From Anaeroplasmataceae bacterium (GTDB lineage: Bacteria > Bacillota_I > Bacilli_A > Acholeplasmatales > Anaeroplasmataceae), in contig JAIDZC010000034.1 of NCBI GenBank assembly GCA_029057785.1, positions 1-38,870 of the forward strand: DNA of 38,870 bases, written 5' to 3'. Within the stretch, counting starts at the first letter, position 1. The number at the start of each line of letters is the position of its first letter. Below the pieces are notes generated by a model. The model was given only the letters and a program-made list of their open reading frames with translations, searched no databases and was not told the origin of the DNA. This document shows, piece by piece, positions 1-38,870 of the stretch. A program made the translations under genes and the position numbers.

Positions 1-2238
1 GGAAACCTGGATAGTGAGAATACAATAGAGGTAATGAATATTTTAAAGAAGATATCTAAAACCTCGTTAGTTCTTGTTGTTACTCATAATGAAGAGGTTG
101 CCAACTTTTATTCAGATGAAGTTATAAGAATAAGAGATGGAAGTATTATAGACTCCTATAAGAATGACGGAAGTCAGTCTTTAAATACACAACAAAGTAA
201 TACGATTTATTTAAAGGATATGGATCACTCCTTGATTTCTAATGAACAGGCGAATGTCCATATGTATACGAATGAAACTGCCCCTGTTATCAATCTTGAC
301 ATTATGTATGTAAATGGAACCTTCTATTTACGTTCTGATAGTAAGATTAAGATTTCAGCAGATACAAACATAAAGATTCTAGATGAGCATAAGAAATCCA
401 TCGATTTAGAAACGATAGAAAAGCATGACTATGACACATCTTGGTTTAGCTCTCCTAAAAAACGTCCAAACCCTTTTGGAATGTTTTGGCAATCTTTTGT
501 GAAAAGCTACAACAAAATAAGGTATTCTAGAAAAAGAACTAAGGTACTTTATTTTGCGTTTGTATTAGTTGGTATTTTACTAGCTGCATGCGTAGTAGGA
601 TATTCTAATTTCTCAACTATTGATGATTCTTCCTTTGTTGCTGACCCTCACTATGATCAGCTTTATAATGACCTTTATGTCAGCTATATTTATGAAAATG
701 AATTTATGTATAAGAATTTGACAGAAGGTAATATTTCTGATGTTGAAAAAGTTGTTAGTTTTTCAGTGTCACTTTCTAAAAAAGTAAATTTTAATGAGCA
801 AGTAACTACTCTACTACCAATTAATACTATTTCTACTTCCACAAGAAAGCTTTCACTGGAATGTGGGGAAATGCCTTCTAAAGGTGAAATTCTCGTTAGT
901 AGAAGAATGGCAGATCAAATCATCGAAGAATATGGATATTTCTTCAGCTCCTATCAGGCACTTTTAGGCCAAAGCTTGAAAGTGGTAAGAAAGCCTTCTA
1001 CATTTTTTCCTGAAGAACTCGTTATTTCTGGTATCTCCAGTAATACTTCAAATTTGAACTATATTAATGATGAAGATTATATGTCTACGTACTCTACTAT
1101 ATTTGAAGTGAAATCTACGCTCATTCCAAATATAAAATGGAGACACTGGCCAGTAGAATCTAAATACAATACATATACTGTTGTTGCAGGAAGGGATTTG
1201 AATGAATCAGACCGAGTATCTCATAATATTTTAATGCCTAGCAATTATCCAAATGCTGATAAATATTTGGCAGGTGTTCCTTTTGACGTGTTTGATTCAA
1301 GTGGTAAGGATAAGAATCCATCTTTAGGTGGGAGTGGCTTAGAGTATATCACATCATACGCTGTTGTAGGATTATTTGAATTAAATGATGCTGCCACAGC
1401 AAAAGAAGATTTCATTGGATACACTTCAAGTAGCTTTTCCTATTCTGTTTATCAAGGAACAACAGAAACTTTCCAATATCATGATTATAAAATCATTGAA
1501 GGAAAAGAACCAACAGCGGTAGATGAGTGTATTGTAGGTATTTATTCTGCGTTCTCTGTTGGAGAAACATTAGATGGTGGACGTCTTAAAATAGTAGGAA
1601 AATATGTCTCAGATTATGATACCTTACAATGCCAAGTTCTTTGTCATCGAGATTTTACGGTTATGAATAACGCTTCTGAATGCTGGTTTCATGTAGACAA
1701 AAGCAACCAACTTTATTTCCCACAAGGTTCTAATGCTGTGGGAGGTAGTACTGGAGTTTCAAAAGTAGTTCCTACTGAAATAAGAAATACATATGATTAT
1801 TTAGCAATTCCTTTACGAGCTGAACATAAAACAGAACAGCTAGTCTTTGGATGTGCATCCATAGGTACAATTGTAGTTTTAGGTCTATTTATCTATTTAA
1901 TGATGAGAAGTAAAATGATTTCAGAGATCTCTACAATAGGTATTTATCGGTGCTTAGGACAATCTAGGGCAAAAATTATACTACAGTTTGTATTTGATAT
2001 ATTAATTACAGTCACACTAACATCTTTATTGGGATTCTTGATTTCTATGGGATTGTTTGAATTGTTTGCCTTTAATTTCCAAAATACTTTACTAGTTAAT
2101 GTCGCTAAAAAAGCAAGTGAATTCATTGGATATAGTGTTCTTGCATTATATGCTTTGAATCTAATATTTGGTCTATTACCAATTTATTTCTTGTTGAGAA
2201 AAACACCAGCAGAGATTGTCTCTAAATATGACATTTAA
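1..2238 (+). CDS. ABC transporter, fused ATP-binding/FtsX-type permease (5' partial)
   Basis: The frame is open from the first base, so this is the 3' part of a longer gene. The first visible residues, GNLDSEN, are the D-loop that follows Walker B in an ABC ATPase, and VVTHN about 30 residues on is the H-switch. After the ATPase end (about residue 50) comes a polar linker, one membrane helix near residues 190-213, an extracellular region of about 400 residues, then three helices at the C-terminus in the FtsX/MacB arrangement, with a conserved-looking IGIYRCLGQSRAKI stretch. The family couples ATP hydrolysis to substrate extrusion or periplasmic/surface work (MacB, LolCDE, bacteriocin and antimicrobial-peptide exporters). 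Substrate is unknown. An ATG at 34 is internal, not the start. A partner permease may lie upstream of the window. Confidence 0.85.
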   Translation, partial: GNLDSENTIEVMNILKKISKTSLVLVVTHNEEVANFYSDEVIRIRDGSIIDSYKNDGSQSLNTQQSNTIYLKDMDHSLISNEQANVHMYTNETAPVINLDIMYVNGTFYLRSDSKIKISADTNIKILDEHKKSIDLETIEKHDYDTSWFSSPKKRPNPFGMFWQSFVKSYNKIRYSRKRTKVLYFAFVLVGILLAACVVGYSNFSTIDDSSFVADPHYDQLYNDLYVSYIYENEFMYKNLTEGNISDVEKVVSFSVSLSKKVNFNEQVTTLLPINTISTSTRKLSLECGEMPSKGEILVSRRMADQIIEEYGYFFSSYQALLGQSLKVVRKPSTFFPEELVISGISSNTSNLNYINDEDYMSTYSTIFEVKSTLIPNIKWRHWPVESKYNTYTVVAGRDLNESDRVSHNILMPSNYPNADKYLAGVPFDVFDSSGKDKNPSLGGSGLEYITSYAVVGLFELNDAATAKEDFIGYTSSSFSYSVYQGTTETFQYHDYKIIEGKEPTAVDECIVGIYSAFSVGETLDGGRLKIVGKYVSDYDTLQCQVLCHRDFTVMNNASECWFHVDKSNQLYFPQGSNAVGGSTGVSKVVPTEIRNTYDYLAIPLRAEHKTEQLVFGCASIGTIVVLGLFIYLMMRSKMISEISTIGIYRCLGQSRAKIILQFVFDILITVTLTSLLGFLISMGLFELFAFNFQNTLLVNVAKKASEFIGYSVLALYALNLIFGLLPIYFLLRKTPAEIVSKYDI

Positions 2239-2250
2239 AAAAGATAACAA

Positions 2251-2290
2251 AAAAGAGAGTAAAATCGAGATGGATTTTACTCTCTTTTCT
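2251..2290. terminator. Bidirectional intrinsic terminator
   Basis: A perfect 16-bp stem (2251-2266 with 2273-2288) with the 6-base loop GAGATG. A-rich on the left and T-rich on the right, it can end both the ABC gene and the convergent lipoprotein gene, whose stop codon is only a few bases away. Confidence 0.9.
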
Positions 2291-2294
2291 TTAA

Positions 2295-4343
2295 TTATTC
2301 GTTAGGGAATTCAATTCCTAATTTGTGACATTTCTTTTTCATATAGGCTTGATAGGTTTCATTTAATTTTCCTAAGGATGTCCAACCCTTAGAAAGAAGC
2401 ATTGCATTGAACTCCTTTTCATCATAGTTCTCGCCTAAATAGCTTTTTGCTTCATTATGTAAACGCACGAAGAATAGTTTGCCATATCCATATGCAGCAT
2501 AACTTGCTGGAGTTTCAATGAGTAAACGATAGATATCTTCAGCGGCATCTGAATTATAGCCTAGATTTCCAAGGTAAGTAGCAATTCTTCCTACATTCCA
2601 ATTTTGATAATGAATTGCTACATCTAGTCTTGTTTCTAATAAGAAACCAGCCAATTGATTTGCATATAAATAACGAATGACAGCCTTATCAGCAGATGAA
2701 CTAGCTCTTTCTAATGCATATTCATATAGTGCAAGTTCAACATATGTTGCCCATCCTTCACCATGTGCAGTAGAAGTCATAATTTTTGAAATGTTATGAA
2801 GATCTAATTGCTTTGAGTAAGTATAAGCATATAAATGTCCTGGATATCCCTCGTGTGCTAATGTACCTAAAACATCGTTTTTATCTCCTAATTTTACTGG
2901 GTTTAAAGTGATAAATTCTTGAGATTTGTTATCTAATGCAGATTTCATATAGTATGCAACAGCATTGGATACTTTAGCAGAAGCTTCATCCATTTCCTTA
3001 ATTGTAATCTTAGGAGTTGTTTTTAAATCTGGAACAATTGTCTTTGCGAATTTTTTTAAATAGTCCATCATCTTTTCAGGAGTAGCGTCATAAATTAAAT
3101 GACTTGCTAGATACTCCTCTAATTGCTCATTAGAAATGATTTTTCCAGCACGAATGATTTGTTCTAAAGCAGTTTGTTCTCTTTTGTTTGTATCAGCAAT
3201 TGCTGCATCTAATTCGGCTATATATTGACTCATATTTAAATCGGGAAGCCCTAAAAGATCTTTAAGCTCTAGCTCATAAACCTTTTTTCCATTTTCGTAT
3301 ATATTCCAGTAGCCTTCTTTAGTAGCAAGACCTTTATAATTTTGAATTCCATCTCTTAACGCTTCTACTCCAGGAATAAAGCTTTCTTCAAAAGCAGAAG
3401 TAAGACGTGAAATAGAATCTTGTTTTGCAGCCTTATCAATGACAGAAGAAGAATTGATATTTGTTTTAAGTACCTCTAATAAATAATAATCCATTCCTTC
3501 TGCAAGTACATCATCAAGATAATTTGTCATTTCAGTAATTGTGTAGTCAGTTAAAGGGTATCCTTTTTCTGCTTTATCTTTAACAAAATTAACATAAGAA
3601 CTGAAGGCTTCTTTTGTAGATGACACATAGTTTATGATATCTTCTACATCTTGGGAAGTACGAATTGTATAGGCTTCTAAGTATGTACCAAAGTCTGCAA
3701 CGTATCCACCAAATTGATCAACATAAAGAAGCTGCATATAAAGAATATCATCTATAGAATAATGCTCTTGATTATAGCTGATGAAATCATCAATTTGCTC
3801 ATATGCGATTTTTTGACGTTCACTTAAGCTGTCATAATCAAAAGTTTCTAATTCTGAAGCAAGCTCATTATAAAGAGTTTGAGTTTCGACTATATCTTCA
3901 TCTGTAAAGCCACTGTAGGTATACCAAGCAGTTTCATAATGATCAAGTCCGAAATTTTCAGGCTTTTCGCAGAAAATATTGATGGAAAGCTGGTCTCCTT
4001 CTAAATATTCTATAAAGAACTGATCAAGATATGCTTCAAATGCAGCACTATCTGGATTGTCTATAGTTAATGTAGCATATAGTGTATTCACAACATTTCC
4101 ATTTGCATCTTTGATATATGCTGTTGCATAATAATCGCCAGCAGTAGTACCTGTGTTATTTACATATTCTACAGTACATCCGCTAGGAATATTTCCTGAA
4201 ACTTCAATACTTTTAGTAGAACCATCAGCAACAACTGTAGCATCTTTAAATTCGAGTTTTGAATTTCCACAAGAACTTAAAAAAGTACAAAGTAAAAGTG
4301 AAAAAACAAAAACAATAACAAGTAATATTTTTTTCTTTTTCAT
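2295..4343 (-). CDS. DUF885-family putative metallopeptidase lipoprotein
   Basis: Starts with a lipoprotein signal peptide: KKKK, a hydrophobic stretch, then lipobox LSSC with the lipidated Cys at residue 25. Residues about 30-93 look like a small Ig/MBG-type beta domain. The rest matches DUF885, a family with a gluzincin-like fold: HEGYPGH at 497-503 is the zinc-binding HExxxGH-type motif, and HGEGWA near 525 is its usual companion. At 682 residues it is somewhat longer than typical DUF885 proteins, mostly because of the N-terminal domain. Probably anchored outside the membrane; substrate unknown, peptide hydrolysis is the family-level guess. The start is set by GGAGG (complement of 4350-4354) six bases before ATG. 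Transcribed alone. Confidence 0.85.
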   Translation of the reverse strand: MKKKKILLVIVFVFSLLLCTFLSSCGNSKLEFKDATVVADGSTKSIEVSGNIPSGCTVEYVNNTGTTAGDYYATAYIKDANGNVVNTLYATLTIDNPDSAAFEAYLDQFFIEYLEGDQLSINIFCEKPENFGLDHYETAWYTYSGFTDEDIVETQTLYNELASELETFDYDSLSERQKIAYEQIDDFISYNQEHYSIDDILYMQLLYVDQFGGYVADFGTYLEAYTIRTSQDVEDIINYVSSTKEAFSSYVNFVKDKAEKGYPLTDYTITEMTNYLDDVLAEGMDYYLLEVLKTNINSSSVIDKAAKQDSISRLTSAFEESFIPGVEALRDGIQNYKGLATKEGYWNIYENGKKVYELELKDLLGLPDLNMSQYIAELDAAIADTNKREQTALEQIIRAGKIISNEQLEEYLASHLIYDATPEKMMDYLKKFAKTIVPDLKTTPKITIKEMDEASAKVSNAVAYYMKSALDNKSQEFITLNPVKLGDKNDVLGTLAHEGYPGHLYAYTYSKQLDLHNISKIMTSTAHGEGWATYVELALYEYALERASSSADKAVIRYLYANQLAGFLLETRLDVAIHYQNWNVGRIATYLGNLGYNSDAAEDIYRLLIETPASYAAYGYGKLFFVRLHNEAKSYLGENYDEKEFNAMLLSKGWTSLGKLNETYQAYMKKKCHKLGIEFPNE

Positions 4344-4364
4344 AATAAACCTCCAATATTCACT

Positions 4365-4370
4365 ATTATA
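4365..4370 (-). promoter_or_regulatory. Possible -10 box for the DUF885 lipoprotein gene
   Basis: On the minus strand TATAAT lies 21 bases before the start codon, at a position that would give a very short leader. I see no convincing -35 at 17 bases, so this rests on the -10 alone. Confidence 0.35.
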
Positions 4371-4419
4371 CTCTTTTTTTTCTATGAAATAAAATACTTT
4401 TTATAAAAAAAGAAATCTC

Positions 4420-4448
4420 TTTATCTTTTTTATAAAATATGGTATAAC
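4420..4448 (+). promoter_or_regulatory. Putative sigma-A promoter of the small membrane protein gene
   Basis: TTTATC (4420-4425), a 17-base spacer and TATAAC (4443-4448), followed about 33 bases later by the start codon. Both boxes are imperfect; spacing and position support it. Confidence 0.45.
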
Positions 4449-4481
4449 TAAGGAAATATAATAAGATAAGGAAGGGATTCT

Positions 4482-4862
4482 ATGCTTCTTAAAATAAAGG
4501 AAATATTTTTTCATTCATGGATAAGATATTTATCATGTCTAATTTATGGCATTGTGATTTTGGTGGTTTATAATAGCTTTAGAGACTGGTCTAATTTAAT
4601 AAATTATATAGATGCATGCTTTATTGCAGGATTTTCTTTAATATGTATAGGTGGATTATCCATTGTAAACAACTTAGGAACATTTGATATTTTTACGCAT
4701 TTATTTGCAAGAGGCAAGGATGGACAACCGAAACCTGCATTCTATGAATATGTAGAATCAAAGAAGGAAAAAAGACATAAGACTAGATTCAACTGTGTCC
4801 CTTATTTTGTAATGGGGATACTATATATTATTGTTTCATCCATAATGTTGGCCTATGTTTAG
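4482..4862 (+). CDS. Small membrane protein, possibly DUF3899
   Basis: A 126-residue protein with three hydrophobic segments: about residues 15-32, 45-62 and 105-125. A polar, basic stretch of about 35 residues (RGKDGQPK...KKEKRHK) lies between the second and third, probably cytoplasmic. The pattern of a Gly-rich second helix followed by G-x-FD-I resembles DUF3899 proteins of Firmicutes, but I hold that family call loosely. Function unknown. AAGGAAGGG just upstream is a good SD for this ATG. The gene stands alone between the divergent lipoprotein gene and the opp promoter, and its own terminator covers the last codons. Confidence 0.7.
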   Translation: MLLKIKEIFFHSWIRYLSCLIYGIVILVVYNSFRDWSNLINYIDACFIAGFSLICIGGLSIVNNLGTFDIFTHLFARGKDGQPKPAFYEYVESKKEKRHKTRFNCVPYFVMGILYIIVSSIMLAYV

Positions 4863-4879
4863 GCCTTTTTTTATTTTTT
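4850..4879 (+). terminator. Intrinsic terminator overlapping the stop codon
   Basis: A perfect 6-bp stem, GGCCTA (4850-4855) and TAGGCC (4860-4865), with loop TGTT, followed by a T-rich tail to 4879. The TAG stop of the small membrane protein (4860-4862) lies inside the right arm. Confidence 0.85.
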
Positions 4880-4943
4880 ATAAAATCGAAATTATTGCAT
4901 AAAAATTTATTAAAAAAGGACTTTTTATAAAGAAAATAAGGAT

Positions 4944-4957
4944 AGAAAGCGTTTACG
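4944..4957 (+). promoter_or_regulatory. cre-like operator upstream of opp
   Basis: AGAAAGCGTTTACG matches the catabolite-responsive consensus TGNAANCGNNNNCA at its core (GAAAGCGTTTAC). It ends 25 bases before the -35 of the opp promoter, so a CcpA/LacI-type regulator bound here would sit upstream of RNA polymerase. No regulator gene is in the window. Confidence 0.5.
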
Positions 4958-4982
4958 GCGAATTTTTTTTGTATATTCTATA

Positions 4983-5011
4983 TTGATTAAGCATTTGATT
5001 ACGTGTATAAT
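4983..5011 (+). promoter_or_regulatory. Sigma-A promoter of the opp operon
   Basis: TTGATT (4983-4988), 17-base spacer, TATAAT (5006-5011). This predicts a leader of roughly 110 bases before oppA. A second TTGATT (4995) and TATAAT (5016) lie 12 and 10 bases downstream but with a 15-base spacer, a possible weaker alternative. Confidence 0.75.
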
Positions 5012-5020
5012 TGTTTATAA

Positions 5021-5098
5021 TCATAAATAATATTGTATAAATCATAAAAGACCTGTATTTATGATAAATTATTTATGAAAATCTGAATTAAGTTCAGA
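5021..5098 (+). other. Nested inverted repeats in the oppA leader
   Basis: TCATAAATAAT (5021-5031) is complementary to 5068-5078. Inside it ATCATAAA (5041-5048) pairs with TTTATGAT (5058-5065) around AGACCTGTA. A separate hairpin follows: TCTGAA (5082-5087) with TTCAGA (5093-5098). The SD GAGGAG (5117-5122) lies just after. Could be an mRNA 5' stabiliser, a regulator site with repeated ATCATAAA units, or chance in A+T-rich DNA. Confidence 0.45.
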
Positions 5099-5128
5099 AA
5101 AATTTCTTAAAGAAACGAGGAGAAGAAA

Positions 5129-7723
5129 ATGAAGAAAAGTAAAATTTTTGGTTCACTCGCTCTTGCTGGATTATTATGCGTAGGATTAGCATCTTGCGGT
5201 GGTAAAGGTAAATGGAGCGATGTTGACTATTTAGATGAAAATGCAAGTGTTTATGCTGCAACTTCAGGTAGAGCAGAATCATTTGTTGAGTCATCTTATG
5301 AAGACAGAGAGGAAATTCTAGGCTTACTTGAAGAGTATGCTATGAAGAATAACATTCAAGGATTAGTATTATATGACAATGGTGGCTATGCTAAGTATAG
5401 TGATCGTCTTGTATTCCCTACTAATATTGATACAACAAAGGGTAATGCTGCTACACCAGGTTATATCGCAGGTACACCTCAATACTATTATATCACTGGA
5501 TATGGATTCGGACTTCAATCTGAAGGATCAATTGATACTTCAAAACCTTTAAAGGGATTGAATGCAAATGATCCATATAAGACATATTACCATACATATG
5601 AAGCTAGTGATCCTAAAACATTAAATTATATGGATGACAAGGGTTCTCAAGTTGGTGATTATCAACCATATGTTGCAAGCGGTTATTTCAGTACAAAGAT
5701 GAATGCTACTAAAGATGGATATGTTTGGTTCCCATCAACTGCAACAGAAGTTAATAAGGTTGGTAATGACTTCCGTCCACTTCCATTAGATAAGGATGGA
5801 AACTTAATCACAAATGCTGATTATCAAACTTTAACTACTAAATATCGTATTTATGTTAGAACTGGTGCTGATTTAAAATATGCAACTGCATCAAAGAATG
5901 CAAAGATTACACCATTCAATGGTAGAGAAGTTGCATTAGAGGATTATGTTACTCCAATCAAACAATTATTTACTCAAGCAAATGGTCTTGCTCGTGGTGC
6001 TGAAAACTTAACAGGTGCTGCAGCACTTAAGGGTATGTCTGATTACTATAACGCATCTTCAAATGGTGTAAATGAAGAAGCTTGGGCAAAAGTTGGTGTA
6101 AAGAGCAACACAGATTCTAAGGGTTCTTATCTTGAATTTGAATTTGTAACTCCTTGTACACCATTCTATGCTATGTATTATTTATCAAGCTCTCTATATG
6201 CTCCAATTCCACAAGAATTCCTTGATACTATTGGTGGTATTAAGATTTGGGGAGCATACAGTGAAGACAACACTCTATCTCCAGTTGATACTGCATTATC
6301 TACAGGTGTTTATGTAGTAGAAGCATGGGTTGATGATCAAGAATTTGTTTTCAAGAAGAATACATTATTAAATCCTGCTGTTAAAGGTGGCGAAGGCTGC
6401 TATACTTTAGATGGATTACATGTTAACATCTTAAAGGCTGCTGAAAAAGATCCATTAGCTGCATGGGAAGAATTCCAAGCTGGTAGATTAGATGCTGTTG
6501 GTATTCCTCAAGCAAAGATCAAAGAAGGAGAAGTACAAACAGCTGGCACTCAACAAACTAAGGGTTCTTCTAGTACAAAATTAAATTTAAATACTTGTAC
6601 ACAACAAGAATGGGAATCATTCTTTGGTGTTAATGGTACAATTGCTCAAACTGCTGAATCAGGATATTGGAATGTTAAACCTGCTATGAGCGATGATGAC
6701 TTCCTTCAAGGCTTAAGCTGGGCAATTAATCGTAAAGAATTTGCAGAAAATCGTGGTGTTACACCTTCATTAAGCTATTTCACTGATAACTATTTATCAG
6801 ATCCTGAACATGGTGTTTCTTATAATACAACTGCATCACATAAGAAGGCAATGGATGCTGTATATGGCGAAGGCTGGGAAAGCAACTATGGTTTCGACTT
6901 TGAAAAGGCAGTTTCTTACTTCAAGACTGCAGCTACAAGATGGTTAGCAGATGGTACTTATAAGGCTGGAGATACTATTACTCTAGAATTATGTTGGCAA
7001 GCAGAAGCTCAAATCAAGTCTTCTGGTGAAGATATTGCAAAATATATTGAAGATGCATTCAATGCGCCTGAAGTATGTAACAATCAATTAACTTTAAAGA
7101 TTAATAATATGGCTGTTGCTGAATGGTCAGATGCATATTATAAGAAGATGATGGTTGGCCAATTCGATATCGCTTTAGGTGGTATTTCTGGTAATACTTT
7201 AAATCCATTAAACTTCATGGAAGTATTAAAGTCAGATAACTCTTCTGGATTTACTCTTAACTGGGGTCCAGATACAAATGGAAATGCAACTATTGAATAT
7301 AAGGGCAAATCTTATACATTTGATGCATTATTCCAAGCTGCTGATACAGGTGCTGTTATTACAAATGATGGTAAGTTAGCAACTACTTATGATGCTGCAT
7401 TAGTTGAAAATACAAAGGCAAAGAATGATAATTCTCGTAATGTAAGAATTAAGTTTGCTGCTTCTAACATTGCTGATGTTGTATCAGTTGAGGTTGCTGA
7501 TGTAGTAGTATGCTGGTATGATTATGACGAAGAATATGAAGAAGTATCAGTTGACTTTGTTATCGAAGGTGATATGATTATTATTACTATCGATAAGGAA
7601 TTAGCTGAAAAATATCAAGGACAAATTGGATTTGATGTTTACTTCGTAGTTACTGTTGGCGATGGAGACCCAACACCTCAATTAGTTTCTTTATATAGTG
7701 AATTCCCTGTATATACAAAATAA
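5129..7723 (+). CDS. oppA: Oligopeptide ABC transporter substrate-binding lipoprotein OppA-like
   Basis: Captures peptides at the cell surface for OppBCDF. The lipoprotein signal ends in LASC with Cys23. The body has recognisable family-5 solute-binding landmarks, in degraded form: LSPVDTALSTGVYVVEAW in the position of the usual PVGTGPY block, and LSWAINRKEF for the ALSYAIDRE block. At 864 residues it is far longer than ordinary OppA (about 550). The extra length lies in the N-terminal half and in a final beta-rich segment of about 100 residues (from about 765) containing VEVADVVVCWYDYDEEYEE, which looks like an Ig-like add-on. GAGGAG six bases before ATG fixes the start. First gene of the opp operon; two hairpins separate it from oppB. 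Peptide specificity cannot be read from sequence. Confidence 0.85.
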   Translation: MKKSKIFGSLALAGLLCVGLASCGGKGKWSDVDYLDENASVYAATSGRAESFVESSYEDREEILGLLEEYAMKNNIQGLVLYDNGGYAKYSDRLVFPTNIDTTKGNAATPGYIAGTPQYYYITGYGFGLQSEGSIDTSKPLKGLNANDPYKTYYHTYEASDPKTLNYMDDKGSQVGDYQPYVASGYFSTKMNATKDGYVWFPSTATEVNKVGNDFRPLPLDKDGNLITNADYQTLTTKYRIYVRTGADLKYATASKNAKITPFNGREVALEDYVTPIKQLFTQANGLARGAENLTGAAALKGMSDYYNASSNGVNEEAWAKVGVKSNTDSKGSYLEFEFVTPCTPFYAMYYLSSSLYAPIPQEFLDTIGGIKIWGAYSEDNTLSPVDTALSTGVYVVEAWVDDQEFVFKKNTLLNPAVKGGEGCYTLDGLHVNILKAAEKDPLAAWEEFQAGRLDAVGIPQAKIKEGEVQTAGTQQTKGSSSTKLNLNTCTQQEWESFFGVNGTIAQTAESGYWNVKPAMSDDDFLQGLSWAINRKEFAENRGVTPSLSYFTDNYLSDPEHGVSYNTTASHKKAMDAVYGEGWESNYGFDFEKAVSYFKTAATRWLADGTYKAGDTITLELCWQAEAQIKSSGEDIAKYIEDAFNAPEVCNNQLTLKINNMAVAEWSDAYYKKMMVGQFDIALGGISGNTLNPLNFMEVLKSDNSSGFTLNWGPDTNGNATIEYKGKSYTFDALFQAADTGAVITNDGKLATTYDAALVENTKAKNDNSRNVRIKFAASNIADVVSVEVADVVVCWYDYDEEYEEVSVDFVIEGDMIIITIDKELAEKYQGQIGFDVYFVVTVGDGDPTPQLVSLYSEFPVYTK

Positions 7724-7750
7724 TTGAAAAAATAATATTTAAGAAAATTT

Positions 7751-7790
7751 GCTGGTGGGTGTAGTTTCACCTACCAGCTTTTCTTATTAT
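7751..7790 (+). terminator. Intrinsic terminator/attenuator between oppA and oppB
   Basis: An 11-bp stem (7751-7761 with 7768-7778, one G-U pair), loop TAGTTT, then TTTTCTTATTATTT. No separate promoter is evident before oppB, so this probably lets a fraction of transcripts through and keeps OppA in excess over the membrane complex. Confidence 0.8.
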
Positions 7791-7791
7791 T

Positions 7792-7827
7792 TTACAAAAA
7801 AGTTGAATTCGTTCAATTTTTTTGTAA
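7792..7827 (+). other. Second oppA-oppB hairpin with TTCG loop
   Basis: A 16-bp stem (7792-7807 with 7812-7827, one G-U pair) closed by TTCG. It is A-rich on the left and T-rich on the right but lacks a following T-run, so it fits an RNA-stabilising or processing hairpin better than a terminator. Confidence 0.65.
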
Positions 7828-7859
7828 AGTAAAAAATAAAAAGGAGATGTGATTGTAAA

Positions 7860-8897
7860 ATGTGGAAATACGTTTTAAAAAGAGTAGGATTAGCATTTGT
7901 AACAATGTTTATCATTTTATCTCTAACATTTATTCTTATGAAATTGTTGCCATTCCAAAAACCACTTGGTAATGATAGAACACAATTCTCATATTATATG
8001 AATCAAGTGAGTCTAGGTTATGTTATGGACTCTAGGCGTCCTATTAAGGCCTTGGGGGATGCATTATTTGAATATACGGATGGTTCTCAAAAAAAGCATT
8101 ATTTTTATGTAATGCCTGTAATGCAACAGTATGGTGCTTGGTTAAAGGGAATATTTACGCAATGGAATTGGGGAACATCTGTTTACATTAAACCTAATGT
8201 AAGTGCAATTGCAATTATTGGTGAGCGTTTGCCTATTTCAATGTCATTTAACATTTTATCTGTTATTTTCTCTGTGCCACTTGGTATTTTATTGGGAGTT
8301 ATAGCAGCTTTGAAGAAAAATAAGCCGACAGATCATATTATTTCAACGGGAGTTATGATATTTATTTCCATTCCTGGATTTGTTATGATTACACTTTTGA
8401 TTTATGTACTTGGCTATGTTCTTAACTGGTTACCTCCGCAGTATCCTTCGCCAACTGCTCCAGTATCACAAAAGATTTTAGGATATTTCATTCCTGTAAT
8501 TTCATTGTCATTTGGATCAATATGTGGTTATGCACGTTTTACTCGTGCTGAGTTATGTGAAGTTATGTCAAGTGAATATTTATTACTTGCGAGAACTAAG
8601 GGTTTGACAAAACGTCAGGCAATTTTGCGTCATGCACTTAGAAATGCCATGGTTCCAATTATTCCATCTATTTTAGCTGAATTTATTGGAATTATGAGTG
8701 GATCTATGATTTTGGAAAATCTATATGGTATTCCTGGTATCGGTGACTTGTTTGTTTCAGCGATGAGTCAAAAAGACTATAATGTATTATTTGTTGACAT
8801 GGCAATCTTTACAACAATTAGCTTGCTTGCTGGTGTTGTTCTCGATATATCCTATGGCTTCATTGATCCTAGAATTAGAATGGGGGCGAAGAAATAA
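7860..8897 (+). CDS. oppB: Oligopeptide ABC transporter permease OppB
   Basis: A membrane subunit forming half of the peptide channel. The 345 residues show the family pattern: one N-terminal helix (about 9-30), an external region of about 90 residues, then five helices. The EAA-type coupling loop near residues 240-265 (RTKGLTKRQAILRHALRNAM) contacts the ATPases. It ends with the usual LYGIPGIGDLF and DPRIRMG segments. Length is normal to slightly long for OppB, unlike its partners. The SD AAGGAG (7841-7846) is 13 bases from ATG, longer than usual; closer ATG/TTG codons hit stops at once, so 7860 stands. Stop and the oppC start overlap by one base (TAATG), indicating coupled translation. Confidence 0.93.
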   Translation: MWKYVLKRVGLAFVTMFIILSLTFILMKLLPFQKPLGNDRTQFSYYMNQVSLGYVMDSRRPIKALGDALFEYTDGSQKKHYFYVMPVMQQYGAWLKGIFTQWNWGTSVYIKPNVSAIAIIGERLPISMSFNILSVIFSVPLGILLGVIAALKKNKPTDHIISTGVMIFISIPGFVMITLLIYVLGYVLNWLPPQYPSPTAPVSQKILGYFIPVISLSFGSICGYARFTRAELCEVMSSEYLLLARTKGLTKRQAILRHALRNAMVPIIPSILAEFIGIMSGSMILENLYGIPGIGDLFVSAMSQKDYNVLFVDMAIFTTISLLAGVVLDISYGFIDPRIRMGAKK

Positions 8898-10228
8898 TGG
8901 AAAATATAACTACGAAAGATGCATATGGAAATGATTTTGTTTTAACGAGTGATGATTTCACACTTGTTCAAAGTGATATCGCTATTCATGATACTAAATT
9001 GGAAACAAAACCTACAACATTCGTAAAGGATGCATTCAAAAGATTTTGTAAGAATAAATCTTCAATAGTTGGTGCTATTATTATTTTAATTATTGTATTA
9101 TTGGCAATATTTGTTCCTGTATTTAATACATACGATGTAAAGAATTCTCATCCATCTGAAACTTTAGTTATGCCTAAACTATTTAAAGCTGGTACAGGTT
9201 TTTGGGATGGAACTAAACAATTTAAGAAAATTGATTACAATGCCCTTTCAGAATATAATCAGAAGGCTATTCTAAAAATGAAGGTCTATGAAGAAGATGG
9301 TGTAAAGCTTGTAGATTTTGTTTATGATGACTATGAAGCACATTATGGTGAAGTGGAAAGAAGCTTTGATTGGCTATATGTTGAAAGATACATTAATAAC
9401 GGATGGTGTGAATTTAGTGATAGAACAAATCCGGCTACATTTAAAGTTTTAGATGACAAATGTCCTGTTCGTGAAATTGTTTCTATTGGTGCTGATGGTA
9501 AACCAATTGTTGTTCTATCTCAATATCGCTTTTTAGGATATAAGAGCGCTCCATCTTTCCTTTTTGGAACAAATGAGCAAGGAAGAGATATTTGTAAACT
9601 TGCATTTAGCGGTTTATTAAAATCTTTATTCTTTGCAATGGTGATTGCAGCAATCTGTTTCATTTTCGGATTGATTTGGGGTGCCATTTCAGGATATTTT
9701 GGTGGAAATGTAGACTTATTTATGGAACGTTTCACTGATATCTTAGGTGGTGTACCAATGATTATTGTAGTAACATTATGTCGTTTACACTTAGGAGATT
9801 CTTTATTGGTATTTGGATTTGCTTTATGTTTGACTGGTTGGATGGGTACTGCTGGTCGTACAAGAACACAGTTCTATCGTTTTAAAGGTAGAGAGTATGT
9901 ATTGGCTTCACGTACACTAGGTGCTTCTGACACTCGTTTAATATTTAGACATATTTTACCAAATGCATTAGGTACAATTGTTACTTCAACAGTATTGATG
10001 ATTCCTAGTTTAATTTTTACTGAAGCATCATTATCATATTTAGGATTGGGTCTTCAAGGAGGAGATTCCTTTGGTACAATTTTAAGTGATAACCAAAAAT
10101 TCTTAAAGAGTTATCCAATGTTAATTGTGTTCCCATCCATTATTATTTCTTTATTGATGATTTCATTTAATTTATTTGGAAATGGTTTAAGAGATGCCTT
10201 GAACCCATCATTGAAGGGAAGTGAATAG
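8897..10228 (+). CDS. oppC: Oligopeptide ABC transporter permease OppC, enlarged
   Basis: Second channel subunit. A cytoplasmic N-terminal segment of about 50 residues leads to TM1 (about 55-76). The canonical block before TM2, here FGTNEQGRDICKLAFSG, appears only near residue 220, followed by five helices and the EAA loop SRTLGASDTRLIFRHILPNA. Ordinary OppC is about 300 residues; this one has 443. Most of the extra length is a segment of about 130 residues between TM1 and the GTNEQGRD block, on the outside, where it could touch OppA. Starts by one-base overlap with oppB. Confidence 0.92.
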   Translation: MENITTKDAYGNDFVLTSDDFTLVQSDIAIHDTKLETKPTTFVKDAFKRFCKNKSSIVGAIIILIIVLLAIFVPVFNTYDVKNSHPSETLVMPKLFKAGTGFWDGTKQFKKIDYNALSEYNQKAILKMKVYEEDGVKLVDFVYDDYEAHYGEVERSFDWLYVERYINNGWCEFSDRTNPATFKVLDDKCPVREIVSIGADGKPIVVLSQYRFLGYKSAPSFLFGTNEQGRDICKLAFSGLLKSLFFAMVIAAICFIFGLIWGAISGYFGGNVDLFMERFTDILGGVPMIIVVTLCRLHLGDSLLVFGFALCLTGWMGTAGRTRTQFYRFKGREYVLASRTLGASDTRLIFRHILPNALGTIVTSTVLMIPSLIFTEASLSYLGLGLQGGDSFGTILSDNQKFLKSYPMLIVFPSIIISLLMISFNLFGNGLRDALNPSLKGSE

Positions 10229-10229
10229 A

Positions 10230-11957
10230 ATGGCTGAAAAAATATTAGATGTGCAAGATTTAAAAATTTCTTTTAGTACTGACAATGGAGTTGTAAAGGC
10301 CGTTCGTGGTGTATCTTTTGATCTTGAAAAGGGAGAAACACTATGTATTGTTGGTGAATCTGGTTCAGGTAAATCTGTTACTTCAAAGGCAATTATGGGT
10401 ATCTTAGCTGCTAATGCCATTGTAGAAGGTGGCAAGATAATGTATCAAGGAGAAAATCTTCTTGAAGTATCAGAAGAAGAATTTCACACAATTCGTGGAC
10501 ATAAGATTGGAATGATTTTTCAAGACCCATTATCTAGTTTAAACCCAATTGTACGTATCGGTAAACAAATCACAGAAGCTACTTTAATTAATTCTAATAA
10601 ATTAAAAACGATGTATTCCAATATAATTTCTGCTGAACTTACAGCTTATAAGAATACAATGCATCGTAGAAATTTAGCTTTAATTAAGGCTAAGGATAAG
10701 TTAGAGGCTCTTAAAAAGGAAACTTCTGAAAAATTGAAAGATAAGACCTTAGATCCAACCGTCAGACAGGAACTTAAGGATAATCTTAAGCAAGCAAAGG
10801 TGGATTATAAAGAAGAGTGCCGCACAATTAAAGCATCTTCTGCACCTGAAATTGAAGAATTAAAAGTAAAATTGGATTCAAAAAAGGAAGAAGCAAAGAA
10901 AGAAGTATCTACATATAAGGAATCTATTGAGAAGGAATATGCAGATTCTATGGCTAAAATTCAAGAAAAAGAATCAAAGCTAAATGCTCAATATGCAAAT
11001 GCTTCTACTGATCAAGAAAAGGCTGCTTATGCAACAGCTAAGAAAGAATTAGCTGCGGAGAAAAAAGAAGTAAAATTAAAGAAAGTAAATGCTTTAAAGA
11101 TTACTCGTGCAGAGGCAAAGAGAAGAGCCTTAGAAATAATGAAAGAGGTAGGTATTCCTCTTCCTGAAAAAAGGTTTAGACAATATCCATTTGAATTTTC
11201 TGGTGGTATGAGACAGCGTATCGTTATTGCTATTGCATTAACTGCGACTCCCGAAATTTTGATTTGTGATGAGCCAACAACTGCACTAGATGTTACAATC
11301 CAAGCACAAATTCTTGAATTAATTAAAAAGATTCAAAGAGAAAGAAATATCGCATGTATTTTCATTACACACGACTTAGGTGTTGTTGCTAATATGGCTG
11401 ATCGTGTGGCAGTTATGTATGCTGGTAAGATTGTAGAATATGGAAAGGTTGAAGAAATCTTCTTTGAACCAAAGCATCCATATACATGGGCATTACTATC
11501 CTCTATTCCAGATGTTGATAGTAAAGAACGCTTGGATGCAATTCCAGGAACTCCTCCAAATATGATTTATCCACCTAAAGGTGATGCTTTCGCACTACGT
11601 AGTAAATACGCTATGAAGATAGATTTTGAGCATGAACCACCTTTCTTTAAGGTGAGTGACACTCACTATGCTGCAACATGGTTATTACATCCAGATGCTC
11701 CTAAAGTTGAAATGCCTAAAATCGTTTCAGAAAGAATTAGGAATACTTTAGGAACAAAGACAGAAGAGGAAGCTACTCCTGTTGAAGAAGCTCCTGTAAA
11801 AGAAACAAAGAAGGCTGCTCCAAAGAAAAAAACTGCCACAAAAAGTAAAACTACAGGAACAAAAACAACTAAAACTACAACTACTAAAAAGTCATCTACA
11901 ACTAAAACAACAAAGAAAACAACTAAAGAAGTAAAGGGGGCATCTTCAAATGAGTAA
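10230..11957 (+). CDS. oppD: Oligopeptide ABC transporter ATP-binding protein OppD with coiled-coil insert
   Basis: Hydrolyses ATP to drive peptide import. Walker A GESGSGKS is at 42-49, the Q-loop at Q98 (IFQDPLSSLNP), signature FSGGMRQR near 323-330, Walker B LICDEPTTALD near 344, H-loop ITHDLG near 380. Between Q-loop and signature there is a Lys/Glu-rich helical insert of about 165 residues (about 121-288), absent from standard OppD. In the C-terminal peptide-transporter extension the four usual cysteines are replaced: D452, S458, D465 and T483. The last 65 residues are a low-complexity Lys/Thr/Ala tail. A GTG at 10221 is in frame, but AGGGA at 10215-10219 is well spaced only for the ATG at 10230, giving 575 residues. 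The oppF start overlaps the end by eight bases. Confidence 0.92.
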   Translation: MAEKILDVQDLKISFSTDNGVVKAVRGVSFDLEKGETLCIVGESGSGKSVTSKAIMGILAANAIVEGGKIMYQGENLLEVSEEEFHTIRGHKIGMIFQDPLSSLNPIVRIGKQITEATLINSNKLKTMYSNIISAELTAYKNTMHRRNLALIKAKDKLEALKKETSEKLKDKTLDPTVRQELKDNLKQAKVDYKEECRTIKASSAPEIEELKVKLDSKKEEAKKEVSTYKESIEKEYADSMAKIQEKESKLNAQYANASTDQEKAAYATAKKELAAEKKEVKLKKVNALKITRAEAKRRALEIMKEVGIPLPEKRFRQYPFEFSGGMRQRIVIAIALTATPEILICDEPTTALDVTIQAQILELIKKIQRERNIACIFITHDLGVVANMADRVAVMYAGKIVEYGKVEEIFFEPKHPYTWALLSSIPDVDSKERLDAIPGTPPNMIYPPKGDAFALRSKYAMKIDFEHEPPFFKVSDTHYAATWLLHPDAPKVEMPKIVSERIRNTLGTKTEEEATPVEEAPVKETKKAAPKKKTATKSKTTGTKTTKTTTTKKSSTTKTTKKTTKEVKGASSNE

Positions 11958-13365
11958 TACAAGAAAAGATGGCGATTTTAATCTTGATGAAGAATTAAGA
12001 AGTAAAATCGCGGCAAATGAAGAAGGTCAACCTATTTCTGATGATCATGAAGAAGAAAAACTTTTAAAAGAGAATATGGATGAATATTTTGCTCAAACTG
12101 AAAGTGAAGAGCAAGTTGATTCTGAACGTTTTGAGTTTGAAAAAAATTATGGAATTCATCCAAAATTAAAAAGAAGAGAAGAACTTTTAAATAGTGATGT
12201 TCTTTTATCTGTTAGAAATTTAAAGCAGTTTTTCTTTTTTGGAAGTGGTCCTTCAAGAACAAAGTTAAAAGCTGTAAGCAATATTTCTTTTGATGTTCAT
12301 TCTGGAGAATGCTTCGGTATTGTTGGTGAATCTGGTTGTGGTAAAACTACAACAGGTCGTTCTATCATAAAATTATATGATATTACTTCAGGCTCTGTAT
12401 ATTATAAGGGATATAGAATCTCTGCTGGAAATCGTTGGAATAAGAAAGAAATCAAATATACTAAGATTCATTTGAAAGAAAAAATTGCTGCATTAACAAA
12501 GGAAAAGGATGCTAATCTTGCAAGCTTAACTAAAGAAGCTTCTGATTACGAGTATAAATCTAAGAAAATTATCGATGCCTATGAACAACAGGTTGAAAAA
12601 TTAAAGATTGCTGCTCAAGAGGTATTAGATGTACAAAAACAGAAATTACAACAAATTCGCTTTGATAATAAGCATGTTCCAAGAAAGCTAGTTAATGAAA
12701 TTCAAATGATTTTCCAAGACCCAGTTGATTCTTTGGATCCACGTATGACAGTAGAAGATATTATTCAAGAAGGTTTACGTATTCAAGGATTTAATAATAA
12801 GGCTGAAAATCATCAAAAGGTAGTAGAAATGCTAGAAAAGGTTGGTCTTGTTGCTGACCATGCTTCACGTTATCCTCATGAATTTTCAGGCGGACAACGT
12901 CAAAGAATTGGTATCGCTCGTGCTTTGATTATGAATCCAAAGCTATTAATTTGTGATGAGCCAATCAGTGCGTTAGATGTTTCTATCCGTGCTCAGATTA
13001 TCAATCTTTTGAATGATTTGAAGGATGAACTTGGATTGACAATTATATTTATCGCCCATGATTTATCTGTAGTAAAATATTTCTGTGACCGAATCGCTGT
13101 TATGTATTTTGGTAAAATTGTTGAATTAGCTTCAAGTGATGAATTGTTTAAGAATCCTCTTCATCCTTATACTAAATCATTGCTTTCAGCAATTCCTAAG
13201 CCAAATCCATTGACAGAAAAGACGAGAGAAAGAATTGTTTATAATCCACAAATGGTTCATGATTACTCAGTTGATAAGCCTGAATTAGTTGAAATTAAGC
13301 CAGGACATTTAATTTACTGTAATCAAAAGGAATTAGAAGATTATAAAGCAGTTTTAAAAGACTAA
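11950..13365 (+). CDS. oppF: Oligopeptide ABC transporter ATP-binding protein OppF with coiled-coil insert
   Basis: Second ATPase of the Opp complex. An acidic extension of about 84 residues precedes the usual family start (LLSVRNLKQFF). Walker A GESGCGKT begins at 126, the Q-loop Q is 256 (IFQDPVDSLDP), signature FSGGQRQR near 312-319, Walker B LICDEPISALD near 334. Walker A and Q-loop are 130 residues apart, against about 50 normally, because of a charged helical insert of about 85 residues (about 161-245). The insert is thus in a different place from the one in OppD. The C-terminal region is short and retains a single Cys (LIYC). AAGGGGG at 11934-11940 fixes the start. Last gene of the operon. 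Confidence 0.92.
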   Translation: MSNTRKDGDFNLDEELRSKIAANEEGQPISDDHEEEKLLKENMDEYFAQTESEEQVDSERFEFEKNYGIHPKLKRREELLNSDVLLSVRNLKQFFFFGSGPSRTKLKAVSNISFDVHSGECFGIVGESGCGKTTTGRSIIKLYDITSGSVYYKGYRISAGNRWNKKEIKYTKIHLKEKIAALTKEKDANLASLTKEASDYEYKSKKIIDAYEQQVEKLKIAAQEVLDVQKQKLQQIRFDNKHVPRKLVNEIQMIFQDPVDSLDPRMTVEDIIQEGLRIQGFNNKAENHQKVVEMLEKVGLVADHASRYPHEFSGGQRQRIGIARALIMNPKLLICDEPISALDVSIRAQIINLLNDLKDELGLTIIFIAHDLSVVKYFCDRIAVMYFGKIVELASSDELFKNPLHPYTKSLLSAIPKPNPLTEKTRERIVYNPQMVHDYSVDKPELVEIKPGHLIYCNQKELEDYKAVLKD

Positions 13366-13367
13366 TG

Positions 13368-13401
13368 AAAAAGACATACCATTTAAACGGTATGTCTTTT
13401 T
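13368..13401. terminator. Bidirectional terminator between oppF and the CYTH gene
   Basis: A 13-bp perfect stem (13368-13380 with 13389-13401), loop ATTTAAAC, with A5 at the left edge and T5 at the right, placed between two convergent stop codons. Confidence 0.9.
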
Positions 13402-13407
13402 ATTATC

Positions 13408-13950
13408 TTATTTTCTGTTATCAAAAGCTCTCTTGCTTTTGCGAATAGATTCTTTATATTCAATATTATAATATTTTAAAAATTCTTTAAAGTCCTTTAA
13501 TCCTTGTTTGATTTCATCTACTTCATACTCTATTTCATAATCTACATTTCCATAGTATTCACTGCGATCAAAGAAGATGGTACCATCCTTATAAGGGCAA
13601 GAAGCACGGTAAGTAGTTAATTCAGCTATTTTACTAACTGTATAGGGAAGTCCAATGATATCTGCATCAAAGCCATCCTTTAGCATTTTTAATGCTTGAT
13701 CCTTAGTAATGAAAATATGAGTTTCATCTGCTCCTACCTTTGATCTTGTCTTCTTGGTCAATTTGAAGTTATTTCCTTTCTGTCTTATTCTAAGAACAGT
13801 TTGTTCATTCATTAATTTTGTATCTTCAGTATCAAAATAATGATTGGTCTGAGGAAATATATTGTTTGACAGGTTAAACTCTTCTAAAAGAGCTTCATAT
13901 GTTTCTTTTGAAATAAATGTTTTAAATTCTATCTCTTTATTCTTGTTCAT
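13408..13950 (-). CDS. CYTH domain protein (YjbK-like)
   Basis: The CYTH signature ExExK appears at once as EIEFK near residues 5-9. It is followed by the alternating charged strands of the triphosphate tunnel: VLRIRQKG, KLTKKTRS, FFDRSEYYG, YEIEYEVDE. CYTH proteins bind triphosphates with metal ions and include triphosphatases and class IV adenylate cyclases; the substrate here is not known. In Bacillus, yjbK lies near relQ and the NAD kinase gene. Here the NAD kinase gene is the divergent neighbour but relQ is absent. The ATG at 13950 is preferred over a GTG three bases upstream because AGAGG (complement of 13959-13963) is eight bases from it. 180 residues. Confidence 0.85.
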   Translation of the reverse strand: MNKNKEIEFKTFISKETYEALLEEFNLSNNIFPQTNHYFDTEDTKLMNEQTVLRIRQKGNNFKLTKKTRSKVGADETHIFITKDQALKMLKDGFDADIIGLPYTVSKIAELTTYRASCPYKDGTIFFDRSEYYGNVDYEIEYEVDEIKQGLKDFKEFLKYYNIEYKESIRKSKRAFDNRK

Positions 13951-13981
13951 CACGCTTACCTCTTTTGAAACGATATATAAT

Positions 13982-14010
13982 ATTATCTAATATTTAATTG
14001 AAAAAATCAA
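13982..14010 (-). promoter_or_regulatory. Putative promoter of the CYTH gene
   Basis: Minus strand TTGATT (14010-14005), 17-base spacer, GATAAT (13987-13982). It overlaps the -35 of the divergent NAD kinase promoter. Confidence 0.6.
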
Positions 14011-14025
14011 GTGTTGTGATAAAAT
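13998..14025 (+). promoter_or_regulatory. Putative promoter of the NAD kinase gene
   Basis: TTGAAA (13998-14003), 16-base spacer, TAAAAT (14020-14025), giving a leader of about 30 bases. Confidence 0.6.
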
Positions 14026-14063
14026 ATTATTAAGAAAAATGTAAATGATAGGAATGATGTAAG

Positions 14064-14828
14064 ATGACATATTGGATAGTACATAAAGATGATCCGATTT
14101 CAAATGAATTAAAACAGCGCTTAGAAAAGCAAATTCAACTAACGCTTGATTCTATGAACCCGGAATTAGTTGTTGTTATTGGTGGGGATGGTACTTTTAT
14201 ATCTGCAGTCCATATGTTTCCGAATGCAATATTTTTTGGAATTCATACGGGGCATTTGGGTTTTTATGCCAATTATACCTTAGAGGAAGTGGATCAATTA
14301 ATTGAAGATATGAATCATCAGTCCTATTATATTGAAAAAATTGATGTGTTACAATGCAAGCTTATAACATCTCAAGAGACGATAGAAGAGTTTGCAATTA
14401 ATGAAATGACTTTGATTACTCCTCCAAAAACATTAATTTTAGAGGTAGAGGTTGATGGCCAAGTGCTAGAAACCTTTAGAGGGACAGGACTTTGTATTTC
14501 TACAGCATATGGGTCAACAGCATATAATAAATCTTTACATGGAGCAGTGGTGGATCCAAACTTAAAAACCTTACAAATCACAGAAATTGCAGGAATTAAT
14601 TCAAATCAGTATCGCACACTTTCATCTCCACTATTATTATCTCATGAAAGATGTATAAAATTGGAAACGAAAGAAGAAACTGAAGTTTTTGTTACTATAG
14701 ATCATTTATCTTATCAGTTGCATCATTTTAATTCGGCAAATATTTCATTAAATATAGGAAGAATAACAGTTGCTTATCATAAAGAACCTAGTTATATACA
14801 AAGAGTTAGAAGAACCTTTTTAAAGTAG
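14064..14828 (+). CDS. nadK: NAD kinase
   Basis: Phosphorylates NAD to NADP in the cytoplasm. VVVIGGDGTFISA near residues 34-46 holds the GGDGT motif. TGHLGFYANY follows, then NEMTLIT, and the Gly-rich GTGLCISTAYGSTAYNKSLHG that builds the second half of the site. Length 254 is normal for the short Gram-positive type. It starts after GGAATGATG, a modest SD. Divergent from the CYTH gene with overlapping promoters and convergent with clpP. No plus-strand terminator with a proper T-run is visible; the hairpin after the stop serves clpP. Confidence 0.95.
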   Translation: MTYWIVHKDDPISNELKQRLEKQIQLTLDSMNPELVVVIGGDGTFISAVHMFPNAIFFGIHTGHLGFYANYTLEEVDQLIEDMNHQSYYIEKIDVLQCKLITSQETIEEFAINEMTLITPPKTLILEVEVDGQVLETFRGTGLCISTAYGSTAYNKSLHGAVVDPNLKTLQITEIAGINSNQYRTLSSPLLLSHERCIKLETKEETEVFVTIDHLSYQLHHFNSANISLNIGRITVAYHKEPSYIQRVRRTFLK

Positions 14829-14862
14829 AAAAGAAAAAATTCTATCCCTTAAGATAGAATTT
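14827..14862 (-). terminator. Intrinsic terminator of clpP, overlapping its stop codon
   Basis: A 10-bp perfect stem (14837-14846 with 14853-14862) and 6-base loop. On the minus strand it is followed by TTTTTTCTTTTCT. The clpP stop codon (14849-14851) is inside the loop. Confidence 0.8.
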
Positions 14863-15418
14863 CATCTATGATATGATATTCAAGTGCTTCAGAAGCTGAC
14901 ATATAATAATCTCGCTCTGTGTCGTGAGCTATGCGGTCAACACTTTGATTTGTTAGATCGGCAAGAAGCTCATTCATCAGAGCTTTTGTTTTTAATAGGC
15001 GTTTTGCTTGAATATCAATGTCGGATACTACACCCTGCATACCACCATAAGGTTGATGTATCATGACTTCTGCATGTGGAAGAGCATATCTCTTTCCTGT
15101 ACCACTTGCAAGTAAGAATGCAGCCATGGATGCAGCCATTCCTACAACAATCGTATTGACCTTAGAACTGATGTGATTCAGTGTGTCAAATATACCTAAA
15201 CCTGCTGTGATAGATCCACCTGGAGAGGAAATATAAATATCAATATCCTCATGACTTACAGAATCCAAATATAATAATTGAGAAATTAATAAAGATGACA
15301 TATGATCATCAATTTCTCCTACTAAAAGAATGATTCTATCCTGTAATAGTCTAGAGTAAATATCGTAGCTTCTTTCTCCATTTGATCCTTTTTCTAGTAC
15401 ATATGGAATATAATTCAT
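14849..15418 (-). CDS. clpP: ATP-dependent Clp protease proteolytic subunit
   Basis: A serine protease forming the barrel that degrades proteins delivered by Clp ATPases. The triad is visible with this start: S97 in GMAASMAAF, H121 in MIHQPYGG, D166 in AHDTERD. The Gly loop ISSPGGSI is present. The start at 15418 (189 residues, NYIPYVLEKGSNGERSYD) fits the family and has AAAGGTG (complement of 15425-15431) six bases away. An ATG 24 bases further upstream has no SD. No CtsR operator heptads are evident upstream. Divergent from gap. Confidence 0.95.
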   Translation of the reverse strand: MNYIPYVLEKGSNGERSYDIYSRLLQDRIILLVGEIDDHMSSLLISQLLYLDSVSHEDIDIYISSPGGSITAGLGIFDTLNHISSKVNTIVVGMAASMAAFLLASGTGKRYALPHAEVMIHQPYGGMQGVVSDIDIQAKRLLKTKALMNELLADLTNQSVDRIAHDTERDYYMSASEALEYHIIDEILS

Positions 15419-15453
15419 TTGTTTCACCTTTTCTTTCGTCATCCATATCTTAC

Positions 15454-15467
15454 CAAAAACGTTTACA
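15454..15467 (+). promoter_or_regulatory. cre-like site between clpP and gap
   Basis: CAAAAACGTTTACA keeps the AANCG...CA core of the cre consensus but not the leading TG. It ends 33 bases before the gap -35 and sits 36 bases before the clpP start codon, so it could affect either gene. Confidence 0.3.
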
Positions 15468-15500
15468 TTTTTTTGTATGATACTGTCGAGAGAAAATATA

Positions 15501-15529
15501 TTGATAATAAAAAAATAAAGTGGTAAAAT
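15501..15529 (+). promoter_or_regulatory. Sigma-A promoter of gap
   Basis: TTGATA (15501-15506), 17-base spacer, TAAAAT (15524-15529) preceded by TGG, an extended -10. Leader of about 35 bases. Confidence 0.75.
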
Positions 15530-15570
15530 AATAGATGTAAAAAATTCAATTTTAGGAGGAATTTATAATT

Positions 15571-16602
15571 ATGGCTATTAAAGTAGCAATTAACGGATTT
15601 GGACGTATCGGACGTTTAGCTTTTAGACAAATGTTTGGTGCAAAGGGTTATGAAATTGTTGCAATTAACGATTTAACTGATCCAAAGATGTTAGCAAATT
15701 TATTAAAGTATGATACTGCACAAGGTGGATATTGTGGACACATCGGTGAGGGCTTACACACTGTAGAAGCAGGAGAAGGTTCAATCACTGTTGATGGTAA
15801 GACAATCACTATCTATGCTGAAAAGGATGCAGTAAACCTACCTTGGGGTAAGTTAGGTGTAGATGTTGTATTAGAATGTACTGGTTTCTACACAAAGAAG
15901 GAAAAGGCACAAGCTCATATCGATGCTGGTGCTAAGAAGGTTGTTATTTCAGCTCCAGCTGGAAATGATCTTCCAACAGTTGTATTCGGTGTTAATGAAA
16001 AGACTTTAACAAAGGACGATACAATTATTTCTGCAGCTTCTTGTACAACTAACTGTTTAGCTCCTATGGCTGATGCTTTAAATAAGTATGCTGCAATTCA
16101 ATCTGGTATCATGAGCACAATTCATGCTTACACAGGAGACCAAATGATTCTTGATGGACCACACAGAAAGGGCGATTTAAGAAGAGCACGTGCTGGTGCT
16201 GCTAATATCGTTCCAAACTCTACTGGTGCTGCAAAAGCAATCGGATTAGTTATTCCTGAATTAAATGGTAAGCTAATTGGTTCTGCACAACGTGTTCCTG
16301 TAACAACTGGTTCAACTACAATTTTAACTGCAGTAGTTAAGGGTAAGGATGTTACTGTTGATGGAATCAACGCTGCAATGAAGAAGGCTGCTAATGAGTC
16401 ATTTGGATATAATGAGGATCCAATCGTTTCTTCTGATGTTATTGGTATGAAATATGGTTCTTTATTCGATGCAACTCAAACTATGGTAGCTAAGCTTGCT
16501 GATGATTTATATGAAGTTCAAGTTGTATCTTGGTATGACAATGAAAATTCATACACTAGCCAAATGGTTAGAACAATCAAGTATTTTGCTGAATTAAAGT
16601 AA
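15571..16602 (+). CDS. gap: Glyceraldehyde-3-phosphate dehydrogenase, type I
   Basis: Glycolytic enzyme making 1,3-bisphosphoglycerate with [16 protein letters not shown] near residues 8-20 is the dinucleotide-binding loop, and [12 protein letters not shown] contains the catalytic Cys158. The C-terminal [12 protein letters not shown] is the usual family end block. Length 343 is normal. AGGAGG (15554-15559) is a strong SD. It is transcribed alone with its own promoter and terminator, rather than in a pgk-tpi-pgm-eno cluster; no cggR is present here. Confidence 0.97.
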
Positions 16603-16611
16603 AAAACAAAT

Positions 16612-16650
16612 AAGGACTGAGAGCTAACGTGCTTTCAGTTCTTTTTTCTT
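16612..16650 (+). terminator. Intrinsic terminator of gap
   Basis: A 13-bp stem with two G-U pairs (16612-16624 with 16631-16643), loop TAACGT, then a T-rich tail. Confidence 0.85.
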
Positions 16651-16655
16651 TTAAT

Positions 16656-16684
16656 TTTACTTTGCAAGAGTAGTATGATATAAT
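16656..16684 (+). promoter_or_regulatory. Extended -10 promoter of ung
   Basis: TGATATAAT (-10 at 16679-16684) with a weak -35, TTTACT (16656-16661), at 17 bases. Leader of about 20 bases. Confidence 0.6.
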
Positions 16685-16711
16685 TTTAATAATTTATAAA
16701 GGAGTTTCATT

Positions 16712-17362
16712 ATGGGGTGGAAAGAATTTTTAGAGGAAGAAAAAAAGCTTCCTTATTATCAAAACTTAAAAGTGGCAGTAGATAAGGAGTATGCAATGTA
16801 TCGCTGCTTTCCAGAGTATAGAAAAATATATCATGCCTTTTCAAAAACCAAAATGGAAAATGTCAAGGTTGTTATTTTAGGTCAGGATCCTTATCATGAA
16901 ATCAATCAGGCTCATGGTTTGGCTTTTTCTGTTTTATGCCCTATCTTACCTCCATCTTTACAAAACATATATAAAGAGATGAGTACAGATTTAGGTGTTC
17001 TTGTAAATCAAGATGGTAATTTAGATTATTTAGCAGAACAGGGCGTATTGCTTTTAAATACTCTATTAACTGTAAGAGAAGGACAAGCATTTTCTCATAG
17101 AGGCTTAGGCTGGGAAATTCTTACGGATCATGCTATTCAAAAATTAAATACTTTAGATCAACCCATCGTGTTTATCCTTTGGGGTTCAGCAGCCCAATCA
17201 AAACAATGCTTTTTAAATAATCCTAAGCATTTGATTATAAAATCTGCTCACCCATCTCCTTTATCTGCTTACCGTGGTTTCTTTGGGTCAAGACCCTTTT
17301 CTAGAACAAACCAATTTTTAATTCAAAATCATATTGAACCGATAAAATGGGTAAAGGCCTAA
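16712..17362 (+). CDS. ung: Uracil-DNA glycosylase, family 1
   Basis: Removes uracil from DNA to start base excision repair. Motif A GQDPYH is at 57-62, with D59 the likely water-activating residue. The NTLLTVR block lies in the middle and motif B HPSPLSAYRGFFG starts at H180. Length 216 is normal. AAAGGAG before the ATG is a good SD. The terminator overlaps the stop codon. Confidence 0.97.
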   Translation: MGWKEFLEEEKKLPYYQNLKVAVDKEYAMYRCFPEYRKIYHAFSKTKMENVKVVILGQDPYHEINQAHGLAFSVLCPILPPSLQNIYKEMSTDLGVLVNQDGNLDYLAEQGVLLLNTLLTVREGQAFSHRGLGWEILTDHAIQKLNTLDQPIVFILWGSAAQSKQCFLNNPKHLIIKSAHPSPLSAYRGFFGSRPFSRTNQFLIQNHIEPIKWVKA

Positions 17363-17378
17363 TCAAGGGCCTTTTTTT
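17353..17378 (+). terminator. Intrinsic terminator overlapping the ung stop codon
   Basis: AAAGGCC (17353-17359) pairs with GGCCTTT (17368-17374), followed by more T. The TAA stop (17360-17362) is in the loop. Confidence 0.8.
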
Positions 17379-17406
17379 CACATAGTATAGTATGGGTGAA
17401 AAGAAA

Positions 17407-17838
17407 GTGAATTATTACAATCCAAATTATAGTACATATGATCAGTATGTCGTTAAGCAAAATGATTCCTTATACACGATTGCTAAAAAATATGGAGTTA
17501 GTGTAGAGGATTTAAAAAACACAAATCATTTGGTATCTAATATGATTTATCCAAACCAAATTTTATTTATTCCTAAAAGACAGGATTATGTTACAAAGTC
17601 AAATGACAGTGTAGAAGGGTTAATCAATAAATACAACTTGAATTTTAAGGATATATCTAATCTAAAGGTTGCACCTAATCAAACGATACCTTTTAGAACA
17701 GATAAGATTCATGTGGTAAGACCTGGTGAAAGTGTAGAGGATATCTTAGCAAGATATCAACTTTCTCCATTAGAATTATTAAAATTAAATGAGGGTAAAT
17801 TCCTTGTTGCAGGAGAGAAAATAATTATTGAAAAATAG
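17407..17838 (+). CDS. LysM-repeat protein
   Basis: About 143 residues made almost wholly of LysM-type units. One is clear at about residues 15-58 (YVVKQNDSLYTIAKKYGVS ... IYPNQILFIPK). A second, divergent, runs from YVTKSNDSVEGLINKYNLN, and a third starts at IHVVRPGESVEDILARYQ. LysM binds N-acetylglucosamine polymers such as peptidoglycan. There is no signal peptide or membrane helix, so how it reaches the wall, or whether it acts inside, is unclear. An in-frame ATG at 17392 would add five residues but has no SD. GGGTGA (17394-17399) is seven bases before this GTG, which I prefer. Transcription may be readthrough from ung. Confidence 0.75.
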   Translation: MNYYNPNYSTYDQYVVKQNDSLYTIAKKYGVSVEDLKNTNHLVSNMIYPNQILFIPKRQDYVTKSNDSVEGLINKYNLNFKDISNLKVAPNQTIPFRTDKIHVVRPGESVEDILARYQLSPLELLKLNEGKFLVAGEKIIIEK

Positions 17839-17886
17839 TTATTTTTTTTATTTTGTAGGGATTTTATAGAAAAAAATGTAATAAGG

Positions 17887-17895
17887 TGGTAGAAT
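17887..17895 (+). promoter_or_regulatory. Extended -10 promoter of the Nudix-HAD-TRIC unit
   Basis: TGGTAGAAT, an extended -10, lies about 25 bases before the start codon. No good -35 at 17 bases. Confidence 0.45.
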
Positions 17896-17920
17896 AAAAG
17901 AGATTGTGAGGATGTAAGGT

Positions 17921-18418
17921 ATGGAGTATTGTATGCACTGTGGAACAAAGCTCATTGATAGAGAATTAGAACATGAAGGAATAATTCCTTATTGCCCAAA
18001 TTGTAAAGAATATCGCTTTAAGATTTTTAATACTGCAGTCAGTATGATTATTACTACAAAGGATTTCGATAAAGTTTTATTGATTGAACAATATGGTAAA
18101 AAAAAGCATATATTAGTTGCAGGATATATTAATAAAGGTGAAAATGCTGAGGATGCTGCTTGTCGTGAAATACAAGAGGAAGTTGGACTAAAGGTTAATC
18201 GCTTGATTTTCCAAAAAACAGAATATTACGAAAAGTCCAACACCTTGATGATAAATTTTATTGCTGTTGTAGAAGATACGAATGTTTGTTCTAATTATGA
18301 AATTGATGACTATGCTTGGTTTAGTATAGAAGAAGGGAAAGAAAAAATAGCTAAGGGAAGCCTGACTGAACAATTTTATATGCTATTTTATAATAAGGTA
18401 AAGAATCATGAAATATAA
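17921..18418 (+). CDS. Nudix hydrolase with N-terminal zinc ribbon
   Basis: Four cysteines, C4, C7, C25 and C28 (CMHC and CPNC), form a small zinc ribbon. It is followed by a Nudix domain whose box begins at G68: G-x5-E-x7-REIQEEVG. This is the order seen in NudC-type NADH/NAD-cap pyrophosphatases, but at 165 residues it lacks the larger N-terminal domain of E. coli NudC and I do not see the SQPWPFP specificity motif. It probably cleaves a nucleoside diphosphate derivative; substrate open. GAGGATGTAAGG serves as SD. It overlaps the next gene by 11 bases, so translation is likely coupled. Confidence 0.85.
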   Translation: MEYCMHCGTKLIDRELEHEGIIPYCPNCKEYRFKIFNTAVSMIITTKDFDKVLLIEQYGKKKHILVAGYINKGENAEDAACREIQEEVGLKVNRLIFQKTEYYEKSNTLMINFIAVVEDTNVCSNYEIDDYAWFSIEEGKEKIAKGSLTEQFYMLFYNKVKNHEI

Positions 18419-19049
18419 GCTAGTTATTTTTGATTTAGATGGAACAATTTTGAATACTTTGGAGGATTTAAGGGAAGCCTGTAATTATGCTTTGAAGAAA
18501 TATAATCTTTTGCCAATTACTTTAGAACAGACTAAAAGTTATATTGGAAATGGGATTCGCAATTTGCTTTTATTAGCTTCAAATAATCATTCGCAAATTG
18601 ATGAGATTTTAGATGACTTTAAATCTTACTATTCTGCACATTATAATATTTTTACAACTCAGTATGAAGGAATAGAGGAAGTTTTTAAGTTTTGTAAAAG
18701 AAAGAATATTCATATAGGAGTTTTGACAAATAAGGTAGAAGATATTGCCCGAAAGCTTGTAGAAGAACAGTTTTCTAATCTAATGGAGTTTGTTTATGGA
18801 GAAGTTATAGGTAGACCAAGAAAACCTGATGCTAGTTTTTTGTTGACGGTTATAGAACAGTATGGCTATAAAAAAGAAGAAGTACTTTATATTGGTGATA
18901 GTGAAGTGGATGTAAAGACTTGTTTTAATGCTGGTATAGATGGTATCTTTGTCACTTATGGATTTAGAAGTAAGGAAGTCCTTTCTAAACTTACGAGTAA
19001 AATTGTTGATACATCCTTGGAATTATTAAATTTTTTAGGAGAGAATTAA
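18408..19049 (+). CDS. HAD-family phosphatase (Gph/PpaX-like)
   Basis: A cytoplasmic phosphomonoesterase of the haloacid dehalogenase superfamily. Motif I FDLDGT has nucleophile D9 and D11. Motif II is VLTNK near residue 108, followed by the conserved Lys in RPRKPD. Motif III is IGDSEVDVKTCFNAG. A helical cap lies between motifs I and II, as in phosphoglycolate phosphatase and PpaX; which of these it is cannot be decided. 213 residues. The start lies in the end of the Nudix gene, and the next gene begins one base after the stop. Confidence 0.88.
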   Translation: MKYKLVIFDLDGTILNTLEDLREACNYALKKYNLLPITLEQTKSYIGNGIRNLLLLASNNHSQIDEILDDFKSYYSAHYNIFTTQYEGIEEVFKFCKRKNIHIGVLTNKVEDIARKLVEEQFSNLMEFVYGEVIGRPRKPDASFLLTVIEQYGYKKEEVLYIGDSEVDVKTCFNAGIDGIFVTYGFRSKEVLSKLTSKIVDTSLELLNFLGEN

Positions 19050-19050
19050 T

Positions 19051-19701
19051 ATGGATATAGATTTAATGATAACTATACTTGAATATATTGGGACAATTGC
19101 TTTTGCAATATCAGGTGCTTTAATTGCAATTGAAAACCGCATGGATATTTTAGGAGTTATGATTTTAGGTTGTACCACAGCCGTCGGTGGTGGATTATTT
19201 AGAGATTTAATTATAGGAAGACCGATGCCTTTGATGTTTGAGAATCCCAGTTATGTGATTGTAGCGGCCGTGACTACATTGATTGTCTTTGTAGTAATGT
19301 ATATTTTAAAAGATATTAAAGTGGTAGAGAGTAAAGCCTACCGAATTGTGTATAATATTATTGATAGTTTAGGATTAGGAGTTTTTGTAGTAGTAGGTGC
19401 AACACTCACAAAGGAATTTGGAATTACGAATCATTTTATGATTATTTTTTGTGCAGTATTAACTGCTGTTGGTGGTGGTATGCTAAGAGATATTATGTCT
19501 GCTCATATTCCAGCAATATTTAGAAAGCATATTTATTGTGTGGCGGCAATATTAGGTGCAGTATTATTTTATATCATAACCTTATTTAGCAATATGTATT
19601 CCTTAGCTGCTATTCTAACAATTGTTTTAGTCGTAGGGATTAGATATTTGGCGTTCCATTTTAAATTAAATTTGCCTAAGGTAAAAATAAATGAGGAATA
19701 A
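19051..19701 (+). CDS. TRIC/UPF0126 family membrane protein
   Basis: A 216-residue membrane protein of about seven helices built from two similar halves. Each has a Gly-rich Arg-Asp motif: GGGLFRDLIIG near residue 47 and GGGMLRDIMS near 135. This is the prokaryotic trimeric intracellular cation channel fold (YvgT/YicG-like, formerly UPF0126). Members conduct monovalent cations, and some have been linked to glycine transport. The SD GGAGAG lies in the end of the HAD gene. No terminator hairpin is seen after it. Confidence 0.88.
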   Translation: MDIDLMITILEYIGTIAFAISGALIAIENRMDILGVMILGCTTAVGGGLFRDLIIGRPMPLMFENPSYVIVAAVTTLIVFVVMYILKDIKVVESKAYRIVYNIIDSLGLGVFVVVGATLTKEFGITNHFMIIFCAVLTAVGGGMLRDIMSAHIPAIFRKHIYCVAAILGAVLFYIITLFSNMYSLAAILTIVLVVGIRYLAFHFKLNLPKVKINEE

Positions 19702-19703
19702 AG

Positions 19704-19732
19704 TTTACAAGATTTGGTAAATTTGTTATAAT
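19704..19732 (+). promoter_or_regulatory. Sigma-A promoter of the methyltransferase-ackA unit
   Basis: TTTACA (19704-19709), 17-base spacer, TATAAT (19727-19732). Only about 12 transcribed bases precede the start codon. Confidence 0.75.
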
Positions 19733-19750
19733 TATGAATGGTGAAGATCT

Positions 19751-20704
19751 ATGCAAGATATTAAAACAGACCATCTAGAGCTTTTCTATGATTGTGTTGA
19801 TGAGTCAAATGATATATTATATGAAGCCTTTCATAAATCCTATTTTGAATTAATTGAAATGACAGTAGAAAATATTTTGGCTTCTGATGTGGTTTGTGAT
19901 TGTGATGAGGAAACCACAAGAAAGCTAAATCTAGTTTATGATAAGTTAGCTGATGTAGATTTTACTGTTGAAGATGTTCGTAAGGCTATGCAAGCAATTC
20001 TTTTAAAAGGCTTTAAAGAAATGCGTATTGCAAACGGGAATACGACTCCAGATACCTTGGGTATCTTTATTGCATACCTAATCACTAAATTGAATCCAGA
20101 AAAAAAATTAACAATTTTAGATCCTTTGTGTGGTACAGGAAATCTCTTGCATACGATTTTAAATCATTTAGATAAAGAATGTAAGGCATTTGCTTGTGAC
20201 AATAATGAATGGATGGTAAAAATCACAAAAATGGTTAGTGATTTACTTTCTATAGATGTTGAATTATTCTTGCAGGATACAAGAAATCTTTCTATGCAAA
20301 ATCTAGATTGCATCGTATTTGATATGCCAAATGCAGTTTTAGAAGAAGACAAGGCATATTTTCCATATGAAGCTATTTTACATTATAGTAAGATGCTTAA
20401 AGATGGCGGAGCAATGATTGGTATTTTGAGTAATGATTTCTTTAATTATGATAAGAACCAAGAATTTAAAAAGCAACTCCTTAAGGAATGTTCTATTATT
20501 GGATTAGTTGAACTTCCTGATAGTATGTTTGTTGCAAAACCTAAAATTATCCTAGTCATTCAAAAATGTATTTTGGATAAAAAGAATTGTTTTATGGTCA
20601 AACTACCAAGCTTTACAGATGTTAAGGAATTTAATCAATCCTTACTTGAAATTGAAGCGTGGTTTGAGAAAAATAAAAATAATAGAAGTGAGGAGAACAA
20701 ATAA
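19751..20704 (+). CDS. YtxK-like class I methyltransferase
   Basis: 317 residues with an N-terminal helical region, then a SAM-binding Rossmann domain. Motif I is ILDPLCGTGNLLH near residue 121, as in N6-adenine DNA methyltransferases. Motif IV, normally NPPY, is FDMPNA here. This fits the YtxK family, which looks like the M subunit of type I restriction systems but lies next to ackA in Bacillus and has no restriction partner. Substrate unknown. No target-recognition domain or hsdS/hsdR is nearby. GGTGA serves as SD. The stop overlaps the ackA start by one base (TAATG). Confidence 0.85.
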   Translation: MQDIKTDHLELFYDCVDESNDILYEAFHKSYFELIEMTVENILASDVVCDCDEETTRKLNLVYDKLADVDFTVEDVRKAMQAILLKGFKEMRIANGNTTPDTLGIFIAYLITKLNPEKKLTILDPLCGTGNLLHTILNHLDKECKAFACDNNEWMVKITKMVSDLLSIDVELFLQDTRNLSMQNLDCIVFDMPNAVLEEDKAYFPYEAILHYSKMLKDGGAMIGILSNDFFNYDKNQEFKKQLLKECSIIGLVELPDSMFVAKPKIILVIQKCILDKKNCFMVKLPSFTDVKEFNQSLLEIEAWFEKNKNNRSEENK

Positions 20705-21897
20705 TGGCAAAAATTATGGCAGTAAATGCTGGTAGTTCATCAATCAAATTTCAATTGTTAGATATGCCGGCAGAAACAGTAATCGCATCAGGAGTAATGG
20801 AGCGTATTGGTTTAGAGGAAGGAATTTTCACTCTAAAGTATGATGGTAAAAAGGAAGAAACACATCCTGTTTTACCTACACATGCTGAAGGTGTAGAATT
20901 ATTACTACATACCTTGGTTGAAAAAGGAATCGTTAAAGATTTAAAAGAAATTTCTGGTGTAGGTCATCGTGTAGTTCAAGGTGGAGAATATTTTAAAGAT
21001 TCTTGTTTAGTAGATGAAACGGTAATCAACAAGATTGCAGAATTAGCTGATTTAGCACCTTTACATAATCCTGCACATATCATCGGTATTAAAGCATTCC
21101 AAAAGGCTTTACCAAAGGTAGCACAGGTTGTAGTATTTGATACTGTATTCCATCAGACTATGCCAGAAGAGGCATATATGTATGCAGTACCTTATGAGTG
21201 GTATGAGAAATATGGAATTCGTAAGTATGGTGCACATGGTACATCTCATAAATATGTATCTGAGCGTTGTGCTGAAATAATGGGTAAGCCTTTAAAGGAT
21301 ACTAAGATCATCGTATGCCACTTAGGTAATGGTGCATCTATTTCAGCAGTTGAGGGTGGTAAATGTAAGGATACCTCTATGGGTCTTACACCACTTGAGG
21401 GTATTCCTATGGGAACTCGTACTGGTAATATTGACCCAACAGTTGTGTCTTATATCTGTGATAAGGAAGGTAAGACTGCAGCTGAAGTGGTAAATATTCT
21501 AAATAAGAAGTCAGGATATTTAGGAATGTCTGGACGTTCTAATGATGCTCGTGATGTAACTGAAGGTATGAACGCAGGAGATCACAGATGTAAATTAACA
21601 TTTGATGTACAAGCTAAGAGAATTGCAGATTATGTAGCTTCTTACTGGTTATATCTTGGTGGCTGTGATGCAATTTGCTTTACAGCTGGTATGGGTGAAA
21701 ACTTAAAGCATTTACGTTTGAATGTTGCTAAGAGATTAGCACCTCTAGGTGTTGAGATTGATGAGAAGCTAAATGATACCTTCTCTGATGAAAGAATTAT
21801 TTCTACACCAAACTCTAAGATTAAGCTATACATTATTCCTACAAACGAGGAAGTAATGATTGCAAGAGATACTGTACGTGTTGCCAAAATTAAATAA
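20704..21897 (+). CDS. ackA: Acetate kinase
   Basis: Interconverts acetyl phosphate plus ADP and acetate plus ATP, the energy-yielding end of acetate fermentation. Family blocks are all present: MAVNAGSSSIKFQLL at the N-terminus, GHRVVQGGEYF, FDTVFHQTMP, YGAHGTSHKYVS, CHLGNGASISA, GLTPLEGIPMGTRTG and FTAGMGENL. Length 397 is standard. GAGGAG in the end of the upstream gene is the SD. The nearest terminator is about 130 bases past the stop, after a structured stretch. Confidence 0.97.
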   Translation: MAKIMAVNAGSSSIKFQLLDMPAETVIASGVMERIGLEEGIFTLKYDGKKEETHPVLPTHAEGVELLLHTLVEKGIVKDLKEISGVGHRVVQGGEYFKDSCLVDETVINKIAELADLAPLHNPAHIIGIKAFQKALPKVAQVVVFDTVFHQTMPEEAYMYAVPYEWYEKYGIRKYGAHGTSHKYVSERCAEIMGKPLKDTKIIVCHLGNGASISAVEGGKCKDTSMGLTPLEGIPMGTRTGNIDPTVVSYICDKEGKTAAEVVNILNKKSGYLGMSGRSNDARDVTEGMNAGDHRCKLTFDVQAKRIADYVASYWLYLGGCDAICFTAGMGENLKHLRLNVAKRLAPLGVEIDEKLNDTFSDERIISTPNSKIKLYIIPTNEEVMIARDTVRVAKIK

Positions 21898-21929
21898 TTT
21901 TTAGCAAAATTGTATAATATAAAAAAAAT

Positions 21930-22051
21930 GAGGTTATACTATAGATGTCTTAGAAATAAGACAAACTATCTTTCCCTATTAAGATAGAAGCTTTTTCATA
22001 AGCAAACTATAACTCTCCCAATGGTAAAAGGTCTATATTTGTAGGCCTTTT
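21930..22051 (+). ncRNA. Candidate structured RNA in the ackA-giant gene gap
   Basis: The 322-base gap 21898-22219 holds no gene. In it GAGGTTATA (21930-21938, one bulged G) can pair with TATAACTC (22008-22015). This closes a junction with three hairpins: 21946-21952/21957-21963 with a GAAA loop, 21966-21972/21981-21987, and 21990-21993/22000-22003. The sequence AAACTAT follows the first and the third hairpin. A terminator ends the unit. TATAAT at 21913 (weak TTAAAT at -35) could start a separate small RNA; otherwise this is the ackA 3' untranslated region. I do not recognise a known class. Confidence 0.4.
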
Positions 22052-22062
22052 ATTTCTTTTTT
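22026..22062 (+). terminator. Intrinsic terminator after ackA and the structured element
   Basis: A 10-bp stem with one G-U pair (22026-22035 with 22042-22051), loop TATTTG, tail ATTTCTTTTTT. Confidence 0.85.
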
Positions 22063-22105
22063 ACATTTTTTTCCATAAAATGGGATGTTTTTATAAATTT
22101 TTACC

Positions 22106-22152
22106 TGTCAAAAGGGATGACGAAACGCTTTCTTTGTCAAACAAATTTGACA
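22106..22152 (+). promoter_or_regulatory. TGTCAAA repeats at the giant-gene promoter
   Basis: TGTCAAA occurs at 22106-22112 and 22135-22141. Its inverted copy TTTGACA at 22146-22152 makes a palindrome (7+4+7) that contains the -35 box. A good position for an operator; the regulator is unknown. Confidence 0.4.
22120..22133 (+). promoter_or_regulatory. cre-like site upstream of the giant gene
   Basis: ACGAAACGCTTTCT keeps the core AANCGNNNNC of the cre consensus, with mismatches at both ends. It ends 13 bases before the -35. Confidence 0.3.
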
Positions 22153-22175
22153 TTTTTTCTTTTTTTTAGTATAAT
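22147..22175 (+). promoter_or_regulatory. Consensus sigma-A promoter of the giant surface protein gene
   Basis: TTGACA (22147-22152), exactly 17 bases, TATAAT (22170-22175): every base matches consensus. Leader of about 38 bases. Confidence 0.9.
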
Positions 22176-22219
22176 GGTACAATGTAAATTGTGGGAATTT
22201 TTAAAGGAAGTGTGTAGAT

Positions 22220-25200
22220 ATGAAGAAAAAAATCATATTCTTATCCATTTTCATATTATTATTAGCTATTGGTGGGGTAGGTATTTTTTACTATACTCAA
22301 ACACATCGAAAGGATGTGGTTTTTGCTGATGATACGGAATATAAAACCTATACCGCTCCTGCCCCAAGTGATGGATCATCTCCAGTAGACCACAATTCAT
22401 ACGATAACTTAGCCTATATTTTATGGGTTTTAGAACATACTAAGCAGTACACATCTCTTACGGAAGGTACTGCGGTTTCTGTAGGACAAACTCAAACAAT
22501 TTATAATCATCGAAGAGTAAATGGTGATGAACAGCTTGTAGATACAATTTCAGGAGGCTTAGTTTCTTTAGGTAAACAGAAGTACTTCTTAGATAATAAG
22601 GTTTTAATTAGAGATTATATTTCTAAAAAGGGTGATGACATTCAGTGGAAGACAGAAGAACCAGAATGTATCACAAAGGATACTTATAAAGAAAGATATG
22701 GTTGGCTTCCTACACAAGCTACAGCTTATATCATTTGCAAGGAAACAATTTTAGAGATTACAGAGGTTACTATTTTAGAAAATGGATTATATTCCATCAC
22801 AGTTTCTTTAAACCCAGATGAAGAGCGTGCTCCTTTCTGGTATCAAAGAGAGATTAAAACGAATGCATCCTCTGTAACTAAGCCCGTTTTTTCTTCTATC
22901 ATCATAGAATATATTTTTAATGATGATTGGCAAATTCAGCAAGTAAACACAAAAGAAAAGTATAAGGTTACCCCAAAGGTGGCACCAATCACTGTAGATT
23001 GTGAAACAAATATAAAAGAAACATTTGATTATACAACTTGGGAATTTGATGCTTCTGCAATGGAGTTCTTTAATCAATATAAGGACATGGTACCTGTAGG
23101 AGGTTCAAACTCTGAAGAACCGGATGAACAAACCCCTTTATCTTATATTACGGGTTCCTTACTTGGTGGAAGTAATAAAGAAAAGACTTTTGATGTAACT
23201 ATAAATATCAATGGTCAAACTTTAAAAGGTAAGCTTCTTTTAAATATCTCTAATTTAACAAGTATAATTGTTAAAGTAAGCTTAGGAGATTTACAAGTCG
23301 TTTATGAAAATGATCAGGTTTTTGTAGATTATGGTTCTTTAAAAATTAAATGTAATATAGATGAAATCAGTGAAGTATTACAACCTTTACTTGCAGAGTT
23401 GGTAATGGGGAACTCTACATCTCCTAGTCAAGCAGAAGCTTTTGATTTAAATCAAATTATGAATGATCTAAATCATGCTAAGGTAACGGAAACTGAGGAT
23501 AGTGTGAACTTGGACTTGTCTTTGAATTTGATGGGATTTAATTTACCTCTAATTTTTGATATCACTAAAAATGGAGATAAACTGGATTTACAGTCTATCA
23601 AATCTAATTTATCAATAGAAGGAACAGAAGTTCAAATCAGCATTGATAAAAATGAAACTGTAGAATTTAGTCCTATAGAGGGTGAGTATAGCGATTTGAA
23701 GGATATCGATTTCATTATTAAAGATGTAACAAGTATTTTGAAAAACAAAAAATTAAGTGCATCTTTTAGCTTTACTTATGATGACTATCGTATTTTAGGT
23801 ACTGCCAAAATAGGATTGAATAAAAATGATCCTATTCAATTGGATTTGACTTTAGAGAATACAAAACTAGGATTAAATGAATCCTTCTTACTCATTTATG
23901 ATTCTAATATTTTCTATGTAAATTATAAGAATCTTAAATTGAAATTATCTTCTTTAGAATTAATGGAATTTATAAATCAATATGTTCCTATCCAAAAGGA
24001 GATGCCTAAGTTTGATCTTGCGGAAACTTTAAAGATAATTTCTAGCATTGATTTTAAAACCATTCTTCAAAAATTTACAATAGACCATGAAGAAGTATTT
24101 GTTTCTCTAAATTTATCTGCTTTAGCAGAAGAGCTTTCAGTTCTTAATTTGACAGTTTCTGATACAGAAGAAGGATTTAGTTTGAATACAAATCTTTATA
24201 ATATTGAAATCAATTTAGATGCTACAACAGATTTTTCAATGGAATATGATAGTACAAGCTATGTGGATATGAGTGCATATTTAGACTTGATAGACTATAT
24301 TACTAAAACCATTGGAAAAGAATCTCTAGGTGTTCATATTGATGGTGCTTTAGCTTATAAGACATATACGATAAATGTATTTGGAGATATAAACTTATAT
24401 CTCAAGGATAACTCTTATAATGTTGATAGTAAAATATTCGTTACTTATTTAGGACAACAAATAGAGATAGAAATGAGAATTCTTGATAAGGATATTTATA
24501 TCAGTGTATCCGATTATACGATTAAGATTAACCTAGATACAATTTCTTCAACCATAGAAGAAATTACAAGAAAGCTTGGAGTTGATCTTCCAAAAATGGA
24601 GACTCCACAAATCGCTTTAGATGATATTCTTAAATTATTAAGTACACTACAACTAAATTCCTCATCTTTAGAAATAGATCTTAGTTCAATAGTAGAGATG
24701 ATTGGAGTCCTAGGAGTCAGCTTTAGTTTAGATGCTTCCACATTAAACCTTGAATTGAAGAGTAATTTAATTCAGTTAAATACCACTGTTACACCAATTG
24801 AATATAAAGAGATTGAGACACCAACTCAATACTATGATGAGAAAGATATTTTAAGCTTAATGAATTATGTTGAAGATGTTATGAAGCTTGTAAATAATAA
24901 GTATGGTTATGTTGAGTTTGGTGGCTGCTATGAAGGTATTGAAGTTATAGGAAATTTATATATAGACTGGCAGGATACTCTTCAGGCTAAAGGAAATATT
25001 TCAGTAGTTTATGAAGGACAAACTCTATCATTTGAAGTTATCTATATTGATGAAACGATATATGTTTCTTATGAGGGAATTAAGGTTAAGTTAAATAAAA
25101 CCACTTTAACAAGCTTGACAAATGATAAGTTACCATCCTTACCACCAATTGAGATAGAAGAAATCCTAACGAAAGTAAAAGATGTAGTCAAGGAGATTTC

Positions 25201-28200
25201 TATTATAGAGGGTAAGGTAAGTTTAGGCTTGAATTTAGGTGTCTTAATAGCTGGAATGACAGAAACTGAATTTGTATTGACAGATACAAAGGAAGGTTTC
25301 AATCTTACTTCAACAGAATATGATATTCGCTTAAGCTTAGATGTCACAAAGACAGAAAAGATAGAAGTGAATGATGAGGAATATTCTTCTATAGAAGGAT
25401 ATAAGAATTTGGTTGAATACTTAGTCTCTATTATTAATAAAGAGTCTTTAGGAGTTCACATTGAGGGAACTTCCTGTGTTGATGCTGTGGCAATAGTATT
25501 TACTGGGGATTTGGATTTGATGTATAATCCAAGTACTTCTAAGTATGATATATCTATGCTTTTAAATGTTATTGTATCTAATATAACAGCTCAGGTACAA
25601 TTCACCTATGTAGAAGACAAATTATATATAGGATTGTATGATACTGTTATAGAGCTTTCTACAAATGAAATTAAAGAGATTGTTTCTATTGTTTGTGAGA
25701 AATTCAATATATCCTTAGACCAAACAGATGCTACCTTATCTGTAGATAGCATTGTGAATTTTATAAAGAGAATCCATTTGTTAGATGATTCTATTGAATT
25801 TGATTTAAGCCAATATGTTTCATTCTTCACACAACTTGTGTTTGCTTATACAAAATTAGATAGTGGATATGAATTTAGGATAAATCAAGATTCTATGTTA
25901 GATGTTACATTTACTCTTTCTGCAATTCCTTATAAAGAGATTCGTACTCCACAGGCAACATTAGATAAAGAAGATTTAATAGTTTTATTAGATAATATTT
26001 CTTATGTATTAGAACTGGTAAAGGGAAATGTAATTCATTTTGAAATATCAGATGCTTTACTAGATATTACATTGAACAATCATGTGGAAAGTATTTCTGT
26101 AAATGGTTCTATTGATTTGTTATGGAATGAAGAAGGATACCAGGTTACAGGAAGCTTATTGGCAGAAGGTGCTGGTATACTTGCACAAATTAGTATAGTC
26201 GTTGTGGATAATACAATTTATTTAACAATATCTAATCAGACCATCTCTTTAAAGCTAAATGAAATAGAAGATTTTATTGCAGAAGCAATAGAAATCTTAT
26301 CTCCTATAGTAAGTATAGATATGCCTAGTATGGATAGGAATTGCTTTGAATTAGATTTAAGAGATTTAGGATTAATGCTAACAAATAACTCTATAGGAGC
26401 TTCCTTAGAAGCGTTTGTTGGTAAGGTGTGTACACTTTTAGTATCCTTCAATTTAGTTGATACTGGATTGAACACTCAAATCAATGTATCTTATAATGAA
26501 CTTATTCAATTAGAAGCACCTATCTTGATTTCTGCTAATGAGGTCGAAGAAATTCATATTCCTTCTAATGTACTGACAAAGGATGACCTGTTAGAGATAT
26601 TAACCTATGCTGTTGAAGTATATGAGTTATCTTTAAGAGATGAATTTAATCTATCCATTTCTACATCCATTCATACAAATGGAGAAGTCGTTGCAACTAT
26701 AGAAGGAAATGTTTATATTAAGCTTCTTGAAAATCAAGAATTTGATGCACGTTTAAGTCTTATTGTTTACGAATATAAAGAAAATACTCAGGTGGGATGG
26801 CATCAATTGGATGTTCAAGTGATTTCTTTAACAACAATGAACACTTTAGATCCAAGTGTAGGTATGGCAATGTTCTATGCTATTTATGGTAATAACCCTG
26901 ATGATTTAAATGCAGTAATCAAGGTTAAGTCTACCTATAAAGGAATAGAGGATTTAATCAATACAATTTTGCAGTTAATGAATCTCGATATTCCTAGTTT
27001 GTCCTCTACATCTCACACTTCCTCTATGGATATTCGTTCTCTAATTGAGTATATCTATGTAGAAAAGAATAGTCTATCCTTAGGTATAGAAGCTAATTTC
27101 TTATTTGCTTCTATGTTAGATGAAAGGCAAGTAATGCAAATTACATTAACTAAGAACCAAGATTCTAAGTTGATTGGTATTTTTGCAGATAATATTTATG
27201 TATCTTATACAAATACGATGAAGTATACTAAGCTAGATGCGTTAGAAGTGACATTTGAAGAAGGACAAATGGAATTTGATGTTCCTTCAGCTGAGGCTCT
27301 TCAACAATATTATGATATTTCAGAAATATCTAATTTATTTGAAGCATTATATCATAATGCCTTAGAAAGAACATTCTCTATATCTGGAAATCTTGTATTA
27401 AAGGCTAAAGTCTTATTTACAATAACAGAATCTATTCCAGTGAAAATTAAAGTAGGAGTAGAAGAGAACGGAGAACCTACAGTTCATGTCCACATTGATA
27501 TGAATAACTTAAAGGCTGGTGCCCTACTTGCTTCTAAGAAGACAGTAGACGTATATTATTATAAAAATTATGTCTATATCCAAAGAACTGAAAGTAGTTC
27601 GGTGAAGAGAGTTAAGGTTCATATTAATGAATTTATGGATAATCTTGTTTATTATTTATTAGATTTTGGAATGGGCTTAAGTGATACGATTTTAAATGCT
27701 ATCGAAAAACCTGTAGAGGGTGATGGCTTTGTTGATGCAGCTAAATGTATTAATTCTATCAGCATTCAAAAGAATACCTTTGAATTTGGTATCAATATGG
27801 GTGAATTAACAGATAACTTTAACTTAGAAGATTTATTTATTAGCTTAGGCACCTCTATGGTATATCAAAAGAATTCTGATGGTACGATGTCTTTAGTCCC
27901 AATGATTCATAGAATTAACAGCTTTGAATTTAAGATGGTAAAGGTAATTACTTTATCAAGTACGGATTTAGTATTAGACAATATTGATGAAACGGGCACC
28001 TATAATAGAGTAGACATATCCTTTATTGAATCCTTTACTGAGGAATATAATCAAGAGTTAGACAATGAAGGCAATGTTCTTCAAAGTGACACTATCTATG
28101 AACTGAAAAATGGAGTTTGGGTGAAGGTTAATGCTATTGAGCATAAGGTAACCTTTGATTTGGCAACAACCAACACAAAGCTTGAAAATCAAACTGTAGC

Positions 28201-29596
28201 TTATGCAAAGGATGATGTAATCCTTCCACCAAGCTTAGATGAACTTCTTGAAGTAACTCTAGAAGATGGAACAGTTAAATACTATGAATTTAAAGGCTGG
28301 TATTTAGATGCTTCTTACTTAACCTTAGCTAGTGAAGAAGACTGGATAATGCAGGATAAGAATAGAACCTTCTATGCAAAATATCAGGATATCACTTCAA
28401 CTGTAACGATTGAATCTCCTTATCATGAAGATATTATCTTAACTTCCTACATAGGTTTTGATATCAGCAATTATTTAAGCTTGTATGACTTGACTTCAGT
28501 TGATGGCAAAATGTATCGTTTTGAAGGATTCTCCTATGAATATGATACTATCCTTGAAAAAGAAGTTGTCTTAGAAACCATTTGGAACGAAGTTCAATTC
28601 TATTTAATAGATAATCAAAATAGGTATCTATTATCTACTGAAGATAGTTCTAGCTTCTTAAATAATACCTATTATGTTCCAACAAGTGTAAATCTTGGAA
28701 GTAGTACTTCAACGATATATTATGGATATCCAGGCGCTATATTAACACCAAGCTATATCTTGAATATGTTTAGTTCATCATTCGTTTACAATGAAGCTAC
28801 TAATCATTTAGAATTAGAGATATTCCAAACTATCTCTGATGCATATGTTTCTACATTAATAGATGATAGTTTAAGTATTATGGGGTACATCCCTTCTAGT
28901 CAAATAGAAACCAAAGGTATTTCTCTTGAACAGTTTGCAGACTATGAAATAAATGCTTGGGTAGATTCTTATGGAAACTATTATAGTTGGTTTGATATCT
29001 TAGCTAAATCAAATCAAAATGTATCCTATACAGATTTCTATATCTCAACTCCTCAAAAGGCTTTGGCATTTGAGATGAATGATACAGCTAAGATAACAGG
29101 CTTTACATTTGATACTACAGTTACAACACTAATCACACCTAGATATGTTTACCATGACAGTAAGGCTGTCTTAGTCACTGTAATAGGTGCAAGTGCCTTC
29201 TTTGGTGCAGAAGAAACAGGTAGCATTTTCAATAAGAAGACAGTTTACCATCATAAATTAGAAACGATAATTCTTCATGAAGGATTAGTTGAAATTGATG
29301 CCGATGCATTTAAGAATAGTATAACCTTAAAGGCAGTATATCTACCTAGTACACTTGAAAGTGTTGCAGAAGAGGCATTCTTTATGAATGTGACTAGCAA
29401 GGCAGAGACAAATCAAGGCTATGCAAGCAATGTGAAATTCTATGTACTTCCAGGATCTACTATAAATGTAGGAAACTGGCATGCATACAAGTGGAACACA
29501 ATTAAGTATAATTACAATAGTAATAAGGTTTCTAATTCTAGTGTAGAAGCCTCAAGAACTATCGTTGAAAGTGTTTATGATGTGCTTTCTAACTAA
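22220..29596 (+). CDS. Giant repeat-containing surface protein, 2458 residues
   Basis: One N-terminal membrane helix (about 5-26) after MKKK, with no lipobox; probably an uncleaved anchor or signal peptide. Residues about 45-280 form a unique beta-rich domain. About eight diverged repeats then start near 283, 490, 684, 873, 1058, 1250, 1453 and 1692. Each begins with a helix (like LVEYLVSIINKESLGVHIEG), continues as alternating polar/hydrophobic strands with IYVSYEGIKVKL-type turns, then a second helix-strand half ending in PIEYKEI.TP-like text. An InlB/Listeria-Bacteroides-type repeat lies at about 1974-2056 (EFKGWYLDASY), a degenerate copy to about 2135, and an LRR_5/BspA-like segment at about 2320-2395. 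No LPxTG anchor. Function unknown; the repeats recall LolA/LppX-type lipid-binding sheets (inference). AAAGGAAG is the SD. Confidence 0.85.
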   Translation: MKKKIIFLSIFILLLAIGGVGIFYYTQTHRKDVVFADDTEYKTYTAPAPSDGSSPVDHNSYDNLAYILWVLEHTKQYTSLTEGTAVSVGQTQTIYNHRRVNGDEQLVDTISGGLVSLGKQKYFLDNKVLIRDYISKKGDDIQWKTEEPECITKDTYKERYGWLPTQATAYIICKETILEITEVTILENGLYSITVSLNPDEERAPFWYQREIKTNASSVTKPVFSSIIIEYIFNDDWQIQQVNTKEKYKVTPKVAPITVDCETNIKETFDYTTWEFDASAMEFFNQYKDMVPVGGSNSEEPDEQTPLSYITGSLLGGSNKEKTFDVTININGQTLKGKLLLNISNLTSIIVKVSLGDLQVVYENDQVFVDYGSLKIKCNIDEISEVLQPLLAELVMGNSTSPSQAEAFDLNQIMNDLNHAKVTETEDSVNLDLSLNLMGFNLPLIFDITKNGDKLDLQSIKSNLSIEGTEVQISIDKNETVEFSPIEGEYSDLKDIDFIIKDVTSILKNKKLSASFSFTYDDYRILGTAKIGLNKNDPIQLDLTLENTKLGLNESFLLIYDSNIFYVNYKNLKLKLSSLELMEFINQYVPIQKEMPKFDLAETLKIISSIDFKTILQKFTIDHEEVFVSLNLSALAEELSVLNLTVSDTEEGFSLNTNLYNIEINLDATTDFSMEYDSTSYVDMSAYLDLIDYITKTIGKESLGVHIDGALAYKTYTINVFGDINLYLKDNSYNVDSKIFVTYLGQQIEIEMRILDKDIYISVSDYTIKINLDTISSTIEEITRKLGVDLPKMETPQIALDDILKLLSTLQLNSSSLEIDLSSIVEMIGVLGVSFSLDASTLNLELKSNLIQLNTTVTPIEYKEIETPTQYYDEKDILSLMNYVEDVMKLVNNKYGYVEFGGCYEGIEVIGNLYIDWQDTLQAKGNISVVYEGQTLSFEVIYIDETIYVSYEGIKVKLNKTTLTSLTNDKLPSLPPIEIEEILTKVKDVVKEISIIEGKVSLGLNLGVLIAGMTETEFVLTDTKEGFNLTSTEYDIRLSLDVTKTEKIEVNDEEYSSIEGYKNLVEYLVSIINKESLGVHIEGTSCVDAVAIVFTGDLDLMYNPSTSKYDISMLLNVIVSNITAQVQFTYVEDKLYIGLYDTVIELSTNEIKEIVSIVCEKFNISLDQTDATLSVDSIVNFIKRIHLLDDSIEFDLSQYVSFFTQLVFAYTKLDSGYEFRINQDSMLDVTFTLSAIPYKEIRTPQATLDKEDLIVLLDNISYVLELVKGNVIHFEISDALLDITLNNHVESISVNGSIDLLWNEEGYQVTGSLLAEGAGILAQISIVVVDNTIYLTISNQTISLKLNEIEDFIAEAIEILSPIVSIDMPSMDRNCFELDLRDLGLMLTNNSIGASLEAFVGKVCTLLVSFNLVDTGLNTQINVSYNELIQLEAPILISANEVEEIHIPSNVLTKDDLLEILTYAVEVYELSLRDEFNLSISTSIHTNGEVVATIEGNVYIKLLENQEFDARLSLIVYEYKENTQVGWHQLDVQVISLTTMNTLDPSVGMAMFYAIYGNNPDDLNAVIKVKSTYKGIEDLINTILQLMNLDIPSLSSTSHTSSMDIRSLIEYIYVEKNSLSLGIEANFLFASMLDERQVMQITLTKNQDSKLIGIFADNIYVSYTNTMKYTKLDALEVTFEEGQMEFDVPSAEALQQYYDISEISNLFEALYHNALERTFSISGNLVLKAKVLFTITESIPVKIKVGVEENGEPTVHVHIDMNNLKAGALLASKKTVDVYYYKNYVYIQRTESSSVKRVKVHINEFMDNLVYYLLDFGMGLSDTILNAIEKPVEGDGFVDAAKCINSISIQKNTFEFGINMGELTDNFNLEDLFISLGTSMVYQKNSDGTMSLVPMIHRINSFEFKMVKVITLSSTDLVLDNIDETGTYNRVDISFIESFTEEYNQELDNEGNVLQSDTIYELKNGVWVKVNAIEHKVTFDLATTNTKLENQTVAYAKDDVILPPSLDELLEVTLEDGTVKYYEFKGWYLDASYLTLASEEDWIMQDKNRTFYAKYQDITSTVTIESPYHEDIILTSYIGFDISNYLSLYDLTSVDGKMYRFEGFSYEYDTILEKEVVLETIWNEVQFYLIDNQNRYLLSTEDSSSFLNNTYYVPTSVNLGSSTSTIYYGYPGAILTPSYILNMFSSSFVYNEATNHLELEIFQTISDAYVSTLIDDSLSIMGYIPSSQIETKGISLEQFADYEINAWVDSYGNYYSWFDILAKSNQNVSYTDFYISTPQKALAFEMNDTAKITGFTFDTTVTTLITPRYVYHDSKAVLVTVIGASAFFGAEETGSIFNKKTVYHHKLETIILHEGLVEIDADAFKNSITLKAVYLPSTLESVAEEAFFMNVTSKAETNQGYASNVKFYVLPGSTINVGNWHAYKWNTIKYNYNSNKVSNSSVEASRTIVESVYDVLSN

Positions 29597-29603
29597 AAAA
29601 TAT

Positions 29604-29633
29604 AAAAGATGCATCGAAAGGTGCATCTTTTTG
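29604..29633 (+). terminator. Intrinsic terminator of the giant gene, GAAA loop
   Basis: A 12-bp stem with one G-U pair (29604-29615 with 29620-29631) closed by GAAA and running into TTTTT. Confidence 0.9.
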
Positions 29634-29642
29634 TGTTATAAT
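29614..29642 (+). promoter_or_regulatory. Extended -10 promoter of HD-trmFO-xerC, overlapping the terminator
   Basis: TGTTATAAT (-10 at 29637-29642) with TCGAAA (29614-29619) 17 bases upstream, which lies in the loop of the preceding terminator. Leader of about 10 bases. Confidence 0.6.
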
Positions 29643-29658
29643 GGTGTAGGTGATAGAA

Positions 29659-30285
29659 ATGAATTTAAATTATGAGGATATGCTTGAGTATGTCAAACAT
29701 ATTTTAATCGAGAATAAAGGAATCAGAAGTCATAAGCCACAGCTTTATTTTAGAAATCGTTTTGAACATATTAAACGTGTATATGGCTGGGCGAAAAGAA
29801 TTATGGAAGGTGTAGAGAATTGTGATGAGGAAATTGTTTTAACTGCTGCCATCTTCCATGATTGTGGATATGCTAATGAATCTAAAAAGTCACATGCCAC
29901 TTTAGGTGCAAATATCTTTTTAGACTATGCAAAGAGGCATTCCTTAGATCAAGCATTTACAGAAAAAATTTATGATATGATTTTAAATCACTCTAATAAA
30001 GGATTGATTAAAGATCCAGACACACCTATTGAAATGATTGTCCTATTAGAGGCGGATTTGATAGATGAAGAAGGTGCGTTGGGAATTGTATTTGATTTAC
30101 TTGCTGAAGGGTTCAAATGTCCTGATTCTTATGACTCAGTCTTTAATGAAATTATGATGCATTCAGCACACATATTAGATCAAAACTATATGGTGACACC
30201 AGTGGCTAAAGAAATCTGGGAAAGCAAAAAAGTATTTATAAAAAAATTTATTGATGATTTAAAATATGACTTATTTATGGAGTAA
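29659..30285 (+). CDS. HD-domain phosphohydrolase
   Basis: About 208 residues with the HD metal site: FEHIKRVYGWA (first His), IFHDCGYANES (HD) and EADLIDEEG (final Asp). Resembles YpgQ/YedJ-type HD proteins, small nucleotide or pyrophosphate hydrolases; substrate not known. A GTG at 29650 is also in frame, but it lies inside AGGTGAT, which is the SD for this ATG. First gene of a unit with trmFO, 13 bases apart. Confidence 0.85.
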   Translation: MNLNYEDMLEYVKHILIENKGIRSHKPQLYFRNRFEHIKRVYGWAKRIMEGVENCDEEIVLTAAIFHDCGYANESKKSHATLGANIFLDYAKRHSLDQAFTEKIYDMILNHSNKGLIKDPDTPIEMIVLLEADLIDEEGALGIVFDLLAEGFKCPDSYDSVFNEIMMHSAHILDQNYMVTPVAKEIWESKKVFIKKFIDDLKYDLFME

Positions 30286-30298
30286 GGATGTGAGCTAG

Positions 30299-31594
30299 AT
30301 GGAAATCAATATAATTGGAGCTGGACTTGCTGGATGTGAGGCAACCTACTATTTATCAAAGAAGGGATATAAGATTCATTTGTATGAGATGCGCCCTAAA
30401 AAGATGACCCCTGCTCATTTGACAGATAAGTTTGCAGAATTGGTTTGTTCTAATTCATTAAGAAGTGATTCTTTAGAAAATGCCTGTGGTATATTGAAAA
30501 AAGAAATGGAGCTATGGGATTCTTTAATCATTAAGGCAGCTAGAATGCATGCAGTAGAGGCAGGTGGTGCTTTAGCGGTTGATCGTGAAGGCTATGCCAA
30601 CTATGTTACGGATTTTATTAAATCATTACCGAATGTAGATATTATCTATGATGAAATCACTTCTTTAGATGTCAATATTCCTACAATTATTGCAACAGGT
30701 CCTTTAACAACGGATGGCCTATGCCAAGAAATAAAACAATTATTTGATGCAGAGGATTTTTATTTTTTTGATGCGCAGGCTCCAATTATCTATGCTGATT
30801 CTATTGATTACTCTAAGGTATATTTAAAATCTCGCTATGATAAAGGAGTACCTTCTTATTATAATTGTCCATTTACTAAGGAAGAATTTGATCGTTTTTA
30901 TACTGCTTTAATTACCGCCGAGGAAGTAGAGGTCAAGGACTTTGAAATTAAAGTGTTTGAAGGCTGTATGCCCATTGAGATTATGGCTAAGCGTGGTCCA
31001 CAGACTTTGACCTTTGGTCCAATGAAGCCAGTAGGACTTAAAACTCCAAGTGGAGAAAAGCCTTATGCAGTTGTTCAATTAAGACAGGATGATGCTGCCA
31101 AGGAAATGTATAATTTAGTAGGCTTTCAGACACATTTAAAATTTGGCGAACAAAAAAGAGTGTTTCAAATGATACCAGGTCTTGAGAATGCAAGATTTGC
31201 GAAGTATGGAAGAATGCATAAGAATACCTATATCAATGCTCCTAAAATATTAAATCCAACGTTTCAGACAAAGAAATATCCAAATTTATTTTTTGCAGGA
31301 CAAATTAGTGGTGTAGAAGGATATGTAGAATCTGCAGCTAGTGGAATCTATGCTGCCATTAATATGGATAGATTTTTAAAGGGAAAGGAACTTATTGTTT
31401 TTCCTTCCACTACAGTTATGGGGAGTATGGCCAACTATATTTGTAATGCAAGCGCTGAAGGCTTTCAGCCTATGAATGCAAACTTTGGAATTATGGAGGA
31501 TTTGAATATTCCTCATAAGAAAAAAGATAGAAAAGCACTTTATGCGAAGCGCGCTTTAGAGACTATGGCAGAGGAGAAGAAACGCTATGAATGA
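30299..31594 (+). CDS. trmFO: Methylenetetrahydrofolate-tRNA-(uracil-5-)-methyltransferase TrmFO
   Basis: Makes ribothymidine-54 in tRNA T-loops using methylene-THF and [12 protein letters not shown] at residues 7-15 is the FAD-binding loop. [12 protein letters not shown] and [15 protein letters not shown] are TrmFO signatures, with Cys50. Cys223 in FEGCMPIE matches the second conserved Cys that acts in catalysis in Bacillus TrmFO. Length 431 is standard. TAAGGATGTGAG is a serviceable SD. Overlaps xerC by eight bases. In Bacillus it lies in the same order, topA-trmFO-xerC; topA is absent here. Confidence 0.96.
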
Positions 31595-32516
31595 TACAGA
31601 AGCTATAGCTAAATTTATGGATTATTTAGCAAACGTAAAATATTATTCTTCGAATACAGTAATCAGTTATCATAAGGATTTATTAGAATTTAGTGAATTC
31701 ATTCATTCTGAACGTATGGCTGCAGGTCTTTTACAGATTAGAAACAATCGTGTTTGTAAAAACTATATTTCCTATTTATCTAGTTTGAATTTGGCTTCTA
31801 CAAGTATAAATAGAAAGTTATCTTCTTTACGAAGCTTTTACGATTTTCTTTTAAAGAATGGTGAAGTTTCTACAAATTTCTTTGATGAAGTGGAGGCTCC
31901 AAAGGCGCCAAAAAGATTACCTAAGATGATTAAGGAAAGCGAAATTGAAATGCTTTTTAATGTCTGTGATCAAAATAAACCTTTGGGCTTGAGAAACTAT
32001 TGTATATTAGAAGTATTATATGGCTGTGGATTACGTGTAAGTGAGCTTTGTAGTCTAGAAATAAAGGATATTGATTTCAATAATCTTTCTATTGTTGTAC
32101 ATGGAAAGGGAAGTAAAGATCGTGTTGTGATTATGTTTGAGGATATGGCTAAGGATTTAAGAAGATATTTATCTACCTACCGATTAGATTTACTATATCT
32201 TTCAGACGACCACGAGAATAGACATGTATTCTTAAATAAAAATGGGACAACCTTGACTCCTCGCGGAGTACGTGTGATATTAAATAAATTAATTTCTGAT
32301 TGTGGGGAAACCTTCCATTTATCTCCCCATATGCTTAGACATAGTTTTGCAACTGCATTATTAAATAATGGTGCAGATTTAAGAAGTGTACAAGAATTAC
32401 TGGGACATGAAAATTTATCTACCACTCAAATTTACACACATGTTTCTTTTGAAAGTGTTAGGAAATCTTATGAATTAAGTCATCCTAGAGCTTCTAAAAA
32501 AGAAACAAAGGAATAG
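31587..32516 (+). CDS. xerC: Tyrosine recombinase XerC/XerD
   Basis: Site-specific recombinase resolving chromosome dimers at dif. The N-terminal SAM-like domain (about 5-95) has the usual SYHKDLLEF and [14 protein letters not shown] blocks. The catalytic set is complete: R150, K174, H248, R251, H274 and nucleophile Y283 (TTQIYTHV). Length 309 is normal, and the position behind trmFO equals Bacillus codV/xerC, so it is housekeeping rather than an integrase. XerC versus XerD is decided by synteny only. AGAGGAGAAG upstream of the ATG is the SD. Confidence 0.93.
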
Positions 32517-32531
32517 TTTATGATATTTTAC

Positions 32532-32560
32532 TTGTATAAATCTTAGTTTTTTGATATAAT
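32532..32560 (+). promoter_or_regulatory. Sigma-A promoter of the lipoprotein gene
   Basis: TTGTAT (32532-32537), 17 bases, TATAAT (32555-32560) with a TGA extension before it. Leader of about 22 bases. Confidence 0.75.
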
Positions 32561-32589
32561 TTTTAATGCTTGAAAAAGGAGTAGATATA

Positions 32590-33282
32590 ATGAAAAAATT
32601 AGCAATGGTTTTATCCATTTTTATGGTAATAGCTTTATGTAGCTGTGGCAGCAAGGCCAAAAGAGAAATTGTTCGTGATAATCCATCAACAGAAATCAAA
32701 GAGGCGTTACTTTTAGATGATGTTGCGGGTGGTGTAAGCTTAGATGCAAATCTAGATCGTTTGACGGCTTATACTGATGTTAAAATTGCAAGCGATGTAA
32801 AAGGTTCAGTTTTTTATCAAACTATTGATTTAGATGAATATATGAATAATCGCTTAAAACAAGTAGATTTAAAAGTCCTATATTTTAATGGGAAAGCACC
32901 TTCAAATGATGTTACTGAATTTTTAAAGGTAATGAATAATAAAGAGTATGGCTTAACTGAAGAAAAAGTAGGAATCACTTTCAATAAAACAGAAAAGATG
33001 AGTGATACTTTATTTGGAAAATTATCTTTAAAGTATAGCATTTCTATTCCTAAGGATTATAAAGTTAAGGAAAATGATTCATCAAAATTAGTGGTTGCAT
33101 ATCTTCCAACCTTTGGTATCTATAATGATGGTACTCAAGATTATACTAGAGTATTTATCCTAGTTCCAATCTATTATGCATTTACATATGAATCTTCCTT
33201 ATCTAGTTATACTGAAGGAATGAAAGAATATCAAATTGTTTTAACAGAAGATGGATTATTACCTAGTCAATCTGCAGAATAA
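32590..33282 (+). CDS. Lipoprotein of unknown function
   Basis: 230 residues. MKK, a hydrophobic core, then lipobox ALCSC with lipidated Cys19, so it is anchored on the outer face of the membrane. The mature part is mixed alpha/beta, with VGITFNKTEKMSDTLFGKLS and a YxxVFILVPIYYAF strand, and has no motif I recognise. An ATG 24 bases upstream is in frame, but AAAGGAG lies after it and nine bases before this ATG, so 32590 is the start. It has its own promoter and terminator, at the place where Bacillus has hslVU-codY. Confidence 0.8.
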   Translation: MKKLAMVLSIFMVIALCSCGSKAKREIVRDNPSTEIKEALLLDDVAGGVSLDANLDRLTAYTDVKIASDVKGSVFYQTIDLDEYMNNRLKQVDLKVLYFNGKAPSNDVTEFLKVMNNKEYGLTEEKVGITFNKTEKMSDTLFGKLSLKYSISIPKDYKVKENDSSKLVVAYLPTFGIYNDGTQDYTRVFILVPIYYAFTYESSLSSYTEGMKEYQIVLTEDGLLPSQSAE

Positions 33283-33299
33283 AAATTATTTCACAATTT

Positions 33300-33328
33300 A
33301 GAGATTAGTGGTTTACTAATCTCTTTTT
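33300..33328 (+). terminator. Intrinsic terminator of the lipoprotein gene
   Basis: AGAGATTAGT (33300-33309), loop GGTTT, perfect complement 33315-33324, then TTTT. Confidence 0.85.
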
Positions 33329-33368
33329 CAATGGAATTAATATATCTTGTTGAATCGTTTTTTAACAC

Positions 33369-33397
33369 TTGAAATTTCTATAAAAATATGGTATTAT
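33369..33397 (+). promoter_or_regulatory. Promoter of rpsB-tsf
   Basis: TTGAAA (33369-33374), 17-base spacer, TATTAT (33392-33397) preceded by TGG (extended -10). Confidence 0.7.
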
Positions 33398-33403
33398 AAC
33401 AAA

Positions 33404-33517
33404 GGCACAAAAATACACATGTTCTTGGAGTTGGTCGTCGTGTGCAAGTAAAATTGATGGAGGCTGACGTTGAAGAGGGCAGAGGACAAAAACAAAAATA
33501 AAAAGGAGAAAGAAAAA
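33404..33517 (+). promoter_or_regulatory. Long G+C-rich leader of rpsB
   Basis: About 114 bases between the predicted transcript start and the rpsB ATG hold no gene. Bases 33421-33487 are about half G+C, against about a third around them. CACATG (33416-33421) can pair with CGTGTG (33439-33444). Ribosomal protein operons are often autoregulated by such leaders, so S2 binding is a reasonable guess, but I do not recognise a described S2 leader. Confidence 0.4.
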
Positions 33518-34351
33518 ATGTCTGAATCAGTAGTTTCAATGAAACAATTATTAGAGTCAGGTGTTCACTTCGGACACGCTACTCGTAGATGGAATCCTAA
33601 GATGGCTAAGTATATCTTTACAGCTAGAAATGGGATTTACATCATCGATTTACAAAAAACTGCAAGCCAAATTGAAAGTGCATATGCAGCTTTACTTGAA
33701 ATCGTAAAGAATGATGGTAGAGTACTTTTTGTAGGTACAAAGAAGCAAGCTCAAGAGGCTGTAATGGAAGAGGCAGCTCGTTCTGGTCAATTCTATGTTA
33801 ATCAAAGATGGTTAGGTGGAACATTAACTAACTTTAAGACCATCAAGAGAAGAATTAACAAGCTTCATGATCTTTACAAGATGGAAGAAAATGGTGAATT
33901 TGAAAAATTACCTAAGAAGGAAGTAATTAAGCTTATTGCAGAACGTACTAAGCTTGAAAAGTTCTTAGGTGGTATTAAGGATATGCAAAAGCTTCCAAAT
34001 GCATTATTTATCGTAGATCCTCGTAAGGAACGTAATGCAATTTTAGAAGCACGTAAGTTAAACATTCCAGTATTCGGTATTGTTGATACAAACTGTGATC
34101 CTGATGATGTTGACTATGTTATTCCTGCAAACGATGATGCTATCCGTGCAGTTAAGCTAGTTACTTGGGTAATGGCTAATGCTGTAATCGAGGCAAATGG
34201 TGGAGAGGTTGAAAAGTTTAATGAACCAGAAGAGGTTAATTTAAGTGAAGAAATCTCTAAAGAAAAGCCAAGCACTAAGGATGCACCAAAGGTTAAAAAG
34301 CCAGCTGCTAAGAAAACTGCTAAGGCAGCAGAAGTAACACCAGCTGAATAA
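33518..34351 (+). CDS. rpsB: 30S ribosomal protein S2
   Basis: [20 protein letters not shown] is the S2 N-terminal signature, followed by [17 protein letters not shown] and [12 protein letters not shown]. An open frame runs 48 bases further upstream, but AAGGAG at 33503-33508 and family alignment put the start here, giving 277 residues. The last 30 residues are a Lys/Ala/Pro-rich tail, longer than in Bacillus. Followed 15 bases later by tsf, the conserved order. Confidence 0.97.
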
Positions 34352-34366
34352 TTGGAGGACAAAATT

Positions 34367-35275
34367 ATGGCAAATATTACTGCACAAATGGTAAAAGAAT
34401 TACGTGAAAAAACATCTGCTGGTATGCTAGATTGCAAGAAGGCACTTGATGCTACTAACGGAAATATGGAAGAGGCTGTAACTTGGTTACGTGAAAAGGG
34501 TATTGCAAAGGCAGTTAAGAAGGAAAGTGCTGTTGCTGCAGAAGGTCTATGCTCTTATCGTATTTTTGGCAATAAGTGTGTTGTTTTCGAGTTGAATTCT
34601 CAAACAGACTTTGTTGCTCAAAATGAAAAATTCTTAAATCTTTTAGATAAGGTTGGCGAGGTTATCGCTAATTCAAATGCTACAAATACAGAAGAGGCTT
34701 TAGCAATTTCTGTAGATGGTAAGGATTTAAATACTGTTATTCTAGAAGCATCTGGAGTTATTGGTGAAAAGATTACATTACGTCGTGTTGGTGTAATTGA
34801 AAAGAAGAGTGATGAAGTGTTCGGTGCTTATAAGCATATGAAGGGTAGAATCGTTACTGTTTCTGTATTAAAGGGAAATGATGATGTTGTAGCTAAGGAT
34901 ATCGCTATGCATGTTGCAGCATTAAATCCTAGATATATTTCTAGTGCTGATATTCCTGCAGAGGAAATCGCAAAGGAAAGAGAAATAATTTTAGCTGCTG
35001 CATTAAATGAAAATGCACAAGCAGCTAAACCAAAGCCTGAAAACATTATTGCTGAACGTATTGTACCAGGACGTCTTGAAAAGAACTTAAAGGAGATTTG
35101 TTTATTATCTCAAGCTTTCGTTAAGAATCCTGATCAAACTGTTGAAGCATATGTTAAGGGTGCTAAATCTGAGGTTGTGTTCTTTACACGTCTTGAGGTT
35201 GGCGAAGGTATTGAAAAACAAGTGAATGATTTTGCCGCTGAGGTTGCAGCACAGTCAGCAGCTTTCAATAATTAA
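34367..35275 (+). CDS. tsf: Translation elongation factor Ts
   Basis: Nucleotide exchange factor for EF-Tu. The N-terminal UBA-like domain contains VKELREKTSAGMLDCKKAL, followed by the EF-Tu-contacting LNSQTDFVAQNEKF block. Length 302 is normal. A TTG 15 bases upstream is in frame but sits in the SD region; GGAGG (34354-34358) is eight bases before this ATG. Confidence 0.97.
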   Translation: MANITAQMVKELREKTSAGMLDCKKALDATNGNMEEAVTWLREKGIAKAVKKESAVAAEGLCSYRIFGNKCVVFELNSQTDFVAQNEKFLNLLDKVGEVIANSNATNTEEALAISVDGKDLNTVILEASGVIGEKITLRRVGVIEKKSDEVFGAYKHMKGRIVTVSVLKGNDDVVAKDIAMHVAALNPRYISSADIPAEEIAKEREIILAAALNENAQAAKPKPENIIAERIVPGRLEKNLKEICLLSQAFVKNPDQTVEAYVKGAKSEVVFFTRLEVGEGIEKQVNDFAAEVAAQSAAFNN

Positions 35276-35280
35276 TTTTT

Positions 35281-35310
35281 AAGGGAGGCTACTGGCCTTC
35301 CTTATTTTTG
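35281..35310 (+). terminator. Terminator/attenuator between tsf and pyrH
   Basis: A 9-bp stem with one G-U pair (35281-35289 with 35295-35303), loop TACTG, then ATTTTTG. Probably partial, since I see no solid promoter between it and pyrH. Confidence 0.7.
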
Positions 35311-35335
35311 TATATAAAATATGGAGGATGAGAAT

Positions 35336-36046
35336 ATGTACAAACGCGTTTTATTAAAGATGAGTGGTGAAGCTATTAAAGGAGAAACATCCTTTGGAAT
35401 TGATTCTAAGACAGTTCAGTCTATTGCTAAGCAAATCAAGGCTGCTCATGATTTAGGTGTAGAAATTGGTATTGTTGTTGGTGGTGGAAATATTTGGCGT
35501 GGTAAAACAGCCTCTGAATTAGGTATGGAACGTGCTCAGGCAGATTATATGGGTATGCTTGCAACCATAATGAATGGATTAGCTGTTCAGGATGCCTTAG
35601 AACAAATTGGTGTTCCAACTCGTGTTTTATCTGCTCTTACCATCAATGAAATCACAGAGCCTTATATTAGAAGAAGAGCTGTGCGTCATTTAGAGAAGGG
35701 ACGTGTTTGTATCTTTGTTGGAGGTATAGGATCTCCTTACTTTTCAACTGATACTGCCTGTGTTTTAAGAGCTACAGAAATAGGTGCTGAAATCGTACTT
35801 ATGGCAAAGAATAAAACAGAAGGAGTATATGATTCTGATCCTAGAACAAATCCTAATGCTAAGCTTTATCATGAATTAACCTTTGGAGAGATATTAGCCA
35901 AGGATTTAAAGGTTATGGATGCAACAGCTGCATCCCTATGTAAGGATAATGGATTAAACCTTATCGTGTTTAATATGAATACAGAAGGAAATATCGTTCG
36001 AGCTGTCAAAGGCGAGAAGATAGGAACCTTTGTGAAAGTGAAATAG
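35336..36046 (+). CDS. pyrH: UMP kinase
   Basis: Phosphorylates UMP to UDP for RNA and cell-wall precursor synthesis; hexameric amino-acid-kinase family. [11 protein letters not shown] is the N-terminal phosphate loop, GGGNIWRG and [18 protein letters not shown] are the UMP site, and TDPR-like [11 protein letters not shown] the ATP side. 236 residues. An ATG 15 bases upstream is in frame but overlaps GGAGG, which serves this start. frr follows nine bases after the stop. Confidence 0.96.
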
Positions 36047-36055
36047 GAGAACAAT

Positions 36056-36607
36056 ATGGAAGAATTAGAAATGATATTATTAGAAGCTGAAGATAAAATG
36101 GATAAGGCTTTAGCTTCTTTTGAAAGAGAATTATCAACTGTTCGTACAGGACGTGCAAATGCTTCATTATTAGATTCAATTTCTATTGAATACTATGGTG
36201 TGATGACCCCTTTAAAGCAGGTATCCTCTATTACCATTCCTGAAGCAAATCAACTTTATATCAAGCCATTTGACAAATCCATTTGTAAGGAAATTGAAAG
36301 AGCAATTTCTGCTTCCTCTTTAGGACTAACTCCTCAAAATGATAGTAATGGTATTCGTTTGATTTTACCTCAAATGACTGAGGAACGTAGACGTGAGTTG
36401 ACTAAGGTTGTTGGTAAGATGGAAGAACAAGCTAAGATAGCTGTTCGTAATGTAAGAAGAGATGCTAACGATGAGGTAAAGAAGCTAGAATTACCTGAGG
36501 ATGATGAAAAAGGTGCTTTAGAGGATATTCAAAAGCTTACTGATCAAAAGATTGCATTAATTGATGATATTACAGAAAAGAAGAATAAGGATGTAATGTC
36601 TATTTAG
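36056..36607 (+). CDS. frr: Ribosome recycling factor
   Basis: Splits post-termination ribosomes with EF-G. The family blocks ELSTVRTGRANASLLDSI, YYGVMTPLKQVSSI and the C-terminal LTEERRRELTKVV-like helix are present. Length 183 is standard. The SD AGGAG overlaps the pyrH stop codon, so the two are likely co-translated. The terminator covers the frr stop. Confidence 0.97.
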   Translation: MEELEMILLEAEDKMDKALASFERELSTVRTGRANASLLDSISIEYYGVMTPLKQVSSITIPEANQLYIKPFDKSICKEIERAISASSLGLTPQNDSNGIRLILPQMTEERRRELTKVVGKMEEQAKIAVRNVRRDANDEVKKLELPEDDEKGALEDIQKLTDQKIALIDDITEKKNKDVMSI

Positions 36608-36640
36608 CTTAAGCATTTGCTTAGGCTTTTCTTTTAGTTT
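36606..36640 (+). terminator. Intrinsic terminator overlapping the frr stop codon
   Basis: AGCTTAAGC (36606-36614), loop ATTT, GCTTAGGCT (36619-36627, one G-U pair), then TTTCTTTTAGTTT. The first two stem bases are the end of the TAG stop. Confidence 0.8.
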
Positions 36641-36664
36641 TTTCTTTCCTTTTTGTCTCTTAAG

Positions 36665-36673
36665 TGATATAAT
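36665..36673 (+). promoter_or_regulatory. Extended -10 promoter of cdsA-dxr
   Basis: TGATATAAT with no convincing -35. It lies 38 bases before the cdsA start. Confidence 0.5.
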
Positions 36674-36711
36674 GTATATATATTTTAGACTATAGAAAGT
36701 GAGGAATGGAT

Positions 36712-37671
36712 ATGAAGAAAAGAATTTTAACAGGGATACTCTTAGGTGTTATTCTAGTTCCTTTGCTCATTGTACGTTCTTTGTTCCCACTCTTACAGTG
36801 TGTGATAACCTTATTTTGTGTGATTGCTACAGTTGAAATGATTCATATGGTTGAAAAGACTAAGCCTATGAAAATGGGAGTTAAAATCATTGTTATTATA
36901 TCAACTCTGCTGATTTATTTTGGTATAGTAAATGAGGATCCAGCATGTAAGAATTCCTTAATATATCAATTTATGGCACATTTTGACTTTAAATTAAGTA
37001 TTTTGACAACGTTAACTCTCGTTTGTGCATTGGTATTTGCATGTCAAATCTTTGTGCATGATTTTGATGCAGCTGATGTTGGTCGTTGTTTTATGATTAT
37101 CTTATATATTTCTTTGGGATTTTCTTCCCTCACGATATTGTTATTTAATGGCTTGCGCTTTATAATCTACATGATTTTAATCACAATATGTACAGATATT
37201 TTTGCGTTAGTATTTGGAATGAATTTTGGAAAGCATAAGATGTGCCCTACAATATCTCCAAAGAAAACTTGGGAAGGAGCAATAGGTGGAACTGCAGTTG
37301 CTGTTTTAGTAGGTAGCTTATTTGCGGTTTTCTATCATCATTTTGGTCATTACTTTGTTATTGGCGCTGAGGTTAAAACGATTCGCTTTTTTGAAGGTGT
37401 ATTTGATGTAGACAAAATGCCAGTAGTTGGGTTAGTATTCTTTATTATTTTCTTGAGTATAATGATTTCCATAGCTTCTCAAATTGGTGATTTAATTTGT
37501 TCGAAATTTAAAAGAACTTATGGCATTAAGGATTTTTCACAGGTTTTTCCTGGCCATGGTGGTATATTGGATCGATTTGATTCTACCTTGTTCGCAAGCA
37601 TCGTATTCCTATGCTTCCTAACAATTGTAAGAATAGCATTTGATTTACCTGAATTTATGTTCTTTGGATAA
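36712..37671 (+). CDS. cdsA: Phosphatidate cytidylyltransferase
   Basis: Makes CDP-diacylglycerol from CTP and phosphatidic acid in the membrane. About eight hydrophobic segments lead to the family signature near the C-terminus: SKFKRTYGIKDFSQVFPGHG followed by GILDRFDS, which binds metal and CTP. 319 residues, slightly longer than average. The ATG at 36706 is in frame, but AGTGAGG (36698-36704) is spaced correctly for 36712. uppS, which lies between frr and cdsA in most Firmicutes, is absent here. Confidence 0.94.
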   Translation: MKKRILTGILLGVILVPLLIVRSLFPLLQCVITLFCVIATVEMIHMVEKTKPMKMGVKIIVIISTLLIYFGIVNEDPACKNSLIYQFMAHFDFKLSILTTLTLVCALVFACQIFVHDFDAADVGRCFMIILYISLGFSSLTILLFNGLRFIIYMILITICTDIFALVFGMNFGKHKMCPTISPKKTWEGAIGGTAVAVLVGSLFAVFYHHFGHYFVIGAEVKTIRFFEGVFDVDKMPVVGLVFFIIFLSIMISIASQIGDLICSKFKRTYGIKDFSQVFPGHGGILDRFDSTLFASIVFLCFLTIVRIAFDLPEFMFFG

Positions 37672-37675
37672 GTCT

Positions 37676-38827
37676 ATGAAATACTTATATATATTAGGTG
37701 CTTGTGGCTCAATTGGAACCCAAACCTTAGATGTTGTAAGACAGCATAAAGAGGAATACAAGGTTGTGGGAATGAGTGTTGGGTCTAACCTTGAGCTTGC
37801 AAAAAAATTAATTGAAGAGTTTAAACCAGAGATAGTATGCTTCCGTAAACAGGAGCATATCTTTTCTATTTCCTATAAACCGATTGTTGTTTATGGAGAT
37901 GAGGGCTTACTTGCTATATCAAGATATCGTGGGTATAGACACGAATGGCTAGTCAACGCATTAGTCGGTGTTGCAGGCCTACTACCTACAGTGACTGCGA
38001 TAAAAGCACGAAAGTCTATTGCCCTAGCAAATAAAGAAACTTTAGTAGTTGCAGGAGATATTATTAATGAACTTTTAAAGAAATATAAGGTAGAGCTTGT
38101 TCCAATCGATTCAGAGCATTCTGCAATACTACAGTGCTTAAGAGGAGAGGAACAAAAGGATGTTGATAAGATCCTTATTACTGCCAGTGGTGGTTCTTTT
38201 AGAAATAAGACAAGAGAAGAATTAGAGAACGTTACTGTTGAAGATGCGTTAAGACATCCAAACTGGAGTATGGGTTCAAAGATAACCATCGATTCAGCAA
38301 CGATGATGAATAAGGGATTTGAAGTCATTGAAGCCCATTATTTATTTGATATGGATTATGAGAAAATAGAGGCAGTATATCATCCGGAAAGTATCGTGCA
38401 TTCTTTAGTCCAATTTAAAGATGGTTCTATTAAAGCCCAACTAGGAGTTTCAGATATGCGAATTCCAATTGCGTATGCCTTAGCTTATCCAACACATCTA
38501 AAGGGTGAGGTTGAGAGATTAGATTTGAAAGGATGTTCTCTACATTTTGGTGAGTTATCTAAAGACAGATATCCTTGTTTAAGCTATGCTTATGAGGCAG
38601 CAAAAAAAGGTGGACTTTATTTAGCTGTCTTAAATGCTAGTAATGAGGCTGCAGTTTATTTATTTTTAAATAAGAAAATATCTTTTTTAGAGATTGAGCA
38701 TATTATTGAAAAAGAGATATATAGTTCTATTTATGAAAGAAGCTATACCCCTTCTTTAGAAGAGCGTATTACAGTAGGGAAAGAAGTATATTTAAAAATA
38801 TTAAAAGAATATGGAGAGATAATATGA
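37676..38827 (+). CDS. dxr: 1-deoxy-D-xylulose 5-phosphate reductoisomerase
   Basis: Second step of the non-mevalonate isoprenoid pathway, making MEP with NADPH. YILGACGSIGTQTLDVV is the NADPH loop (GACGSIG where most have GSTGSIG). The metal and substrate blocks are ALANKETLVVAG, PIDSEHSAILQCL, ASGGSFR and HPNWSMGSKITIDSATMMNKG. 383 residues. The longer upstream open frame runs inside cdsA and is not used. SD is weak (GGATAAG), so translation is probably coupled to cdsA four bases upstream. Ends in ATGA, overlapping the next start; this TGA is the window's evidence for standard stop use. Confidence 0.96.
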   Translation: MKYLYILGACGSIGTQTLDVVRQHKEEYKVVGMSVGSNLELAKKLIEEFKPEIVCFRKQEHIFSISYKPIVVYGDEGLLAISRYRGYRHEWLVNALVGVAGLLPTVTAIKARKSIALANKETLVVAGDIINELLKKYKVELVPIDSEHSAILQCLRGEEQKDVDKILITASGGSFRNKTREELENVTVEDALRHPNWSMGSKITIDSATMMNKGFEVIEAHYLFDMDYEKIEAVYHPESIVHSLVQFKDGSIKAQLGVSDMRIPIAYALAYPTHLKGEVERLDLKGCSLHFGELSKDRYPCLSYAYEAAKKGGLYLAVLNASNEAAVYLFLNKKISFLEIEHIIEKEIYSSIYERSYTPSLEERITVGKEVYLKILKEYGEII

Positions 38828-38870
38828 TTTTAGCACTTACAGGAGTACCTTTGGTAATCGTCAGTATTAT
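38824..38870 (+). CDS. Membrane protein start, probably RseP site-2 protease (3' partial)
   Basis: Only 15 codons are visible: MILALTGVPLVIVSI, a hydrophobic stretch as at the start of a membrane protein. It starts by ATGA overlap with dxr, after GGAGAG. In Firmicutes the gene after dxr is almost always rseP/rasP, an intramembrane zinc protease whose first helix carries HExxH. That motif is not reached here, so the identity rests on synteny. Confidence 0.5.
   Translation, partial: MILALTGVPLVIVSI

Follow-up and report, generated by a model that had tools for sequence, protein, structure and literature searches.

What does a 2458-residue repeat protein do at the surface of an uncultured member of the Anaeroplasmataceae? 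The question is raised by one gene in a 38,870-nt stretch of genomic DNA (contig JAIDZC010000034.1; hereafter, the window), taken from a genome of 1.76 Mb that is 97.7% complete. The initial annotation had described the product as a 2458-residue protein with about eight very diverged repeats, and the open reading frame does have exactly that length (Table 1). It had also pointed to a perfect promoter, and the 12/12 match upstream of the gene proved to be the sole exact sigma-70-type TTGACA-17-TATAAT sequence in the window; most orthologues carry an 11/12 to 12/12 version of it. With its own promoter and a hairpin on either side, the gene looks like a single-gene transcription unit. Of the named records, the nearest are a MAG of an uncultured Mollicutes bacterium, at 82% protein identity, and an Anaeroplasmataceae MAG, at 88%. 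Gene order around the locus is constant throughout the genus and in several relatives, and the neighbors in the window, with ackA on the upstream side and an HD-domain gene, trmFO, xerC, rpsB, and tsf on the downstream side, are housekeeping genes that gave no lead to function.

Table 1. Features of the array gene, its flanks, and its product
Feature	Position	Strand	Basis
Terminator-like hairpin, ackA/array gene interval	22023..22054	+	Sequence
Promoter TTGACA-17-TATAAT, 12/12 consensus	22147..22175	+	Sequence; kept upstream of most orthologues
Array protein ORF, 2458 aa	22220..29596	+	ORF translation
N-terminal hydrophobic anchor, residues 5-26, without lipobox Cys	22232..22297	+	Sequence
N-domain, residues 57-285, predicted LppX/LprG-like fold, most conserved part	22388..23074	+	Predicted structure, fold search (LppX Z 12.2)
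Repeat 1, residues 307-496, positional "first" class	23138..23707	+	Profile; LolA Z up to 9.8; tree
Repeat 2, residues 488-706	23681..24337	+	Profile
Repeat 3, residues 704-873	24329..24838	+	Profile
Repeat 4, residues 870-1080, modeled alone, pLDDT 90.9	24827..25459	+	Profile, structure model
Repeat 5, residues 1078-1248	25451..25963	+	Profile
Repeat 6, residues 1247-1453	25958..26578	+	Profile
Repeat 7, residues 1450-1684, positional "penultimate" class	26567..27271	+	Profile, tree
Repeat 8, residues 1695-1934, conserved terminal class "Z"	27302..28021	+	Profile, tree
List_Bact_rpt-like segment, residues 1976-2054, under family cutoff	28145..28381	+	Pfam scan
BspA-type LRR_5 segment, residues 2338-2395	29231..29404	+	Pfam scan
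Terminator-like hairpin 3' of array gene	29604..29631	+	Sequence

An iterated profile seeded with residues 869-1080 recognized eight repeats of ~170 to 240 aa in the protein, each with E<1e-19, and over the whole 1.76-Mb genome it matched at these eight places only. The copies are as diverged as had been claimed, with a median pairwise identity of 15% (range, 11 to 26%), and no DNA-level tandem repeat remains in the gene. Scans of the whole protein against Pfam and NCBIfam returned no repeat family, the weak matches to SspH, DUF3242, and others being scattered and below the cutoffs, and no Pfam family recurred consistently over 149 repeat copies; at the level of sequence, neither the repeat nor the N-domain is covered by any Pfam family. 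The anchor at one end and the leucine-rich repeats at the other, both proposed in the initial annotation, were recovered, the latter as a weak tail confined to the last fifth of the protein. Its LRR_5 match, one short segment, scored 28.0 bits (cutoff, 27.7) when the tail was scanned alone and fell under the cutoff in the scan of the whole protein, and its List_Bact_rpt match scored 24.2 bits (cutoff, 27). A sortase-anchored wall protein, also considered, is not supported: no sortase was found in the genome and inspection of the C terminus revealed neither an LPXTG motif nor a hydrophobic stretch.

The repeats had been guessed to resemble LolA/LppX half-barrels, and structural modeling and fold searches of the kind that had been proposed as a check agreed with this guess. 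Modeled alone with AlphaFold2, repeat 4 gave a mean pLDDT of 90.9 and a pTM of 0.81; the chain runs from one helix through six strands and two helices to a final five strands (alpha-beta6-alpha-alpha-beta5). Its best match in the PDB was LprG (Foldseek E of 5.4e-7, probability of 1.00; Z of 10.0), followed by LprF, LppX, LolA, RseB, LolB, EPDR1, and VioE. Across the fold searches, the LolA/LppX superfamily accounts for almost all of the 50 best PDB rows. A three-domain model of residues 25-712 (pLDDT, 82.7; pTM, 0.61) set the N-domain (~residues 57-285) apart from the repeats; it matched LppX (Z of 12.2), and repeat 1 matched LolA (Z up to 9.8), many of the Z values being middling, so that the fold assignment rests on consistent coverage of whole domains and on the Foldseek probabilities, which reach 1.00 for LprG, LolA, and LppX. 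To the extent that a good model can decide, an unrelated fold, named at the outset as a refuting result, is excluded. Membership of both the repeats and the N-domain in the superfamily, as ~11-stranded half-barrels with helices on the concave side, is thus well supported by the predicted structures, as is a count of nine such domains in the protein, the eight repeats being joined by an N-domain that the initial annotation had not counted.

This likeness did not extend to sequence. Pfam family LppX_LprAFG (PF07161) scored 10.4 bits against a cutoff of 24 (E of 0.58), which gives no sequence-level membership; no relation of the repeats or the N-domain to the Pfam LolA or LppX families was detectable, and a sequence-profile search against the PDB gave nothing significant. 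Profile-profile comparison of the N-domain with the repeat likewise detected no relation, doing no better than a reversed control, and we therefore treat the two as families joined by fold only. Within the repeats, one face of the strands is on average 81% hydrophobic and the other 21%; all of the 149 copies (149/149) agree in sign, and the difference lies beyond all 5,000 permutations. This pattern in the sequence would fit a lipid cradle, but it is to be expected of packed sheets in general.

The repeat profile was also run against other genomes, another of the checks suggested at the outset, and it found the repeat in 50 of 395 genomes sampled across the class, whereas a phylum-wide sample added no repeat-bearing genome outside the class. 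Among the 150 nearest genomes, 44 encode the protein or its N-domain. Relatives have from ~4 to 20 repeats, and the longest array seen has 18 to 20 in a homologue of 4628 aa (L049, genome G012). Three states were found. In the Anaeroplasmataceae and some other groups, the anchor, N-domain, and array are fused, with or without a tail. In each of the 14 loci examined in more distantly related families of Bacilli, the N-domain and the array are encoded by adjacent separate genes, an N-domain gene of ~300 to 345 aa being followed directly by an array gene of ~950 to 1000 aa with three or four recognized repeats; both products have an anchor or lipobox of their own. In four close relatives (G015, G031, G044, and G048), the N-domain gene lies directly after ackA with no array, and in G015 no repeat was found genome-wide; the stand-alone relative in G048 (L116) has a lipobox instead of an anchor. 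Since the N-domain occurs alone at the ackA locus in these four genomes and fused to or beside the array elsewhere, we take it to be the core of the system and the array to be a coupled extension, a coupling that is well supported.

A divergent HTH_3 gene with membrane helices adjoins the split pairs and was found only beside split forms. It was present at every split pair examined (L093-L099, L102-L105, and L108-L110), with the HTH_3 domain N-terminal and the hydrophobic stretches C-terminal, and it is possibly a membrane-sensing regulator.

How the genus obtains its lipids bears on what such a protein might do. Neither FabF nor FabH was found in this genome or in any of the 11 genomes that represent the genus, whereas control genomes were positive, so that on gene content the genus is apparently auxotrophic for fatty acids. 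The window's genome has six DegV/FakB-like matches and one Dak2/FakA-like match, and use of exogenous fatty acids looks possible. Because FabF and FabH are missing and FakA- and FakB-like genes are present, we favor a lipid-capturing surface array. Of 30 relatives with an array or N-domain, 2 have FASII, compared with 17 of 30 others (p of 5e-5), a difference confounded by ancestry; inside the family the association is not significant (p of 0.09, or 0.28 without the window's genus), and relatives such as G016 and G030 have neither FASII nor an array. Such data make it reasonable to propose lipid capture but do not amount to proof. Proteins of ~800 aa with two ketoacyl-synthase matches, unlike a normal FabF, are encoded in G015, G018, G021, G022, G025, G029, G031, and G033.

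The explanation that we prefer, tentatively, is that the nine LolA/LppX-fold domains, strung together outside the cell on a membrane anchor, handle or capture lipids at the cell surface. We infer lipid binding, its substrate, the direction of transfer, and hand-over between domains as follows. The amphipathic half-barrels would gather acyl chains or sterols from the gut around the cell, with the conserved terminal domain and any tail contacting the lipid source. The array would store these lipids or pass them along to the LppX-like N-domain at the membrane, which would release them into the bilayer, and the FakA/FakB route could then use them. This proposal draws support from the LprG/LppX/LolA fold, from the coupling of N-domain and array, and from the lipobox of L116, as in LppX and LprG; it is weakened by the generality of the hydrophobic face, by the confounding of the FASII association, and by the other functions that LolA-fold proteins can have, as the enzyme VioE shows (PMC6363788). 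Its fuller form, which we consider rather doubtful, is that lipid-scavenging surface arrays constitute a previously undescribed class in fatty-acid-auxotrophic gut Bacilli, in which an LppX-like membrane-proximal unloader is coupled, by fusion or as a neighboring gene, to a LolA-type chain of variable length with a conserved distal domain, lipids being passed or stored domain by domain.

The way in which the arrays have evolved complicates this choice. The 20 fused arrays contributed 164 repeats to a tree in which the last repeats formed one clade (20/20; support, 0.99), as did most penultimate repeats (18/20; support, 0.998) and most first repeats (18/20; support, 0.97), whereas for 46 of 84 middle repeats the nearest relative was another copy from that genome. 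Distant split arrays also end with a domain of the terminal class, scoring 92 to 124 bits in most of them (more weakly in L104, L105, L109, and L099) versus ~6 bits or less for other classes. G007 (L037) has two copies of a two-repeat block of 1127 bp that are 99.9% identical in DNA sequence, which marks a recent expansion of the middle. From the position-specific end clades, the within-genome relatives of middle copies, and the G007 duplication, we concluded that the ends are fixed and the middle is variable, a conclusion that is well supported. The initial annotation had called the array old, which holds for the array as a whole, with split homologues across the class, but not for the middle copies, which turn over recently.

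Fixed ends and a variable middle are also the pattern of a length-variable surface stalk, which weakens the case for lipid handling. Here a LolA-type fold would have been reused as a spacer for the terminal domain, with or without a List_Bact/LRR_5 adhesive tail, lipid binding by the repeats having been lost or being irrelevant. The three positional clades, the kinship of middle repeats within genomes, the range in repeat number together with the near-perfect G007 duplication, and the adhesin-type tail of the window's genus and several others all argue for such a stalk. However, six relatives (G011, G013, G019, G029, G055, and G059) have no tail to display, their proteins ending no more than ~15 residues past the last repeat, the split four-domain arrays also lack a C-terminal tail, and the N-domain persists without any array. 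We rank a stalk close behind lipid capture, as nearly as likely. The adhesin suggested initially suits only the subset with a C-terminal tail and not the many relatives that end at the last repeat.

A wall-spanning bridge had also been suggested. A published survey found peptidoglycan genes in 40 to 60% of Anaeroplasmataceae genomes (PMC10868615), and penicillin-binding transpeptidases and an MraY-type gene are encoded in the window's genome, in agreement with a small protein with two LysM domains encoded at positions 17392-17838 of the window. Many array-bearing relatives, however, have neither wall gene, and repeat number does not differ with wall genes (medians of 8 and 7.5). Because the arrays are no shorter or longer where wall genes are missing, the idea that the protein spans the wall is not supported. 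This result also counts against a bridge-like conduit, as in RBG proteins or LetB, in which aligned half-barrels would form a continuous hydrophobic groove for lipid to slide outward or inward. Every repeat does have a hydrophobic inner face, consecutive repeats are joined, last strand to first helix, by short linkers in the models, and one end is anchored in the membrane. Yet each repeat has its own helices, which in the models lie between the sheets of neighboring domains, suggesting separate pockets, and there is no known second membrane to reach, the lineage being monoderm (PMC10868615). We regard a conduit as improbable.

Still less probable is an LprG-like route for exporting or displaying a lipoglycan or lipoprotein at the surface: LprG, LppX, and LolA are the closest folds, and the cargo of LprG includes acylated lipids and lipoglycans (PMC4214796, PMC4709180), but no conserved transporter or glycolipid gene lies beside the array gene or its split homologues. 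Binding of a non-lipid ligand (bile acid, peptide, or dye) is very improbable, since although LolA-fold proteins can serve other functions and ligands, as in the enzyme VioE (PMC6363788), there is no specific evidence for any such ligand here.

The protein can be compared with known systems. LolA/LppX-fold carriers are known as single-domain shuttles. The mycobacterial lipoproteins LprG, LppX, and LprF share the predicted fold of repeat and N-domain, are likewise anchored outside the cytoplasmic membrane, and resemble the stand-alone N-domains, one of which has a lipobox; they differ in being single-domain proteins with no detectable sequence relation, and no Rv1410-like partner lies beside the array gene. 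LolA and LolB share the fold of the repeats, but LolA is soluble, single-domain, and acts between two membranes, whereas the array is anchored and concatenated in a lineage without a known outer membrane. RseB/MucB has one LolA-type large domain plus a small domain, for periplasmic stress sensing, and no tandem array. MCE arrays of the LetB/PqiB type and RBG bridge proteins are membrane-anchored chains of repeated lipid-contact domains in variable number; the array would be such a chain too, but its domain differs, no second membrane is known, and the whole-protein Pfam scan found no MCE family at E 1. Surface proteins with BspA-type LRR and List_Bact_rpt modules resemble the C-terminal tail, which many array homologues lack. 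P116 of Mycoplasma pneumoniae, a relative dependent on outside lipids, is a precedent for the proposed role as a surface lipid extractor; it forms a homodimer, has a different fold of its own, and contains a single huge cavity (PMC10023570).

A limited open-access search found no paper on tandem LolA-fold arrays, and a protein of nine LolA/LppX-fold domains (up to ~20 in a relative), widespread in uncultured gut Bacilli, walled and wall-less, is a new architecture. If its domains bind lipid, it would suggest an answer to how bacteria apparently without fatty acid synthesis get membrane lipids; if it is a stalk only, it is a case of a carrier fold that became a surface spacer of variable length. 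In both cases, two unnamed families, the N-domain and the repeat, acquire testable predictions. Elsewhere in the window's genome, C32 (L055-L057) has a 10,680-aa open frame that shows LRR_5-type similarity, and after it come further ORFs of >2500 aa that resemble surface proteins.
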